IMG/VR virus record: IMGVR_UViG_3300048925_000677 | Location: 1 to 53,568 of that record | Strand: one strand, 5' to 3' | DNA: 53,568 nt | From: a virus | Part shown: positions 1 through 53,568 of the stretch, in pieces | How the letters are laid out: each line of letters opens with the position of its first letter | Numbering within the stretch: the stretch's first letter is position 1 | Notes under the pieces: generated by a model | Seen by the model: the letters and a program-made list of their open reading frames with translations, nothing else | Database searches by the model: none | Told to the model about the DNA's origin: nothing | Program-made: the position numbers and the translations under genes

Positions 1-360
1 ATGACGACGACAATGGCGCCCGAACGAGCGGCGTACTCCCGCATGGTTCTTGACCACATTCTCGCGAATCCACACTTGCACGATCAGATGTCATTCGCGC
101 AAAACACGCCATGCGGCACGACGCACTGCATTGCCGGCTGGGCTGTCGAATTGAGTCCAGACGTTGATGTCCAGTGGTGTCCCGGTGGCGGTTGGATTCT
201 CCTCCATAAGGGCCATCAGGTGGGGCTGAAGAGAGTCGCCGAGAAGCTTCTAGGGTTGACGGCCGTAGATGCCCATCGCCTTTTTCTCGACGAGATGGAC
301 AACCAAGACGCGCTAGACCTTTTCCGCATGTGGATCGAAGAGGCTGAGGCTGCGGCGTGA
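1..360 (+). CDS. Small phage protein with CGTTHCIAGWA motif
   Basis: Encodes 119 aa. A Cys/His-containing core (CGTTHCIAGWA, residues 38-48) recalls the HCAVGA motif of the three paralogues at 46875-48053, so a distant link to DUF6197-type proteins is possible. No enzymatic signature is seen. The ATG is the first base of the window, so a longer N-terminus upstream cannot be excluded. Its stop overlaps the next gene (GTGA), which marks it as part of a long operon entering from the left. Function unknown. Confidence 0.75.
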   Translation: MTTTMAPERAAYSRMVLDHILANPHLHDQMSFAQNTPCGTTHCIAGWAVELSPDVDVQWCPGGGWILLHKGHQVGLKRVAEKLLGLTAVDAHRLFLDEMDNQDALDLFRMWIEEAEAAA

Positions 361-719
361 AGCAGGTCATCGTCATGCGGACCGACCTGCGCAATGCCGA
401 AGGTCACAAGATCCGCACCGGCAAGCTCGTCGCCCAGGGCGCCCACGCCTCGACGCTGGTCGTCGCCAAGAACGTCTTCGATCCCCGGGTTATCGATTGG
501 CTCGAATCGGACTACACCAAGGTCACCCTGCAGGTGGGTAGCGAAGAGGAACTGCAAGAGGTTTATGCGCACGCCCGCAACGCCGGCTTGCTCGCCGAGT
601 TCGTCGTCGACAACGGCCGGACCGAGTTTGGCGGCGTACTCACGGCGACCTGCTGCGCCATCGGGCCTGACGAGGACGACCGGATCGACGCCGTCACTGG
701 GGATTTGAGGCCATTGTGA
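357..719 (+). CDS. Peptidyl-tRNA hydrolase, Pth2 family
   Basis: Encodes 120 aa, the usual Pth2 domain length. Seen: an N-terminal KQVIVMRTDL strand, the GK..AQ.AHAS signature (residues 22-32), VVDNGRTEF in the second half, and the C-terminal AIGP...ID.VTGDL ending. Pth2 enzymes cleave the ester bond of peptidyl-tRNA released from stalled ribosomes and recycle tRNA in the cytoplasm. The GTG start overlaps the previous stop. A phage copy could support translation late in infection, or could counter tRNA-directed defence; that role is inference. Family assignment is strong from motif order alone. Confidence 0.85.
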   Translation: MKQVIVMRTDLRNAEGHKIRTGKLVAQGAHASTLVVAKNVFDPRVIDWLESDYTKVTLQVGSEEELQEVYAHARNAGLLAEFVVDNGRTEFGGVLTATCCAIGPDEDDRIDAVTGDLRPL

Positions 720-889
720 TCTGGATTCTGGCTGGCGGCATTCCGCTCGTGCTCGGGTTTGGCTGGTTTCTCTGGCATCTCCGGCGGCGGGGCGAGTTGT
801 GGGAATTCCTCGGTGTCGTCGGGGGAACGCTCGCGGCTATCGCCTGCTTTGTGGCTTTCTGCTACGGCGTTCAGCAGGTGCATCGATGA
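716..889 (+). CDS. Small two-span membrane protein
   Basis: A 57-aa protein starting with GTG inside the end of the Pth2 gene and ending in an ATGA overlap with the DUF2637 gene. It has two hydrophobic segments (about residues 2-20 and 32-50) split by a basic loop (HLRRRGE). The next gene is also a membrane protein. No family recognised; supported by tight coupling and composition. Confidence 0.65.
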   Translation: MIWILAGGIPLVLGFGWFLWHLRRRGELWEFLGVVGGTLAAIACFVAFCYGVQQVHR

Positions 890-1551
890 CGCCCGAGGTG
901 CAACACGCTAAGCGATTCTTCTGGACGTGGCTCATCGGCGCGACGGTGGCGAGCGTCGCCGGCAACGTGGTGCACGCACTACTCGGTCACGCAGCGTCCC
1001 CCGCAGTCGCCGCGGCGGCGGCCATCGTGCCTCCCCTGGTCCTGCTCGGAGCCACGCACGGCGTGCACGCTTTGGTGCAATCGCAGGTCACGGGCCTCGC
1101 GTACCGGGCGGCCATGTGCATCACGGTACTTCTCGCCCTGTGCGCCTTCATCCTCTCCTTCGAGGCGTTGCGCGACTTGGCGATCACCCAAGCGGGTATC
1201 CCGCAGCCGATTGGATGGCTGTGGCCGCTCGCCATCGACCTGTCCATCACGGGCAGCACGATTGCCCTGCTCGCCCTCACGGGACGCGCAAGGGACCAGG
1301 TCGTGCCGGAGGTATTGCAGCAGGATGCACAGACAGACCCGAACATGCCCGTCGTAACGGAGCATGCGGTGCTCGCCGAGCGGATCGTCTCGGAGGGCGT
1401 GACGCGCATCGACCGCAAGAAGGTCGAGCTGGTGCTGGCCAAGCACTCCGAAGGGTGCAAGCCGTCGATGATCGCGCGCGAGGTCGGCGTCGGATACGAG
1501 ACGGTGCAGCGCATCACCGAGCACACCGAGCGTCTGGTGCTCTCGAAATGA
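886..1551 (+). CDS. DUF2637 membrane protein with C-terminal HTH
   Basis: Encodes 221 aa. The N-terminal half has the DUF2637 layout of four hydrophobic segments, with GNVVHALLGH, VPPLVLLGATHG, FILSFEALRDLA and IGWLWPLAID. The last about 60 residues (DRKKVELVLAKHSEG onward) look like a helix-turn-helix with a recognition-helix-like YETVQRITEH. DUF2637 proteins are common on actinobacterial phages and mobile elements; their role is unsettled. The start at 886 is chosen for its ATGA overlap. This could be a membrane-tethered DNA-binding protein. Confidence 0.8.
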   Translation: MTPEVQHAKRFFWTWLIGATVASVAGNVVHALLGHAASPAVAAAAAIVPPLVLLGATHGVHALVQSQVTGLAYRAAMCITVLLALCAFILSFEALRDLAITQAGIPQPIGWLWPLAIDLSITGSTIALLALTGRARDQVVPEVLQQDAQTDPNMPVVTEHAVLAERIVSEGVTRIDRKKVELVLAKHSEGCKPSMIAREVGVGYETVQRITEHTERLVLSK

Positions 1552-1772
1552 CCGCCCCCAAAGACGAGATCATCTGGCGGCGAACTCCGTCCAAGCAGGT
1601 GCACCTCGACTACGAGAGCACCTGCGGACGCTGGAAGATCCTTCACCCCAAGAACGCCCCCTCCAACCGCTGGGAGCTTTACGACGCCGTGGCATGCCAG
1701 TGGCATGGAGATTGGCGAGGGCTGGCCGCGGCGAAGCAACGGGCCTACCAACTGCAGAGGATGGGCAAATGA
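1548..1772 (+). CDS. Hypothetical protein (74 aa)
   Basis: The start ATG overlaps the stop of the DUF2637 gene, and the product ends QRMGK with an ATGA overlap to the next gene. Basic and aromatic, with several Trp residues (IIWRR, RWKIL, RWELY, DWRGL), suggesting a small folded beta protein. No family recognised. Confidence 0.65.
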   Translation: MTAPKDEIIWRRTPSKQVHLDYESTCGRWKILHPKNAPSNRWELYDAVACQWHGDWRGLAAAKQRAYQLQRMGK

Positions 1773-1996
1773 TCCCGGTGGCCATAGATCACAAGACCTG
1801 CGGGCACGTCAACCACACCACCATCGACGCGAGCCGCCACGAGGAGATTCACACCGCGATGTTGACCTTCATGTCGCGGTGGTACTCGCAGGCGAACCAT
1901 GCCCGAGCGGCGGGTAATGAGGCAGTCGCCCTGGCGTACGAGGCAGTCATAGACGACTTCGCCGAGTCGATGCGCGGATTCGAGGTAGAGCAGTGA
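1769..1996 (+). CDS. Hypothetical protein (75 aa)
   Basis: A 75-aa mostly helical, acidic protein with an N-terminal CGHVNHTT segment. ATGA overlap with the upstream gene and GTGA overlap with the downstream gene. An upstream in-frame ATG at 1694 would run far into the neighbour, so 1769 is preferred. Function unknown. Confidence 0.65.
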   Translation: MIPVAIDHKTCGHVNHTTIDASRHEEIHTAMLTFMSRWYSQANHARAAGNEAVALAYEAVIDDFAESMRGFEVEQ

Positions 1997-2268
1997 GGAT
2001 CGTCAACGACCCGAACTGGGACGCGGACACGGCGCGACTCCAAGATCAGAAGCGGCGCGAAACCGGCTACGGCTTCTGCGACTACGAGATGCGTGCCGTC
2101 GAAAGTGCCGGCGGATTCATCGAGCACGCAATCGACGCCCTCGGGTTCGAAGTCGAGCACTTCAACATGCAAGACAGCCAGGCTGTGTCCTGCTGCCGCT
2201 GCGGCGGGCTGTTCAAGGAGGAGTTGCAGTACATGCGTAAGCACCGTCTTGCATGCGGGTGGCTGTGA
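1993..2268 (+). CDS. Small zinc-finger-like protein
   Basis: Encodes 91 aa. The C-terminus carries CCRCGGLF followed by KHRLACGWL, a C-x2-C...H-x3-C arrangement like a C2HC zinc finger. The N-terminal two thirds are acidic and helical. GTG start overlapping the previous stop. Possibly nucleic-acid binding or a protein-interaction knuckle; partner unknown. Confidence 0.68.
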   Translation: MRIVNDPNWDADTARLQDQKRRETGYGFCDYEMRAVESAGGFIEHAIDALGFEVEHFNMQDSQAVSCCRCGGLFKEELQYMRKHRLACGWL

Positions 2269-2468
2269 TGGACTCGGGCGAAACCAACTACAGCATCATG
2301 CGCGAGCGCTTGATCACCGGCGAGATGAGCGATCTCAATCAATGGATCGAGCACGAGCCGTCCAACGCCGACATCCTCAAGCTGCTGGACGCGCTCCACG
2401 CCGACATAACCGGCACGACCACGCCCGCGGTGGACCGCATCTTGACGGACAGGTGGTACAGCTCGTGA
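2268..2468 (+). CDS. Hypothetical protein (66 aa)
   Basis: An acidic helical 66-aa protein starting at the ATG that shares a base with the previous stop (TGATG). An in-frame GTG three bases earlier is an alternative. It ends in GTGA with the next gene. No recognised domain. Confidence 0.6.
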   Translation: MDSGETNYSIMRERLITGEMSDLNQWIEHEPSNADILKLLDALHADITGTTTPAVDRILTDRWYSS

Positions 2469-2611
2469 CCCCAGGTGAGCATGCATCCCTGGCCGGCCTC
2501 CCCCGAGGCGAGAACGGCCATCTCATCCCCGGGCATACCACATGGGACATGCTCGGCCCCAAGGCGAAAGCGCGTTGGGAACGAATTACAGAGGCGGTAT
2601 CGAATGTCTGA
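2465..2611 (+). CDS. Hypothetical small protein (48 aa)
   Basis: A 48-aa gene with a GTG start coupled to the previous stop, ending inside the next gene (8-base overlap). It contains GHLIPGHTTW followed by a helical KAKARWERI segment. Support is operon coupling and conserved spacing rather than homology. Confidence 0.5.
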   Translation: MTPGEHASLAGLPRGENGHLIPGHTTWDMLGPKAKARWERITEAVSNV

Positions 2612-3002
2612 AACGCGAGATGCTCTCGCCACCGCCCTCGCTGGGCACAAGATGTGGGAGAACGACGAGGGCGGCATAGCACACCAGCGCCGGGTTGGCT
2701 ACTGCTCCTGCAGGGCGTGGAGGGGTCGCCCTTCCGACTTCGAGGCGCACAAGGCGGACATCCTCCTGGCATTACCAGGAATCGCCATCGTGAAGCTGGC
2801 CAAGCCCACCGATGACGACATCGACGGTGACCAGTACTTCTCAGAAGGCTCGGCCGCGGGCAATGTCCTCGTCACCCCGGGCTCGGGGATTGTCGGCCAC
2901 GGCGACTGGGAGTGGACAGTCGAGCAGGCGATGGATGTTGGGCGGCAGTGGATCTCGGCCGCACTGGTCGCCGACCCGAATCGAACGGTGGCCAATGGAT
3001 AA
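2604..3002 (+). CDS. Hypothetical protein (132 aa)
   Basis: A 132-aa protein from ATG 2604. The N-terminal helix resembles small phage proteins that begin with ALATALAGH, followed by YCSCRAWRG, which has two Cys. The middle is rich in Asp and Gly and the C-terminus has WEWTVEQAMDVGRQWI. The stop region overlaps the next ATG. No confident family. Confidence 0.65.
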   Translation: MSETRDALATALAGHKMWENDEGGIAHQRRVGYCSCRAWRGRPSDFEAHKADILLALPGIAIVKLAKPTDDDIDGDQYFSEGSAAGNVLVTPGSGIVGHGDWEWTVEQAMDVGRQWISAALVADPNRTVANG

Positions 3003-3141
3003 CACCCCGAGGACGCCCGAAAGCATCATCCGCTCCGTGCTGCTCGGATGCAATGTCGCGGCACCTAAGACGACCCAGGAACAGATCATGGTCGCGCTCA
3101 AATCCGAAGGCTGGGAGATCAGGAGGCGCCGCGGTGAGTGA
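2995..3141 (+). CDS. Hypothetical small basic protein (48 aa)
   Basis: A 48-aa helical protein with a strongly basic tail (EIRRRRGE). The order of a helix containing TTQEQIMVALKSEGW could be a winged- or simple HTH fragment, but it is too short to assign. ATG overlaps the previous gene by 8 bases. Confidence 0.5.
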   Translation: MDNTPRTPESIIRSVLLGCNVAAPKTTQEQIMVALKSEGWEIRRRRGE

Positions 3142-3172
3142 ACCGAGACTCGACCGGGGCGAGGAGTAGACC

Positions 3173-3328
3173 GTGACAATCGAATCGATGATGGTCCTAC
3201 TGGCCATCCCCTCGCACCGCCGCGAAGAGTTCGCCCAGATCTTCAACTCGCAAGCGCGTGAGGACATGGACTCGGTCATGCGCGCGCGACTTGCCCGAAT
3301 CATCTGGGATGCGATGCGCAATGGCTAA
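3173..3328 (+). CDS. Hypothetical small protein (51 aa)
   Basis: A GTG-initiated 51-aa ORF preceded by a purine-rich GGGCGAGGAG Shine-Dalgarno stretch in the short gap after 3141. Helical, with LAIPSHRREEF and a basic/hydrophobic C-terminal helix. It overlaps the next gene by 8 bases. Function unknown. Confidence 0.5.
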   Translation: MTIESMMVLLAIPSHRREEFAQIFNSQAREDMDSVMRARLARIIWDAMRNG

Positions 3329-3518
3329 CCAGCAAGCGGCGGCCTACAACAAAGCCGTTGACGCACACAACAAGACAGTCCACAGCTTCAACGCGCTCAG
3401 TCGGCAAACAACACAAGGGACGAGCGTTAAAGCCGCCCTCAGTGCCAGCATTCAGTTGATCAAGGAGTTGATCAGCGTCAACGATCTGATCCTCGACGCT
3501 CTCAAGGAGAAGCTGTGA
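3321..3518 (+). CDS. Helical small protein (65 aa)
   Basis: A 65-aa almost wholly helical protein with Asn/Gln-rich N-terminus and heptad-like hydrophobics (SIQLIKELISVNDLIL). It may form a short coiled coil. ATG at 3321 lies in the end of the previous gene; the stop overlaps the next start (GTGA). Confidence 0.55.
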   Translation: MANQQAAAYNKAVDAHNKTVHSFNALSRQTTQGTSVKAALSASIQLIKELISVNDLILDALKEKL

Positions 3519-3706
3519 ACGGGTGGAAGATCGGCCCCGACTACTTCCAGGTCCACGACGGCGATAAGTGGTACACCGCAAGCAAGATGGAGGGCGGGCT
3601 CTGGTTCGTGGTGAACCACCAAGGCCGCGCCATCAGGCAGGGCACCGAGATTCACCGCCGTGTGGTCGCCGCGGTCGACGAGTGGCTGAAGGAGCAGGCA
3701 GCGTGA
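3515..3706 (+). CDS. Hypothetical small protein (63 aa)
   Basis: A 63-aa protein with a beta-rich aromatic N-terminus (GWKIGPDYF, DKWYTASK, LWFVVNHQGR) and a helical tail (VVAAVDEWLKEQ). GTG start coupled to the preceding stop and GTGA overlap with the following gene. No family recognised. Confidence 0.6.
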   Translation: MNGWKIGPDYFQVHDGDKWYTASKMEGGLWFVVNHQGRAIRQGTEIHRRVVAAVDEWLKEQAA

Positions 3707-3954
3707 GCGACCCCGCAGAGTGGGCGGCGACCCGGGTGGTAACCCAGATGGATATCGACGACCGGATCTATTACCACCACTTGCTCGATTCCGCTCGCGA
3801 AGCCCTGGCGCCGATCCGGGACGTCCTAGACAAACTCGCCGAAGACACGGTGCCACCCTGCGACATCGTCACCCGATATGTCTTATTCGAGAAGGCGATC
3901 AGCGACCTTTCCCCGCTGGTTTACGCGACCGAGGAATTGGAGCTGGGGCCATGA
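3703..3954 (+). CDS. Hypothetical protein, relative of the 9588 gene
   Basis: An 83-aa helical protein. Its EALAPIRDVLDKL and ISDLSPLVYATEE segments match EALRPIREMV and LEELDPLIYAKD of the product at 9588-9986 in order and spacing, so the two appear paralogous over this core. It lacks the Cys-rich tail of the other copy. GTG start overlaps the upstream stop. Role unknown. Confidence 0.62.
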   Translation: MSDPAEWAATRVVTQMDIDDRIYYHHLLDSAREALAPIRDVLDKLAEDTVPPCDIVTRYVLFEKAISDLSPLVYATEELELGP

Positions 3955-4325
3955 GCGACCCGGAGCCGGCCGAGGATTGGCGCGTGAACGTCTATTCAAA
4001 TATCGCGGGCAACACAGTCGAGGTGATCCACATTCCAACCGGGGTCAGGGGCATCTGCGGCGAATACAAGAGCCAACTCATGAACCAGCGCGAGGCGTTT
4101 GGGCGGGCGCAGGCCCTTATCGAAAGGGGCGTAATGCCCACCCTTGCGGAACTCACTGAGCACGAACTCGACCGCCAGGAATACAACTGCGCCGTCGCGA
4201 ACGGCCTGATCATCAAGGCTCGCCGCATCAACCGAGTCATGAAGGCACGCGAACGGAAGTGGGGCCTTGACGGAATTCAGTGCCACGCCATGCTCAAGGA
4301 GGCCCAGAAGTGCGCCTATGGGTAG
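3951..4325 (+). CDS. Class-I release-factor-like fragment lacking GGQ
   Basis: Encodes 124 aa. Residues 23-52 (VEVIHIPTG...YKSQLMNQREAFGRA) closely track the part of the peptidyl-tRNA-hydrolase domain of RF-1/RF-2 that follows the catalytic GGQ loop (V-V-HIPTG-RSQ-N-A). The place where GGQ should lie is RVNV here, so the motif is absent. The protein cannot be a normal termination factor; it may bind ribosomes without catalysis, or reuse the fold. It sits with Pth2 and the cREC-like gene. The C-terminus is helical and basic. Match is by eye. Confidence 0.6.
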   Translation: MSDPEPAEDWRVNVYSNIAGNTVEVIHIPTGVRGICGEYKSQLMNQREAFGRAQALIERGVMPTLAELTEHELDRQEYNCAVANGLIIKARRINRVMKARERKWGLDGIQCHAMLKEAQKCAYG

Positions 4326-4579
4326 ATGACCTCCGCCCGGCCCCCGAGGGGTGGTACTGGGCGAAAACTTCGGAACACGCCATAGAGATGCTCATTCTCG
4401 GACGGTCCGACATCACTGAGATGTCCCTCGATCACGATCTCGGCGGCGATGACACCACCCGCCCCATTGTTCTGTGGATGTGCGAGAACGAATCCTGGCC
4501 CACAACAGTCCACGTCCACACAGCGAATCCCGTTGGCCGCGAATGGCTTGAAGGAATGATTGAAAGGCACAAACCATGA
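4310..4579 (+). CDS. Cyclic-phosphate-processing receiver-like (cREC) protein
   Basis: Encodes 89 aa from GTG 4310. It has the full hallmark series of the cREC receiver-like family: LWVDDLRPAPEGW (3-15), EMSLDHDLG (37-45), and VHTANPVGR (69-77). The family keeps the acidic pocket of two-component receivers (DD at 6-7, D41, D43) plus a His/Asn motif and has been predicted to process cyclic-phosphate termini in RNA repair or nucleotide signalling. The GTG lies 16 bases before the previous stop. Assignment is from motifs; biochemical role is inferred. Confidence 0.78.
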   Translation: MRLWVDDLRPAPEGWYWAKTSEHAIEMLILGRSDITEMSLDHDLGGDDTTRPIVLWMCENESWPTTVHVHTANPVGREWLEGMIERHKP

Positions 4580-4764
4580 ACTGGATACTGACAATCCGCG
4601 CGATAGCCATCCTACTGTTCGTCGCGGCGTTCGTCGCACTCTGCGCGGCCGGCAACGAGGTCGACAATCATCATCCCCAGATGGCATGGCTGGGCGTCGG
4701 TGTGTCGGCGACCCTCGCGCTGTCCGGATGCATACTGGTCGGCGTCGGGTGGGGAAGATCATGA
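4576..4764 (+). CDS. Small two-span membrane protein
   Basis: A 62-aa protein with hydrophobic segments at about 5-24 and 38-57, separated by a short polar NEVDNHHPQ loop. ATGA overlaps on both sides. It is the second of several tiny membrane proteins in this arm; no family is recognised. Confidence 0.65.
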   Translation: MNWILTIRAIAILLFVAAFVALCAAGNEVDNHHPQMAWLGVGVSATLALSGCILVGVGWGRS

Positions 4765-5057
4765 GTGACCCTGTAATCCCGGCCATCGCCGCCGGTAAGC
4801 CATCGGGCGATGGTCCGCCGCCCGTGAAGCTCGGTGACGTATTCAAGCCCATTGAACGCACCAGCACCGCCGATGAGTGGAACAAGGCCCGCGACCTCCT
4901 TGGTGAGCAGGTGCGCATCATGCTCGACCTCGAAGACGAACATGCTGTGGTTGAGGGTCGACTCCTGTCTGTATGCGAGGACGGCTCCTTCGTCGTCCTC
5001 GACGACATGGGCATGAAGCACTACTGCTGGCCCCTCCTGAAAGTGGTGAAATCATGA
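4761..5057 (+). CDS. Hypothetical protein (98 aa)
   Basis: A 98-aa protein with a Pro/Gly-rich N-terminus and a C-terminal small beta-barrel-like pattern (VRIMLDLED, VVEGRLLSVCEDGSFVVLDD). The alternation suggests an SH3- or OB-like fold, as in small phage binding proteins. Start 4761 is chosen for ATGA coupling. Function unknown. Confidence 0.62.
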   Translation: MSDPVIPAIAAGKPSGDGPPPVKLGDVFKPIERTSTADEWNKARDLLGEQVRIMLDLEDEHAVVEGRLLSVCEDGSFVVLDDMGMKHYCWPLLKVVKS

Positions 5058-5287
5058 CGCTACGCATTGCGTGCGCCGCGGCGCTGGCGCTGCTGCTCGC
5101 TGGGTGCAGCAGCAACTCGGGTGCGCCGCAGTTGTCGAACTTCGAGCGGTTCGAACAGTCCTGCAAGGACATGAAGGGCTTCGTCGTTCGGGTCGAGCCG
5201 CCAGGATGGAACGACACCGGTCGCTACGACTGCATCGTCGACGGCAAGAAGGTGTACGTCCCCGACGCGACAGAGGTGCTTCAGTGA
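5054..5287 (+). CDS. Small secreted lipoprotein
   Basis: A 77-aa protein with a classical lipoprotein signal: basic N-terminus, hydrophobic core, and lipobox LLAGC with the acylated Cys at 18. The mature part is about 60 residues and contains two Cys (SCKDMKG and YDCIVDG) that could form a disulfide. Phage lipoproteins often act in superinfection exclusion at the cell surface; that is inference. ATGA overlap upstream, GTGA downstream. Confidence 0.75.
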   Translation: MTLRIACAAALALLLAGCSSNSGAPQLSNFERFEQSCKDMKGFVVRVEPPGWNDTGRYDCIVDGKKVYVPDATEVLQ

Positions 5288-6108
5288 CCCTTCGCATCGT
5301 GACGCATCGCAATTGGTTAGCTGAGCAGTTCAAGCAGCTCTCCAATGTCCACGTCGTTCAGGACTTCGGACTCGACTTCGACCCGGCAAACCTCGACGAC
5401 TACTGGTGGGCGCCGGGCGCGTGGGTGGCGCGCGCTCACAAGTCCGGAATGCGGCTGCCGCTAATGTCCTGCGGTGTCGACTGGCTACCCAACCTCCCTG
5501 AGGCGTACCGCGGCCGGAAGGTCCAGAACAAGCTGCTCGCCGAGATCTTCCCCGGCAAGACGCAGGCCACCTTCGCCAAGCTTCCCGAGGTCAAGCACGA
5601 CGGCGTCCCAGCTAAGGTCTACGGCGAGTGCTACCTGCGAGAAACGCTGAAGCAGTACAACCTGCCGGCGGAGACCATCTGGCAATTGCAGGAGCCGGTG
5701 GAATTTGTCACCGAGGCGCGTTTTTGGATTGCCCATCGGCATATCGTGGCGTTCAGCCCATATCGCCACCGTGACTGGGTGTGGGGCGCCGAGAATCGCC
5801 CGTTCCACCCCGTTTGGGATGCGCGGATGAGCAAGATGGCCCGGTTCCTTGACGGCATGCTGAGCAATATGAGCGTGAGACTGCCGCGGGGATGCGTTAT
5901 CGACGTGGGTATTACTGACGATGGCGACGAGATGGTCATCGAGGCGAACGCCGCATGGTCCTCCGGCCCGTACGACGGCGACCCCGCCGGCATCTTCGAG
6001 GCGATCAAGGCAAGCCACGATTTCGAGGGGAAATACCCTGAGTGGGCGTGGCGACATAGTCCTGTATTTGACAACGTCGCGCCGTTGAAGATCCGCCAGC
6101 GCCTGTGA
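5284..6108 (+). CDS. ATP-grasp domain protein (DUF4343-like)
   Basis: Encodes 274 aa. The C-terminal half has a typical ATP-grasp ending: FWIAHRHIVAFSPY (148-160), CVIDVGITDDG (204-214) and the metal-binding VIEANAAWSSG (218-228), with D207, E220 and N222 as likely ligands. ATP-grasp enzymes join a carboxylate to an amine or thiol through an acyl-phosphate; the substrate here is unknown, and no partner enzyme lies next to it. GTG start coupled to the lipoprotein stop. It is the longest gene of the operon. Confidence 0.75.
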   Translation: MTLRIVTHRNWLAEQFKQLSNVHVVQDFGLDFDPANLDDYWWAPGAWVARAHKSGMRLPLMSCGVDWLPNLPEAYRGRKVQNKLLAEIFPGKTQATFAKLPEVKHDGVPAKVYGECYLRETLKQYNLPAETIWQLQEPVEFVTEARFWIAHRHIVAFSPYRHRDWVWGAENRPFHPVWDARMSKMARFLDGMLSNMSVRLPRGCVIDVGITDDGDEMVIEANAAWSSGPYDGDPAGIFEAIKASHDFEGKYPEWAWRHSPVFDNVAPLKIRQRL

Positions 6109-6251
6109 GACTCATTGTCCTGGCGCCGATCTCGTGTCCCGCGTGTCGACGTAAATTGACGTCCAGGTCAGCGTCCCCATTGTCCGTGAAGTGGTGTCAA
6201 AAATGCCGACACGCCGTGTCCTATGAATCCAGTGATCGCGGTTACACGTGA
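6105..6251 (+). CDS. Zinc-ribbon micro-protein (48 aa)
   Basis: A 48-aa protein with two CxxC pairs: CPACRR near the N-terminus and WCQKCRH about 18 residues later, the pattern of a zinc ribbon. The GTG start overlaps the stop of the ATP-grasp gene. It closes the first operon, being followed by a regulatory gap. Possibly a transcription or RNA-binding cofactor; partner unknown. Confidence 0.65.
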   Translation: MRLIVLAPISCPACRRKLTSRSASPLSVKWCQKCRHAVSYESSDRGYT

Positions 6252-6262
6252 TGTAGATTGCG

Positions 6263-6274
6263 GGAACTAGTTCC
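6263..6274. promoter_or_regulatory. 12-bp perfect palindrome upstream of lsr2 promoter
   Basis: GGAACTAGTTCC is a perfect palindrome 20 bp upstream of the -35 box of the lsr2 promoter. A related half-site (AATTAGTTC) lies at 6286-6294, right before the -35. It may be a second operator; no protein is known to bind it. Confidence 0.4.
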
Positions 6275-6294
6275 TTGCCTTGGGTAATTAGTTC

Positions 6295-6323
6295 TTGACA
6301 CCCTTATTGCTTGTCCCTATGTT
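6295..6323 (+). promoter_or_regulatory. Sigma-70-type promoter for lsr2
   Basis: TTGACA at 6295-6300 and TATGTT at 6318-6323, with 17-bp spacing, form a near-consensus vegetative promoter. The expected transcript start is near 6330, giving a leader of about 35 nt that holds an AAAGGGG ribosome site before the ATG at 6364. It is the best promoter in the window. Confidence 0.7.
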
Positions 6324-6343
6324 TGTCTTACCGGACAAACATA
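6318..6343. promoter_or_regulatory. Operator-like inverted repeat over the lsr2 -10
   Basis: TATGTTTGTC (6318-6327) and GACAAACATA (6334-6343) are perfect 10-bp inverted arms around TTACCG. The dyad covers the -10 box and the start of transcription, the classical place for a repressor site. The binder is not identified; Lsr2 itself or a phage repressor outside the window are candidates. Confidence 0.6.
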
Positions 6344-6363
6344 CGAAAAGGGGATGAGCGCTC

Positions 6364-6720
6364 ATGGCCAGTCGCACAGTCACAATCATCAACGACGACC
6401 TCGATAACACCGAGGGCGCGTCCACACGTGAATTCTCCATCGGCGGCCAGGCCTACACCATCGACCTCACCGACGCCAACTACGAGAAGATGCTCAAGGC
6501 GATGTCGAAGTACGTGCAGTTCGGCCGGAAGGTCGGGCCGCGGCGAGCCGGCCGAGGGCGCGCGCATCGGATTTCGAGGGCCCCGGAGAAGAGCGCCACG
6601 ACGGCGGAGATTCGCGACTGGGCGAACAAGAATGGCCACAACGTGAAGAACCGCGGGCGTGTGCCGGATGACGTCGTCGAGGCCTTCAACTCCGCCAACA
6701 GCACGCCCGCGGAAGTCTGA
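6364..6720 (+). CDS. lsr2: Lsr2-like nucleoid-associated protein
   Basis: Encodes 118 aa, the normal Lsr2 length. The N-terminal oligomerisation domain has DDLDNTEG, a FSIGGQAYTIDL strand pair and YVQFGRKVG; the C-terminal DNA-binding domain has IRDWANKNG and the minor-groove-binding RGR at 97-99. Lsr2 is the actinobacterial H-NS-like protein that bridges AT-rich DNA and silences genes. A phage copy could oppose or mimic host silencing, or regulate phage genes. It has its own promoter and operator-like dyad, unlike its operon neighbours. Confidence 0.9.
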   Translation: MASRTVTIINDDLDNTEGASTREFSIGGQAYTIDLTDANYEKMLKAMSKYVQFGRKVGPRRAGRGRAHRISRAPEKSATTAEIRDWANKNGHNVKNRGRVPDDVVEAFNSANSTPAEV

Positions 6721-6723
6721 CCG

Positions 6724-6885
6724 ATGAACAGTCTTGGTAACGTCCGGCGCTTCGCGAGGCTGATCGCCGTCACGGGCGCGCTGGTCGCCAACCAGGTGTC
6801 GGGCCAGTACTTAGCACATCAACAGGGCGAAGACGTAGAGCCCCCGACCGAAGATTTAGTCGTCGGAAAGTTCTACTATCTATAG
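6724..6885 (+). CDS. Hypothetical small protein (53 aa)
   Basis: A 53-aa ORF starting 4 bp after the lsr2 stop. The N-terminus is basic and amphipathic with a moderately hydrophobic run (RLIAVTGALVANQV), and the tail is acidic. It ends just before the hairpin at 6886. Gene status rests on position and composition. Confidence 0.5.
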   Translation: MNSLGNVRRFARLIAVTGALVANQVSGQYLAHQQGEDVEPPTEDLVVGKFYYL

Positions 6886-6945
6886 ACAGCCACCGGATGG
6901 AGGTTGGGCTTGTGTGGCAGCAATCCCCTCCATCCGGTGGCCTGT
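6886..6945 (+). terminator. Strong stem-loop after lsr2 operon
   Basis: Perfect 15-bp arms GCCACCGGATGGAGG (6889-6903) and its complement (6927-6941) flank a 23-nt loop; three more outer pairs form with one bulge. It begins one base after the stop of the preceding gene. There is no U-tract, so it may be an actinobacterial-type terminator, an mRNA-stabilising hairpin or part of a small RNA. Confidence 0.6.
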
Positions 6946-6968
6946 ATGTTATCTGAGCTTCACAGCTC

Positions 6969-7084
6969 TTTGCCAATCTGGCTGGTCATCAGTGTTTTGA
7001 CCTGGAAAAACCACCACTGTAATTCCTTGCTCGATGGTGCGCCCCGCGCGTAGAGGAGCCTCCGCGCACGCACACGTTGGCAAA
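6969..7084 (+). ncRNA. Candidate structured RNA in gene-free stretch
   Basis: In the 300-bp gene-free stretch 6886-7185, TTTGCCAA (6969-6976) and TTGGCAAA (7077-7084) could close a 116-nt element. Inside are two hairpins: GGTCA/TGACC (6984-7002), or alternatively CAGTG/CACTG (6990-7019), and GTGCGC/GCGCAC (7037-7069) with GAGG/CCTC within. The layout resembles a multibranch RNA but matches no family I know, and no promoter for it is clear. Strand is a guess. Confidence 0.3.
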
Positions 7085-7129
7085 CTTATCCCACCACCGG
7101 GAGTCTCCTCCCATGCCCAGGATCAGTTC

Positions 7130-7163
7130 GTCTCACTTTTGAGACATTCCTCTCGTTTGAGAG
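7130..7163. promoter_or_regulatory. Operator pair GTCTCA-N4-TGAGAC
   Basis: GTCTCA/TGAGAC (7130-7145) is a perfect dyad with a 4-bp centre. A second, related dyad CTCTC-GTTT-GAGAG follows at 7150-7163, 19 bp centre to centre. The first dyad, with the following ATT, recurs at 46791. Both sites lie the same distance before a TANNNT box, suggesting a shared regulator. Confidence 0.55.
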
Positions 7164-7170
7164 ATTTCCG

Positions 7171-7179
7171 TGCTACCGT
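7171..7179 (+). promoter_or_regulatory. Extended -10, leaderless start for 7186 gene
   Basis: TGC-TACCGT (7171-7179) is an extended -10 (TGN-TANNNT). Six bases separate it from the ATG at 7186, so transcription would begin at or next to the start codon, giving a leaderless mRNA, common in actinobacteria. No Shine-Dalgarno sequence is present, which agrees. Confidence 0.5.
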
Positions 7180-7185
7180 CGAAGC

Positions 7186-7458
7186 ATGAACACGCAGCAG
7201 GACACATACGGGCGGGTCTACCTCGATGGCACCGCCGAGGCCGATGTCGAGGCCATGTCCTTGCCGGTGCGGTGCCGCTTCTGCAACGGCATTTACGACC
7301 TCGGATCGGTGACGGTTACGGGGCGGTACGTCGACTGCTCGGTATGGCAAACGCCGTGCTGCAACCGCACGGCCGACGACCGCGGCGATACGGGATGGAA
7401 GTCATTCGGCGACTACGAACATCTCGGCCGCCGGCGCGGAAGGAGTCCATTCCTGTGA
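7186..7458 (+). CDS. Small zinc-ribbon protein (90 aa)
   Basis: A 90-aa protein with CRFCNG (30-35) and QTPCCNR about 20 residues later, a two-knuckle zinc-binding arrangement, with a basic tail (RRRGRS). First gene of the second plus-strand operon, directly behind the operator pair. Probably leaderless. Its position suggests an early or regulatory role; no family recognised. Confidence 0.68.
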   Translation: MNTQQDTYGRVYLDGTAEADVEAMSLPVRCRFCNGIYDLGSVTVTGRYVDCSVWQTPCCNRTADDRGDTGWKSFGDYEHLGRRRGRSPFL

Positions 7459-7709
7459 GTAGCGGCATCAACATCAATATGTCCGCCAACTCCCCAGCGG
7501 AGATGCGGGAGTTGTTCGAGAAGTGCATGGCCGAAACGGACAAGCTGATCTATGACGGCAAGTTCGTCTACGGGCCCGGCTGTGGGCAGGTGTACGTGTT
7601 CGGCGAGAAGTGCCCGGACTGCAATGGCTTCGGCTGGATCAAAGAACTCAAGAACAAGTGCGCAACCTGCAAGGGGCGCAAGGAGGTTGGACCGGCATGG
7701 GTGATGTGA
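7455..7709 (+). CDS. DnaJ-type zinc-finger small protein
   Basis: An 84-aa protein with CPDCNGFGWI and CATCKGRK, two CxxCxG(x)G-like knuckles as in the DnaJ zinc centre, separated by about 10 residues. The N-terminus is helical and acidic. GTG start overlaps the previous stop. Many phage micro-proteins carry one such finger; a chaperone role cannot be claimed. Confidence 0.66.
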   Translation: MSSGININMSANSPAEMRELFEKCMAETDKLIYDGKFVYGPGCGQVYVFGEKCPDCNGFGWIKELKNKCATCKGRKEVGPAWVM

Positions 7710-7999
7710 TGAGCGCCGACGTCTACAAGGTCGTGGAACTCCTTGGGCACGAGGAGGATTGCTATAGCCTCCGCCCAGAGCATGACTGGATGCACAGCGA
7801 GTGCACGCATGACGACTCCGGCTGCGGCGTCTGGATGACCGCGAGGCTGATCCTCACCTCAGACAACGTGAATAAGTTGCTGGCCGCGGCGTGGGAGCGC
7901 GGATTCCTAGCCTGCCAGATTCGGGTGGGTAATGAGCTGCTCAAGCTGTTACCGAATGGTGTCGACGCCTCAAATCCGTACCGGCCCAAGGTGGATTGA
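7697..7999 (+). CDS. Hypothetical protein (100 aa)
   Basis: A 100-aa protein. The ATG at 7697 has an AAGGAGG site 10 nt upstream and is preferred; ATG 7709, which shares a base with the previous stop, would give 96 aa. It contains three Cys and His residues in HSECTHDDSGCG, a possible metal site, and a helical C-terminal half (VNKLLAAAWERGFLA). No family recognised. Confidence 0.62.
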   Translation: MGDVMSADVYKVVELLGHEEDCYSLRPEHDWMHSECTHDDSGCGVWMTARLILTSDNVNKLLAAAWERGFLACQIRVGNELLKLLPNGVDASNPYRPKVD

Positions 8000-8036
8000 T
8001 GGGCGTAGCAGCTAGCGGTACTCAACAGGAGTTGAA

Positions 8037-8303
8037 ATGAACCAATTAGAAGCAATGCAAGAGACACTCACCCTGGCTCACCAATACGGTATGTCCGATA
8101 TCGATGGGTTCGCCGATGGCTGCGACTACTGGCACCTGCAGGACATGGTGGAGCGTGCCGCGGCGGCGATGAATATGCCGGGCGCGGAGTTCTCGGCCGC
8201 GAAGCTGGGCCGGTGGTTGGGATGGATGCAGTGCGCTGTCGTCGCGGCCGGAATCGGACTCACGCTCGAAGATATGAAGCAGATCAATCGGCGGCACGCA
8301 TGA
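8037..8303 (+). CDS. Hypothetical protein (88 aa)
   Basis: An 88-aa helical protein from an ATG with a good CAGGAG site. It has AMQETLTLAHQYG, DYWHLQDMVERAA and a hydrophobic GWMQCAVVAAGIGLTL segment that may be an amphipathic or buried helix. It follows a 37-bp gap. Function unknown. Confidence 0.65.
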   Translation: MNQLEAMQETLTLAHQYGMSDIDGFADGCDYWHLQDMVERAAAAMNMPGAEFSAAKLGRWLGWMQCAVVAAGIGLTLEDMKQINRRHA

Positions 8304-8617
8304 CCGACCTGACCGAACGCGCCAAGGCGTCGCTAGAAGGCATCACCGAGGGGCGCTGGCGAGCCGTCAATGTCGGCAATATCCATTGGGGCGTGACCCA
8401 CGGGGAGTATAACTTCCCGACGGTTGTCAAGGCGCAGTGTGGGTACGACGGCTTCGGCAGTGGCAGCTCCCAGGTCAACGCCGAATTCATCGCCGCCGCA
8501 CCGGATCTCGTTCGGGAACTGGTCGCCGAGGTCGAGCGGCTTCGGGCGCGCGAGGAGTCCGTCGCCGAAGCCTCGTATCGGACCGGCATGCTCGACGCGG
8601 AGGGGATCCTCCGGTGA
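8300..8617 (+). CDS. Ead/Ea22-like protein (105 aa)
   Basis: A 105-aa protein whose NAEFIAAAPDLVRELVAEVERLRA segment (about 67-90) is the recurring helical module of Ead/Ea22-type small phage proteins. The N-terminus (TEGRWRAVNVG) fits too. These proteins are widespread in phage accessory operons and have no settled function. ATGA overlap upstream and GTGA downstream. Confidence 0.68.
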   Translation: MTDLTERAKASLEGITEGRWRAVNVGNIHWGVTHGEYNFPTVVKAQCGYDGFGSGSSQVNAEFIAAAPDLVRELVAEVERLRAREESVAEASYRTGMLDAEGILR

Positions 8618-8811
8618 ACTTTGAATACACGGACGCCATTGGCAACGCCCTGTCTATGGATCTCCTGCGCGAGGATGATGGCACGATTTCTGGCGCCTTC
8701 GGGATCATCGACCAGCATGAAGAGTCCGAATTCGTTCGGCTCAATCAGGGCCAGCTCGCGTCCCTGCGGGACGAACTAATCAAGGCAATCGGACCTGGCG
8801 GAAGGACGTAG
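8614..8811 (+). CDS. Hypothetical small protein (65 aa)
   Basis: A 65-aa acidic protein with a beta-rich first half (NFEYTDAIG, GTISGAFGIID) and a C-terminal helix (QLASLRDELIKAI). GTG start overlaps the Ead-like gene. Unrecognised. Confidence 0.55.
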   Translation: MNFEYTDAIGNALSMDLLREDDGTISGAFGIIDQHEESEFVRLNQGQLASLRDELIKAIGPGGRT

Positions 8812-8815
8812 GCGC

Positions 8816-8905
8816 ATGAGGTGCAACTGGTGCCGCGACACCGGCTGGGTGCCTGGTTTGATCCGCCGCCTCAAGCGGTGCCGGCACTGCGGGTACTGGC
8901 GATGA
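8816..8905 (+). CDS. Zinc-ribbon micro-protein (29 aa)
   Basis: A 29-aa ORF, MRCNWCRDTGW then KRCRHCGYW, which is two CxxC knuckles in a minimal ribbon. ATG is 4 bp after the previous stop and its own stop overlaps the next ATG (ATGA). It is below the length limit of most gene callers. The four Cys at ribbon spacing and the perfect coupling make it credible. Confidence 0.55.
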   Translation: MRCNWCRDTGWVPGLIRRLKRCRHCGYWR

Positions 8906-9264
8906 CGCGCGCCGCGGACAACGCGGAAGAAATCATCGAGCGGTGTCTGATCCATTGGTTTCCAGACCTGCCGCCCTCGACAAGGCGAGACGTCTCAGCG
9001 TCGATCCAAGGCAATCTCGCTGCCGCCGGGTGCTCGACCGAACCGGCGAAATCCTGCGAGCAACGTTGCGCGGGTAGCGGATACGCGATGAACGAGTGCT
9101 ACACATGCCCGCGCCCCGCCCGCTGGGAGGTCGGACTATATGACTACCCGGGGTCACGCAGAAGAGCGTGCGCGCATCACGTGCATGGCTTGCTCGATGT
9201 CAAGCTTTCGGGCAAGTGGAATGACTACGTGTGTGAAGTGCGACGGCTGGCAGGCAAATCGTAA
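8902..9264 (+). CDS. Cys-rich hypothetical protein (120 aa)
   Basis: A 120-aa protein starting at the ATG that overlaps the micro-protein stop. The first half is helical (EEIIERCLIHWFPDL); the second half has CEQRCAGSG, NECYTCPRPARW and RRACAHHVHG, which could form one or two zinc sites. No family recognised. Confidence 0.6.
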   Translation: MTRAADNAEEIIERCLIHWFPDLPPSTRRDVSASIQGNLAAAGCSTEPAKSCEQRCAGSGYAMNECYTCPRPARWEVGLYDYPGSRRRACAHHVHGLLDVKLSGKWNDYVCEVRRLAGKS

Positions 9265-9296
9265 CGCCCACTTATCGGTGAATCGAGGAGATGCAC

Positions 9297-9521
9297 ATGA
9301 TGGATAGATCGACGCATTGCGATAACCGGGATCACGACAAGTGCGACGGCACAGTGACGATCTTCGACCAGGATGGCCCCAGTCGCTACGTGTGCTCGTG
9401 TAGCTGCCACAACGCCGCATTCAACGAGCGCGAATGTACAGCGTGCCGGGGCACTGGGCGCCTACACGACGTGCGCTCATCGGGTCGGCAATCAACGCAG
9501 CCCGGACCCGTTCCAGCTTGA
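9297..9521 (+). CDS. Cys/His-rich small protein (74 aa)
   Basis: A 74-aa protein with THCDNRDHDKCDG, CSCSCHNA and ECTACRGTG, enough ligands for two zinc sites; the last is a DnaJ-like knuckle. GAGGAG at 9285-9290 sits best for ATG 9297 or 9300; the ATG at 9291 is too close to it. Function unknown. Confidence 0.58.
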   Translation: MMDRSTHCDNRDHDKCDGTVTIFDQDGPSRYVCSCSCHNAAFNERECTACRGTGRLHDVRSSGRQSTQPGPVPA

Positions 9522-9587
9522 CATAAGACTGCGTTATCGCACCTGACGTAATAACTAATTATCAGCGAACTTTCACAGGAGTCACAC
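9518..9587 (+). promoter_or_regulatory. AT-rich gap with possible promoter
   Basis: This gap holds a consensus TTGACA (9518-9523) and AT-rich TAATAACTAATTA (9549-9561), but the spacing to a good -10 is not standard. A CAGGAG ribosome site precedes the ATG at 9588. It may hold a regulated or weak promoter. Confidence 0.25.
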
Positions 9588-9986
9588 ATGGGAGATCCGG
9601 CGGTAGAGGCGGTAGAACGCGTCGAGGATATCTGCAAGCGCGGCCTGCTCGGCATATACCTCGGGCACAAAGCCCCGATCACGAGTGAACATGCAGCGGC
9701 CAACGAAGCGTTGCGGCCCATCCGCGAGATGGTCCATGATCAGCGACTCTTCGGCAGGGGTCCGCACTCGCAAGAGTGGTGGGACGGCGTGCAGTACATC
9801 CTGGAAGAGCTTGATCCCCTAATCTACGCCAAGGATTGCCCGTGCGAAGGTTTCGGTGGCGCCGGCTGTCCGCAAATGGAGTCAATAGGCGTGACCGCGC
9901 GCCCGTCTTACGCGCCATTCGCGCCGGCAGATCCCAAGACGTGCACATGCGTAGATCCGTTCTCTGACTGTCCCACCCACGGCTGA
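9588..9986 (+). CDS. Hypothetical protein with shared Cys-rich tail
   Basis: A 132-aa protein in two parts. The N-terminal helical part resembles the product at 3703-3954 (EALRPIREMV, LDPLIYAKD). The C-terminal 29 residues (YAPFAPADPK, CTCVDPFSDC, ending in HG) recur almost unchanged in the protein at 10856-11047. It looks like a fusion of two mobile modules. The Cys cluster could bind zinc. Good Shine-Dalgarno; TGATG overlap with the next gene. Confidence 0.66.
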   Translation: MGDPAVEAVERVEDICKRGLLGIYLGHKAPITSEHAAANEALRPIREMVHDQRLFGRGPHSQEWWDGVQYILEELDPLIYAKDCPCEGFGGAGCPQMESIGVTARPSYAPFAPADPKTCTCVDPFSDCPTHG

Positions 9987-10375
9987 TGAAACGGTCGGCC
10001 CCGATTGATGTGACGATCCTGCCCTTGAGGGACCTATACGCAACCTACAGTGGACACTCACGCTTGGGCGTCTTCGTGAAGCTGGGCCGGAAATGCGCGA
10101 CCTGCCCCCGCGAAGGCAACGTCTTGCTGGTCTCGCGAGATAGGGGCGGCGGCGTCCACATTGACCTCTATGCAGATCATGTTCTCATGACCGTAGATCA
10201 CATAATTCCTCGGTCAGTAGCCAAGCGGTGGAACTGGCCGACCGCCAGCATCGAATCAATCCGCAACAAACAGCCAATGTGCCAGCCGTGCAACGGCAAA
10301 AAGGGGAACAAGCTCCCCTGTTCTACTTCTCAATCCTCGCCGCGGAGCCGGCCCAATCGACAGGAGTACCCATGA
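9986..10375 (+). CDS. HNH endonuclease
   Basis: A 129-aa protein with a Cys4 HNH fold: CATC (37-40), TVDHIIPRS (69-77, catalytic His pair region) and NKQPMCQPCNGKKGNK (94-109). HNH nucleases nick or cut DNA with one metal ion. Here it lies within the accessory operon and not beside terminase, so a homing, degradation or defence role is more likely than packaging. The start overlaps the upstream stop. Confidence 0.8.
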   Translation: MKRSAPIDVTILPLRDLYATYSGHSRLGVFVKLGRKCATCPREGNVLLVSRDRGGGVHIDLYADHVLMTVDHIIPRSVAKRWNWPTASIESIRNKQPMCQPCNGKKGNKLPCSTSQSSPRSRPNRQEYP

Positions 10376-10635
10376 CCGAAAATCCCGGCAGCTACATCGA
10401 CGTCCGGTTCCACTTCAACAAGATCGAAGAAGAGCCACTGGGCGACGGCGACAGCTACGACTACTACGACCTGAAGTCCGTCGAGCGGATCGGGTCGAAC
10501 ATCCCCCAGCACGAGTTCCTTGGCATCGGCGAGACTCTTGGCCAGTCCGACCGCTGGCACATCAGCGGAGTCAACGCCACTCTCGACGCCATGGTGGGTT
10601 CCAAGGGGTCGCACGAGGTCGGGAGTCCCTGGTGA
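10372..10635 (+). CDS. Hypothetical acidic protein (87 aa)
   Basis: An 87-aa strongly acidic protein with DGDSYDYYDL and GETLGQSDRWHISG. CAGGAG lies ahead of the ATG. Acidic, DNA-mimic-like composition is seen but not proof of function. GTGA overlap with the DUF3039 gene. Confidence 0.6.
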   Translation: MTENPGSYIDVRFHFNKIEEEPLGDGDSYDYYDLKSVERIGSNIPQHEFLGIGETLGQSDRWHISGVNATLDAMVGSKGSHEVGSPW

Positions 10636-10856
10636 GCACCCAGACACTCGACCGGCCGGACACTGACGAACGCACCGGCGACGACACCCCCAAGGTCTTC
10701 CACTACGTCAAGAAGGAGAAGATCACCGAAAGCGCCGTTATGGGTACGCATGTCATGGCTCTGTGCGGCGAGATCTTCCCGGTGACCAAGTCGGCCAAGC
10801 CCGGGTCTCCGGTCTGTCCGACGTGCGCAGAGGTCTACAAAAGGATCAAACCGTAA
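10632..10856 (+). CDS. DUF3039 family protein
   Basis: A 74-aa protein carrying the DUF3039 signature: HYVKKEKITESAVMGT, then ALCGEIFPVT, SAKPGSPVCPTC and a short helix. Two Cys of CPTC with the earlier Cys may bind zinc. The family is found across actinobacteria and their phages and has no assigned role. GTG start coupled upstream and TAATG downstream. Confidence 0.82.
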   Translation: MSTQTLDRPDTDERTGDDTPKVFHYVKKEKITESAVMGTHVMALCGEIFPVTKSAKPGSPVCPTCAEVYKRIKP

Positions 10857-11047
10857 TGCCGCGGCCTAGCCAGTGTGGCGTCTGCGGGATGTTCGAGTTG
10901 TGCTTTGAGCCCGATCACCTACAGTGCGCCGAGAGGGTGGATTCCCCCGCGCCCAAGGCGCGCCCCTACTACGCGCCGTTCGCGCCGGCGGACCCGAAGT
11001 CGTGCACGTGCGTAGATCCCTTCTCCTGCTGCCCTATTCATGGCTGA
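10856..11047 (+). CDS. Cys-rich small protein sharing tail with 9588 gene
   Basis: A 63-aa protein with CGVCGMF, CFEPDHLQC and then the tail YAPFAPADPK, CTCVDPFSCC, ending in HG, nearly identical to the end of the 9588-9986 product. The tail seems to be a self-contained Cys module. Starts on the A of the preceding TAA (TAATG). Function unknown. Confidence 0.63.
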   Translation: MPRPSQCGVCGMFELCFEPDHLQCAERVDSPAPKARPYYAPFAPADPKSCTCVDPFSCCPIHG

Positions 11048-11165
11048 CTACATCCTCGCTTGGTGCGGGAAGTGTCAAGCGACAACCTGGCAGACGCGCA
11101 CCGACTACGAAGGCGCCACATGCTCTGGGGGCCACCTGATTTCAGAACTGGAGGCGTCACGATGA
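11040..11165 (+). CDS. Zinc-ribbon micro-protein (41 aa)
   Basis: A 41-aa ORF with AWCGKCQATTW and a later ATCSGGH, like the half-ribbon of small phage zinc proteins. The ATG overlaps the previous gene by 8 bases and the stop overlaps the next ATG (ATGA). The reading frame fills what would otherwise be a 115-bp gap in a tight operon. Confidence 0.58.
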   Translation: MADYILAWCGKCQATTWQTRTDYEGATCSGGHLISELEASR

Positions 11166-11302
11166 TCAGCCAAGAGGTAGCCGAACGCCTAGAGGCGTAC
11201 AACAAAGCCCGAAGCCAAATGTACGGCGACCTCGCCCATACCGTGAGTGACGTCATCGCGGCGGCTGACAGATTGGCTGACGCAGTGGAGGACGACGAAT
11301 GA
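11162..11302 (+). CDS. Helical small protein (46 aa)
   Basis: A 46-aa all-helical acidic protein (VAERLEAYNKARSQM, VIAAADRLADAVEDDE). Starts at the ATGA overlap and ends in an ATGA overlap with the next gene. Possibly a short coiled coil. Unrecognised. Confidence 0.52.
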   Translation: MISQEVAERLEAYNKARSQMYGDLAHTVSDVIAAADRLADAVEDDE

Positions 11303-11583
11303 CCGGATGGGCAGATCAACCCGGTGGGACACTCCTAGGAAAGCTGATCGTGGACGCGTTCGGTCGAGCTGCAGACGCTGACAAGACTCGCAACGAGTGC
11401 ACACTCTGCAATGGCGACGGCGGGCAATACTTCAACCCCGACTGGCCAATGGGCGATTGCGGCGACCGGGAATGGGAGGACTGCGCCTGCGGTATCCAAG
11501 TCACCCCGGCTCGCAAGCAGGAGTTATGGACCGCGACAAACAGGGCCTACAGCATCGCTCGGTACGGAACTCCGACAGGTTGA
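11299..11583 (+). CDS. Cys-rich hypothetical protein (94 aa)
   Basis: A 94-aa protein with ECTLCNGDGGQYF, GDCGDREWEDCACG. The first is a DnaJ-type CxxCxGxG knuckle, the second contributes three more Cys, giving a likely zinc finger. A C-terminal helix follows. This is another of the DnaJ-like finger proteins in the arm. Confidence 0.62.
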   Translation: MTGWADQPGGTLLGKLIVDAFGRAADADKTRNECTLCNGDGGQYFNPDWPMGDCGDREWEDCACGIQVTPARKQELWTATNRAYSIARYGTPTG

Positions 11584-11587
11584 GAAC

Positions 11588-11896
11588 GTGATCTTCGAAG
11601 AATCCAAGTATCTCGAATCAGTCATTCGATACCACAGCCAAACCAGCGCGCGCGGCAACTGCATGTGGTGTGGCACCCCTCCCCCATGCGCAATTCTCAC
11701 TGAGGCGAAGGAGTCTCTTATGAATTACACCGAACACATCCGCGAACTGATGTCATCAGGAAAGAAGATTATCGTGGTGTCTGACAAGGAGTTTCATCGA
11801 CTCCCCAATGAGGTCGCGGCCAGCGCCGACGTGGTGATCTGTGCCGGCAAGATCGCCAAGGACCGTCAGGGCAATCACGTGCTGGTGACGATCTAA
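11588..11896 (+). CDS. Hypothetical protein (102 aa), possible internal start
   Basis: A 102-aa reading frame from GTG 11588. The N-terminal 40 residues contain MWCGTPPPC. An internal ATG at 11720 has an AAGGAG site 6 nt upstream and would give a separate 58-aa product (NYTEHIRELMSSGKKIIVV onward) with an alpha/beta pattern. Both forms, or two genes merged in one frame, are possible. Function unknown. Confidence 0.55.
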   Translation: MIFEESKYLESVIRYHSQTSARGNCMWCGTPPPCAILTEAKESLMNYTEHIRELMSSGKKIIVVSDKEFHRLPNEVAASADVVICAGKIAKDRQGNHVLVTI

Positions 11897-12081
11897 TGCA
11901 CTGGGCGGCGGTCACCAAGGTAGCGGAGGCGTATTACCACGCCTATGAGTGGTCGGGTTGCGAGGGCTCGCGCTGGGAGCGCTTACCCGAGGAGGCTCAA
12001 CTCATATGGATTCGCCAAGCGGATCGATGGGTAGATGTGTTGCGCATCATGGGCTATGAATTGAATAGGAGCGCAGTGTGA
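11896..12081 (+). CDS. Hypothetical small protein (61 aa)
   Basis: A 61-aa helical, Trp-rich protein (HWAAVTKVAEAYYHAYEW, QADRWVDVLRIMGY). TAATG start, GTGA end. The pattern of a short all-helical protein with EEAQLIWIRQADRW recurs in actinophage accessory regions, without known function. Confidence 0.58.
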   Translation: MHWAAVTKVAEAYYHAYEWSGCEGSRWERLPEEAQLIWIRQADRWVDVLRIMGYELNRSAV

Positions 12082-12356
12082 CCAAGCTCGTTTCACCCGC
12101 GCACATCGAGCAGATCGTCGGAGTCGCAAGGGATCAACGCCTTCATATCGGCCGGCTGATCACCGCGGAGCCCGCCGCGTACATCCTCCACTCCCAAGAA
12201 TGCGTCGAAAGCGGGATCGACCTTCGGGATTGCGAGTACTCGCTAGCTCTCGACCGAGGCATTGGCGATTTTCTCTGGGATGGATTCGCTGATGTTCCAG
12301 TGGAACTCGCCATACTCAGCAGCGGAGACCTGGCCCCGCTGTGTGTCCTGCGATGA
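12078..12356 (+). CDS. Hypothetical protein (92 aa)
   Basis: A 92-aa acidic protein with two Cys (SQECVESG, LRDCEYS) and a C-terminus rich in hydrophobics (VPVELAILSSGDLAPL). GTG start overlapping the previous stop, ATGA overlap with the following micro-ORF. Unrecognised. Confidence 0.56.
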   Translation: MTKLVSPAHIEQIVGVARDQRLHIGRLITAEPAAYILHSQECVESGIDLRDCEYSLALDRGIGDFLWDGFADVPVELAILSSGDLAPLCVLR

Positions 12357-12439
12357 CTACTCCCCCGACTCAGTCACTCGCCGAGCGCGCCCAGGCTGCC
12401 CTGGATGGCGCCAGCCCAGAGGGCATGTACGACGACTAG
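12353..12439 (+). CDS. Micro-protein (28 aa), last gene of the arm
   Basis: A 28-aa helical, acidic ORF (SLAERAQAALDG) that starts at an ATGA overlap and ends the plus-strand arm. The segment resembles the start of the Ead-like gene product (TERAKASLEG), so it may be a truncated remnant of such a gene. Low-complexity evidence only. Confidence 0.42.
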   Translation: MTTPPTQSLAERAQAALDGASPEGMYDD

Positions 12440-12465
12440 CCGAACTTGCATGAGCATCTCGACAA

Positions 12466-13293
12466 CTAGCCCAGCCAGCACTTCCGGGTCAGGTCGTGGA
12501 TAGCGTCGTTGGAGGTACCCTTGCCGTCCCATAGACCGGTTCTGGATGCCATTGGCATCTCCCACCACAAGGCCGCTTCTTCGCGCACCTGGCGGGTCTT
12601 GAGTCCCGTGGCAACTCCGGCGTAGTGCAGCCAAAAATCATCCGCGCGAGGGCATATACCCATGAAGGCGTCACCCTTTTCTCGCAGCGCGTGTTGGATG
12701 ACCGGTGGATAGGCAACCCCAGACACGCCCGTGGCGAGATGCAACTCCGACGGTTCCATGGTGGCGCAGATGGGCCACGACGCATACGGACCCTCTGAGC
12801 GCACCCTGGCGCGGTAAGCCGTGATTTGATCATCCCGATGTGCCGATAGAAGCTCTTCTAGCCATGTGGGTGGGTAGTAGGTGTCGTCATCGGCCGTCAC
12901 AAGGGTAGCGGGAGCGCAGTTTTGGACATAGGGAAAGTACTTCTTGTGTGGCCCATAGTCTTTACACAGGACCACTTCCAAGCCGCGCTTGCGCAATCTG
13001 TACAACTGGGGGCTGTCGAAAATCTCATCCACCCACAAGATCATCCGGTTGGGTCGCACCGTCCCGTTGGCGATGGTCTCAACAGCTTTCCATGCCGTGT
13101 TGAGGCGTTTGCCGTAACTCGTCATGGACACGACGGCGGGAGCATCACCCGTAACCGGTTCGTACGATGTGAGATTTTGACGCCACAGCCTTGGCCCGAG
13201 GGCGATGTACTCGGCGAGCGCTGCCGCCTTCCCTGATACTGAGGCGGGGAAGGCGCCGTCGTTGCGACTGTCGATCACGGCAACAATATACAC
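12466..13293 (-). CDS. Glycosyltransferase, lone minus-strand gene
   Basis: Up to 275 aa. VVSMTSYGKRL, the MILWVDE strand and CKDYGPHKKYFPY match capsule/OCH1-like glycosyltransferases; LVTADDDTYY (131-140) holds the DxD metal/nucleotide-sugar motif. It would transfer a sugar from a nucleotide donor; acceptor unknown, perhaps the phage particle, given the sugar genes at 42506-46649. GTG 13293 is the longest start; GTG 13278, six bases after a TATATT box, could be a leaderless start (270 aa). It converges on the plus-strand arm and is cut off from the late operon by terminators. Confidence 0.78.
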   Translation of the reverse strand: MYIVAVIDSRNDGAFPASVSGKAAALAEYIALGPRLWRQNLTSYEPVTGDAPAVVSMTSYGKRLNTAWKAVETIANGTVRPNRMILWVDEIFDSPQLYRLRKRGLEVVLCKDYGPHKKYFPYVQNCAPATLVTADDDTYYPPTWLEELLSAHRDDQITAYRARVRSEGPYASWPICATMEPSELHLATGVSGVAYPPVIQHALREKGDAFMGICPRADDFWLHYAGVATGLKTRQVREEAALWWEMPMASRTGLWDGKGTSNDAIHDLTRKCWLG

Positions 13294-13350
13294 ATACTGT
13301 TCAGCAAAATCTCAGAAACATGCTAGTGCCGGGCCCGCCAGGGTATATCC

Positions 13351-13388
13351 ATGTCAAAAGCGTACTGTTTTCGGTACGCTTTTGACAT
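13351..13388. repeat. Perfect 15-bp inverted repeat over a start codon
   Basis: ATGTCAAAAGCGTAC (13351-13365) and its exact complement (13374-13388) flank TGTTTTCG. The right arm ends in the AT of the ATG at 13387. There is no U-tract on either side, so it is not a clear terminator. It could be an operator between the divergent 13293 and 13387 genes, or an RNA hairpin that hides the start. Confidence 0.6.
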
Positions 13389-13623
13389 GACGACCCAGCC
13401 TGAGCTAAACGGAGCCCGGTGGTTCGTAGTCGCGGTCGGCGCCGCCATGACCCTCGCCTCGGCCGGCTTCAGTATCTGGTCGACCTACATCATGGTCACC
13501 CGGGGCGACCCTGGAATATGGGCGATCATCTGGGTGCTGTGGTGCGTCTTCTGGACATTCAAATGGGCCAGCATCCCGCTAAAAGTCCTTGCCGACACAC
13601 GAAAAAACGCCCCCACCGAGTAA
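13387..13623 (+). CDS. Small two-span membrane protein
   Basis: A 78-aa protein with hydrophobic segments at about 12-34 and 43-60 (WAIIWVLWCVFWTF), ending in a basic, polar tail. The start is inside the inverted repeat; TACGCT six bases upstream could be a -10 for a leaderless mRNA. An in-frame ATG at 13351 would add 12 residues encoded by the repeat. Isolated, divergent from the glycosyltransferase; possible lysogenic or exclusion gene by analogy only. Confidence 0.58.
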   Translation: MTTQPELNGARWFVVAVGAAMTLASAGFSIWSTYIMVTRGDPGIWAIIWVLWCVFWTFKWASIPLKVLADTRKNAPTE

Positions 13624-13633
13624 GGGTGGGGGC
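13609..13633 (-). terminator. Rho-independent terminator of the late transcript
   Basis: GCCCCCACC (13609-13617) pairs with GGTGGGGGC (13625-13633) around a 7-nt loop. Read on the minus strand it is followed by GTTTTTT (13608-13602), a canonical U-tract. It also covers the stop codon of the plus-strand membrane gene. Confidence 0.8.
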
Positions 13634-13645
13634 TTAGACGACGAA

Positions 13646-13707
13646 AAACGCCCCAGCGCTTCAACTCAACCGGGGGGAACGGCCGGAAGAGGAGCGCTGG
13701 GGCGTTT
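13646..13707. terminator. Bidirectional terminator-like hairpin
   Basis: AAACGCCCCAGCGCT (13646-13660) and its perfect 15-bp complement (13693-13707) flank a 32-nt loop. The arm ends carry A5 on the left and TTT on the right, so U-rich tails occur in both directions. It lies between convergent transcripts. Confidence 0.7.
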
Positions 13708-13725
13708 AGTCTTTGGGGTAGCTGA

Positions 13726-13959
13726 TTAGGCGCTCAGCGTGGCGAGTTTCTCGATCTGTGTCATGTTCAGTCCAGACCAGTGCCACGTGTCGCTGACGAC
13801 GACGACGGGCATCTGGTTGTACCCGAGGGCTTCCACTGCGGCGCGGGCCTCGGGATCTTCGGTGACGTCGAACTGTTCGTAAATGATGCCCTTATTGTCG
13901 AGGGCTCGCTTAGTCCCCTTGCAGGGCTGGCAGTCCGGTTTGGTGTAGAGGGTGGTCAG
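13726..13959 (-). CDS. NrdH-like glutaredoxin with apparent CTG start
   Basis: Encodes 77 aa: TLYTKPDCQPCKGTKR at the N-terminus with redox CQPC (10-13), then FDVTEDPEA, NQMPVVVV (cis-Pro) and WHWSGLNMTQI, close to the WSGF-PD-I ending of NrdH redoxins. NrdH reduces class-Ib ribonucleotide reductase. An in-frame TAA ends the upstream gene one codon before CTG 13959, and there is no ATG, GTG or TTG before the CxxC, so CTG is the only sensible start; AGAAGG lies 9 nt upstream. Last gene of the late operon, before the terminators. Confidence 0.75.
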   Translation of the reverse strand: MTTLYTKPDCQPCKGTKRALDNKGIIYEQFDVTEDPEARAAVEALGYNQMPVVVVSDTWHWSGLNMTQIEKLATLSA

Positions 13960-13962
13960 CTC

Positions 13963-14325
13963 TTAGTCCTTCTTGTCGCCGTCGATGCGCTCCTGGCGCT
14001 CGATACTGAGATCACGTTGGACGATGCGCAGTCGCTCGTCGACGCCGTCAAGGCGCTCGTCGACCCTGCCGAATCCGTCCTTGACGAGGTCCCGGATCTG
14101 ATCCATGTCTTCGCGCAGGTTCGTCTTGTGTGAGTTAACGGTCTGTTCATGGATCGCGTCGGTCTTCGCCTCTTGGGCGGCTCGGAACTCCTGGGACTCC
14201 TTGCGACCCTTGCGCTGCTGCAAGTAGAGCAACCCCGCCGGCAAGCCGTAGACGAGTAGCCATGGGATGAGCGTCCAGATGTTGGTGGGCTCGAAGCCCG
14301 GCATCTCCACGGTGGGGGTGCTCAC
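13963..14325 (-). CDS. DUF2746-like membrane/coiled-coil protein
   Basis: A 120-aa protein from GTG 14325 (TTG 14337 is an alternative). One N-terminal transmembrane segment (17-35, IPWLLVYGLPAGLLYL), then a charged helical region with heptads (RDLVKDGFGRVDERLDGVD). This matches the DUF2746-type proteins that accompany holin and lysins in actinophages and may assist lysis. It follows lysin B and precedes the NrdH-like gene by 3 bp. Confidence 0.68.
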   Translation of the reverse strand: MSTPTVEMPGFEPTNIWTLIPWLLVYGLPAGLLYLQQRKGRKESQEFRAAQEAKTDAIHEQTVNSHKTNLREDMDQIRDLVKDGFGRVDERLDGVDERLRIVQRDLSIERQERIDGDKKD

Positions 14326-14360
14326 CGGGACCGACAATTCAGTTGTGTCATCGGATGTCC

Positions 14361-15332
14361 TTATGCGTCCGCGAGTCGTCGCAGGCGGGCCGTGGCAGTG
14401 TCCCGCAGATGCTTGATCGCGTACTCGTAGTAGGTCAGCCCCGTGCCCGGGCACTGATTGATGTGGTACGACACGTGGGGGCCGGTGCCGCGCACCACGA
14501 ACAGTCCGCCATTCCAGATCGCCTTGCCCGCCGCGGGTACCTCTACGCCCGGGTTGGTGACCAGTTCACGCAACTGCTCAGGGAGGGAGTCCTTGCCCGT
14601 CCAGCGGCGGAACACCGCGTTGAAGATCGCGCGCTCCATCTCGCCGACGTTCCCGTCCGGACACGTGGTGTAGAGATCGCCCTTGGCCGCCAGGTTGATG
14701 CAGAACTCCTCGGCCGCCGTCTCGTGGTCGGGATCGATTCCCGAGCCGCCAGGATCGACTGAGCCCGCGTACGACCCCTTGGGGCGCATCGGGTTGCCGA
14801 AGCTGGCCGCGGCGACGATGAACTTCCCGGGGAACTCGCCGCGGCGAATCCGATTCCGGACGCGCCCGCCGACAATCGAGCCCTGGCTGTAGTCGACGAA
14901 GGCCACCGGACCAGGCGCCCGGGAGACCAGGCTAGCCAGCTCGTGCACGCCGTCATTGACCGAACCGTCCATCGGCACCGCGCGGGCTGGGTAGTTGCCT
15001 ACCGGCTGCCACATGTAGAGGTCCAGGACAGCGCGGGCGATATCGGCCGGGTAACCGATGCCGAACGGGTCCGCCTGGCCAGTGCCGTGGATGGAGAACA
15101 GGGTGGGCAGGAGCCCCAACCGGTGAAGGTCCTGATCGGATACCTTCCCGGTCGGGGTCTGGCCCGTTCGGATCTGGTACTGCTTCTGAATGGCCTCCTC
15201 GTCGTAACCGAAGTAGGCATCCTGCAGCAGCGGCTTCCCGTCCAGCCCCAACGCGTAGGACTCGAAACGCCTCAGCATGGTCCGCTGCCACGCTGAGGTC
15301 ATCAGCCCATTCGAGCCGAGTTGGAGGCTCAT
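14361..15332 (-). CDS. Lysin B, mycolylarabinogalactan esterase-like
   Basis: Encodes 323 aa. An N-terminal peptidoglycan-binding-like repeat (LQLGSNGLMTSAWQ to TGKVSDQDL, 3-69) precedes an alpha/beta hydrolase (cutinase-like) domain with nucleophile elbow VDYSQGS (S149), ASFGNPMRPKG, GDLYTTCPDG (D219 likely) and HVSYH near the end (H286 or H290). Lysin B cuts the ester between mycolic acids and arabinogalactan, releasing the outer membrane late in lysis. The elbow has Asp where Gly is usual (GYSQG). It overlaps the holin gene by 4 bp. Confidence 0.88.
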   Translation of the reverse strand: MSLQLGSNGLMTSAWQRTMLRRFESYALGLDGKPLLQDAYFGYDEEAIQKQYQIRTGQTPTGKVSDQDLHRLGLLPTLFSIHGTGQADPFGIGYPADIARAVLDLYMWQPVGNYPARAVPMDGSVNDGVHELASLVSRAPGPVAFVDYSQGSIVGGRVRNRIRRGEFPGKFIVAAASFGNPMRPKGSYAGSVDPGGSGIDPDHETAAEEFCINLAAKGDLYTTCPDGNVGEMERAIFNAVFRRWTGKDSLPEQLRELVTNPGVEVPAAGKAIWNGGLFVVRGTGPHVSYHINQCPGTGLTYYEYAIKHLRDTATARLRRLADA

Positions 15333-15778
15333 TCGGTCTCGCGACTCTTCAGGATCAGCGAGGCGACGAGGTTCTCCGCGAGGCCGGGAAGTCCCGCGGA
15401 GGTGCCGAGATGCTCCAGGCTGTCCGCAATAGCGGGCCCAACGACAGGGACCGTGCTGGCGATGGACGGGAGTACGCCAACGACGTCGATCACCTTGTCG
15501 TACTCGGCCTTTGCCGCGGCCTGGGTCTCTACGATGGCCTTGAGTCCATTGACCACGACATCACCCGGGGAGGCGCCGAGGGTGCCATCCTTGATCTGGT
15601 TGGTGACACGTCGCTCAGCGGTAGCCGGGATAACGGCGCCGAGCAACGCTGCAACGCCGGCGGCGATCACGCTCTGGTCACCGGAATTGATGCCCAGCCA
15701 GATTGTGGATGCGGCAGTGAGGATGATGAATCCGGTGCCGCCGCGGTAGAAGTTCTTGAAGAAATTGGGTGCAGCCAT
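15329..15778 (-). CDS. Holin
   Basis: A 149-aa protein between lysin A and lysin B. Hydrophobic spans at about 15-31 (TGFIILTAASTIWLGI) and 39-54 (VIAAGVAALLGAVIPA), and a third weaker one (VVGVLPSIASTVPVVG). The size and place fit actinophage holins that open the cytoplasmic membrane to release lysin A. The call is by context and topology; holins share little sequence. Confidence 0.68.
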   Translation of the reverse strand: MAAPNFFKNFYRGGTGFIILTAASTIWLGINSGDQSVIAAGVAALLGAVIPATAERRVTNQIKDGTLGASPGDVVVNGLKAIVETQAAAKAEYDKVIDVVGVLPSIASTVPVVGPAIADSLEHLGTSAGLPGLAENLVASLILKSRETE

Positions 15779-15780
15779 AA

Positions 15781-17262
15781 TCAGTCCTTCTTGAAAAATT
15801 CGGGGTTCTTGTTGGCGATTTCGAGGAGGACCGCCTTCGCGTGAGCGACGGTGCCGGCGTCCTTGAACTTGCCGCGGCCATCAGCGGTGCGGGCCAGGCG
15901 CATCAGTGCGTCAGCGTCGCCCAGGCGAGCGTCTGGCTCGACGATGGCGAAGCGGTGAAGCGCGGCGTCGATATTCTGAAGAAGCCGGGCGAGAGGGATT
16001 TTCGGCTCGCCGGGCGTTGCGTAGATGGAGATGGACTCCAACTCCACATCTGACATGAGAAACTCCTCAATGGGGTCGGTGAGCGTGACGATTTTGAGCA
16101 ATTCGGAGCCCATAGCGAGGGCGTTGTTGTAGCGGAGGCGGCGGTTGTCGAGCCCGTTGAGGCCGCCGTTGACATAGCGGGTGGCACGTTCGAGGTCCCG
16201 GGCGTCCGAGGCCTCGTTCATGAGCCGCTGAGTCGTCCAGTACCAGGTGACGCCGATGAAGCCGTTCGCCAAGCCGCGCAACTCATCGGGGTTGTCAACG
16301 AAGAACGTCGGCGTCGGGACGAGGCCCTTGCTGAATGCCCATTGCGACAACACCGTGAAGTTGTGCCGGCCGGTCACCTGGATCGGCCCGGAGCCGCGGA
16401 AGCGGTATCCGTCGCCGGGCTGAGTGTTGCCAAGGTCGGCGCGACCCTCGTAGCCCTGCTGCGCCGCGGTCGGACCCCACAACTCGGCCATGTACTTCAG
16501 TCCGACTGATTCGTGGCCCACCTGGGCGAACCACATAGCAAGACGCGGGACCGAGAACGCCACACCGCAATCAGCGAGGCATCTCCGTACGCCAGGCAGT
16601 GACGCTCGGTAGAAGTCGAACGGCATGGAGCCGCCCATCGCCCGAAGGAGGATGTCGGCGGCCAGCGAGTCCGGGTCAACCGGCGCCGCGGGACCACCCG
16701 GGGCATCGACGTCGGCGTAGGCGTAACCCTTGGGCGGGATCAGCGTGGCGCACTGGTCAAACGAGATCCAGTAGCCGTAGGGCCGGAAGCCGGAGTCGGC
16801 GATCCACACCGCGCGGCCAAGGCCCGGGACGTCGTCCTTGTAGCCCATCGCTGCGACGTAGTGGTAGGTGGTGCCGCCCGAGTAGGACGGTGACACGGAC
16901 CCGTTCACACCGCGGGGTTTGTTCGACGGCGGGGCAACCCAGTTCATCACCACGCCGAATCCGGCGTCGATGGAGCGAGTCAGGTTGCGCCACAGCGTTT
17001 CCTTCTGCGACCCGGTCATCGGGTCGCGCTCAACATAGACCGAGGTGTACCGAGCATCCGGAACCCGAAGGTCCAAGATGCGCTCAATCAGGCCGACGTA
17101 GTCGGTACCGTTGACGGTCGTTCCGATCTCGCGGGCCAGAGTGGACTCTGCGACGATCAGGCCGCGGGAGTTGAGGACAACCTGCGTTGCCGCAGGCCCG
17201 CACCAGTACCCCGTTTCCTGGGGAACGATGGAGCGGTCGTATGGCAAGACCTTCTCGGTCAT
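15781..17262 (-). CDS. Lysin A: C39 peptidase plus GH19 muramidase/chitinase
   Basis: A 493-aa endolysin. The N-terminal C39-type cysteine peptidase has C21 in GYWCGPAATQVVL, H134 in TYHYVAAMGY and D156 in WIADSGF. The central GH19 domain has GHESVGL (catalytic E251), YRFRGSGPIQVTGR (286-299) and FIGVTWYW. The C-terminal about 90 residues are helical and may bind the wall. It cuts peptide and glycan parts of peptidoglycan. AGGAGG precedes the ATG. Starts the lysis cassette A-holin-B. Confidence 0.9.
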   Translation of the reverse strand: MTEKVLPYDRSIVPQETGYWCGPAATQVVLNSRGLIVAESTLAREIGTTVNGTDYVGLIERILDLRVPDARYTSVYVERDPMTGSQKETLWRNLTRSIDAGFGVVMNWVAPPSNKPRGVNGSVSPSYSGGTTYHYVAAMGYKDDVPGLGRAVWIADSGFRPYGYWISFDQCATLIPPKGYAYADVDAPGGPAAPVDPDSLAADILLRAMGGSMPFDFYRASLPGVRRCLADCGVAFSVPRLAMWFAQVGHESVGLKYMAELWGPTAAQQGYEGRADLGNTQPGDGYRFRGSGPIQVTGRHNFTVLSQWAFSKGLVPTPTFFVDNPDELRGLANGFIGVTWYWTTQRLMNEASDARDLERATRYVNGGLNGLDNRRLRYNNALAMGSELLKIVTLTDPIEEFLMSDVELESISIYATPGEPKIPLARLLQNIDAALHRFAIVEPDARLGDADALMRLARTADGRGKFKDAGTVAHAKAVLLEIANKNPEFFKKD

Positions 17263-17277
17263 GACCCTCCTATGAAG

Positions 17278-18735
17278 TTAAGCGAGTCCGTGCGCCCTGA
17301 CGGTCGGGATCGGAATCTCGGCCATGGCGTCGGCAATCTTGTTGGCGTAGTAGCGGCTACCTTCTCGTCGGGTGTGGATGCCGTCGGTCTTTGAAACCAG
17401 TTGCGCTTGTGGGGAATTGGTGGGTACGCCGAAGCTGCCATTCTTTGGATCAGGGCCGGGCCCGGTCCACCACGGATTTGCCGGTCCAAAGGGGTTGATA
17501 TAGTGCGTGTTCGGCACTTCGGCCGCGGCGCGCATCTGGCCCTGGCGATGAATGTCCTGCTTGTCCCCCGGGGTGGGGGGGCCGATATTGGAGCCGAACA
17601 GCGTGTCGTTGAACGGCTCCGGTCCGACGTGCACAAAGGTGCAGTTCGGATCGACCGACTGGACCCACTGGTAGCAGACCTTGGCCCGGTCGTACATCTG
17701 AGCCTCGGTGACACCACCAGACGAGGCGTCGTTCCAGGTGCCATTGAGCAGGTAAACCAGCGGTCGCCGGCCCACGGGCTGACCGAAGTCTTCCCCGGGG
17801 TAGTTGATGAACGAGTTTCCGAACTCGGCTTTGCCTGCCGCGTTGGTCATCCACTCTCGGCGACTTGCCGAGAGGTATCGCGACGGCCCCTTGATTACGA
17901 CGGACTGGCCGATGATCGACCCGGTGTCGCGGCCGATGGTGTCGTCGAAGACCTGGCCGGTGCCGTTACAGAAGAACCCGGTGGCGCCCTGACCCCTTCG
18001 CGCCCAGCAGAAACCGGTGAGTTCGAAGAGGAAATCGATGATGCCGTTGGTGAACCACTGCGTAGTCGAGTCGGCAGTCAACGCCTGCGATGACTCAAAA
18101 TACGAATCACCATCGGCGATCCCGAAGTAGCGCGGCGGAGACGGCGCGACGATGGCAGACCCGTCGGTACGGATACCGATGAGCCCGCACGTGCCCATCA
18201 CGACTCGAATACGCCCGTGGTAGGGCTGCTCGAAGACGATGTTGCGGTAGCTCTTTCCGCCGTCGTTGCGCAGTGAAGTCTTGGGAAGCTCGGCGGCCTT
18301 CCACATGTGGCCGCCCCACTCGATGTACACCTGGAGATCGCCGCCATAGTTCTTTGGGCCGCCGAAGAATCCGCTGGTGCCATCTCCGCCGCGGTTCATG
18401 AACTCGACGGAGAACTGCGTACCGGTGAAGATGAACTCGAACTCAAGGATGTGACCGAAGTGCCAATCCTTCATGCCCACCGACGTGACGGTGATCGTCC
18501 GCGGCGTGCCCGCGTTCTTGCCACCGCCGTAGGCTCCGCCAATTAAGGCCGGCCTGTTGTCGGGCTCCCACTTCTGCCCCTGTGCGGTGAACTTGAAGTT
18601 GGCGTCGTCCCATCGATAGGTGACGCCCGAAGTGAGCGAGAGCACCGAGTTGGCGATCACGTCGCTGGCCAGGACGCCGCTCGGGATGACGCCCATGACG
18701 GGGCTGTACAGGCTACCGAGGCGCGTGGTCGTCAT
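17278..18735 (-). CDS. Minor tail protein with SGNH hydrolase domain
   Basis: A 485-aa protein. A beta-rich N-terminal half (about 1-200) with LEFEFIFTG and QPYHGRIRVVMG is followed by an SGNH/GDSL hydrolase: GDS at 209-211, LNGTWND at 330-336 and DGIH at 451-454. All catalytic residues are present. Such esterases on tails may trim acyl groups on the mycobacterial-type envelope. It is a tandem paralogue of the next gene (18732-20000), overlapping it by 4 bp. Confidence 0.78.
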   Translation of the reverse strand: MTTTRLGSLYSPVMGVIPSGVLASDVIANSVLSLTSGVTYRWDDANFKFTAQGQKWEPDNRPALIGGAYGGGKNAGTPRTITVTSVGMKDWHFGHILEFEFIFTGTQFSVEFMNRGGDGTSGFFGGPKNYGGDLQVYIEWGGHMWKAAELPKTSLRNDGGKSYRNIVFEQPYHGRIRVVMGTCGLIGIRTDGSAIVAPSPPRYFGIADGDSYFESSQALTADSTTQWFTNGIIDFLFELTGFCWARRGQGATGFFCNGTGQVFDDTIGRDTGSIIGQSVVIKGPSRYLSASRREWMTNAAGKAEFGNSFINYPGEDFGQPVGRRPLVYLLNGTWNDASSGGVTEAQMYDRAKVCYQWVQSVDPNCTFVHVGPEPFNDTLFGSNIGPPTPGDKQDIHRQGQMRAAAEVPNTHYINPFGPANPWWTGPGPDPKNGSFGVPTNSPQAQLVSKTDGIHTRREGSRYYANKIADAMAEIPIPTVRAHGLA

Positions 18736-20000
18736 GCTTGCCGCCTTGCCCGCGGCTCATAGACCAGCATCTGAGCCAGTTCGGTCGCGATCTTGCCGGC
18801 GTAGAAATTGAAGCCATGCGCCGTGGGATTGACGCCGTCGGCGCCGATGAGTCCCGCCTGCTGCGAGGTGGTGGGCGAGCCGTTGCTCCCCGCTCCGGTG
18901 AACCATGGAGCAGTTGGGCCGAACGCGTTGACATACTGCGCCCGAGGCACGTTGGCGATGGCAGCCTGCTGCTCTAGGCGGTTGTAGTCATGCGGACTGC
19001 CAGCGGTCGGCGGGCCGGTCACGGTGCCCGCGGCTCCCGCTCCAGTGAAGGGCGGCATAGAGACGTGCACGATGCTGCAGAACGAATCTTGTCCGCGAAC
19101 CCACTGGTAACACTCCAGAGCGCGGGTCGCCATCGGACCGTTCCCGGCGCCGGTAGCGCCCGACCTGCCGCCGTCGGCATAGGCGCCAACGAGTAGGTAG
19201 AACAACGGCTTTGCGGCTAGTTGCGCCCCCAGGAGGGTCTTGCGCGCCGCCGAGAACCACCGAGTTGAAGCGTTGGCCGCGGCGGTGTCATCAGTTACCG
19301 TCGCAGTTCCGTTGCAGAAGAATCCAGTGTCGACTTGCGCTTGGCGGGTCCACGTCATTCCAGTGCGCTCAAACAGGAAATCGCACAGCCCTGCGGTCAG
19401 GTACGACGTGCCAGAGGCCTGCTTGAATCCGGTTCCGTCAGCCCATCCCCCACCGTCGCAGACGCCAAGCAACCGGTCCGGCGCGGGCTTGATGATGGCC
19501 GACTCTTCACAACGAATCCCCGTCAGCTTGCCGCCGCCGAGGTGTACGCGGATGCGTCCGTGGTACTGGCTTGCGAACGTGAGTCGACGGTTCATCGCCC
19601 CGGTGGTCGTTCCCGCCAGGGGCTCCGAGCGCACCTTGTACATCCGGCCGCCGTACTCGACGTAGACCTGACTGTCGTAGTACGACGACCCGACGAAGGC
19701 GATATCCAAAGCCAGCCCGGTGAAGAGGAACTCGAATTCCAGAACGTGCCCGACCGGTACGCCGGCGATGGCGCGATCAGTCGGGGTGTTCATCACGCCC
19801 TCGCTGTTGTAGTTCACCCAGCGCTGGCCCTGGATATTGAACGCCGCCGCGCCGAGGTCGGCGCTGACCACCCGCGAGTTAGTGAACGTCTGCGCCGTGG
19901 CGTTGTACGCGTCGGTGGCGAGAATCCCAGCGGGCAGGACGCCGGCGACGGGCCGAAAGAACAACCCCGCCTTGGCCTTATTGGTGATTGTGATTCCCAT
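18732..20000 (-). CDS. Minor tail protein, degenerate SGNH paralogue
   Basis: A 422-aa paralogue of the 17278-18735 product, shown by LEFEFLFTG, SQYHGRIRVHLGGGK, TGFFCNGTA and YAGKIATELAQM. The catalytic series is lost: GDS is GGG (183-185), LNGTWND is LVGAYAD (270-276), DGIH is DGVN (388-391). It is probably a binding or structural version of the hydrolase. The two may form mixed trimers or decorate the tail tip together. Confidence 0.75.
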   Translation of the reverse strand: MGITITNKAKAGLFFRPVAGVLPAGILATDAYNATAQTFTNSRVVSADLGAAAFNIQGQRWVNYNSEGVMNTPTDRAIAGVPVGHVLEFEFLFTGLALDIAFVGSSYYDSQVYVEYGGRMYKVRSEPLAGTTTGAMNRRLTFASQYHGRIRVHLGGGKLTGIRCEESAIIKPAPDRLLGVCDGGGWADGTGFKQASGTSYLTAGLCDFLFERTGMTWTRQAQVDTGFFCNGTATVTDDTAAANASTRWFSAARKTLLGAQLAAKPLFYLLVGAYADGGRSGATGAGNGPMATRALECYQWVRGQDSFCSIVHVSMPPFTGAGAAGTVTGPPTAGSPHDYNRLEQQAAIANVPRAQYVNAFGPTAPWFTGAGSNGSPTTSQQAGLIGADGVNPTAHGFNFYAGKIATELAQMLVYEPRARRQA

Positions 20001-22027
20001 TAGGCCCCCGTGATCATCAAGTTGTAGGTGTAGACGGTCATGGGCTCCAGTTCGCCGGCCACGGACAGCGTCAGTACCGAGGACGTCGCCGAGACGAACG
20101 GGAAGGTGGCCGCTGAAATGGCATCGGCACCGGTGCAGACGGGAATCGGCGCACCGGCATAGCCACTCAGGGCGAAGGTCGCCAAGGTTCCACCCGCCGC
20201 CGGAGAGGCCCCAGTGGTGATGGTCACCCTCATGGCGAGTCGAGTTCCGCTGCGGGACAGGCTCGCGCCCGTGCCAGCGTCGGCATGAATCGTGCCCACG
20301 GGAACTCCGCCAGTCTTAAGCTCGGCAGGGACGCCGTAGAGCGCGTCCAACTCTCCGCGGGTGTCCGAAGCGGGATTCTCGATCAAGTCGACCAGGGCGG
20401 ATTCATCGAGGCCGCCGCCCCCGCCACCACCACCGGCAGGCGTTGCCGCAGAGAGCGTTCCGTCGGCGGCGTATGCCAGGAACTTGCCCGATCCGCCAGT
20501 TCCAGCGACGTTCAGCTTTTTGCCATGGATCTCACCGTCGACGATCTTGCCGTTGGTGATGTAGTTGTCGGCCACGCCGCGAGAGGTTCGGCCGGAGGTG
20601 AGTAGGTCGTACGCCGGCTGATGAGGGTTGAAGTCCACATCCACCAGGCCGAAGGTGTGCTCACTGACCCCGGTGTCGCCAGTGTCACGCCAGTTGTAGG
20701 CGATGAAGCACCCGATCCAGTCGTGGCGGGTCAGGAGGTCGATCTGGGCAGCGAGGATCTGCCCTCGTGTTGAAGGGTTAGGGACGGCGTAACGGCTGAC
20801 GCCAAACTCCGTGACCCACACCTGCTTTGCGACGTCGCCGTTCGCGACCATCGTGGTGCGGCAGGCCATCAGCTCCTTGTAGTAGAGCTGCTCAACAGTG
20901 GGCATCTCATAGGCCGAGAAATCGGCCGTGATGGAGTACCAGTTGAACGAGGCCGTGTCGAAGTAGTCCTTGGCGCCGTAGTTGTACATCTGGGCCAAGA
21001 AGGTTGACGGCGAAATGTCGGTCGTGGAGTACGTCGACGTCGACATCAATGCGGCAGCGAGGATGTGAGCTTCCGGGTCCACCGAGCGGATTGCGTTCGA
21101 CGCTGCGATCAGCATGCTCGTGTAGCCGGCGGCGCCGAAGGCAACCGAACCGAAGTATGGACCGGTACCGTGGTTCGGCTCATTCCACACCTGGTAGTTA
21201 CGCAACTGGCCGGTGCCGTTTGATCCGTAGCGCAAAGCAATTGAAGAAAAGACGTTTGCGAAGTCGGTCAGCGTTGGCGTCGAGTAACTGGGGATGGGAT
21301 TGCCGACCAGCGTGAGAATCGGCTCAACGCCGTGCTCTTCACATAGGTCGAGGATGCGGTCTAGGCCGCTCCAGTCGTAGACGCCTCGGGTGGTCGGTTC
21401 GATCTCGCCCCACCAGGCGGCGAAGCGCAGGCGAGTTCCGCCAACGGCCTTGATACCCTTGACGATATTCTCGATATCGTCGGTGTCGAAGCCTTCCCAG
21501 TACATCGATCCGGCTTCGGACTGGCAGAAGCCGAGGCGATTGTCGGCCGTGCCTAGGGGCAGCCAGACGTCACCGCGCGGCAGATAGACCGATTGCGCCC
21601 ATTCGTCGACTTCGAGATCTGCCGCCGCCGGATAGCGCACTCCGGCGCCAATTGCGTCGCGCGCCTGCTCCTGAGTGGCGCCCGCGGCGATGACCGCGGG
21701 CTTACCGACGATGCTGTTCCACACGCCGCCGTCAGAGACGCTCAGCGGGCCGTAATCGCCGTTGATGTAGCGGTAGAGGACACCCGTTTCAAGATCTAAG
21801 AAGACGTGCTGATCGTCACCCTCGGGCGGGAAGAGCACCTTGGCGTCGTAGGCGAGGATGTCGACCCTGGGGTAGTACAGCGGGCTTTCGCGGTCGAGGG
21901 CGACCATGCCCCGGACTTCGTCATGCTGCGAGGGGGTGAGCGAAACTCGGACGCCCGCCTTTGTGATGTGCTCGGTGCGGTCGCCATCGGTGTAGGTGAT
22001 CGGACCGAGCGTGCGGTACCAGGTCAA
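20000..22027 (-). CDS. Tail fibre with glycoside-hydrolase TIM barrel
   Basis: A 675-aa protein with a TTG start and an AGAGGAG site. Residues 1-95 are the YRTLGPITY adaptor shared with 22711-23916 and, in short form, 39825-40103. Residues about 160-485 form a GH5/GH39-like (clan A) barrel: acid/base E283 in WNEPNHG and nucleophile E407 in WVTEFGVSRY, plus GVEPILTLVGNP. A Gly-rich linker and a beta C-terminus follow. It likely binds or cuts host surface glycans such as arabinogalactan or capsule. Confidence 0.8.
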   Translation of the reverse strand: MTWYRTLGPITYTDGDRTEHITKAGVRVSLTPSQHDEVRGMVALDRESPLYYPRVDILAYDAKVLFPPEGDDQHVFLDLETGVLYRYINGDYGPLSVSDGGVWNSIVGKPAVIAAGATQEQARDAIGAGVRYPAAADLEVDEWAQSVYLPRGDVWLPLGTADNRLGFCQSEAGSMYWEGFDTDDIENIVKGIKAVGGTRLRFAAWWGEIEPTTRGVYDWSGLDRILDLCEEHGVEPILTLVGNPIPSYSTPTLTDFANVFSSIALRYGSNGTGQLRNYQVWNEPNHGTGPYFGSVAFGAAGYTSMLIAASNAIRSVDPEAHILAAALMSTSTYSTTDISPSTFLAQMYNYGAKDYFDTASFNWYSITADFSAYEMPTVEQLYYKELMACRTTMVANGDVAKQVWVTEFGVSRYAVPNPSTRGQILAAQIDLLTRHDWIGCFIAYNWRDTGDTGVSEHTFGLVDVDFNPHQPAYDLLTSGRTSRGVADNYITNGKIVDGEIHGKKLNVAGTGGSGKFLAYAADGTLSAATPAGGGGGGGGLDESALVDLIENPASDTRGELDALYGVPAELKTGGVPVGTIHADAGTGASLSRSGTRLAMRVTITTGASPAAGGTLATFALSGYAGAPIPVCTGADAISAATFPFVSATSSVLTLSVAGELEPMTVYTYNLMITGA

Positions 22028-22057
22028 GGGTTCTCCTCTATGTCAAATGGCGAATCG

Positions 22058-22711
22058 TCAAGCGGCAGTCGCTGATAGAGCGGCCACGCCGCGGGACGCG
22101 AGTTGACCGCTTGCGTACTGATGCCGGAATATCGGGGCGACTCGCGGGCCGGGCAGGTCGATGGCATGGCCACTGTCGGCCCACGTGAGCGCAGCGATGT
22201 CGGCACCGCCGTTCTTCTTCACCGTCCACGTCCAGACGCCAGCCGAAAGCGTTCCTGTCAGGGTTACGGTGTCGCCGGGTACGCCGACCTGGGTGCTCAC
22301 AGTCCGGTTAGTCACGGTTCCGGACGCAAACGAATGCACCCGGCAGTTGCCGCTAGCGCTGGGGATGAACAGATACACACCCTTGGTGCCGTCGGCCGAG
22401 AAGACTCCGCCGCCATTGCCGCGGACGTTTGAGGAAACCCCGAGCGAGCCGATGGTCACCGTCACACTGATGGTGGTCGTTACGGCCATGACGTCAGGCA
22501 GGACCAGCGCGCTGTCGTAACCTCCACTGCCAGTTGACGAGTTGCCCTCTTGTAGCGTCGTGCCGCTGACAATGACGGCCCCCGCCCCGGGGGTCATGGC
22601 CACGTCCAGCGACCCCGCCGGAATGGACGCGAATGATGGATAATTCAGCGTCGTCAATCCGCCCGGTGCCGCGACCGCATGCGTGAGGGTCGAATTCCTA
22701 GCGGCGAACAT
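22058..22711 (-). CDS. Minor tail protein, beta-sandwich
   Basis: A 217-aa beta-rich protein, low in charge, with alternating hydrophobics (TTTISVTVTIGSLGVSS, GDTVTLTGTLSAGVWTW) like a lectin or concanavalin-like sandwich. It sits between two fibre genes and shares one base with the stop/start of the upstream gene. Receptor-binding or accessory fibre by position. Confidence 0.65.
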   Translation of the reverse strand: MFAARNSTLTHAVAAPGGLTTLNYPSFASIPAGSLDVAMTPGAGAVIVSGTTLQEGNSSTGSGGYDSALVLPDVMAVTTTISVTVTIGSLGVSSNVRGNGGGVFSADGTKGVYLFIPSASGNCRVHSFASGTVTNRTVSTQVGVPGDTVTLTGTLSAGVWTWTVKKNGGADIAALTWADSGHAIDLPGPRVAPIFRHQYASGQLASRGVAALSATAA

Positions 22712-23916
22712 CAGGGCGTGAAATTCTGGACGACATTGCCGTACCAGTTGGTACCGTCAGCGACGAACGACCACAGGTCCAGCCGACCCGCGGTCGTCGT
22801 GGCGGCGGGGGCGGAGCCGCCGGGCCACTTGACGCCAGTGAAGGTGACAGTGAATCCACCAGCACCCGTATTGATGGGCGCCAGAAAGGATTTGCCGGCA
22901 GTGGGCGTGGGCATCGTGATTGTGCAGTTGGCCGTCAGCGTTCCGGTCTGCACCGTGCCTGTGGACAGGTCGAATGTCTTGGTCGCGCCCAATGAGCCGC
23001 CGACCGAGACAGTCTCGGTGTAGTTCGTGAGAGTCGCGTTGGTGATGGTGGGCGCACTAGCCCGGACGATGCTGCCCGTCCCAGTGGCCGCCGCGGCGGC
23101 GATTCGGGCGTCCGCATCGGAGTTGGTGTACGCCGTAGCGCCAGAGGCGATGCCGGCGAGCTTCGTTTTCTCTGTCGCCGTGTATGCCTTGTTGGTGGTG
23201 CCATCGGTGATGGTGTCCGCCGACTGCGTTCCGGTGTGGTTGGCGCGTGCCTTGAGGTTTGCATCGGTGTCGTTTGCCGTTGCTCCGGTGGCGATTCCAT
23301 TCAGCTTCGTCTGATTGGCGGCGGTGAAGACCTTGTTGGTCGTGCCGTCGACGACGGTGTCGGCGCTCTGCGTGCCGGTGTGGTTGGCCCGCGCGCGGTC
23401 GGCTGCGTGGTAGTGCAGCGTCGAATCCCCGCCGTCGGTCAAGTCCGTGGCATCCCCGTTGGAGATGTTGTTGACCTGCGCCCCACTGGCGACGCCGTCG
23501 ATCTTGGTCAGTTGTGCTGCGGTGGCGAACTTGTGGTTGGTGGAGCCGTCGGTGATGTCATCGGCATCGAGGACGACGTTCGGGCCGAACTTCCCATTGA
23601 CGGAGTCCACCGAGCCGCCGCCCCCAATGACGAGCGCGATATAATCGCCGTCCAGCCATCGGTAGATCTGGCCGGTCTCGAAGTCGAGGTAGAGGTACTG
23701 CTCGTACCCCATATCCGGAAAGAAGGCGAACGCGTCGTAGTACAAAACCGTCGCGCGGGGGAGGTCCAAGTCGCCCGTATGGTCAATGGCGACAAGGCCT
23801 TCCAGCCCCTGGGCCTGCGCGGGGCTAAGGTCCACCTTGACGCCGGCCCGGTCGATAGTCCGGATCACATTGTCCTGGACGTATGTGATCGGACCGAGCG
23901 TGCGGTAGATAGCCAA
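22711..23916 (-). CDS. Tail fibre with repeats
   Basis: A 401-aa protein. Residues 1-96 are the YRTLGPITY adaptor. Residues about 125-280 hold imperfect repeats of the fibre type, with AATAAQLTKIDGVASGA, AANQTKLNGIATGAT and TEKTKLAGIASGAT separated by RANHTGTQSADT. The C-terminus is beta-rich with TFTGVKWPGG and a Trp-rich end, as in tail-fibre tips. Probably trimeric. Confidence 0.8.
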   Translation of the reverse strand: MAIYRTLGPITYVQDNVIRTIDRAGVKVDLSPAQAQGLEGLVAIDHTGDLDLPRATVLYYDAFAFFPDMGYEQYLYLDFETGQIYRWLDGDYIALVIGGGGSVDSVNGKFGPNVVLDADDITDGSTNHKFATAAQLTKIDGVASGAQVNNISNGDATDLTDGGDSTLHYHAADRARANHTGTQSADTVVDGTTNKVFTAANQTKLNGIATGATANDTDANLKARANHTGTQSADTITDGTTNKAYTATEKTKLAGIASGATAYTNSDADARIAAAAATGTGSIVRASAPTITNATLTNYTETVSVGGSLGATKTFDLSTGTVQTGTLTANCTITMPTPTAGKSFLAPINTGAGGFTVTFTGVKWPGGSAPAATTTAGRLDLWSFVADGTNWYGNVVQNFTP

Positions 23917-23936
23917 TGTGACTCCTTAAGGGCTGG

Positions 23937-24311
23937 TCAGCGCACGATCCGACTGATGGGCACCGAGGTATCTGGGCTGGTCTGGGGGATGATCTCTTCG
24001 GGTTCCGGCTCTTCGACCTCGTCGACCGTCGGGAAGTCGACCTCCACCGCGGGTGCGTATCGAGCGATGAACTCCTGAGGGGAAAGGACTTTGAGCCCGC
24101 CGTCGTCGACGATCCACTGGCCGACCGTGGCGTTCACCGTCTGCTTGCCGCTGGCGGACAGGCGCAGGGACCAGGTCCCTCCCTCGCGCGTTACCGCGCC
24201 CTCCCAGCCGTCGGCCTCCAATTCGGTGAGGGCTTCAAACAGGTCGGACGGACCACGCAGGGGCCAGCTCGCGATATCTTCGACTGCGAGTCGAGTTACG
24301 GGAGTAGGCAT
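23937..24311 (-). CDS. Hypothetical tail-region protein (124 aa)
   Basis: A 124-aa acidic protein starting at the ATG that overlaps the previous stop (TAATG). It has a mixed first half (LFEALTELEADGWEGAV, WSLRLSASGK) and an acidic Pro-rich tail (VEEPEPEEII). It lies within the minor tail operon; possible small tail accessory or assembly protein. No family recognised. Confidence 0.6.
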   Translation of the reverse strand: MPTPVTRLAVEDIASWPLRGPSDLFEALTELEADGWEGAVTREGGTWSLRLSASGKQTVNATVGQWIVDDGGLKVLSPQEFIARYAPAVEVDFPTVDEVEEPEPEEIIPQTSPDTSVPISRIVR

Positions 24312-24748
24312 TACGCAACCACCAGTGCGCCCATACCGTTGGCCGGCCACACGACCGAGAAGGTCGCGGCGACAGAGCCGTAGTCGGCACCGAAGTCGAG
24401 GTAGCCCACCAAGGGGCGCGTCGCATCAGAGCCTGGCGTCGAGTCGTACAGGATCGCGTACCGCGCGGTGATCGTCGACGCTGGCCAGACGCCGTTGGCG
24501 CCCGAGAAGGACAGCGTGTTGGTCGGCGAATCGTAGGCGATGGTCAGTGGACTGACTGTGGTCCCGCCGGCGATGTAGCCGGGCGCGGACACCTCGTTGG
24601 TGATGTGGTTCTTGTAGCGGTGAGCGTCCTGATCGGGTACGTACAGGTTGGTGCAGAGCATCAACTTGAAGGTGTCCGAGTCGATGTCGATCTCTTTGTT
24701 CATGAGGCTTCGGTAGAAGCCGGCGTAAAACTTGGCTGTAGGCGCCAT
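24311..24748 (-). CDS. Minor tail protein (145 aa)
   Basis: A 145-aa protein with KFYAGFYRSLMNKEIDI, DTFKLMLC and YDSPTNTLSFSG, all beta-strand-like; this layout is common in small structural proteins beside actinophage fibres. It follows a strong hairpin at 24775-24806 and is coupled to the next gene. Structural role inferred from sequence type and position. Confidence 0.65.
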   Translation of the reverse strand: MAPTAKFYAGFYRSLMNKEIDIDSDTFKLMLCTNLYVPDQDAHRYKNHITNEVSAPGYIAGGTTVSPLTIAYDSPTNTLSFSGANGVWPASTITARYAILYDSTPGSDATRPLVGYLDFGADYGSVAATFSVVWPANGMGALVVA

Positions 24749-24774
24749 GTGGAGTGCCTTTCGTGAGCACGGCG

Positions 24775-24806
24775 CAGCAGCCGCCCCAGTATTGGAGCGG
24801 CTGCTG
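24775..24806 (-). terminator. Stem-loop between minor tail genes
   Basis: CAGCAGCCGC (24775-24784) and GCGGCTGCTG (24797-24806) form a perfect 10-bp stem with a 12-nt loop in a 69-bp gap. No U-tract follows on the minus strand, so partial termination or mRNA processing is as likely as full termination. Confidence 0.45.
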
Positions 24807-24817
24807 GCACGGAGGGC

Positions 24818-26896
24818 TTAGGCGAGGGTGAAGTCGAGGATGTACGGCAGCGACGAGTTGTTCGAGACGTCGGCATTGCCCATGGACGTTGTAGCGCCCA
24901 TTCGCGGAACGGAAGCTGCGACAGCGACTTCCAGACTCGGGTCAGGCATGGCGGCTGTGGATTCCATGCGCACCGCAGCGATAACAACAGCGGCAGAGGG
25001 ATCGACGATGAACATGTCCGCCGTGGCTTCCATGCGTCCGACGTTCACCACCGCGGGAACGGCGACATACCAGTCACGTAGCTGCCAGTCGTCGACGGTT
25101 CCGGCTGGCTCACCGGATGCGAACGAGATTCGGAAACCGCCGTAGCGGTAGTTTGATCCGTGCTCGACCGCGGAACCCACCGAGGTCCATTCCAGCCCGA
25201 CTGTTGAACCGTCCTTGAGGGCGGTGTACTTGTCGTCGGTCTGGTTGTAGTACAGGCTCCATGTGCCTGATCCGCCGACGTTGAGCGACGCCCGCTCGGT
25301 GAGGGAATCGATTGGGCCTGAGTAGATCTTGGCGCTGGTGTTATTGACCGCGAGATACACGACCTGGGTGAAGTCGCGGCTGCAGTGCAGCATGACCCCG
25401 CATCGGGCGGTCGAGTTCGCGTTGATAACCAGCGATGCCTCGACCTTGTTGACGTCGCGCGTGCACCGATGGATATAGAGGGCAGCCTGGTCGCCGTCGT
25501 CAGTTCCCGTGTAGCCGAAGGCTTCTTCGTAGACGTCGATGAGGCCGGCGTTCGTCGACTGCCGCACCCACATACCGCCGATGGCGGAGCGAGTTGCGTT
25601 GTCGCTGAAGAGTCGGTCGACCTCGGGCATACTCTTGGCGGCCAGCATGAACCAGTTGAGGGTGGACCCATCCGCGCGCGCGTCTGCCGCCTGCCCGGAG
25701 GTGTAGGAGGTAAGCGTGGTGAGAGTGGAGCCGACCGTCTTGAAGCCGTCCTCGGGGGCCGAGACCACGCGCGTAATGCCGATGATCCTCGCTGTCGTGT
25801 TGACCGTCGAGGAGTTGCGCAGACGCGCTAGGTAGCGCTCCCCTGACGAGACCACGAGCCGCGACGGGAGAGTGAACTCGTAGTAGGCCGTCTCGGTCGT
25901 CAGGCTGCTGGAGAATTCCCTGCTGTAGATCCGCGTCAGGGAGCCGTTGTCGTTTTCCTTGAACAGCTCCAGGTAGACGTTGTTGATCGTCCCCGCGTCT
26001 TTCCACGCGATAACCCCGATGGTGTCGTGCACCGTAGTGTTGGCGACGGTCAGGTAGGAGCCGCGGCTCTCATGCTGATTGACCGACCAGCCCGCGGGAG
26101 CTGATATGCCACCATCCATTTTGTGGGTATGGGACGTGCCGGCGGTGGCATCGCCAGTGTCACCAAAGACCTGCAGGTGGTTGTTGTACGCCTCCGGGTA
26201 GGTGACGTCAGAGATCGGATACCGGCAGACCCACTGTGGGTTCCGGGCATCGGAGACGATGGCCGAAATCGTGAAACTCTGCTGGTCAGTCTTCTGGCGG
26301 GCGATGCCCTTGCGCAGGTCCGGAATGAGGGCACCGATGATCGGGATGCCTCGCAGGCCGGACATGATCGCGTCAATGACGCCCTGGATGAAGTTCTCCG
26401 CCGCCCTGACTGCCAGGTTGATCGCCTGAATGGCGCCAGTGAGCCCGGTGACCAGGGTCTGCGGAATCGCCCCAATGACGGCCGCGGCGTTGCTCCACAG
26501 GTTCTGCGTAAGCCCGGCGAGGGTGAGTGCGGTGCCCTTGATGGCGTCGCCGGCCCAGTCGACCGCATCCTCGATGGCGTCCCCCGCCGACGCTCCAATC
26601 CGCGTGAGCAGGCGCCGCAGCATGTTCGCCGCCGTTTCGGCCGCATTCCACAGGTCCGAGGCCCAGCTACTGAGTTGCTCGAAGGCTCCGCCGATGCCGT
26701 GAACGAACACACCGTTGACGGCCTTCACAACCTCCCGGAGGAGCATCTCCAGAAAGTTGCCCCGGAAGTGGTCGATCTCTTGAGGGGACTTGGGCGGATT
26801 CTTGCCACTGCCATCCGTGGAGGGGGTGACATACCCGTCGGGCATACCCGACGGGGTAACAGGAGTGTTTGGAAAATCCTTCTGGCCCTCGGCCAC
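24818..26896 (-). CDS. Large minor tail protein (692 aa)
   Basis: A 692-aa protein in two parts. The first about 210 residues are helical and amphipathic with Ala/Ile/Leu-rich segments (IGAIPQTLVTGLTGAIQAI), as in proteins that touch the tape measure or membrane. The remainder is beta-rich with Trp, Asn and Thr (YYNQTDDKYTALKDGS), like a lectin-type jelly roll. It stands in the row of fibre genes after the baseplate genes. Likely adsorption apparatus. Confidence 0.72.
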   Translation of the reverse strand: MAEGQKDFPNTPVTPSGMPDGYVTPSTDGSGKNPPKSPQEIDHFRGNFLEMLLREVVKAVNGVFVHGIGGAFEQLSSWASDLWNAAETAANMLRRLLTRIGASAGDAIEDAVDWAGDAIKGTALTLAGLTQNLWSNAAAVIGAIPQTLVTGLTGAIQAINLAVRAAENFIQGVIDAIMSGLRGIPIIGALIPDLRKGIARQKTDQQSFTISAIVSDARNPQWVCRYPISDVTYPEAYNNHLQVFGDTGDATAGTSHTHKMDGGISAPAGWSVNQHESRGSYLTVANTTVHDTIGVIAWKDAGTINNVYLELFKENDNGSLTRIYSREFSSSLTTETAYYEFTLPSRLVVSSGERYLARLRNSSTVNTTARIIGITRVVSAPEDGFKTVGSTLTTLTSYTSGQAADARADGSTLNWFMLAAKSMPEVDRLFSDNATRSAIGGMWVRQSTNAGLIDVYEEAFGYTGTDDGDQAALYIHRCTRDVNKVEASLVINANSTARCGVMLHCSRDFTQVVYLAVNNTSAKIYSGPIDSLTERASLNVGGSGTWSLYYNQTDDKYTALKDGSTVGLEWTSVGSAVEHGSNYRYGGFRISFASGEPAGTVDDWQLRDWYVAVPAVVNVGRMEATADMFIVDPSAAVVIAAVRMESTAAMPDPSLEVAVAASVPRMGATTSMGNADVSNNSSLPYILDFTLA

Positions 26897-26907
26897 GAGA
26901 CCTCCTC

Positions 26908-27771
26908 TTAGAGAACGGGAACGACCTCGACGCAGTACGTCGCGTCAGGCGACCCAGGGGTCGACCACGGGTTGCTGGACGGGGCCTTCTGTTCGGCCAT
27001 GAGGTAGACCACTGCGGGATTGCCGGCCAGCACCTTGCCGTATCCGCCAGGCATTGAAACGCCGGCCGGGGGCGCGGGGATCAGGATCGGAATCGGGGGC
27101 GACACGCCCGCAACGCCTTTCGCGTAACCGACCTGATCACCGGTCGTGGGATGTCCCACGCGCACGACGAGGTCAACGCGAGTATCCGCGGAGCCGACGA
27201 CGGGGACCTGAGCGAAAGGCCTTGGGTACCAGTCGAATGGCTGCGCCGGGATAGCAATACTGGAAAGCGACCGCTGGCCCGATGCGTTGTACGCCGTCGA
27301 GACGATAGTGGTCGGGACGTACATGTTGCCGATCTTCGGCGCGGTAGGAACCCACTTACCATCGGATGCGCGGTACACGATGTGGTAGCTGTCCGTGCCG
27401 GCGCCCAGCGTTGGCGAGCTGGCCAGGTCCGCGGCGTTGGAGATGATGATCGAGCCGGTCTCACCCTGTTGGCCAGAGTGGATGAAGAACTCCATCGTGT
27501 AGTGAGCCGCCACGCCGGGCCCGCCCTCGCTCACGGTGATGACGCGCGGGTTCGGCACCGGCAGTGGCTCATCCGGGTCTACCTGCGTCATGGTGATCGC
27601 GTCGAAGACCGGCGGCTTGCCAGACTCGCCGGTGGCCAGGAACGGCAGATTGCCGAACCCGCCGTCAGGGGTGAGGATGAGGTAAGCGACGCCGGTTTCG
27701 GGATTGGCGCCATTAACGACGGTGACCCGGCCCTCGAAGGTGAGATTGTTCCCATCGACGGTTACAGCCAT
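26908..27771 (-). CDS. Minor tail protein (287 aa)
   Basis: A 287-aa beta-rich protein starting NLTFEGRVTVVNG, with many Gly and Pro (IPILIPAPPAGVSMPGGYGK). A DGKWVPTAPKI segment resembles tail-fibre connectors. Context: between a glycine-rich fibre and the 692-aa protein. No enzyme motif. Confidence 0.68.
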   Translation of the reverse strand: MAVTVDGNNLTFEGRVTVVNGANPETGVAYLILTPDGGFGNLPFLATGESGKPPVFDAITMTQVDPDEPLPVPNPRVITVSEGGPGVAAHYTMEFFIHSGQQGETGSIIISNAADLASSPTLGAGTDSYHIVYRASDGKWVPTAPKIGNMYVPTTIVSTAYNASGQRSLSSIAIPAQPFDWYPRPFAQVPVVGSADTRVDLVVRVGHPTTGDQVGYAKGVAGVSPPIPILIPAPPAGVSMPGGYGKVLAGNPAVVYLMAEQKAPSSNPWSTPGSPDATYCVEVVPVL

Positions 27772-27842
27772 AGAGAGATTCCCCTATCTATTTCCCCACT
27801 CCTCAATCCATGCCGGAAGGGGTTGCGGGAATGCGTAATTGG

Positions 27843-28775
27843 TTAGTAGAGCCAGACGATGCGGAGATAAGCCGGGCCACCGTTGCCGCCCCGGCCAGAG
27901 CCGCCGCCAACGGTGGTACTGCCAGCGGCACCACCGCCACCGCCCGAGCCATAGCCCAGGCCGTGCGCACCGTGCTCGCGGGATACGGTCGAGTTGATAT
28001 AGCCGCCACCACCGCCGCCGCCGGGCTGACCCGGGATGGCCGCGGCCGAAGCGGTCGCATCAGCGCTCGCGCTCGCACCTACGCCGCCAGCACCATTGGG
28101 CGTTGACCCGCCGTTACTGCCGTTGGGCGCGAACGAGCCGCTGGAGTTGGCTCCGCCGCCAGCTCCGCCACCCGCGGCGCCGCCATACAGGCGCGCGCCG
28201 GACGATGTGATCGGAGAATTGGGTGGAGTTGCGGGTCCAGTGCCAGATGTGTAGCCGTCATCGCCGGGCGATCCGAGGAGATCCCCGAATTCGCCGGGCT
28301 GGCCTCCTGGCGCCGAGCCGGACGTGCCGCCAGCGCCGCCGAGACCACCACTCGCGGTGAGGGTCAGACCGCCGGAGGTGAATGTCGCCGCACCGCCAGC
28401 GGTCCCGGCGACGCCCGAGCCCGTGACGGCAATGGCTGCGCCACCCGTGCCGCGGGTGCCCATGGTGACGGTATAGGTCGGGCCGAGAGCGTCGGCCGGG
28501 ATGAAGCGCTCAACGAGGACATTGCCACCCGCGCCGCCGCCTCCACCGCGTCGGTTGGTACTGCCGGCGCTGTAATTGCCGCTACCAGCCCCGCCGCCGG
28601 CGCCGATGGCCATGAGTAGGCAGCCCTTGATTCCCGCAGGAGTGGGGGCATTGACCACGCCACCTGTGTCGGTGGTGTATTCGGCGACGGTGACGAGGTT
28701 GTTGATGGCCTCGGCGATCTTGGTAAGTTCGGCGCCGGTGACAGCCTCCCCGGTTACCCAGGTTTTCAATGCCAT
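27843..28775 (-). CDS. Glycine-rich minor tail protein
   Basis: A 310-aa protein whose first 60 residues are a helical/beta attachment part (WVTGEAVTGAELTKIAEAIN) and whose remaining 250 residues are a Gly/Ser/Ala-rich domain ending GPAYLRIVWLY. Long glycine runs such as GGGGGAGG suggest a polyglycine-II helix bundle, as in phage adhesins that contact the receptor. Family: glycine-rich tail protein. Confidence 0.78.
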   Translation of the reverse strand: MALKTWVTGEAVTGAELTKIAEAINNLVTVAEYTTDTGGVVNAPTPAGIKGCLLMAIGAGGGAGSGNYSAGSTNRRGGGGGAGGNVLVERFIPADALGPTYTVTMGTRGTGGAAIAVTGSGVAGTAGGAATFTSGGLTLTASGGLGGAGGTSGSAPGGQPGEFGDLLGSPGDDGYTSGTGPATPPNSPITSSGARLYGGAAGGGAGGGANSSGSFAPNGSNGGSTPNGAGGVGASASADATASAAAIPGQPGGGGGGGYINSTVSREHGAHGLGYGSGGGGGAAGSTTVGGGSGRGGNGGPAYLRIVWLY

Positions 28776-28801
28776 GCGTATGGCTCCTTAGCGTTTAAGA
28801 A

Positions 28802-30535
28802 TTACTCCGGGGTCAGCAGGATGGCGTTGACGGTTTTGCCGAGATTGGCGATCTGACGCTGCGTCCGAACGACGGGCGCCTCTTCGCGCTTGCCGTCGCC
28901 GATTTGCACCATGACGGTGGCCCGTTCCTGCCGGGTATCGGAGAGGATGATGTTCTCGATGTAGTCGGTGTAGACCATCCAGTTACGAATCACCGTCGCG
29001 AGAGAGCCGGGCATGATATCGCGCCCGATTTCGTACGGAATTCCGTTCTGGAATGTCACCTGACCGGAGATGTATCCGCGGGTATTCCACATCTCGCGCT
29101 TGAGCGCGAAAATGGCGTCGAGGGTGTACGGCGCCGATCCCGTGGGCACGAATACCTCGGGATATCCGTATGGGCCCATCTTCACTCGGCGGGTGTAGTT
29201 ATCCGCCAATTGGAATGCGAGCAATACGTCGTTGAATAGGCCGTCGAACATGTTGGACGCAATTCCCGTAATACCGACAATGACCATGATCATGTCAAGA
29301 ATGAACGAGAACGTCGCGTTAATTAGGTCATCTATCCACTTCGGAGATTTGCCGCCGACAATTACGCGCCACGATTCGGGCGTGTGATGCGACATTTTCC
29401 CCTGGACGCCACTCTTTGGATCGTCGGCATTGAGAACTACCCACGGGTCTTCGAAATGGATTCCAAGCGCTGGTGCGATATTCCATCCGTCGGGCTTGTA
29501 TTCGCCCTTAGGGTTCAGGAATGGCGCGAGGATCTCGCCGAATACGGAAGCCTGCAGATCAACGGCCTGACGCAAGATTCCGTCGAAGAACGTGCCGGTC
29601 GGACCAACCACGCCCATACGGTCTTTGATGTCGACGACAATGGTCGCGACCGTGAGCGGGAATTTACCAACGCCAGGAGGCTGAGGCATTCCGGGAAGCC
29701 AGAGATTCACCTCGACGCACAGGCCGTTGTCCTGCACGATCTTTTCGAAGATGGAGGCGATCTTGTCCATGCGCCAGTTCACGGTGATGAATGGCGAAGT
29801 GTCCTTGAGTGGATTACTCGGCACGACATAAATAGGCGTGCGAATCATTCGCATGACATCGGCTACGTCGAACTTATTGTTCGGGCCGTCGACATCCTGC
29901 AGGAGCGCAGTTTGGAACCAGGAGTGCCAATCGAGATTGCCGCTAAGGAGGTTATTCACCATGTTCCACAAGCCCGACTGCAAACGGAATGCGTTCACGC
30001 CGAGGATGTATTTCAGGCAGGAAATTGCGGGACCAATTGCGACGCCTCGTGACGGCACCTGGATTTGCAGTGGCAGCAAGAAGTTCGGCCAAGCGAGAAT
30101 CTTCAGAAGCCAGGCGTAATCGCCCTCAAGCTCGCACTCGACAAAGTCGGCCCTACCCGGGCTATTGAAGTTGTCGTGAGCCACCTTGACGCGCCCGGAC
30201 CACATAAGATTGCCGACCTCGATAGTGATCGGGACGGTTGTCTCGTGACAGGTAAGGACGGTATTAGCGGCCGGGTCTGAGCGGGCCAGGGTGAGTTTGC
30301 CGGTGGGCACCTGATTGCGCGGCCAAGAGGCAGCCAATTCGAGATAGTTCGCGCACTCCCACATCGGGATGTAGAACTTGTCGTAGATCGTGACGACGAT
30401 TCGGGTATCGAAGATGGCAGCCTTTTCAACCGCGGCTGCCATCTTCGCCGCGCTCACCGCCGTGTACATATCGGAGGCGAGCTTTGCCTTGAGGTCATCG
30501 AGGGACTGCTTGTCGAATTCAATCGACAATGACAA
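28802..30535 (-). CDS. Baseplate hub / Gp37-like minor tail protein
   Basis: A 577-aa protein of the actinophage Gp37-like class, found directly after the distal-tail-like protein. Features: VVTIYDKFYIPMWECANY and TGKLTLARSDPAA in the N-terminal third, a hydrophobic helical stretch (ATFSFILDMIMVIVGITG) about residue 410, and a GYPEVFVPTGSAPYTLD part. It probably caps the tail tube at the tip, like Tal/hub proteins. Assignment by order, length and style. Confidence 0.72.
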   Translation of the reverse strand: MSLSIEFDKQSLDDLKAKLASDMYTAVSAAKMAAAVEKAAIFDTRIVVTIYDKFYIPMWECANYLELAASWPRNQVPTGKLTLARSDPAANTVLTCHETTVPITIEVGNLMWSGRVKVAHDNFNSPGRADFVECELEGDYAWLLKILAWPNFLLPLQIQVPSRGVAIGPAISCLKYILGVNAFRLQSGLWNMVNNLLSGNLDWHSWFQTALLQDVDGPNNKFDVADVMRMIRTPIYVVPSNPLKDTSPFITVNWRMDKIASIFEKIVQDNGLCVEVNLWLPGMPQPPGVGKFPLTVATIVVDIKDRMGVVGPTGTFFDGILRQAVDLQASVFGEILAPFLNPKGEYKPDGWNIAPALGIHFEDPWVVLNADDPKSGVQGKMSHHTPESWRVIVGGKSPKWIDDLINATFSFILDMIMVIVGITGIASNMFDGLFNDVLLAFQLADNYTRRVKMGPYGYPEVFVPTGSAPYTLDAIFALKREMWNTRGYISGQVTFQNGIPYEIGRDIMPGSLATVIRNWMVYTDYIENIILSDTRQERATVMVQIGDGKREEAPVVRTQRQIANLGKTVNAILLTPE

Positions 30536-30543
30536 CCTCCTAA

Positions 30544-33084
30544 TTAGTCTGGCCAGCGCCTCTTCGGGGTGATGGAGGCGATGACGCGCGAGTCGTAGTC
30601 GCCGCCTTCGATTTCGACGGTCATCTGAACGGTCTCAGCGACGGACCCGAGATTTCGGGCGGGAATAGGCTTGGACCAACGCCCCTTGAGAAGGGAGTAC
30701 AACTTGTCGTTTTTCGGTGCGCCGCTTGGGATCTGGTAGACACCACGCTTGCCGGGATGCGTCTCGATGAGCGCGATCTCGCCCTCCTTGAGGGGGCCGA
30801 AAACGATGTTGGCGTCAGTGCCCGCGCCATTGCTGAACCGGAATGTCCCCGGGCCATAAACCACGAGAGTCGGATGGGCCGGCTGGTCACCGAAGTTGGT
30901 GAGATTCAGGTATCCGGACTGCTTGATCGCGGCGTTGTCGCCCATCCGCCAGTCCAAGACCGACGGCGGGATCTTCTGGCTGAAGGTGCCGTCACCGGAC
31001 TCCATGCCAAAGCCGCCGCGGCGGTAGTTCACGCCCAACGCAGAGGCGGTGCCCTTCTCCTTGTAGGTGAAAAGCGTTGAGCCGTGCCGGCGGACGACGA
31101 ATGTCCGCGGTTCGCCCGCGCGACCGCACACCAGGGACCATGACTCACCCGGGTAGGGCATCCACGGCAGCACCTGCTGCTTGTTCCACACCTCGACGCC
31201 GGCCACGAACGCGGACAGGCGAACCCACTGGGGGCCGATCCGCAGGCGAATCCCCGTCGGGGCGGCGTCATTGGTGTCGCGCCGCCCCCAGACGTCGATG
31301 AAAGCCGCGTCAGGGAAGGGGAACTGGAAGAGGTCGCCGATGGTGATCGAATGGACCTGGAAGTCGGTGTCGGTCTTCTCGGGCGCGCCGTCGGTGCTGG
31401 TGTAGACCTGCACGTAGGGATCGATCCCGCCGGTGAGTGCGGCACCCTTCATCTCGGGCACGCGCTGCTTGGCGTAGGCGCCCTGGAAGGACACCTGATA
31501 GGTCGTGACGCCGCCCGCGGTCACCGGATTGGAGACCGCGACGTCGCCAATCGCGATGCTGGGCAAAGCCTCCAGGGCGAGCCTGACCGTGTCCGCTGTC
31601 GCCGGATGACTGATCGACGAAGTCGTCTCGCTGCCGTTGTAGGTCAGATTCCACGTGAGTGGCGATCCGTGAATCTCGACGGTCTGCACCTCACTTGCGC
31701 CGAGCCAGCGGTTGATGCACTTGCGCCCGAGGGCGGTATCAACCCAGACGGTGTTTCCGTTAACTGCACGGACGTAGCCCGGGCCGGTGCCCGTGTAGTA
31801 CAGCGGCCACGCGCCCCCCAACCCTGTGGTCGTCGTGGTGGCGAAGTTGTCCAGGTCCGTCATCGGGATGTTGATGCCGTCGGAGTTGCCACCGGCGCGG
31901 ATGAACTTCACCTGCGCCGGAGTTGCCTGAGTGAGGATGGCTCCGCCGGCGGACAGGCCAAAGCCCACGCCGAGGTGATCGAGATCAGCCACGTGGTGCA
32001 GATAGCCGTCGGCGTTGACGATGGTGTGGTCGTTGCGCTTCAGGACAAGCTCGAAGGGGTCGTCCTCCGTGCCGCAGTAGAAGCTGAAAACGTCATTGCG
32101 CAGCGGCGGGATGAGAACGAATTCTCGATCCAGGACCGTCTCTTCAAAGTCGATAAATGCGGAGATCTGGCAGAAGCCCCAGCCGACAGTGGCGCGGACG
32201 CCGTCGCCGTTCCAGGTCCCGTCGGGATTGCGCCCCATGCGGCCCCAGATGTGGTTCGCCGCACCGGCGCCCGGGGTGAACTCGGGAGTGTTGGCGATCT
32301 GGATGGTGATCTTCTGCATGTGTCCAGGCGTGGAGTAGGCCGCCTTCGGGCCGATGACCACGCTCTTGCGACCCGTGAAGGTCGTGTCGGGGTCATTGGC
32401 GGTCCAGCGCGCGCGGCCGTGGCCCTTCTTGGTGTCTTCCGCGGTACACACGCCGCCGCCGGGGCCCGTGTAGGTCTGCGCCCAGTTGACGCCGAGCGTT
32501 CCCTCGCCGTCGCGGTTGAAGTCGTCGAACGCCGCTTCGAAATCCAGCGAGAATTCAGAGACCGAGTCGACCGACTCCCAGAAGGCGTCGTCGTTACGGA
32601 CCGTCCAGGTGAACGCCCACTCGCGCGTCTCGACGCCATGGTGGCGCTTCTCGGGCGGGGCCTTATAAAGCCTTGGCTTGCACGACCACACGCCGGCGTC
32701 CGGCGTGACCCAGTACAGCGTGCCCGGGTTCTCCGGGTCCCACGCGGCGTACCACTGGCGGATGACGCGACGTAGACCCTCGGGGGTCCGGGCGGTGGCC
32801 ACCAGCTTCATCTGGATTTCGGCCGGGTCGTAGACCGTGTCGGTCCATGTGGCGCCGTCCTGGCGGGCGCCCTTGTGATCTAGATGAGAAAAGATAGGGT
32901 GAAGGCCTTGCATGCCTTCGGCGAGGATGACTCCCTCGGTGACGCCAGGGAACGGCTGCGGGCCACCGTGCAAGAAGAAGGTGGCTTCGCCATCCGCGCT
33001 GACGTAGAGAATGAATGGTTCAGCGCCCGACTTGAGGAGCTGAATCCCGTAAGGCGTGATGCGCCCCGCGGGGAAGATAGACAT
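30544..33084 (-). CDS. Distal-tail-like minor tail protein (846 aa)
   Basis: The first gene after the tape measure; 846 aa. The N-terminal about 150 residues (FPAGRITPYGIQLLKSG, GLRRVIRQWYAAWDPEN) look like the Dit-type domain that joins tube and tip. The large remainder is beta-sandwich-like, with two similar blocks near 185-380 and 540-740 that repeat IRLRIGPQWVRLSAF/VGWGFCQISAFIDFE and YHHVADLDHLG-like segments, suggesting an internal duplication of lectin-like domains. Confidence 0.72.
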   Translation of the reverse strand: MSIFPAGRITPYGIQLLKSGAEPFILYVSADGEATFFLHGGPQPFPGVTEGVILAEGMQGLHPIFSHLDHKGARQDGATWTDTVYDPAEIQMKLVATARTPEGLRRVIRQWYAAWDPENPGTLYWVTPDAGVWSCKPRLYKAPPEKRHHGVETREWAFTWTVRNDDAFWESVDSVSEFSLDFEAAFDDFNRDGEGTLGVNWAQTYTGPGGGVCTAEDTKKGHGRARWTANDPDTTFTGRKSVVIGPKAAYSTPGHMQKITIQIANTPEFTPGAGAANHIWGRMGRNPDGTWNGDGVRATVGWGFCQISAFIDFEETVLDREFVLIPPLRNDVFSFYCGTEDDPFELVLKRNDHTIVNADGYLHHVADLDHLGVGFGLSAGGAILTQATPAQVKFIRAGGNSDGINIPMTDLDNFATTTTTGLGGAWPLYYTGTGPGYVRAVNGNTVWVDTALGRKCINRWLGASEVQTVEIHGSPLTWNLTYNGSETTSSISHPATADTVRLALEALPSIAIGDVAVSNPVTAGGVTTYQVSFQGAYAKQRVPEMKGAALTGGIDPYVQVYTSTDGAPEKTDTDFQVHSITIGDLFQFPFPDAAFIDVWGRRDTNDAAPTGIRLRIGPQWVRLSAFVAGVEVWNKQQVLPWMPYPGESWSLVCGRAGEPRTFVVRRHGSTLFTYKEKGTASALGVNYRRGGFGMESGDGTFSQKIPPSVLDWRMGDNAAIKQSGYLNLTNFGDQPAHPTLVVYGPGTFRFSNGAGTDANIVFGPLKEGEIALIETHPGKRGVYQIPSGAPKNDKLYSLLKGRWSKPIPARNLGSVAETVQMTVEIEGGDYDSRVIASITPKRRWPD

Positions 33085-33127
33085 AGAGCCCCTCTCATCA
33101 GGGTCGGCCTCAAAAAGGGACGAGAAA

Positions 33128-33157
33128 GGGGGCCGAGACTCGAAAGTCCCGACCCCC
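33128..33157 (-). terminator. Terminator with UUCG tetraloop after tape measure
   Basis: On the minus strand GGGGGTCGGGACT pairs with AGTCTCGGCCCCC (two wobble pairs) closed by TTCG, and is followed by TTTCTCGTCCCTTTTT. It is a textbook intrinsic terminator between the tape measure and the tip genes and would reduce transcription of the minor tail genes relative to the tube genes. Confidence 0.8.
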
Positions 33158-33171
33158 CTTCACTATTCGGT

Positions 33172-36100
33172 TTAGCCGCCCGGGTTGATGTAGGCGTTGT
33201 ACATCGCACCGCCCACGTCGTTCGCGAGTTGCTGGGCGTTGCCAGCGCGATCCGGCGGGATGGCGATACTGATGTGGTTGGTCTGCTGAGGACCGCCCTG
33301 CGCACCCTGGCCGGGCTCTCCTGGCTGACCGGGCTGACCCTGCGGGTTGCGAGGATCGTTCGGGTCGACCTTGGAGTTCTTGCCCTGCTGTCCTGCGCCC
33401 ATGCCAGTGGCGGGGCGTGCTCCAGCGAGACCGCCGGCGATGCGCGTCAACCAGCTTGCGCCAGTTGAGTTACCGCCACCGTCGGGATCGGACACGCCAA
33501 AGGTCTCCATGAGGCCCTGCATGCCGATACCTGCAGCCTTGCCGCCGAACGCGATGGTCTTGTTGATCGCCTTCATCGCCATGTCGGCTGCAGCGCCCAT
33601 GCCGGGCATCATCATGTTCGCAGCGCCACCAGCCCCACTCAGCGCGGCACCGATAAGGCCACCGCCAACGCCAGCATTGCCGCCGCCCTCGGGCGTCCAG
33701 CTCGGTGCCGCCTGCTCCTCGGGAGTGGTCGGGACGTAGGACGCAGTCGGAGGCGTACTCGGTGTCACCATGCCTGGGCCAAAGGCGTTCGGGAATCCCG
33801 AAGACAGTGGTCCGCCCGTGGGGACGCTGCCGGGAGCCGGTAGCGGAGGCAGTGGCGGGGTCAGGCCGGGGTCCGTGTTCGTCGACGGGCCAGGGACGAG
33901 TCCTGGCGGTAGTGTTACGGGTGTACTACTGACCGCCGGCGGCATAGTGGCCCCGGGAGTCGCGGAAACCACAGGGGGAACCGGGACGCCGGGTGAACTA
34001 CCCACGCCACCAACACCGACGGGACGGTAGAACTGCTGAGCCATGACCGACGAACCCTCGCCACTACGGCCACCTGCATCGGCAGCCGCTTGACTGCCCC
34101 AGTTGAAGTTCGTCCCGCCGGGCAGGGTCGCCTGAGCGTGACCGCTGTCGAATCCGACCCGCATGTCGCCGGGTCCGCCGGGTCCGGGCAAGAAGCCTCG
34201 GCTCCGGAGGAACTCCTCCATGTTGGCAGTAGTGACGTTGGCGCCACTGGTCGGCATACCGTCGAGCATGTTGACCAGATCTTCGACGGCGCTGGAGCAA
34301 TCCGCGAGACCCTGGGTGAGGTCACCGCGAGCCTCCTGCGTGTAGGTGCCCTTCGGCACCCGCGACAGAAGGGCGGCGTCGCCCGGATATGCGGTCGTGG
34401 CACCGGGATTGAGATACGAAGCGCCGTAGGTCCCGTAGGAGCCGTAGGTGCTACTGCCGGTGTCGTTGCCCCCGGTGTAGCCCAACATCCCGAGGATGCC
34501 GGTACCCTTGGCGCCCGCGGCCATTGGCGCGAGCATGCCCTGGAGCGGAGCGGTCGCCAGTGCGGCGATGAACCGAACCAGGTTGTCTGCCAAGCCCGGA
34601 AGACCCTTGGAGAAGCCGAGGTCATTGTCGAGTTGTGCACCGATCTGGCCAAACCCGTCGGAGAGCTTGGACAGCTTGCCCTGTGCCTTCTCGGCGAGGT
34701 CGTACTGCGCCTGGCGGAAGTCGGCCTCCTCGTCGGCGACCTTTTCTCGCGCCTTGAGGATTTCGAAGTCCGAAGACACGCCGGCTGCCTGCATCGCGGC
34801 AAGCTGCATATTGGCGTCGCGGACATCGCGAGCCTGCTCGATAACCTTCTGGTACGCCGCCTGAACCTCACGAGGGTCGCCCATGCCACCCATTGGCATG
34901 GCGCCAATCTGCGGCATGAACGAACTCGGATTCAGCTTCGCCAGTTCCGCGGCGATCTTCTCCGAATCGGACGGCTTACTCCCGCCGCCACTTTCGGGGA
35001 CGGGCGGGATGTCGAACTGCGTGGACGCGGGGAATCGCGGACCCCCAGGTTCAGGGGTCGACCCCCACCATGACCCAGCAGGCCCGGGGGCCTGCTCGCC
35101 AGGAGCGGGGGTTCCCCACCCTGGGCGAACGGGAGGAACGTAGCCAGGCTCGCCGGGGTCGGGGCCTAGTCCACCTTGACTTTTCGGGACGCGCGCCAGA
35201 TCCTGGAGGCCGCCCCGCTGGGCAGTAGCCCGCTCTGCGGGCGTGGCGTCGGCCGGGAGGACGTCGTTCGGGTTCATTGGAACCTGCTTGGCGTTCTGGA
35301 TCTTGTTGAGCGTGTAGAGCAACGACCCCGCCGCGGCGGCCAGCAGTCCAATGGGCCCCATGGCGGCTGCGGCAAGACCTGGGAGCGCGCTCAACGCTCC
35401 GCCAACCCCGCCCATGCCCAGTGCGCCGGCCAGGTTCATGACGCCAGCGATGGCGCCGAGCATCTTCGCGCCAACGAACACCGCGAGCGCGGTGGTGGCG
35501 AGATTCTCCCAGCCGCCCAACGCGTCCGCGACAGGCTTGATGGCGTTCAGGAATCCGTTCACGGCATTAGCCGCTCCCTGGATGGCTCCGATTACGCCCT
35601 TGACTGCCCCAGCAGCGCTTTCGATGGTCGCTTTAAAATCCTCGGGCGACTTGTTGCCAAAGGTCTGATAGACCCACTTGCCAAGGTCTCCGATGAACCC
35701 GATGAGCATCTTCGTTGCGTCGATGCCCTTGTTGATGAAGGCCTCGAAGGTCCCGTCCTGCTGGGCGCCCTGGATGAACTTCGCGAACGAGTTTGCCGCA
35801 TTGGTGATCGCGTCGGCTAGTCGCGGCAGGAACTTCGATCCCGTCTCCGCAATCCCCAGCAGCGCGTCGGCGAACGGCGCGACCGCGGGCTCCAGCTTCT
35901 GGAACGCCAAAAGGATGTTGTTGATGATGGTTTCGAGGGACTTCATGTTGTCCGGCGTCGCGAACTCGGTGAGGACGTTGCCCATCATGTTGTTCATCGA
36001 GCCGGCGATGCCGGTCGTAAGGCGTTGCGCGCCAGGGCCGAACTGGTTCGAGGCAAACTCCAGCATCCCCGAGCTATCCTTGAACAGGGCGTCCTGAGTG

Positions 36101-37368
36101 GCCTTCTTCAGCTCGCCCATAGGGCCATCGACGAGGTGCTGGATCTGCAGGGCCGCCTGCTGCGCGTTTGGCGACAACTCGGCGATACCCTCGGCGAACT
36201 TCTTCGGATCGCCCATATGCTTGATCGTGTCGGCGAAGCCGGCTGTGCCAATTGCCAAGGTGGCCATGGCCGCCCCGCCTGCTGTTGCCACTGCGGGAAG
36301 GACTGCGAGAGCCTGCGACGCGGTGACGGCAGCCTCTGCGACGCTGGCCAAGGTAATGAGCACGCCCGAGCCGATGACAGCGCCGGCGCGACCGCCCGGA
36401 ACGCCGGGCAGGTCGGTCAGCATCGAGCCCAAAGTGCCCATGCTGCCGCCATTATTGCTACCGCGGCGCTTGTTCTTCTCAGCATCGGAGGCGGCGCGCT
36501 TGGCCTCGGCGAGGGACCTGACGGCCTCCTCCTCCTTCTCGGCGAGCTTCGTCGACTCCTCGCTGATGCGATTCGCCTCCTCGCTTACCGAGGCCGACTC
36601 CTTCACGATCTTGCTGTGCTCGGACTCGACGGCGCTCAGCTCCGAGACGCCCTTCTTGCGTGCGGCGGTTGCGGCTCGACTGGCGGCCTGGGTGGCTTGC
36701 ACGGCGGCGGTGGCGTCGTTGTAGCTGTCGCGCAACTGATCGACCATCCGCTGCTGATCGGCAATTGCCTTCAGCTCTTCGATATTTCGCTTGCGCAGGC
36801 CACTGGAGTCGTCGCTCATGAGATCCGCGCGGCGTCGAGCAGCCTTGGCGTCCTCTGCGCTCTCGGCGACCTTGGCGTACGCGCGCAATGCACGGATCTG
36901 CTGATCGATATTGGCCAGCTCAGACTTCGTAGTGTCGGCGTGGTCCTTCTTGAGCTTGTCGCGCTTAGCTTCCGCTGCCGACAAGTCCTTTTCCGCCGCG
37001 GAGGCCTTCGCCTTCAGTCGCGTGAGGCTAGCCAGCAGGTCTGACTCCTGCTTGACCAACTCGTTCTGAACCGTCTTCTGGTCGCTCAACGCGTCGCCGA
37101 TAGCAATAGCCTTCTGGTTCAACGCATTTAGCTTCGCCTGAACCTTGGCATCCTCTTGATTCAGCTTGGTCTTCTGAGCGGTGATCTCATTAACCTTGCC
37201 GATGGCTCGCCGGACCCGCGGCATGCTCTTCTCGTACTCGGTCGCGAGAAGCTTGCCGCCCTGATTACCGGCGCGCTCAAGAGACCCCTGGATCTCGTTG
37301 ACGGAGTCGTTGATTGACTTCCGGTTGATACCAAGGAATCCCTCAATGGCAAGGCGATGGGTGCTCAT
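33172..37368 (-). CDS. Tape measure protein with Cys peptidase motif
   Basis: A 1398-aa protein that sets tail length. Residues about 60-310 are charged coiled coil (KASAAEKDLSAAEAKRDKL). A hydrophobic region follows (about 315-380), then amphipathic helices and Pro/Gly-rich linkers. Near residue 1024 LADCSSAVEDLVNML, then RSRGF and, at H1077, SGHAQATLPGGTNF, form the NlpC/P60-like Cys-His pattern known from actinophage tape measures; it may open peptidoglycan during entry. ATG follows directly on the chaperone stop (TAA-ATG). Confidence 0.9.
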   Translation of the reverse strand: MSTHRLAIEGFLGINRKSINDSVNEIQGSLERAGNQGGKLLATEYEKSMPRVRRAIGKVNEITAQKTKLNQEDAKVQAKLNALNQKAIAIGDALSDQKTVQNELVKQESDLLASLTRLKAKASAAEKDLSAAEAKRDKLKKDHADTTKSELANIDQQIRALRAYAKVAESAEDAKAARRRADLMSDDSSGLRKRNIEELKAIADQQRMVDQLRDSYNDATAAVQATQAASRAATAARKKGVSELSAVESEHSKIVKESASVSEEANRISEESTKLAEKEEEAVRSLAEAKRAASDAEKNKRRGSNNGGSMGTLGSMLTDLPGVPGGRAGAVIGSGVLITLASVAEAAVTASQALAVLPAVATAGGAAMATLAIGTAGFADTIKHMGDPKKFAEGIAELSPNAQQAALQIQHLVDGPMGELKKATQDALFKDSSGMLEFASNQFGPGAQRLTTGIAGSMNNMMGNVLTEFATPDNMKSLETIINNILLAFQKLEPAVAPFADALLGIAETGSKFLPRLADAITNAANSFAKFIQGAQQDGTFEAFINKGIDATKMLIGFIGDLGKWVYQTFGNKSPEDFKATIESAAGAVKGVIGAIQGAANAVNGFLNAIKPVADALGGWENLATTALAVFVGAKMLGAIAGVMNLAGALGMGGVGGALSALPGLAAAAMGPIGLLAAAAGSLLYTLNKIQNAKQVPMNPNDVLPADATPAERATAQRGGLQDLARVPKSQGGLGPDPGEPGYVPPVRPGWGTPAPGEQAPGPAGSWWGSTPEPGGPRFPASTQFDIPPVPESGGGSKPSDSEKIAAELAKLNPSSFMPQIGAMPMGGMGDPREVQAAYQKVIEQARDVRDANMQLAAMQAAGVSSDFEILKAREKVADEEADFRQAQYDLAEKAQGKLSKLSDGFGQIGAQLDNDLGFSKGLPGLADNLVRFIAALATAPLQGMLAPMAAGAKGTGILGMLGYTGGNDTGSSTYGSYGTYGASYLNPGATTAYPGDAALLSRVPKGTYTQEARGDLTQGLADCSSAVEDLVNMLDGMPTSGANVTTANMEEFLRSRGFLPGPGGPGDMRVGFDSGHAQATLPGGTNFNWGSQAAADAGGRSGEGSSVMAQQFYRPVGVGGVGSSPGVPVPPVVSATPGATMPPAVSSTPVTLPPGLVPGPSTNTDPGLTPPLPPLPAPGSVPTGGPLSSGFPNAFGPGMVTPSTPPTASYVPTTPEEQAAPSWTPEGGGNAGVGGGLIGAALSGAGGAANMMMPGMGAAADMAMKAINKTIAFGGKAAGIGMQGLMETFGVSDPDGGGNSTGASWLTRIAGGLAGARPATGMGAGQQGKNSKVDPNDPRNPQGQPGQPGEPGQGAQGGPQQTNHISIAIPPDRAGNAQQLANDVGGAMYNAYINPGG

Positions 37369-37644
37369 TTAGTCCTCCCTGAACTGTCCGGTGAGTTGCG
37401 CGTAGATCAGGCTTTGGATTTCGCGCTTGTGACTGCGCTCCTGCTCGACCTTGACTTCTTCAAGGAATTGCTCAGAGCTGATTCGATACCAACAATCAGG
37501 GGGGAGGCCGGCGAGAAGAGTGAGCAGCCGTCGGCTGCTCATCTTCCCTGTATGCCAGTCCCCTATATCAACGCCGTGATATAGGGAGAGGTCGCACTCA
37601 ATCTCCCTCGGGAACGTCTTCCACAGTGGAATCGCTTCCGTCAC
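37369..37644 (-). CDS. Tail assembly chaperone, distal (T) part
   Basis: A 91-aa frame, in the +1 frame relative to the chaperone gene upstream and overlapping its last 47 bases. It directly precedes the tape measure, the universal place of the T part of tail chaperones. It is likely made as a G-T fusion by frameshifting; GTG 37644 with a distant AAGG could also start it alone. Contains RRLLTLLAGLPPDCWYRI and a helical, charged C-terminus. Confidence 0.75.
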   Translation of the reverse strand: MTEAIPLWKTFPREIECDLSLYHGVDIGDWHTGKMSSRRLLTLLAGLPPDCWYRISSEQFLEEVKVEQERSHKREIQSLIYAQLTGQFRED

Positions 37645-38107
37645 TTTTGGAGTCGGCCTTCACCCGCTTCTGGAACGCGTCATTCATCTGCGCCCAGATC
37701 AGGCCGACCTGGTTACCAGAACCGCCGGCCTTCTTGAACGCTTCGTAGCGCTCACCGAAGAGCACCTGCGCCACGCGGACGTTGTACGAGGGCTTCAGCA
37801 GCTCGCCCTTGATGCGGTACGGCTTGAGGTAATCGCCCTTGACCGTGCTGGCCGGAATGACTGTGCCGTCTTCGAGTTCGCGCTCGGCAATATCGATGTC
37901 GGGCTCGCGGTCGCACTTCTCCAGTTCGAACTGCAACTCTTCCCAGCGCTCCTGCTGGTCGTCGTCGAGCAGGCCCGGGTTGGGGATCTCGAAGATCTCA
38001 TCGCCCGCCTGGATCTTGACGCTGGCGGCGAAGCCGAAGTAGTCGGCCGCCTGCTCCTTGGCCTCCTGGTTCGAGATCGGGATGCGAGGGCTCAGGTGCT
38101 TGGTCAT
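37598..38107 (-). CDS. Tail assembly chaperone, proximal (G) part
   Basis: A 169-aa acidic protein before the tape measure. It contains LKPSYNVRVAQVLFGERYEAF and WAQMNDAFQKR, typical of actinophage tail chaperones that bind the tape measure and load tail tube subunits. AGGAG at good distance from the ATG. The end overlaps the T frame, where the ribosome shifts in most siphoviruses. Confidence 0.82.
   Translation of the reverse strand: MTKHLSPRIPISNQEAKEQAADYFGFAASVKIQAGDEIFEIPNPGLLDDDQQERWEELQFELEKCDREPDIDIAERELEDGTVIPASTVKGDYLKPYRIKGELLKPSYNVRVAQVLFGERYEAFKKAGGSGNQVGLIWAQMNDAFQKRVKADSKSDGSDSTVEDVPEGD
37642..37651 (-). other. Probable +1 programmed frameshift site
   Basis: The G frame reads TCC AAA AGT; the T frame needs a +1 move (AAA, skip A, GTG). 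After AAA, tRNA-Lys can re-pair on AAA one base on, so TCCAAAAGTG is slippery for +1. A -1 move leads to a stop at once. A second option is CCC-G at 37609-37612, near the G stop. Confidence 0.5.
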
Positions 38108-38144
38108 GGATTACTCCTAAAATTTGTGAGGGAAAGTGGTTGAA

Positions 38145-38702
38145 CTACTTGTGAAATGCGAGGTAGGCGATCAGTCCGCGAAGCTTCTCGACGCTGTCGT
38201 TGACGCCGCCAAGAGCGACATTGCATCCGTTGCAGAGCAGCGATCTAACGCATTTGCCGCACGACTTCTGGCCGGGGCAGCACGCGTGGTCGTGATCGAC
38301 GTCGAGGCTGCGCCTATCGGGCCCGCTAGAGCAGGTCGGATTTGCGCATACGCCGCCTTGCTGTTCGAGCATGGCGATGTAATCCGCTTCGGTGATCCGA
38401 TACTTGCTCTTCAGATAGTCGTTGCGGCGCTGTGATTTTCGATACCCTGACCCGCGCGGGGAAGCCGCGTACTGGCGCTGCCGATCCTTGATGCGGTCAC
38501 TATTGGCTTGGTAGTAACTTTTCTGATACAGAGAGCTGCACGCTTTACACCAGTGCTGCAGGCCATCGTGCGTGCTGCGGTTCTTGCCGAACTGATCTAG
38601 CGATTTTTCGGTCTTACACTTTGTGCATGCCTTCAGTGGATGTCTACACTTTCCCAATAGGGCTGCAGGGCTGTGGAGCCCGCGGTGGTGGACACAGCCC
38701 AT
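38145..38702 (-). CDS. HNH endonuclease, endonuclease VII type
   Basis: Up to 185 aa. Zinc knuckles CTKC (26-29), WCKAC (51-55), then the endonuclease VII core: CANPTC (119-124), LDVDHDH (133-139) and VRSLLCNGCN (152-161). These nick branched or target DNA; many phage copies are homing-type insertions. It sits between the major tail protein and its chaperones, where no such gene is needed. The exact start is unclear: ATG 38702 lies in a hairpin loop, and a TTG near codon 16 is possible. Confidence 0.8.
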   Translation of the reverse strand: MGCVHHRGLHSPAALLGKCRHPLKACTKCKTEKSLDQFGKNRSTHDGLQHWCKACSSLYQKSYYQANSDRIKDRQRQYAASPRGSGYRKSQRRNDYLKSKYRITEADYIAMLEQQGGVCANPTCSSGPDRRSLDVDHDHACCPGQKSCGKCVRSLLCNGCNVALGGVNDSVEKLRGLIAYLAFHK

Positions 38703-38719
38703 AGGCCCACCACCGCGGG
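38679..38719. terminator. 13-bp hairpin upstream of HNH gene
   Basis: CCCGCGGTGGTGG (38679-38691) and CCACCACCGCGGG (38707-38719) are perfect arms around a 15-nt loop that contains the possible HNH ATG. Together with the next hairpin it may isolate HNH expression from the strongly expressed tail gene. Confidence 0.5.
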
Positions 38720-38729
38720 TAGAAAAGGT

Positions 38730-38749
38730 GAACTCCCAACCGGGAGTTC
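38730..38749 (-). terminator. Terminator after major tail protein
   Basis: GAACTCCC (38730-38737) and GGGAGTTC (38742-38749) form an 8-bp stem with 4-nt loop, four bases past the major tail stop on the minus strand, followed by ACCTTTTC. A compact intrinsic terminator. Confidence 0.65.
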
Positions 38750-38753
38750 GGGA

Positions 38754-39758
38754 TTACGACAGGCCGATGACCGATGCCGTGAACGGCGAGGTCGAGGTGA
38801 TCGCGTTCGTGCCGGTGGCCTTGACGCGGAACACCCAGTTGGCCGAGGACGTCACGCCACTGACACGGATCGTGATCGTCGTGGTGCCGGTGACGGCAAC
38901 GACGGTTGCGGTCGTCCACGTAGCACCGCCGTCGTTGGACTTCTCGACGACGTAGGTGAGTTCGCTCGACTTCGAGGTCGGCTTGGCGAACACGACATCC
39001 GCGAGCTGGCCGACCACCGCGGTGGCGACAGGCGGCGCGGAGAACACCGGGCGGCCCTGCAGACCACGCCAAGCGGCGCCGTCGCGGAACCGCAGAGCGG
39101 GGGTGCCCACGTACGGGCAGAGCAGCGAGCCAAGCTCGATCTCCATGGTGTCCGGATCGGCCTTGTTCCACGACGAGTTGCCGCGGTTGCGCAGCGACAT
39201 GCGCGGGAAGACCTCAGCGACGAAGTTCTCGCCGTCGAAGCCCAGCGCGATCACCTGGCGTTCCAGCAGCGGGGTCTCCGCCGGCTTGCGAATGCCGTAG
39301 CCCGCCTTGCCGACATCCTGCAGCGACTGCAGCGGCAGGTCGTAACGCAGAGCGTCGACCAACGGGATGCCCTCCAGGGCCTTGATGGTGATGCCGTCGT
39401 TATCGGCGGTGACGTCGAACCGGACCGCGCGCTTGGACTGCGCGATCATGGTTTCGGCAACGTCGGTGTTGTAGGTCATTTCGAGGCCGTCCTCATGGAG
39501 GGCGCCGAGGTGATAGAACCCGAGGTTCGGTGCCTCACCGAGCAGGTCGGTGCGCAGCTTGCCGTCGAGCGCGAACGGCGAGAAGTCACCATCGTCGTTC
39601 AGGCCGACCGCGGGGTCCGCGAGGTTGTGGACCGTCCCGTCCGGATTCAGGTAGTCCCGAATCAGCAGATCGGTCACGATCATCTTGCGGACAGTCAGCG
39701 GGTTGATGCCCTGCTGCAGGATCTGCCCGTAAGTACCGCCGGAGTTGGGCAATGCCAT
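38754..39758 (-). CDS. Major tail tube protein with Ig-like C-terminus
   Basis: A 334-aa protein placed before the chaperones and tape measure. The N-terminal about 230 residues form the tube-subunit type sequence (IRDYLNPDGTVHNLADPAVGLN, FYHLGALHEDGLEMTY). The C-terminal 90 residues (ELTYVVEKSNDGGATW, TTITIRVSGVTSSANWVF) are a fibronectin/Ig-like domain that would decorate the outside of the tube and may bind glycans. High expression is suggested by the terminator right after it. Confidence 0.82.
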   Translation of the reverse strand: MALPNSGGTYGQILQQGINPLTVRKMIVTDLLIRDYLNPDGTVHNLADPAVGLNDDGDFSPFALDGKLRTDLLGEAPNLGFYHLGALHEDGLEMTYNTDVAETMIAQSKRAVRFDVTADNDGITIKALEGIPLVDALRYDLPLQSLQDVGKAGYGIRKPAETPLLERQVIALGFDGENFVAEVFPRMSLRNRGNSSWNKADPDTMEIELGSLLCPYVGTPALRFRDGAAWRGLQGRPVFSAPPVATAVVGQLADVVFAKPTSKSSELTYVVEKSNDGGATWTTATVVAVTGTTTITIRVSGVTSSANWVFRVKATGTNAITSTSPFTASVIGLS

Positions 39759-39781
39759 AAGCTAGTTGTTCCTTTCGAATT

Positions 39782-39797
39782 GCCCTGCTCACAGGGC
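39782..39797. repeat. Small hairpin before major tail gene
   Basis: GCCCTG and CAGGGC with a 4-nt loop lie in the 66-bp gap between the 92-aa gene and the major tail gene, upstream of its ribosome site. Too short to be a clear terminator; may shape the mRNA leader. Confidence 0.3.
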
Positions 39798-39824
39798 GGC
39801 GAGGATTAGTTGGTTGGGGCCGAA

Positions 39825-40103
39825 TTACTTCTCGGCGGGCTTCGCCTTCGCGGTGGGCGCGGGCAGGCCACTGACGAGCGTCTTGGGATCGACAGGCTCG
39901 ACATCGGCCTCAATCACGAAGCCGGCCGGGATGATCGGGGCGCCGCCGGGGAACATCGCGTCCTCGGAGAGCGAGCGCTCCACATCGGCGCCAAGCGCCT
40001 CGGCCTGCGCGTCGGTCAGGTCGACGGTGCGGTTGGCCGCAACCGACTGGACCTTGCCGTCGACGACGTAAGAAACAGCCTTGAGGGTGCGGTACTTCGC
40101 CAT
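39825..40103 (-). CDS. Small protein sharing the fibre adaptor module
   Basis: A 92-aa protein beginning KYRTLKAVSYVVDGKV and continuing RTVDLTDAQAEALG, which matches the first 45 residues of both fibre proteins (YRTLGPITYV..., VDLSPAQAQGLEG). So it is a stand-alone copy of the adaptor, placed beside the major tail protein. A Pro/Lys-rich tail follows. GAGAGGA site precedes the ATG. Could be a tube-associated or decoration protein. Confidence 0.7.
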   Translation of the reverse strand: MAKYRTLKAVSYVVDGKVQSVAANRTVDLTDAQAEALGADVERSLSEDAMFPGGAPIIPAGFVIEADVEPVDPKTLVSGLPAPTAKAKPAEK

Positions 40104-40132
40104 GTTTTTCCTCTCTTGGAAATTGGGAGATC

Positions 40133-40141
40133 TGGTAGGGT
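40133..40141 (+). promoter_or_regulatory. Extended -10 for the orphan plus-strand gene
   Basis: TGG-TAGGGT (40133-40141) has the TGN extended -10 layout and ends six bases before GTG 40148, predicting a leaderless transcript as for the gene at 7186. The -35 is poor (TTGGAA with 14-bp spacing). Confidence 0.4.
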
Positions 40142-40147
40142 GGGGAT

Positions 40148-40399
40148 GTGCACGAACCGCCCAGGAATCTCCTGACGAGGGACGTACGTGAAAGCGCCGT
40201 CGCCCGAATCGACGAGGACGGCGGCTTTTTGCAGGTCTATTGGGGTGAATTCGCGCTAGGCGGAAAGATTCAGACCAAAGGCCCGCGCTGCAGGCCGTGG
40301 AAGCACACGTGGGATTACGTGACCTACAAGACCGGCGTCGGCCGGCTCAATCACGACAAGTTGTGCACCACCTGCAACAGGCGGATACCGCTCAACTAG
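40148..40399 (+). CDS. Orphan plus-strand zinc-knuckle protein
   Basis: An 83-aa protein read against the surrounding late genes and filling the 288-bp minus-strand gap. It has RCRPWKHTWDYVTY and CTTCNRRIP, a C-H-C-C set for one zinc. Its 3' end overlaps the tail terminator gene by 8 bp tail to tail. It looks like a moron: an accessory gene with its own promoter. Alternative: chance ORF, but codon use is normal and the gap otherwise empty. Confidence 0.6.
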   Translation: MHEPPRNLLTRDVRESAVARIDEDGGFLQVYWGEFALGGKIQTKGPRCRPWKHTWDYVTYKTGVGRLNHDKLCTTCNRRIPLN

Positions 40400-40823
40400 C
40401 GGCTATATACCGGAAGTCGACCTCGTAGAGGCCGATCATCTGGTAAATCTTTTTGGGCTGTCCATCGTCGACGTATTTCTGCTTACGGAAGTACTCCGTG
40501 TTGTAGACATTGTCCGCATATACGTCGCCGGTCGAAATGGTTACCCGCTGCTGGCCAGTGAATCGACCGGCGAGATATTCCATTCGCCGGTGCACCAGGG
40601 TGCAGAAAGTCGAAGCCTTAGCCTCGGTCTCATGAAAGACGTGGATCGAATACTTGCCGTTGTCGACAAGCCCATCCGCATTGCCGCCGCCGCGGGCTAC
40701 CATGATGAATGGCAATACCGAATTGGTGGGCTTCTCAGATCGGCACTCCCCCAGCGGAGAGAGCCATACCTGCAGGACTTCCAGCCCATTCGGCGGTGCC
40801 CAGTTGGTCATTTCGACGGTCAT
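40392..40823 (-). CDS. Tail terminator protein
   Basis: A 143-aa protein from ATG 40823, which overlaps the upstream stop (ATGA). Between the HK97-gp10-like gene and the tail tube, the position of the terminator that caps the tube. Segments LPFIMVARGGGNADG, YSIHVFHETEAKA and LYEVDFRYIA fit the alpha/beta tail-terminator pattern. Assignment by order and style. Confidence 0.72.
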   Translation of the reverse strand: MTVEMTNWAPPNGLEVLQVWLSPLGECRSEKPTNSVLPFIMVARGGGNADGLVDNGKYSIHVFHETEAKASTFCTLVHRRMEYLAGRFTGQQRVTISTGDVYADNVYNTEYFRKQKYVDDGQPKKIYQMIGLYEVDFRYIAAS

Positions 40824-41293
40824 CGGACGTTCGGTTTCCTCTCCATTGCCGCAACTGTGCGGCGCATAGGCGCGAATTCTGGAGTGGGTGTTTTCGGACC
40901 CCATGGAGAGCGCGATCCCGGCTTATCTTCATTTGTGCCGTATTCGATCCAATGGGCTTTCGGGTCGTCGTTATAAACGAGGCCGACCATAACGCCACCC
41001 TTTCGTAGGGCGCGTTTAATCCATAGCCGTTGGCCGAGCGATAGCTCTTTCTTCTTGATATTCCGCCGATAACTCCCCGTCGCGTACGGGTGCGGCTTTC
41101 CTGTTTCCTGGGCAAGGACGCCCTCCATAGAGGAGTCCCAGATGAATACCCAGGTGTCGTGAATATCGTAGATAAAACGGCGCAAGGCCCGCTTGATGTC
41201 GCGATTGCGACTCAGTCCGTCGAAGATCGTGTCCTCGACGTCCTTGTAGCGGACCTCTACATGCGAAGTGACCCAGGTTTCGGTTCTAGCCAC
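40820..41293 (-). CDS. HK97 gp10-like tail-connector protein
   Basis: A 157-aa protein with HPYATGSYRRNIKKKE, GLVYNDDPKAHWIEYGTNED and a Pro-rich region before a final helix. HWIEYGT is the recurring core of gp10-like neck proteins (AxxVEFGT). It joins the head completion complex and tail. Confidence 0.8.
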   Translation of the reverse strand: MARTETWVTSHVEVRYKDVEDTIFDGLSRNRDIKRALRRFIYDIHDTWVFIWDSSMEGVLAQETGKPHPYATGSYRRNIKKKELSLGQRLWIKRALRKGGVMVGLVYNDDPKAHWIEYGTNEDKPGSRSPWGPKTPTPEFAPMRRTVAAMERKPNVR

Positions 41294-41294
41294 A

Positions 41295-41651
41295 TCAGCC
41301 GTCCATCCGCTGGCAGATGATCGTCACCTTGAACGGCCGGCCGCGCGGACCCGGGAACACCCTTGGCCCGCCGACGATCTGGTAGGTGATGCCGTCGACC
41401 TCGACCTCGTCGTTCGACTTGGCTGCCATCACCGTGGCCGTCGGCGGCGCGGTGCACCTCCACGGGTCGGTAACGATGTCGCCCACGTTGATCGCCGGGG
41501 CGTCGATCTCCTCCTTGGCGGTCATCGGACGAAAGCGGCACCCGCGCACGGGTACCTTTACGCGGACAGTCTCGGGATTGCCCAGGATGTCGCGGTTGTT
41601 CAAATCCTCGGTGACAGTGACGAAGTAGACCGTCTGACTGCCTAGCCTCAT
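41295..41651 (-). CDS. Head-to-tail stopper
   Basis: A 118-aa protein with a small beta-barrel pattern (VRVKVPVRGCRFRP, EVEVDGITYQIVGGPR) typical of gp16/stopper-type proteins that seal the head after packaging. It lies between the adaptor and the gp10-like gene. Called by order and fold type. Confidence 0.7.
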   Translation of the reverse strand: MRLGSQTVYFVTVTEDLNNRDILGNPETVRVKVPVRGCRFRPMTAKEEIDAPAINVGDIVTDPWRCTAPPTATVMAAKSNDEVEVDGITYQIVGGPRVFPGPRGRPFKVTIICQRMDG

Positions 41652-42208
41652 GCGACCGGAATCAATCGATACTGGTACAGGACGGACTCTTGCATCGGTT
41701 GCTTGGCGATACCCCAGCTACGGTCTGTGATACCAGACGCGCGCAGGGAGACATCGTCGACCTCGATGCCAGTAAGCTGACCACTGAGGCCCGTGCCGGC
41801 ACTGGCCACGGTGCGGTCAATGAGCGCCAGCACCTCCTCGCGGAAGGCCATTGCCTCGGCCGCGGCGAAGCCATGCTCCACCGTGACCACCACGCGCCCA
41901 CGCCAGAAACCGTCCTTGCGGTACAGGATTCCGGGTTCGTTGGTGTACTGCTCGATCTCGTCGACCGGAACAGTCACGCCATCTTCGGTGCACGAGGTAA
42001 TGGAATCGACCTTCAGCGTCGGGATGACGATGTAAGGCCATCCGCCGCCGTCGACCACGAAGGTGTCCGACCGGACCGGCGAAACGTGCCAGCCGCAATA
42101 CCGGCGGACCTTGTCGAGGGATGTGGCCAGTAGGCGCGCGTTCTCGACAGGGTCGATCAGCTCGGGGTTGTAGGCCACGACGTCGGCAAGTTCAAGCTCT
42201 TCAGCCAT
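41648..42208 (-). CDS. Head-to-tail adaptor
   Basis: A 186-aa protein starting with helices (PVENARLLATSLDKVRRYCGW) and continuing YIVIPTLKVDSITS, FWRGRVVVTVEHGF, the order of connector/adaptor proteins (gp6/gp15 type) that attach to the portal. Overlaps the stopper by 4 bp. Confidence 0.75.
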   Translation of the reverse strand: MAEELELADVVAYNPELIDPVENARLLATSLDKVRRYCGWHVSPVRSDTFVVDGGGWPYIVIPTLKVDSITSCTEDGVTVPVDEIEQYTNEPGILYRKDGFWRGRVVVTVEHGFAAAEAMAFREEVLALIDRTVASAGTGLSGQLTGIEVDDVSLRASGITDRSWGIAKQPMQESVLYQYRLIPVA

Positions 42209-42225
42209 GACGGCCCCCCATTCGG

Positions 42226-42498
42226 TTAGTCGGTGGTTTCCTTGCGGGGACGGCCGCGGCCACGCTTGACGGGCTCTGCGGCGGTCTCCAGGGGCGGCTC
42301 GCTCACGGCGGTCTCGGTCGGTGCCGCGGCAACCTTCGTTTCCGGCGCCGGCGCGGAGACAGCCTTCTCGAAGTCCTGCAATGAAGCCCGCACCTGGCGG
42401 GCCCTATCCTCGGCGTCGACGGCCTCGTAGACCGCCAACTCCTGTAAGAGGGCCGCGCGGTAATCGGCCGCGAAGTCCCTCACGTTCTGGTCGGACAT
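42226..42498 (-). CDS. Small protein with AT-hook-like tail
   Basis: A 90-aa protein: helical N-terminal half (RDFAADYRAALLQELAVYE), Ala/Pro/Glu-rich linker, and a basic end KRGRGRPRKETTD that contains the AT-hook core RGRPRK. Similar small proteins beside actinophage head genes are annotated as hypothetical or DNA-associated. It may bind minor-groove DNA. ATG 42498 is favoured; the ORF can be extended seven codons. Confidence 0.62.
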   Translation of the reverse strand: MSDQNVRDFAADYRAALLQELAVYEAVDAEDRARQVRASLQDFEKAVSAPAPETKVAAAPTETAVSEPPLETAAEPVKRGRGRPRKETTD

Positions 42499-42505
42499 GT
42501 TTCTC

Positions 42506-43201
42506 CTACCGAGGGTCACTCTCGACCCTCTCGAAATCGTTGATCATGGGGCTGTAGATGTCTTTCAGCCGCTTTCTGTCGTCAGTTCTCAGGTGCGTGC
42601 GGTGCTCCAGGCGGACATCCCACAAAGGCTCAGCGGGAAGCGCTTTCGGGCCGGCAAGGAATTCACGCTTGCCGTCGACCGGGGCGGTGACGACGAAGTG
42701 CGCCTGCTCGATCCGAATGCCGGGGATGGCGCGGAACAGGCACCGCAGCGGATGCTGGGCGTAGCTGGAGGCTTCGCGCTGCCAAAGCATCACCTCGGCG
42801 GCGTGTGCGTCAGTGGCCGCCAGTCGAGACTTGGTGTCCGCGGGTACATCGGAGATGATCTCATCGGCGTCAACCCGGAAAAACCAGTCGCCCGGCTGCG
42901 CAAACGTCATGCCGAGCTGGAACATGAAGTCCCGCTTGGCAACTTCGCCACCCCACTCGTCCCCCCACCAGACCTTGCGCGACTGATGGATGGTGCAACC
43001 GATGCCGGCGCCCGCGGCCGTGCGCAGGATCGCGTCAGCCTGGTCGGTGCCGCTCGCCGGCTGCATCATGGCACCCGGGAAGCCCGCATACGGGCCGTCA
43101 ACGGCGATGATGTGGTCGGCCAGTCGCGCGGTAGCGGCAACGCACTCGGCGAGCCAGGTGGGGCTCTCCTCGTACCAGTTCAGCAGTGCAATTATGGCCA
43201 T
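42506..43201 (-). CDS. Glycosyltransferase, GT2-like
   Basis: A 231-aa protein starting MAIIALLNWYEESPTWL. LADHIIAVDGPYAGF and GDWFFRVDADEII (DxD-type motif) are the nucleotide-sugar-binding core of GT-A-type transferases; AKRDFMFQLG lies in between. Part of a sugar block with the dehydrogenase at 43604 and two more transferases. Likely target: phage structural protein or host surface glycan (inference). ATG 43201 overlaps the previous gene by 10 bp. Confidence 0.75.
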   Translation of the reverse strand: MAIIALLNWYEESPTWLAECVAATARLADHIIAVDGPYAGFPGAMMQPASGTDQADAILRTAAGAGIGCTIHQSRKVWWGDEWGGEVAKRDFMFQLGMTFAQPGDWFFRVDADEIISDVPADTKSRLAATDAHAAEVMLWQREASSYAQHPLRCLFRAIPGIRIEQAHFVVTAPVDGKREFLAGPKALPAEPLWDVRLEHRTHLRTDDRKRLKDIYSPMINDFERVESDPR

Positions 43202-43419
43202 GCGGCCACCCGAAGACACACGGTCGGGAGGATGCGGGGCGGGTCGGTGAGCGTTCGTGCGTATTCGATACCGGTGATCCGGTATCTACCGCCGTCAATC
43301 TCGACGACCTCTCCAATGTTCAAAACCGCATCTTCATAGGGAAGCTGGCGAGTGTCCACCGCGGCGACGCGGCCCCGGCCGGTGATTGTGAACCAATCGT
43401 CGGCTGCTAGAAATTTCAC
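43192..43419 (-). CDS. Small beta-barrel protein (75 aa)
   Basis: A 75-aa protein with GTG start coupled to the stop before it (GTGA). Repeated short strands (WFTITGRGRVAAVDT, GEVVEIDGGRYRITGIEYAR) fit an SH3/OB-like barrel. It may be a head-decoration or connector accessory. No family recognised. Confidence 0.6.
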   Translation of the reverse strand: MKFLAADDWFTITGRGRVAAVDTRQLPYEDAVLNIGEVVEIDGGRYRITGIEYARTLTDPPRILPTVCLRVAAWP

Positions 43420-43607
43420 GCTGGCCTCACCCTCCCTACGGGTACGCACACCGTCTGGTGGGGCGCCAAACGCTCAGTGCCGCTGCCGTAGTCGGCCTCG
43501 GGGTCGATAGCCACGGTGCAACGCGCCCAGCCGTGGTCGATCCGCTCGACGTGGCCACGAAGGTCTTCGCCATCGAAGTCGACAATGACGTCGTCGCCGG
43601 GATTCAT
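43416..43607 (-). CDS. Small protein (63 aa)
   Basis: A 63-aa protein (DDVIVDFDGEDLRGHVERI, CTVAIDPEADYG) with a KOW/SH3-like strand pattern, starting at an overlap with the dehydrogenase stop. Probably a companion of the next small barrel protein. Function unknown. Confidence 0.58.
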   Translation of the reverse strand: MNPGDDVIVDFDGEDLRGHVERIDHGWARCTVAIDPEADYGSGTERLAPHQTVCVPVGRVRPA

Positions 43608-44827
43608 CGTCGCCCCAATCGCTTAACGGTCACGCCATCCCGATCCGGAATGACGCCGAAGGGGTCGACCACAACCGAGCCCTCGGGGAACTCCAGCGAG
43701 CGATACCGCTCATTGTTGGTGGCCAAGAAGTACACAGCCTTGTACATGTAATCCACATCGTTGACGTGCAGGAACTGCTCGCCAGACTGGCGGAGGATAT
43801 CGGCCATCAGCATTGCCGCGCTGCCGGTTTCGATGTCGGTCTCGGGCTTGAAGGCCGTTCCGAGCACGATGAGTGGCAGATCATGCTTCTCGGCGTAGTA
43901 GGAGGCGACCTCGGCGTGCCAGGCCTCATACTCCTGGCGGGCGTGCATCAGCGCGTCCCAGATGTTGAAGGACATGTCAACCTCTTCGGCGAGCCAGGAC
44001 AGCGCGATATTGTCGCGCGGGTGGCAGCCGCCACCGTCGGACATGCCGGCATCCATGTAGCGGCTCGACAGTAGCCGGCGGTCGGCGAGATCCCAGGCTG
44101 CCTTCATGTCGTCGAAATTCATGCCCATGCGCTCGCACATCTCGCCCCAGCAGTTGGCGATGACCGTCTTGGCGGTGATCCACGTGTTGTACGAGACCTT
44201 GATTCCCTCGGCCGTCGTCACGCCGGTGCGGATGCACGGGGCATCATTGATCGTGGCGTAGAACTCCTCCAGGAGATCCGCGGCCTCGTCGCTGCAGACG
44301 CCGATCAGGTTGAACTCCGGGTGTAGGTAGTCCTGCAGGACGGTGCCCATCGCGATGAACTGCGGGGTGTAGACATAGTCGACGAAATCGTTGAGTAGCG
44401 GGGCGATCTCGCGGGAGAACGTGCCGGGCAGGCAGGTGGAGATGACCGCGACAGTCTTGCGCACGCCCAGCCGCTCGCACGCCGCGGCGACGGCGGCCAC
44501 GCCCTCCTTCAGAAAGGTGTAGTCGAAATCCTCTCTGGCGTCGGGCATGATCGTGGCGCCCTCAAATTCCGGCGCGTGCGGGGTCTGGATGGCGACGAAG
44601 ATGATGTCCGAGTCGGCAACTACCTCGTCGACGGTGTCGTGCCACTGGATGTCATGATTGTCGAGCAGCGGCTGCAGCCCCTCCTCGCGGAACGGGATGA
44701 AGCGCGACTCCAGGTAAGTCTTGACGTCAGGATTGGCGTCGGTTCCGCAGACGGTGTGGCCGCGGCGTTCGATGGCTAGTGCGACCGGCAAGCCGAGCTT
44801 GCCCAGTCCGACATGACCAATTCTCAA
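43604..44827 (-). CDS. UDP-glucose/GDP-mannose dehydrogenase family enzyme
   Basis: A 407-aa, full-length nucleotide-sugar dehydrogenase. N-terminal Rossmann motif GLGKLG (7-12); IQTPHAPEF; STCLPGT (130-136); central EGIKVSYNTWITAKTV; catalytic C268 in DGGGCHPRDN; C-terminal GTAFKPETDIETGS. The family oxidises the C6 alcohol of a UDP- or GDP-sugar twice to a uronate using NAD. It would supply a charged sugar to the neighbouring glycosyltransferases. Such an enzyme within phage head genes is unusual. Sugar specificity cannot be read. Confidence 0.88.
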   Translation of the reverse strand: MRIGHVGLGKLGLPVALAIERRGHTVCGTDANPDVKTYLESRFIPFREEGLQPLLDNHDIQWHDTVDEVVADSDIIFVAIQTPHAPEFEGATIMPDAREDFDYTFLKEGVAAVAAACERLGVRKTVAVISTCLPGTFSREIAPLLNDFVDYVYTPQFIAMGTVLQDYLHPEFNLIGVCSDEAADLLEEFYATINDAPCIRTGVTTAEGIKVSYNTWITAKTVIANCWGEMCERMGMNFDDMKAAWDLADRRLLSSRYMDAGMSDGGGCHPRDNIALSWLAEEVDMSFNIWDALMHARQEYEAWHAEVASYYAEKHDLPLIVLGTAFKPETDIETGSAAMLMADILRQSGEQFLHVNDVDYMYKAVYFLATNNERYRSLEFPEGSVVVDPFGVIPDRDGVTVKRLGRR

Positions 44828-44845
44828 AGTGTTCCCCTTTGGTGG

Positions 44846-45403
44846 TTAGTCGAGTAGTGCTGCGATGTTTCGCTCGGATGTGTTGCCGCCGTTGCAGTGC
44901 ACTGCGGCAAATGCTTCAGCGAGCGCCTCTGGCGCGTTGAAATGGCCGTCCTTAAACGAGTAGCGGGCCAACTCGTCGTAGTCGACGGCGTCCGTCCATG
45001 TGAGATCGATCAGCGCGCGCGACGGTGCGTCACCGCGATTAGCGTCGAGGATGTGCGCGGCCTCGTGGTAGGTGACGAACTCCATTGGCGTGCAGGACAC
45101 GGTCCGCGGGTGGAAGTGACTCGCCTCGTCGTTGGCCATGGACTTCTCGAACGCGGCGCGATCCGCCAGAAATGTCGAGTTGAAGGTGATTACCCCACCG
45201 CCGGCCTGTGCGTAGATGTCATTGAGTGGCTCGGAGTCGATCTTGACGTCCCGCAACTCCGGGTATTTCACGGCGAGTTTGTCTATGGCGCCGTCAATCT
45301 CGGCGGAGAGCGTCGGGTCGGCGCCCTGACTGAGCTTGGTCTCGCCACATGCGGCAAGGGTGGCAACGATAACCGCGGCGGAGGCGAGATATTTGATGAG
45401 AAT
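44846..45403 (-). CDS. Lipoprotein with HExxH zincin motif, apparent ATT start
   Basis: A 185-aa frame. It encodes a clear lipoprotein leader (LIKYLASAAVIVATLAACG; lipobox LAAC, Cys19) followed by TYHEAAHILD (HExxH at 113-117) and APEALAEAFA, which may give the third metal ligand, as in zinc metallopeptidases. No ATG, GTG or TTG precedes the leader; AGGAG sits 8 nt before ATT 45403, so ATT is the likely start. GTG 45271 would drop the leader. A surface protease or exclusion protein is possible; role unknown. Confidence 0.65.
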   Translation of the reverse strand: MLIKYLASAAVIVATLAACGETKLSQGADPTLSAEIDGAIDKLAVKYPELRDVKIDSEPLNDIYAQAGGGVITFNSTFLADRAAFEKSMANDEASHFHPRTVSCTPMEFVTYHEAAHILDANRGDAPSRALIDLTWTDAVDYDELARYSFKDGHFNAPEALAEAFAAVHCNGGNTSERNIAALLD

Positions 45404-45414
45404 GGGCTGTTCTC

Positions 45415-45960
45415 CTAGCGCCCGTATGTCAAGCTGTTCCCCGGGCTGAAGAAGTAGTGGTAGAGCGTCTGATCGATGTAATGCTCGGTCTTTGGCGAGA
45501 CCTGGTCGGCCCAGCGCTTGTCCTCCCCATAGCCGCCGTTAAAACGTCCCTGTCGGGCGATCTCGGTGCGAATCGGGTTGAGGTGGCTGACATTCCGGTA
45601 GTAACCGTTAGCGTCGTCGGACCACTCGTCGTACTCAAGCGAGTGATAGGTGGGCTTCTGGCGCGCTCCGTCGATGTAGAGCTGAAGCTGGAAGCCGATA
45701 TAGTCGACACCGTCGAGAAGCGGGTAGATGGCGTCGACGTAGTTGCCGGCGACCATGTCGTCATCGTCGATGAAGTTGAAGTACTCCCCCGAGGCGTTGT
45801 CCAGGCACCACTGCCGTTTCTCGGCGACGGTTCCCGGCATGTTGCAGGTCATCAGCTCGATGTCCGAGCGAGCCTGAATCTGTGGAGTGAGGGTGTTCAT
45901 GAGCCGGGCGTACTCGTGGCGGCGCTCAGGGACTGTGAGGACCGCTATCGTCCACTTCAC
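45415..45960 (-). CDS. Glycosyltransferase, GT2-like
   Basis: A 181-aa protein from GTG 45960, coupled to the previous stop (GTGA). WTIAVLTVPERRHEYARLM and GEYFNFIDDDDMVAGNYV give the GT-A fold start and the DDDD metal motif; RFNGGYGEDKRWADQ looks like the acceptor region (GxxxED). Second transferase of the sugar block; it overlaps the third by 4 bp, which suggests a joint pathway. Confidence 0.75.
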   Translation of the reverse strand: MKWTIAVLTVPERRHEYARLMNTLTPQIQARSDIELMTCNMPGTVAEKRQWCLDNASGEYFNFIDDDDMVAGNYVDAIYPLLDGVDYIGFQLQLYIDGARQKPTYHSLEYDEWSDDANGYYRNVSHLNPIRTEIARQGRFNGGYGEDKRWADQVSPKTEHYIDQTLYHYFFSPGNSLTYGR

Positions 45961-46649
45961 TGCATGACCTCCTGCAGTTTCGCCGCGGTGTCGCGAATGA
46001 GCGCCTGCACTTCGGCGCCGTAGTACAGCTCGTCCGGCCGGCACTCCTGGTGGCGGGCCAGGCGCTCGCTGGTGTTCTGATCGATCTCCGCCTTGCCCAC
46101 GATGTAGTGCATGTGCTCGGTGTAGATGTCGATCTCCAGGTGGCGGCCAATGAGTTTGGAGACGTCGTTAAGGAACGTGTCGTTGAAATCGCTGACGAAC
46201 AGCGGCGGGAAAAGGAACCCGGCGGTCTCGACCCACTTGCGATGGATGAAGCCGTGCGTCCCAAAGTTGTTGCCGTCCTGGTATCCGTCGCGCCCGAAGG
46301 CGAACAGGATCTTGTCCGGGTAGGCATCGAACGTCTCGCGCACAACGTCGTCCCAGCCGGGCGTGCGAAACACGATGTCGTCGCCGCAGTGCATGATGAT
46401 GTCCGCGCGCGACGCGTCGAAGCACAGATTCCACATCGCCGAGAGGTTCACGAGATTATCGCGCTCTCGGGGGCCACGGACCTGCACCCATTTGATGTCG
46501 ATCTGCAGGTCGTCGTATGAATGGTCATCAGAGTCGATGTACGTCACGATCCGGATGTTTTCCGGGTGCGACGCCGTGGCGTTGATGGAATCAACCAAGC
46601 GGCTCAACTGATTCGGCCGCTGGCGGGTTGGGAGGAGGAGGTCAATCAA
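45957..46649 (-). CDS. Glycosyltransferase, GT2-like (TTG start)
   Basis: A 230-aa protein. IDLLLPTRQRPNQLSRLVDS is the standard GT2 start; IVTYIDSDDHSYD, then ADIIMHCGDDIVF hold acidic motifs. The longer reading from 46787 overlaps another gene and lacks sense, so TTG 46649, with AAGGCGG upstream and overlapping the previous stop, is chosen. Third transferase of the block; possible role in particle glycosylation. Confidence 0.72.
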   Translation of the reverse strand: MIDLLLPTRQRPNQLSRLVDSINATASHPENIRIVTYIDSDDHSYDDLQIDIKWVQVRGPRERDNLVNLSAMWNLCFDASRADIIMHCGDDIVFRTPGWDDVVRETFDAYPDKILFAFGRDGYQDGNNFGTHGFIHRKWVETAGFLFPPLFVSDFNDTFLNDVSKLIGRHLEIDIYTEHMHYIVGKAEIDQNTSERLARHQECRPDELYYGAEVQALIRDTAAKLQEVMQ

Positions 46650-46776
46650 GGACGGGGACCGCCTTGATGCGCATTTCAGCCTGCTCTTCAGCGGGGCGGT
46701 CAGCCATCTCCATGCAGAGGCGCTGGAAGCGCTCGGCGACGGCAACGGGCTCCCCGCGGTCGGTGAGGACATGCAT
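46642..46776 (-). CDS. Small helical protein (44 aa)
   Basis: A 44-aa ORF with a good GGAGG site and ATG 46776, directly after the operator dyad at 46791. Helical (AVAERFQRLCMEMADR). It begins the sugar block operon and overlaps the first glycosyltransferase. Unrecognised, but ribosome site and position are convincing. Confidence 0.55.
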   Translation of the reverse strand: MHVLTDRGEPVAVAERFQRLCMEMADRPAEEQAEMRIKAVPVLD

Positions 46777-46790
46777 GAAACCTCCAATTT

Positions 46791-46806
46791 GTCTCAATAG
46801 TGAGAC
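46791..46806. promoter_or_regulatory. Operator dyad GTCTCA-N4-TGAGAC, second copy
   Basis: GTCTCA-ATAG-TGAGAC, the same dyad as at 7130-7145, with the same ATT to the right and a GAGATT at the same offset. It lies in a 98-bp divergent region, 15 bp from the 44-aa gene on the left and 68 bp from the island genes on the right, so it could control both. Confidence 0.55.
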
Positions 46807-46811
46807 ATTTG

Positions 46812-46840
46812 TTGCATTGGCGAGATTCGGGACTTAGATT
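46812..46840 (+). promoter_or_regulatory. Promoter of the three-paralogue island
   Basis: TTGCAT (46812-46817) and TAGATT (46835-46840) with 17-bp spacing. The -10 starts at the same distance from the operator dyad as TACCGT does at 7174. Leader of about 28 nt with AGGAG before the ATG at 46875. Confidence 0.5.
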
Positions 46841-46874
46841 GGGGACACAGGCCACACAATCCCAGGAGATGAAC

Positions 46875-47228
46875 ATGACCGTTTTGCAGGACTTGATCGA
46901 TTCGCGCGACCTTCTGATCCGGGGTGGGTACACCGCCCACTATCTCAGGATGGACGGGCGCCACTGCGCGGTCGGCGCGGTGCTCGATGCCACCGGCAAC
47001 GAGGACATCCACGCCTTCATCTACAACACGATGAACGAGCGGGGCGCCGCGGTGATTCGTGCGCTGAATGCCACCCTCCCCGAGGATTTCCAGCCACATC
47101 TCAATTCTCAGCACCTGGGGGACATCGCGTCTCGGGTGGCTGGATACAACAACCGGAGGGGCGAGGAGGCGGTGATCGCAATGTTCAATTCCGCCATCGC
47201 CCGCGAAGAGACGCTCGTCTCGGCCTAA
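46875..47228 (+). CDS. DUF6197-like paralogue 1
   Basis: A 117-aa protein: TVLQDLIDSRDLLIRGGY, HCAVGAVLDATGNED, NTMNERGAAVIRAL and GYNNRRGEEAVIAMFNSAI. The HCA-GA core is the conserved center of DUF6197-type phage/actinobacterial proteins of unknown function. It opens a plus-strand island between late minus-strand genes. The promoter, operator and AGGAG site are all upstream. Confidence 0.75.
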   Translation: MTVLQDLIDSRDLLIRGGYTAHYLRMDGRHCAVGAVLDATGNEDIHAFIYNTMNERGAAVIRALNATLPEDFQPHLNSQHLGDIASRVAGYNNRRGEEAVIAMFNSAIAREETLVSA

Positions 47229-47253
47229 CCCCAACCGCCAAAAGGAGATTCAC

Positions 47254-47652
47254 ATGACCGTTTTGCAAGATCTGATCGACAGCCGCGACCTCATCATTCG
47301 CGACGGGTGGTCGCTCGGCCGGCTGCGCGGCGCGAACGGAAGTCACTGCGCCATGGGCGCGGTGCTCGATACCACCGGCAACGAGCACATCAACCACTCG
47401 CTCGCATACGACACGATGAACGAACGCGGCCAAGCGGTGACCGCCGCGCTCTACGAGGCAATTCCCGCGGAGAAGCGGGCCTCGATCATGGCCGAATGGG
47501 GCGATGAGATCGCAGAACTCCACCCGGATTGCGTCCGAGGGTGCACCGTGGGTGACTACAACAACTACTTCGGCGAGTCGACGGTGATCGAGATGTTCAA
47601 CGTCGCTATCGCCCAGCAGCGGGCCGCCGCCTCCACTTCATACAAGCGCTGA
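47254..47652 (+). CDS. DUF6197-like paralogue 2
   Basis: A 132-aa protein, about half identical by eye to paralogue 1: same start (TVLQDLIDSRDL), HCAMGAVLDTTGNEH, NTMNERG-like DTMNERGQAVTAAL and DYNNYFGESTVIEMFNVAI. It carries an insert (DEIAELHPDCVRGCTVG) with two additional Cys. AAGGAG site precedes the ATG. Probably arose by tandem duplication. Confidence 0.75.
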   Translation: MTVLQDLIDSRDLIIRDGWSLGRLRGANGSHCAMGAVLDTTGNEHINHSLAYDTMNERGQAVTAALYEAIPAEKRASIMAEWGDEIAELHPDCVRGCTVGDYNNYFGESTVIEMFNVAIAQQRAAASTSYKR

Positions 47653-47666
47653 AGGAGATATCGAAC

Positions 47667-48053
47667 ATGACACTCTTGCAGGATCTGGTCGCCAGTCGCG
47701 ACCTACTCGTCAAGGATGGATGGGTGGCGCACAAGTTGCGCGACTCCGAAACGGGCGCGCGTTGCGCCGTCGGTGCGGTGCTCGACGCCACCGGGAATGA
47801 AGACCTCGACGCGTTCACCTACGGAGAGATGAACGAGCGCGGCGTCGCGGCGGTGGATGCCCTCTATAACCTCCTACCGGTGGGGTGGAAGGGGTATCGC
47901 GAAGCATCGTTGACCACGAAGGCGATCTGCATCGCCGACTACAACAACGGACGGGGCGAGCAGCCCACCGTTAAGCTCTTCGAGAACGCCATCGACGCCC
48001 TCGCGCCGGCAGCCGTGGGCTGCGGCGTTCGGCAAATAGGCGTGTTCCGTTGA
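47667..48053 (+). CDS. DUF6197-like paralogue 3
   Basis: A 128-aa protein with TLLQDLVASRDLLVKDGW, RCAVGAVLDATGNED, GEMNERGVAAVDALY and DYNNGRGEQPTVKLF. The core His is Arg (RCAVGA) here. The last residues pass into the hairpin at 48044. AAGGAG site. Third member of the tandem set; divergence between members argues for distinct tasks. Confidence 0.74.
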   Translation: MTLLQDLVASRDLLVKDGWVAHKLRDSETGARCAVGAVLDATGNEDLDAFTYGEMNERGVAAVDALYNLLPVGWKGYREASLTTKAICIADYNNGRGEQPTVKLFENAIDALAPAAVGCGVRQIGVFR

Positions 48054-48062
48054 CAACGGAAC
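48044..48062. terminator. Hairpin over the stop of paralogue 3
   Basis: GTTCCGTT and AACGGAAC with loop GAC; the stop TGA (48051-48053) lies in the top of the hairpin. It may pause transcription before the stronger terminator that follows. Confidence 0.45.
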
Positions 48063-48090
48063 GGGTGAATTAACCGAACAGTGACCACCG

Positions 48091-48126
48091 AAAGGCCGAG
48101 CACCCGCTATATGGTGCTCGGCCTTT
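48091..48126. terminator. Bidirectional terminator between island and capsid gene
   Basis: AAAGGCCGAGCACC (48091-48104) and its perfect 14-bp complement (48113-48126) flank an 8-nt loop, with TTT at the right end and AAA at the left, so U-rich tails occur both ways. It separates the plus-strand island from the convergent capsid transcript. Confidence 0.75.
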
Positions 48127-48159
48127 CATGGTTACTGAGATGCGCTTGCGCGCAACGCC

Positions 48160-49539
48160 TTACGCGAAGGTCGGCGCGGTGAGAGCGGTACCGGTGATTT
48201 CGGCAATGCTCTCCGAGTGGCGCTCAGCGGTGAACGCCAAGAAGCCGTAGACCTGCAGCAGGATCGTCAGGTTGTCGGCCCGCGTCTGGTCGAAGGTCCG
48301 GGTACGGATGCCCGATTCGAACAGGAGCAGGTCGCTCGCGCGCAGGATGTGGACGACATCCTGGTTGGTGCCGGCACCGAGGTTGGTCGGCAGCAGCGGG
48401 TCGGTGTACACGGGCAGGCCGTGCAGGTTGCCCACGTAGCCGGCGGTGATGACGCCGCCGTGCGTACCGATCAGCGGGGTGCTCGCGTTGGACGAGCCCG
48501 AGATCAGCGGCACGTCGTTGGCGGTGAACACCGCCTGCAGCTGAGACCAGCGCCGCGGGTGCATGACGATGACCTCGGCCGGCAGGGTGCGCTGAGTACC
48601 CACGCGCTGGATCGCGTCAGCGATCTTCGCGTAGAGGGTCTTGGCCTTCGACAGCTCGTTACCGGCGTCGGTCGCGGTGATCGTGGTGATGCCAGAGGCA
48701 TTCCGGACGCCCTTGACCTGGCCCGAGGTATTCGAGCCGTTGATGACCTGCAGGTTGAGCTTGTTCGCGTAATCCGCCGAGAGATCCCGGAAGATGATCT
48801 CGTCGAAGTTCAGCGGCGACTGCTCCAGCGCCTGGATGGACAGGGCCTGCGCACCCGCGATGGTCTTGACCTGCGCCGAGACGAAGGTGTCGGTCAGGTC
48901 GACCTCGGTGATCGCGGTGTTGTCCGCGGTCTGGATGCCGGTCGAGGTGCCGGTCGCGATCTTCGGGATCGAGATCGAGTCCGTGCCGCCGGGCAGCGGC
49001 TCAGACGGCGCCAGGTTGGCGTAGACCCGACCCGGGCGGGACAGCTCGATGAAGCGGTCCATCAGCCATACGGGCGGAACCAGGTAGCCGCCGGTGCCGT
49101 CGGTCCGGTTCAGGGCGCGGACCTCATTGGCGTGCGCATTCAGGCGCGCCTGCACCTGATCGTCACCCATGTTGAAGGCGCGGGCCAGCATGTCCTGGAC
49201 GTAGGACTTGCCGTTACCCTTCTCATAGGTGCGGTGCTCGTTGGTGACGGTCACGGTCGTGGTGGGACGGGTCACGTTGCGGACCTCCTCGGTGTGGCGG
49301 CCGGCGCGCGCAGCCTCGGCTTCCAGGTCGGTGATCTGGCTGGACAGGTCGTCGACCCGGTCCTGCTTGGCCTTGACGCTGGCGGTAGCCGCGCGGAAGG
49401 CGGTGTCCTCGTCCTCGGTCAGGTCGGCGTCGCCGCGGGCCTCGACAGCGTCGAGAACGGCGTCACGGGCGGTGATTTCGGCGTCGATCTCGGCCAGGAG
49501 GGCGGCGCGAGCTTCGATCAGCTTCTGCAAACGATCCAC
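48160..49539 (-). CDS. Major capsid protein, HK97 fold
   Basis: A 459-aa protein. Residues about 1-90 are a charged coiled coil, the scaffold-like delta domain removed by the protease; the mature part begins near SYVQDMLARAF. Typical HK97-type elements are GTGGYLVPPVWLMD, SPLNFDEIIFRDLSADYANKL, VIVMHPRRWSQL and LRASDLLLFESGIRTR. GTG start with AAAGGAG. Follows the protease by a 181-bp structured gap. Confidence 0.92.
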   Translation of the reverse strand: MDRLQKLIEARAALLAEIDAEITARDAVLDAVEARGDADLTEDEDTAFRAATASVKAKQDRVDDLSSQITDLEAEAARAGRHTEEVRNVTRPTTTVTVTNEHRTYEKGNGKSYVQDMLARAFNMGDDQVQARLNAHANEVRALNRTDGTGGYLVPPVWLMDRFIELSRPGRVYANLAPSEPLPGGTDSISIPKIATGTSTGIQTADNTAITEVDLTDTFVSAQVKTIAGAQALSIQALEQSPLNFDEIIFRDLSADYANKLNLQVINGSNTSGQVKGVRNASGITTITATDAGNELSKAKTLYAKIADAIQRVGTQRTLPAEVIVMHPRRWSQLQAVFTANDVPLISGSSNASTPLIGTHGGVITAGYVGNLHGLPVYTDPLLPTNLGAGTNQDVVHILRASDLLLFESGIRTRTFDQTRADNLTILLQVYGFLAFTAERHSESIAEITGTALTAPTFA

Positions 49540-49613
49540 TAGGGATCTCCTTTCGGATTTTGGGCACGAATAGGCCCGGGCACTGGGTCATTGGGGAGCC
49601 CCGCATGTGCCAT
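49539..49613 (-). CDS. Possible leader peptide of capsid gene (24 aa)
   Basis: A 24-aa ORF whose stop shares bases with the capsid GTG (TAGTG). The product is Pro/Gly/Asn-rich (GLPNDPVPGPIRAQN). It could couple translation to the capsid gene, or be chance. The wider gap has pairing stretches (GGCACTGGG near 49579 with CCCAGTGCC near 49665) that could fold the mRNA leader. Confidence 0.25.
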   Translation of the reverse strand: MAHAGLPNDPVPGPIRAQNPKGDP

Positions 49614-49698
49614 GACGGGGTCGCGCCCTCCCCCAGGTGCTTTAGGAGGACACTTCAAACGGCCCCCAGTGCCAGGGAGCAATTCGCGAAAGAACAAG

Positions 49699-49715
49699 CG
49701 AGGGAATGACCCTCG
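49699..49715 (-). terminator. Weak hairpin after protease gene
   Basis: CGAGGG and CCCTCG with a 5-nt loop just beyond the protease stop; on the minus strand it is followed by CTTGTTCTTTCG. It may be a weak terminator or processing site that separates packaging genes from capsid mRNA. Confidence 0.4.
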
Positions 49716-49720
49716 GGGGC

Positions 49721-50782
49721 TTAGCGCTCAGTTAGGGCGCGAGCGAGGCGCAGGCTCATGCCGCGCTTCGGTGCTTCAGGCTCCTTGGCGACGGGCGCCG
49801 GGATGAGTTCGAGCTTTTCGAGCATCTCGATGAGTTTCGGCGCGCGTTCGTCGTTCGCGTCGACGCCGAAGTGCTCCCGTAGGGCGGCTTCGATCTCGGG
49901 ACTAGCCTCGGATTCGACCGTTTCCGACTGTGCGCGTTCGGCATTCAGCCACGTGAGCACGTCGGCACGCCAAACAGCCTCGGCGGTGAGCCATTCGTAG
50001 GTGCGAATAGTCTCGTCGGCCTGGCCTTCGAATTCGCGGACGTCATCGGCAGCCGGGTCACCGGTCTTGCCGGCCACCGGCTGTGCATCGCGGACGGCAG
50101 TGAGACGCTCCTGTGCGACCTTGAGATCCTTGACGGCATCTTCGGAGCGGACCTCGGCCAATTCGGTCTCGTCGCATTCGGCGAGATATCGCACGGCATC
50201 CGCCGCGGACCGTACGCCAATCGAGGTGTCCGGGTTGGCGCCGAAGTTCACGATGCTGACGTCACCCTTGTGCAGGGAGACCTCGGTGATGGTGCGGTAC
50301 GAGTGGTTGTCGTCGTCGTAACCCTCGGCCGCCCGCCACTCCTGGGCTTTTACCCGGAACGCGAAGGACATTTCGTCCATGTCGCCGCGCTCCATCTTGA
50401 CGAAGATGCCCATCGAGTCGGGATCGCGCTTGTCAAGCGTCGCAACGACCTTCAGACCCTTCTCGTCAGCCTCCAGCACGCAGGTACCCGACTTAGTGCG
50501 GGCCAGCGGCGTGCCGGCGTGGTTGATCAAGAAGTGCAGATCAGGCTTCTCGCGGAGCGTCTTGTCAAATGCGTTGGGGTCGATGCGCTCGATGTAGCCG
50601 TAGCCGTTGGCCGGCCCGCCGTACATCTCGTACTCTTCGAACGTCGAGGCGTAACCCTCAACGACAAAGAGGTTCTCATCCTCTGCGACGTCCCGATGCT
50701 CGATGCGATCCATCGGGATCGCGCGCCACTCCGGAGAGTCGGTGATATTTACTGGACGCGCGCGGCGAGTCAGTAGATCCAT
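49721..50782 (-). CDS. Capsid maturation protease (HK97 prohead type)
   Basis: A 353-aa protein. The N-terminal about 190 residues are the S78/U35 protease: VVEGYASTF (40-48), FLINHAGTPLARTKSG with catalytic H88, and MDEMSFAFRV with catalytic S139; VSIVNFGANPDTS follows. The C-terminal about 150 residues are helical and acidic, possibly scaffold. It cuts the capsid delta domain after assembly. Lies between portal and capsid, sharing a base with portal. Confidence 0.9.
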   Translation of the reverse strand: MDLLTRRARPVNITDSPEWRAIPMDRIEHRDVAEDENLFVVEGYASTFEEYEMYGGPANGYGYIERIDPNAFDKTLREKPDLHFLINHAGTPLARTKSGTCVLEADEKGLKVVATLDKRDPDSMGIFVKMERGDMDEMSFAFRVKAQEWRAAEGYDDDNHSYRTITEVSLHKGDVSIVNFGANPDTSIGVRSAADAVRYLAECDETELAEVRSEDAVKDLKVAQERLTAVRDAQPVAGKTGDPAADDVREFEGQADETIRTYEWLTAEAVWRADVLTWLNAERAQSETVESEASPEIEAALREHFGVDANDERAPKLIEMLEKLELIPAPVAKEPEAPKRGMSLRLARALTER

Positions 50783-52002
50783 TAGTTTCCTTTCCCGCCG
50801 GTTTTGGCAGAAGTGGTTGGCGCCGTGCCCTTCTCTTGGGGCGGCGTGCCGAGTTCGACAAAGTTGGCGGGCTGTAGATGGATGTCGCCGTTCTCGATGG
50901 GTTCGCGTTCCTCAAGGGCGCGAACCTCATTGACGGACAGCCACCCGTTCTGGAGGGCGATCATGTAGGCCTCGTTGCGGCTCTTGTGGTCACCGCGCAG
51001 GAGTGCGTCGACGTTGAACTTGGAGAACTGGCCGCGGGGCAGGATCAGGTCGAATGCCTGCTCGATGCACACCAGCCAGGGCGCCAGAGTGTCGACGACG
51101 AAGCCGATGGACATGTGCTCGATGCCCGAGCCGAACGATGTCGACTTCTCGGTGTCGCCGAGTTTGTGCAGCGGGATGCCGAACATCATTGCGATGTCGT
51201 GCCGCTGGAAGGAGCGAGTCTCCAGGAACTGAGACTCTTCCGGCGTGATCTTGATCGACTGCCACTTCATGTTGTTGCCGAGGACGGCCGGGATGCGGCG
51301 GTTGCGGTGCGCGCGCATCCAGCTCTGCAGGGTGCGCTTCACCTGGCCCTCGTCGAGGTCCATTTCCGTGGTGAGAATGCCCGAGGGGTTCGAGGAGTCC
51401 TTGAACCATCGCAGGCCGTACTGCTCGGCCGAGAAGCCAAGGTCAATCGTGGTAGCGGCCAAAGCAACCGGCGAAAGGCTCACCGGGCAGCCGGCTGTCG
51501 GGTAGCGCTTGATGTGGAATACATCCGCGCTGTCGACGAGCTTGCCCTTGATGCGGTACCGCGGGCGCGTCCAGTCGGCGCTGCCGTCCTTCGGGTTGTC
51601 GATGCTCACATCATCGGGATGGACGGGCAGGATGGCCGTGGGCCACATGTTCTTGTCGCGCGCCGTCACGTAGCCGAATGCGTTGCCGGTCACCGCCAAT
51701 GACTGCACCATCATCCACAGCCAGTCCCGCCAGGTCATGTCGGGATAAGGGCTCTGAATGAGTTGCGGCATCGGCTTCACGGGCGCCCGGACGCCGTCCT
51801 TGCGCTTGTAGGCGTTCAGCGGCAGTGAGGACACCGAGTCCGCGAGGATGCGCACACAGGCGAAGAACGCCAGCAGCTTCATCGGATCGCCACCGCCACC
51901 GAAGCCGCCCACGGACTCTTCGGACCACTTCGGGAGGCTCTCAAGCTTGGTGATAGTGCGCGCTTCAGGGGCGCCAGTCCATGCCCGGCTCAGAAAACTC
52001 AT
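50782..52002 (-). CDS. Portal protein (HK97 family)
   Basis: A 406-aa protein. AFFACVRILADSVSSLPLNAYKR (with the typical V-I-A--SLPL), the ILPVHPDDVSI loop, and the clip/stem stretch ILTTEMDLDEGQVKRTL; later QRHDIAMMFGIPLHKLG is a portal hallmark. Forms the 12-subunit DNA entry channel and docks the terminase. Overlaps the small membrane gene by 4 bp. Confidence 0.92.
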   Translation of the reverse strand: MSFLSRAWTGAPEARTITKLESLPKWSEESVGGFGGGGDPMKLLAFFACVRILADSVSSLPLNAYKRKDGVRAPVKPMPQLIQSPYPDMTWRDWLWMMVQSLAVTGNAFGYVTARDKNMWPTAILPVHPDDVSIDNPKDGSADWTRPRYRIKGKLVDSADVFHIKRYPTAGCPVSLSPVALAATTIDLGFSAEQYGLRWFKDSSNPSGILTTEMDLDEGQVKRTLQSWMRAHRNRRIPAVLGNNMKWQSIKITPEESQFLETRSFQRHDIAMMFGIPLHKLGDTEKSTSFGSGIEHMSIGFVVDTLAPWLVCIEQAFDLILPRGQFSKFNVDALLRGDHKSRNEAYMIALQNGWLSVNEVRALEEREPIENGDIHLQPANFVELGTPPQEKGTAPTTSAKTGGKGN

Positions 52003-52202
52003 TCAGCCACCACAATCTGCTTTGGCGACTTCTTAGGCGGGTCGACAGCCAAGCCGACGACGAACAGCAAGATGCCGCCGATAATGAAGGCCAGCCAGGG
52101 CGCCAGGAGGTAGCAGCCCGTGGTCACCGCGGCGACGCCGGCGAGTTCGAATAGCCCGGAAAGAATTGGGCGATAGTCAATCTGCCGAGAAGGCTCGGTC
52201 AA
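51999..52202 (-). CDS. Small membrane protein between terminase and portal
   Basis: A 67-aa protein with two transmembrane segments (about 14-33 and 35-50, TTGCYLLAPWLAFIIGGILLFVVGLAV) and a basic tail (PPKKSPKQ). Gene overlaps on both sides. Such small membrane proteins here are seen in some actinophages; its task is unknown. Confidence 0.68.
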   Translation of the reverse strand: MTEPSRQIDYRPILSGLFELAGVAAVTTGCYLLAPWLAFIIGGILLFVVGLAVDPPKKSPKQIVVAE

Positions 52203-53568
52203 TTTTCCTCCTCGTCATAGAGCCAGGCGTCGAAGTTCTCGTCGCCCCAGCTATCGATTTCTTCGTCGGTTGCGGTGTAGATGAATGCCTCGACCGGCCT
52301 GGCGCCGTGGGCGATTACCGCCCAGCGGGCGAGAGTGATGGCCATTAGGCGGGAGTACGAGGCGTCGTCGACCTCGTCGTCCCACACGAACCCGCCGCTC
52401 GGCAGGTCGCGCTTGATGGCGTTAGAGACTGAACTGGTGAGACGTGGGTCGTTGCCGTGGGAGATAACGGGAATACCCGCCGCGAATACGTCATTGAGCA
52501 AACCGCCGCAGCCCTGCGCCTCCTCCGTGATGGAGGGAACGATGGGCTCCACGCCAATGGCGCGGATGTCGGGCAGGATGTCGCTAGCCGCGCCGCGGCC
52601 GACGATGATCGCCGCCACGTCCCACGACGTGATGATCTCCAAGAAGTACTTGAGGACGACGTCGGCGGGCTCAGTGCCCGAATAGCCAACCTCCATATGG
52701 ATTCGGTTGATGACCGTCTGGGAGTCCTCGTTGAACTCCTCAGTGCGCCACGCCGCGGCAATCGTCCACGGACCGCCCTCAGGGGCCCGGTAGATCGCGA
52801 CCACGGGGCGACCGGTGAAGATCGGCTCCAGGTCGATCAGAGCCTCCCAGCGCGCGCGCGGGATCTCAGAGCGGCCGTCACCAAAGGCTGGCCAGTCGCC
52901 GACGCCGAGTCGGTCAACGCCGAAGTCGCGAAGGTTCGCGACCATCTCCTGGTACTCGTCGGCGATCTTGTCCTCGGTCTGGCGATATCCCAAGCCGGGG
53001 TTGGCCATTGCCCAGTACTTGCGCTCGCCGAACTTCTTCGGGTCGAGGTCGTCGGGGGCGGACCACTCCAGGAAACAGAGACGGTTGCGCTCGCCGGACT
53101 CCAGTTGCTGGAGCGCGCGGTAACGGACGCCGCCGAAGGTTCCGCAGTGCGGGTGGGTGCGCTGATCCGCCGCGGTGCCGGTGTAGATCACCTGCGGGTT
53201 GGGCCGGGCCGACACGGTAGGCAGTAGGGCCTTCAGCGATCCCGGGGTGATGTGCATGGCCTCGTCGAGGATCAGGCGGTCAGCGGTCAAGCCGATGCCC
53301 GAGCGGTCCGTACGGGTTTGGAACATGATCTTGGCGCCCGGGTTGGGGCCATCCAGGATCTCGATGCTCTCGGCGCCGTGGGCCTGCTTCGCCTTGTACT
53401 TCAAGCCGGACTTGGCGAGCAGCGATTCGAGACGCTCCATCGCGTTGACGGCGGTCTTGAACTCGTGGGCGGAGTGGATGATGAGGCGCTCACCGAACAG
53501 GATCAGGCCGGCCAGCTCCAGGGCTTCGAGGATCGAGCCCTTCCCGTTCTGACGCGAAACCACAAGGC
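52199..53568 (-). CDS. terL: Terminase large subunit, 5' end cut by window
   Basis: At least 455 residues of the packaging motor; the reading frame runs on past 53568. VVSRQNGKGS right at the edge is the deviant Walker A typical of actinophage TerL, and RLILDEAMH is Walker B with catalytic Glu. The C-terminal nuclease half has acidic runs (DPEEGG-like segments, DEVDDASYSRL) of the RNase-H fold. It pumps DNA into the head through the portal, encoded next to it. The missing N-terminus should be short. Confidence 0.88.
   Translation of the reverse strand, partial: LVVSRQNGKGSILEALELAGLILFGERLIIHSAHEFKTAVNAMERLESLLAKSGLKYKAKQAHGAESIEILDGPNPGAKIMFQTRTDRSGIGLTADRLILDEAMHITPGSLKALLPTVSARPNPQVIYTGTAADQRTHPHCGTFGGVRYRALQQLESGERNRLCFLEWSAPDDLDPKKFGERKYWAMANPGLGYRQTEDKIADEYQEMVANLRDFGVDRLGVGDWPAFGDGRSEIPRARWEALIDLEPIFTGRPVVAIYRAPEGGPWTIAAAWRTEEFNEDSQTVINRIHMEVGYSGTEPADVVLKYFLEIITSWDVAAIIVGRGAASDILPDIRAIGVEPIVPSITEEAQGCGGLLNDVFAAGIPVISHGNDPRLTSSVSNAIKRDLPSGGFVWDDEVDDASYSRLMAITLARWAVIAHGARPVEAFIYTATDEEIDSWGDENFDAWLYDEEEN

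Follow-up and report, generated by a model that had tools for sequence, protein, structure and literature searches.

A glycosyltransferase-rich block inside the head genes

The window, by which we mean the whole stretch of 53,568 nucleotides that was analyzed, is part of a source record of 117,568 bases from a phage related to the cluster J (Omegavirus) mycobacteriophages. The phage bearing the block is Omegavirus-like and probably temperate, an integrase is present in the record, and the host is probably a Mycolicibacterium. The block and its flanks are laid out as follows, from the capsid gene toward the head-tail adaptor.

48160 to 49539, minus strand: major capsid protein (HK97 type), the upstream anchor of the block (PF05065, 78.2 bits; TIGR01554; 74% to the WXIN capsid)
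46800 to 48053, plus strand: three DUF6197 genes, between capsid and block
46642 to 46776, minus strand: 44-aa ORF overlapping the GTa start, matched strongly nowhere but in the window and in contigs nearly identical to it
45957 to 46649, minus strand: GTa, putative GT2-like GT-A glycosyltransferase (phrog_14945; predicted structure; linkage to the dehydrogenase)
45415 to 45960, minus strand: GTb, putative GT2-like transferase (phrog_14775, E 1e-37; weak PF00535; GTG start after AGGAGG)
44846 to 45403, minus strand: Zn-protease-like lipoprotein (phrog_7153, E 9e-39; 38% to Ariel gp18; lipobox LAAC; HEAAH)
43604 to 44827, minus strand: predicted nucleotide-sugar dehydrogenase of a divergent family, 407 aa (Pfam domains, residue pattern, model)
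43416 to 43607, minus strand: 63-aa protein, phrog_1693, also in WXIN (L008), L019, L087, L134, and L145
43192 to 43449, minus strand: small ORF, 85 aa, weak matches only
42506 to 43201, minus strand: GTc, predicted glycosyltransferase, the downstream anchor (phrog_7009, E 6e-104; 57 to 64% to WXIN and cluster J genes)
42226 to 42519, minus strand: head-tail connector protein (synteny; 45% similar to its LittleE and Ariel counterparts; no Pfam match reached cut-off)
41648 to 42208, minus strand: head-tail adaptor (synteny; 52% to the LittleE, Ariel, and Bobby adaptors)

The likely starts are TTG at 46649 for GTa, GTG at 45960 for GTb, ATT at 45403 for the protease, and ATG at 43201 for GTc. 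The protease frame extends upstream, reaching the lipobox, and its ATT start is probable. Position 46776 is the ATG of the 44-aa ORF, whose overlap with the GTa start perhaps reflects translational coupling.

A block rich in glycosyltransferases between the capsid and head-tail connector genes marks an Omegavirus glycan block, and the window contains one. The original prediction had set it inside the head genes, which is upheld by the capsid matches (PF05065 and TIGR01554) on one side and by the synteny of connector and adaptor on the other; the three transferases and metallopeptidase-like lipoprotein that it named were likewise recovered, as three GT-like ORFs and a phrog_7153 protease with a lipobox. 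Because annotated cluster J phages carry similar genes in the same order, chance or artifact is ruled out as the origin of the block. Its place and the general idea were already known, since a block of transferase, methyltransferase, and Zn-protease genes at the same place in the cluster J phages Omega, LittleE, Thibault, and Courthouse was described in 2013 (PMC3706429).

A divergent family of nucleotide-sugar dehydrogenases

The dehydrogenase scored over the Pfam cut-offs for PF03721 (70.3 bits versus 27) and PF00984 (53.2 versus 25.4). The C-terminal domain, PF03720, reached 13.9 bits, below its cut-off of 30, although the model still runs into the third domain. A search against TIGR03026 gave 153.8, also below cut-off (189.8). 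The protein had been described as full length with all key motifs. The length and Cys268 stand, but the motifs are altered: GLGKLG has Lys at the superfamily Tyr10, PQFIAMG replaces PEFLxEG, and Arg297 and Thr334 occupy the places of Asn287 and Arg327.

To place these changes, family members were fetched by patterns over columns 77 to 84 and 262 to 278, so that some of the invariance there follows from the selection itself; columns 10, 131, 156, 160, 210, 213, 214, 297, and 334 lie in no pattern. One pattern search had 80 of at least 519 relatives taken forward. The alignment holds 132 of the 135 loci with a dehydrogenase match (>330 aa), plus L003 from the phage collection, and includes near-duplicate contigs, with 108 loci left at 95%. 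The superfamily residues Tyr10, Glu141, and Asn287 are replaced in the window and its aligned relatives (131 to 133 rows readable), the window enzyme carrying Lys10, Gln156, Met160, and Arg297; the Glu141 column is never Glu and the Asn287 column always Arg (133 of 133 rows). The window keeps Thr131, Lys210, Asn214, Cys268, and Asp272. The first three are invariant in all 133 rows at columns outside the fetching patterns, as are Glu207 and Lys327; Cys268 and Asp272 are invariant too, but both lie inside the patterns. In two rows the three N-terminal glycines fall in gaps. Exceptions occur outside the 133 rows, in HTVC008M (Gln at column 160) and in P-TIM68 and S-SSM7 (Glu retained at 156, Arg at 10). 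Of 18 residues reported as invariant across 229 superfamily sequences (PMC4794789), the window keeps 16. By its residue pattern, this dehydrogenase family, seen in many phages, does without active-site parts thought essential, and replacement of the equivalents of Tyr10, Glu141, Asn287, and Arg327 could leave the enzyme altered or inactive. Within open-license papers, no title or abstract describing the family was found.

Residues that mark individual specificities were mostly absent. At the UDP-glucose dehydrogenase group positions (Leu211, Phe218, Ile27/Cys, Lys116, Ser8/Ala, and Ala207) the window has Ile217, Ala224, Gly28, Ile129, Leu8, and Tyr213, positions at which the host controls are incomplete too. 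One of five GDP-mannose dehydrogenase residues (His217, Leu126, Ala263, Arg122, and Cys213) was found, as Leu133, while the control phage Y5 enzyme gave all five in the same alignment. The UDP-ManNAc dehydrogenase markers Pro155 and Arg211 are Met160 and Ile217 in the window.

AlgD, a GDP-mannose 6-dehydrogenase (1mfz), is the best match in both sequence and fold (Z 34.6, rmsd 2.1 Å, 387 residues), and the model fits it better than it fits UDP-glucose dehydrogenases. The monomer model superposes over those 387 residues, so that the domains may be arranged as in AlgD, whose type is a domain-swapped dimer. Unlike AlgD, the window has other residues at Tyr10, Glu157, and Glu161 and, of the group markers, only Leu126. 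UDP-glucose 6-dehydrogenases (3vtf, 3gg2, BceC, and the human enzyme) share the superfamily and the oxidation core, but they reach Z values of at most 28.0, with a whole-chain rmsd of 16.9 to 20.6 Å because the domains are arranged otherwise, and they differ at the Tyr10, Glu141/145, and Arg327 positions. Group residues and fold speak against an ordinary UDP-glucose dehydrogenase, which we reject; for a GDP-mannose dehydrogenase proper, the fold fits and the residues do not.

The probable host genus bears on the same question. Among 198 of its genomes, with at most the best nine candidates scored in each, one match scored as a family member, and it lies on a prophage; the prophage copy is in Mycolicibacterium sp. 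S2-37. Genome G001 necessarily scores too high, because L245, which it contains, helped to build the query profile. Four further superfamily enzymes, with classic residues, are encoded in the S2-37 genome, and 121 of the 198 genomes have a dehydrogenase match at 1e-40. That the phage merely tops up host UDP-glucuronate with an ordinary UDP-glucose dehydrogenase would agree with the Pfam and TIGR03026 similarity and the kept oxidation residues, but we consider it improbable given 16 rather than 18 published invariants, the absent UDP-glucose-specific residues, and a genus already so supplied.

A stub of the dehydrogenase in cluster J phages

Place, flanks, GTc, and the dehydrogenase C-terminal domain are common to the window and the cluster J block. 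So, in most cluster J phages, is the Zn-protease, a homologue of Omega gp18 and Ariel gp18 (PMC3706429), with no match in LittleE or L019. The window differs in carrying GTa, GTb, and a full-length dehydrogenase; cluster J has other glycosyltransferases, methyltransferases, a kinase in some, and a stub of about 100 aa. In 49 mycobacteriophage records only this C-terminal part was found, listed as a hypothetical gene product for LittleE, Ariel, and Bobby; the orphan gene of these isolated phages can now be read as the remaining domain of a dehydrogenase. The full-length gene in the window lineage, and its pairing with GTa, are new.

The stub lacks the FKPET loop. Its dN/dS ratio was 0.06 to 0.50 in five of eight pairs, one of them (Bobby-L093) unsure at a dS of 3.1, and dS was saturated in the other three. 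These ratios indicate purifying selection and do not favor a pseudogene. A stub so maintained, together with the loss of catalytic-loop residues, could mean that the full-length protein is itself catalytically dead and kept for binding or as a scaffold, the stub being a further step. We think this quite unlikely, since Thr131, Glu207, Lys210, Asn214, and Lys327 are invariant in 133 rows outside the fetching patterns, which is not expected if catalysis is lost.

Module type does not track phage descent: the capsid tree joins the window, which has the full-length gene, and WXIN, which has the stub, as sisters with 100/100 support, so the module has been exchanged or lost. GTc occurs beside both types, and its tree is poorly resolved (1 of 11 branches starred).

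GTa as the probable partner of the dehydrogenase

GTa has no Pfam match. Its AF2 model (pLDDT 94.8) has a GT-A fold, with Z values of 15.6 to 18.5 to GT2-type enzymes among the 50 PDB entries listed, and GDD, a DxD-like motif, and EHxH occur in most alignment rows. The full-length dehydrogenase comes with GTa and GTb in four of four lineages (the partial L095 left out), and a GTa match (E 1e-5) was found in none of the 12 stub loci that cover the interval, leaving out L015 and L145 as partial and L041, L093, L096, L102, and L103 as duplicates. Fisher's test gives a P of 0.002 (4/4 versus 0/8), which is illustrative only, as stub lineages were collapsed by hand and treated as independent.

In other phages and bacterial contigs GTa is the commonest neighbor of the dehydrogenase among the matches listed: on that count it lies within 6 kb in 60 of 108 loci (95% nonredundant) and directly upstream in 33 of the 101 with room. 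Each of six other families tabulated is within 6 kb in at most 36 loci and directly upstream in at most 7. No GTa was found within 6 kb in 48 of the 108, in some for want of contig. GTa is the probable partner of the dehydrogenase.

Where the sugar may go

What computation shows here is which genes are present and where they lie, the predicted fold, the pattern of residues, the linkage to GTa, and the Mycolicibacterium prophage copy; the activity, substrate, product, acceptor, and purpose of the predicted enzymes are inferred. On balance we lean toward a variable glycan cassette whose dehydrogenase and transferases put a C6-oxidized sugar on virion proteins. The dehydrogenase would take a nucleotide-bound hexose and oxidize C6 by the covalent Cys268 route of the superfamily, with Thr131, Lys210, Asn214, and Asp272 in place and without the Glu and Tyr of ordinary members. 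GTa would transfer the resulting sugar, GTb and GTc would add or prime others, and the acceptor would most likely be a protein of the capsid or tail tube that is synthesized concurrently. A phage-made donor with transferases acting on the virion, as originally proposed, is the likeliest reading given the location in the head genes, the placement of the dehydrogenase downstream of a major head gene in half of the further locus groups, and the capsid and tail glycosylation reported for mycobacteriophage transferases (Freeman 2023, as cited in the available text of PMC12363180 and PMC11600133), but the ordinary enzyme assumed in that proposal finds no support. Nor is there support for the sugar being an acid: the residues assigned to the last step, hydrolysis, are missing.

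With active-site parts thought essential missing from the dehydrogenase, the sugar on the particle may be unusual. It is conceivable, though we would not expect it, that the family dropped the hydrolysis step, that the Cys268-bound intermediate is released as an aldehyde or uronamide, and that phages thereby cap their capsids with a non-host, perhaps uncharged, C6-modified sugar through a dedicated transferase. Uronamide release by an amine would fit the marine T4-like phages, in which the family is clustered with NadE-like, carbamoyltransferase, and methyltransferase genes. Its occurrence in those phages also counts against a role on the virion.

The enzymes might instead act on arabinogalactan or glycolipids of the host envelope, in lysogens or infected cells, to exclude other phages, the head-gene position only setting late expression. 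The temperate relatives, the integrase, and a lipoprotein-like protease, which may mean that some of the block's activity is at the surface, all agree with this. A change of the host O-chain is suggested for pelagimyophage glycan genes, including a UDP-glucose 6-dehydrogenase, in the available part of PMC7029224, and PBCV-1 makes hyaluronan using its own UDP-glucose dehydrogenase, according to an excerpt of PMC7019647. We nevertheless regard this destination as unlikely. In 7 of 14 further locus groups the dehydrogenase is preceded by a major head gene (phrog_267, phrog_1328, phrog_1357, or one like the window capsid); among the ORFs scanned, none was found upstream in the other 7. The groups were hand-chosen, mostly relatives nearest the window, with L182/L187 (97% alike) and L184 to L186 (identical) each counted once. 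In addition, the ten ORFs scanned (the block and its plus-strand neighbors) contain no flippase or acyltransferase family, and late genes would presumably be poorly suited to superinfection exclusion.

A third destination would be phage DNA. The precedent is SP-15, a phage with phosphoglucuronate on its DNA and a UDP-glucose dehydrogenase gene of its own (PMC5977210, in excerpt). This we judge very improbable, and hypermodification was rejected because the supporting genes are absent: thymidylate synthase, epimerase, and NTP-transferase families are all missing from the record, which may be incomplete. The SP-15 enzyme, moreover, keeps the classic Glu residues, and the window block sits in head genes. 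No epimerase, NTP-transferase, or GT2 family in the record was over cut-off, GTb being one of two sub-threshold GT2 matches.

Returning to virion glycosylation, none of 17 Omega virion proteins in a published mass-spectrometry table is named as a block enzyme, as expected if the enzymes act in the cell. No virion glycan was reported for the Omegavirus-like group in the literature consulted. If our reading is true, phages make, and do not only borrow, the sugar of their particles, by an enzyme family whose chemistry is not the textbook one. The reading also singles out the dehydrogenase and GTa as a donor-transferase pair open to in vitro test, and it is relevant to surface variation among mycobacteriophages.

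Comparison with known glycosylating viruses

Phage transferases are reported to act on the capsid and tail tube of Che8, Corndog, and Myrna (Freeman 2023), as proposed for the window. The available text of the citing papers (PMC12363180 and PMC11600133) mentions no phage-made donor in these phages, whereas the window has a predicted one. Chloroviruses and Megavirinae, although eukaryotic viruses with other enzymes, resemble our reading in that, according to the available parts of PMC7019647 and PMC10117803, the virus supplies both donor synthesis and transferases.

Layout of the sugar block

The viral record is 117,568 bases long, with the window as its bases 1-53568, and an integrase lies at its far end, as expected given that the cluster J (Omegavirus) relatives are described as temperate (PMC3706429). 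The window capsid protein shares 74% identity with its counterpart in Mycobacterium phage WXIN and about 67 to 68% with those of many cluster J phages; 57 of the 59 records matched by the capsid are Mycobacterium phages. From the capsid gene to the head-tail connector gene, the interval reads as follows.

46800-48053, plus strand, three tandem DUF6197 genes, between capsid and block
45957-46649, minus strand, glycosyltransferase-like GTa (corrected start TTG 46649)
45415-45960, minus strand, glycosyltransferase-like GTb (corrected start GTG 45960)
from 45403, minus strand, Zn-protease-like lipoprotein (corrected start ATT 45403)
43604-44827, minus strand, dehydrogenase, 407 amino acids
minus strand, two small ORFs
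42506-43201, minus strand, glycosyltransferase-like GTc (corrected start ATG 43201)

Among the compared loci, the DUF6197 trio at the capsid/block boundary was matched only in the contigs near-identical to the window. The ATT of the protease gene (45403, minus) is a probable rare start codon, as is ATC for the dehydrogenase of a further locus, L134 (L134 8388). Elsewhere in the window, an Endonuclease VII-like ORF among the tail genes (38145-38702, minus; PF02945) is perhaps a free-standing homing endonuclease, and an ORF near the endolysin genes (12466-13293, minus) gave a faint GT2 match of 14.3 bits and no match in a PHROG search.

A full-length dehydrogenase and its cluster J counterpart

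The place of the block between capsid and head-tail connector is already known in cluster J (PMC3706429), and our synteny comparison with cluster J loci agrees with the published position. In mycobacteriophage records, all that is left of the dehydrogenase is a C-terminal domain about 100 residues long. With the complete protein as query, 80 of 50,697 phage records matched, including 49 from Mycobacterium phages, and the nine Mycobacterium matches listed aligned only from residue 295 or 306 to 403. A query of residues 1-287 alone matched 31 records, none of them Mycobacterium. This stub (LittleE gp19 and relatives), which lacks the FKPET loop, is the cluster J gene of about 100 amino acids annotated as "hypothetical" at these sites.

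L002, 12004-12309
L010, 7361-7666
L009, 14291-14593

The stub is apparently under purifying selection, with dN/dS of 0.06 and 0.08 for close pairs and 0.11, 0.30, and 0.50 for three further pairs (eight pairs computed, dS saturated in three).

A full-length dehydrogenase and a capsid gene occur in one locus in four lineages, namely, the window with its two near-identical contigs, L018, L134, and L245, and all four have both GTa and GTb. GTa had no match in any of the 12 loci with stub and interval (LittleE, WXIN, Bobby, Ariel, Redno2, Wanda, L019, L087, MiaZeal, Courthouse, Omega, and Thibault); GTb has a distant relative in LittleE (33%) and Omega (31%). The window and WXIN pair as sisters in the capsid tree (100/100) but carry different modules, so the module was exchanged or lost.

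Beyond the Omegavirus relatives, 14 locus groups had selected neighboring ORFs scanned or a capsid match present (L169, L170, L172, L173, L176, L178, L179, L180, L181, L182/L187, L183, L184-186, L195, and L197). In seven, the dehydrogenase lies downstream of a major head protein gene: L169 (phrog_267 and others), L173, L181, and L183 (phrog_1328), L180 (phrog_1357), and L184-186 and L187 (33% and 29% to the window capsid). In the other seven, no head protein was found upstream among the ORFs scanned; they include L178, where a downstream ORF matches a virion protein, L195, with a weak tail match, and L179, with an endolysin.

Enzyme class and active site

The predicted dehydrogenase structure (pLDDT 95.2) matched GDP-mannose dehydrogenase (GMD) 1mfz with a Z score of 34.6 and an rmsd of 2.1 Å over 387 residues, versus Z scores of 28.0 or less for UDP-glucose and ManNAc enzymes, where the rmsd of 16.9 to 20.6 Å arises because the domains are arranged otherwise. 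GDP-mannose dehydrogenase is described as a domain-swapped dimer (PMC10740432, PMC4794789). One of five GMD marker residues (Leu126) is present in the window enzyme, and all five are present in the control enzyme of phage Y5 in the same alignment. The enzyme is thus GMD-like in its predicted build and, judged by its residues, falls outside all three named groups (UDP-glucose, GDP-mannose, and ManNAc).

Eighteen residues are reported as invariant across 229 superfamily enzymes, and Tyr10, 98% conserved, is assigned a role in thioester hydrolysis (PMC4794789). The alignment of the window enzyme with 132 relatives keeps 16 of the 18. At the Tyr10 column, 131 rows have a residue, which is Lys in 130 and Ala in the remaining row. 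All 133 rows carry Met for Glu145 and Arg for Asn287. Arg327 gives way to Thr, Val, Leu, or another residue, and Glu141 is replaced by Phe in 94 rows, Gln in 21, Ser in 7, Leu in 6, Ala in 3, and Tyr in 2. The window residue at the Glu141 column is Gln, and we take human Glu161 to occupy the same column. According to its title, 3khu is a crystal structure of the human enzyme carrying a Glu161-to-Gln change, with the thiohemiacetal bound. These losses are no proof of lost hydrolysis, because Glu141 is described as taking part in holding a loop and Lys204, with Asp264 as the general base (PMC4794789).

In the same alignment, four other enzymes of the Mycolicibacterium sp. S2-37 genome and 5 of 10 other phage enzymes have the classic residues (Tyr or Phe at alignment column 10, Glu at columns 156 and 160), indicating that the alignment is able to detect them. 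The P-TIM68 and S-SSM7 enzymes are intermediate, and those of Bellamy, HTVC008M (with Gln at column 160), and AG-345-E15 are of the window type.

The S2-37 locus, L245, comes from a 1.5-Mb contig and has the order capsid, GTa, GTb, dehydrogenase, GTc; we read it as a prophage. All four other PF00984 matches in that genome are classic. A family profile that includes the prophage copy itself matched 121 of 198 genomes of the genus at 1e-40 or better (up to nine candidates scored per genome); the prophage copy scored 606.9 bits, and the second-best match reached 177.5 bits. The probable host genus thus carries canonical enzymes itself, and the window-type family turned up, among the candidates scored in the 198 genomes, on the prophage only.

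Association with GTa and proposed function

Around the dehydrogenase relatives (135 loci), the GTa family is the commonest neighbor, lying within 6 kb in 73 of 135 loci and directly upstream on the same strand in 39 of the 125 with room. After reduction to loci nonredundant at 95%, the counts are 60 of 108 within 6 kb and 33 of 101 directly upstream; for the six other tabulated families, the highest counts are 36 (an epimerase family) and 7, respectively. By source, GTa is within 6 kb in 16 of 43 bacterial and 44 of 65 viral contigs. Family membership here is single linkage by BLAST and extends down to about 20 to 25% identity. The predicted GTa structure (pLDDT 94.8) has a GT-A fold; among its listed matches are mannosyl-, fucosyl-, GalNAc-, and chondroitin-polymerase transferases (Z scores of 15.6 to 18.5), a range too general to name a sugar.

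Other frequent neighbors are epimerase, radical SAM/B12, methyltransferase, and DegT aminotransferase families (L249, L193, L205, and L238), hinting at complex sugars. In marine T4-like phages (L296, L297, L304, and L305), NadE (NAD-synthetase-like) genes sit at the dehydrogenase gene or close to it, and a single-linkage cluster represented by a 588-amino-acid protein with an NAD_synthase domain (L223 6238-8001) neighbors the dehydrogenase in 25 loci; such genes may serve NAD supply or sugar amidation.

We propose that an NDP-hexose would be oxidized at C6 via Cys268, with the final step of the dehydrogenase reaction altered, and that GTa would transfer the product to a capsid or tail protein. 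The published mass spectrometry table of the Omega virion (PMC3706429) names no block enzyme among its 17 proteins, which fits block enzymes working inside the cell. Mycobacteriophage transferases are reported to glycosylate the virions of Che8, Corndog, and Myrna (PMC12363180), and virion glycosylation by phage transferases is reported for cluster O also (PMC11600133). The place and general function of the block are already known; within the reach of our literature searches, we found no description of this module variant, of the dehydrogenase family, or of that family's association with GTa.
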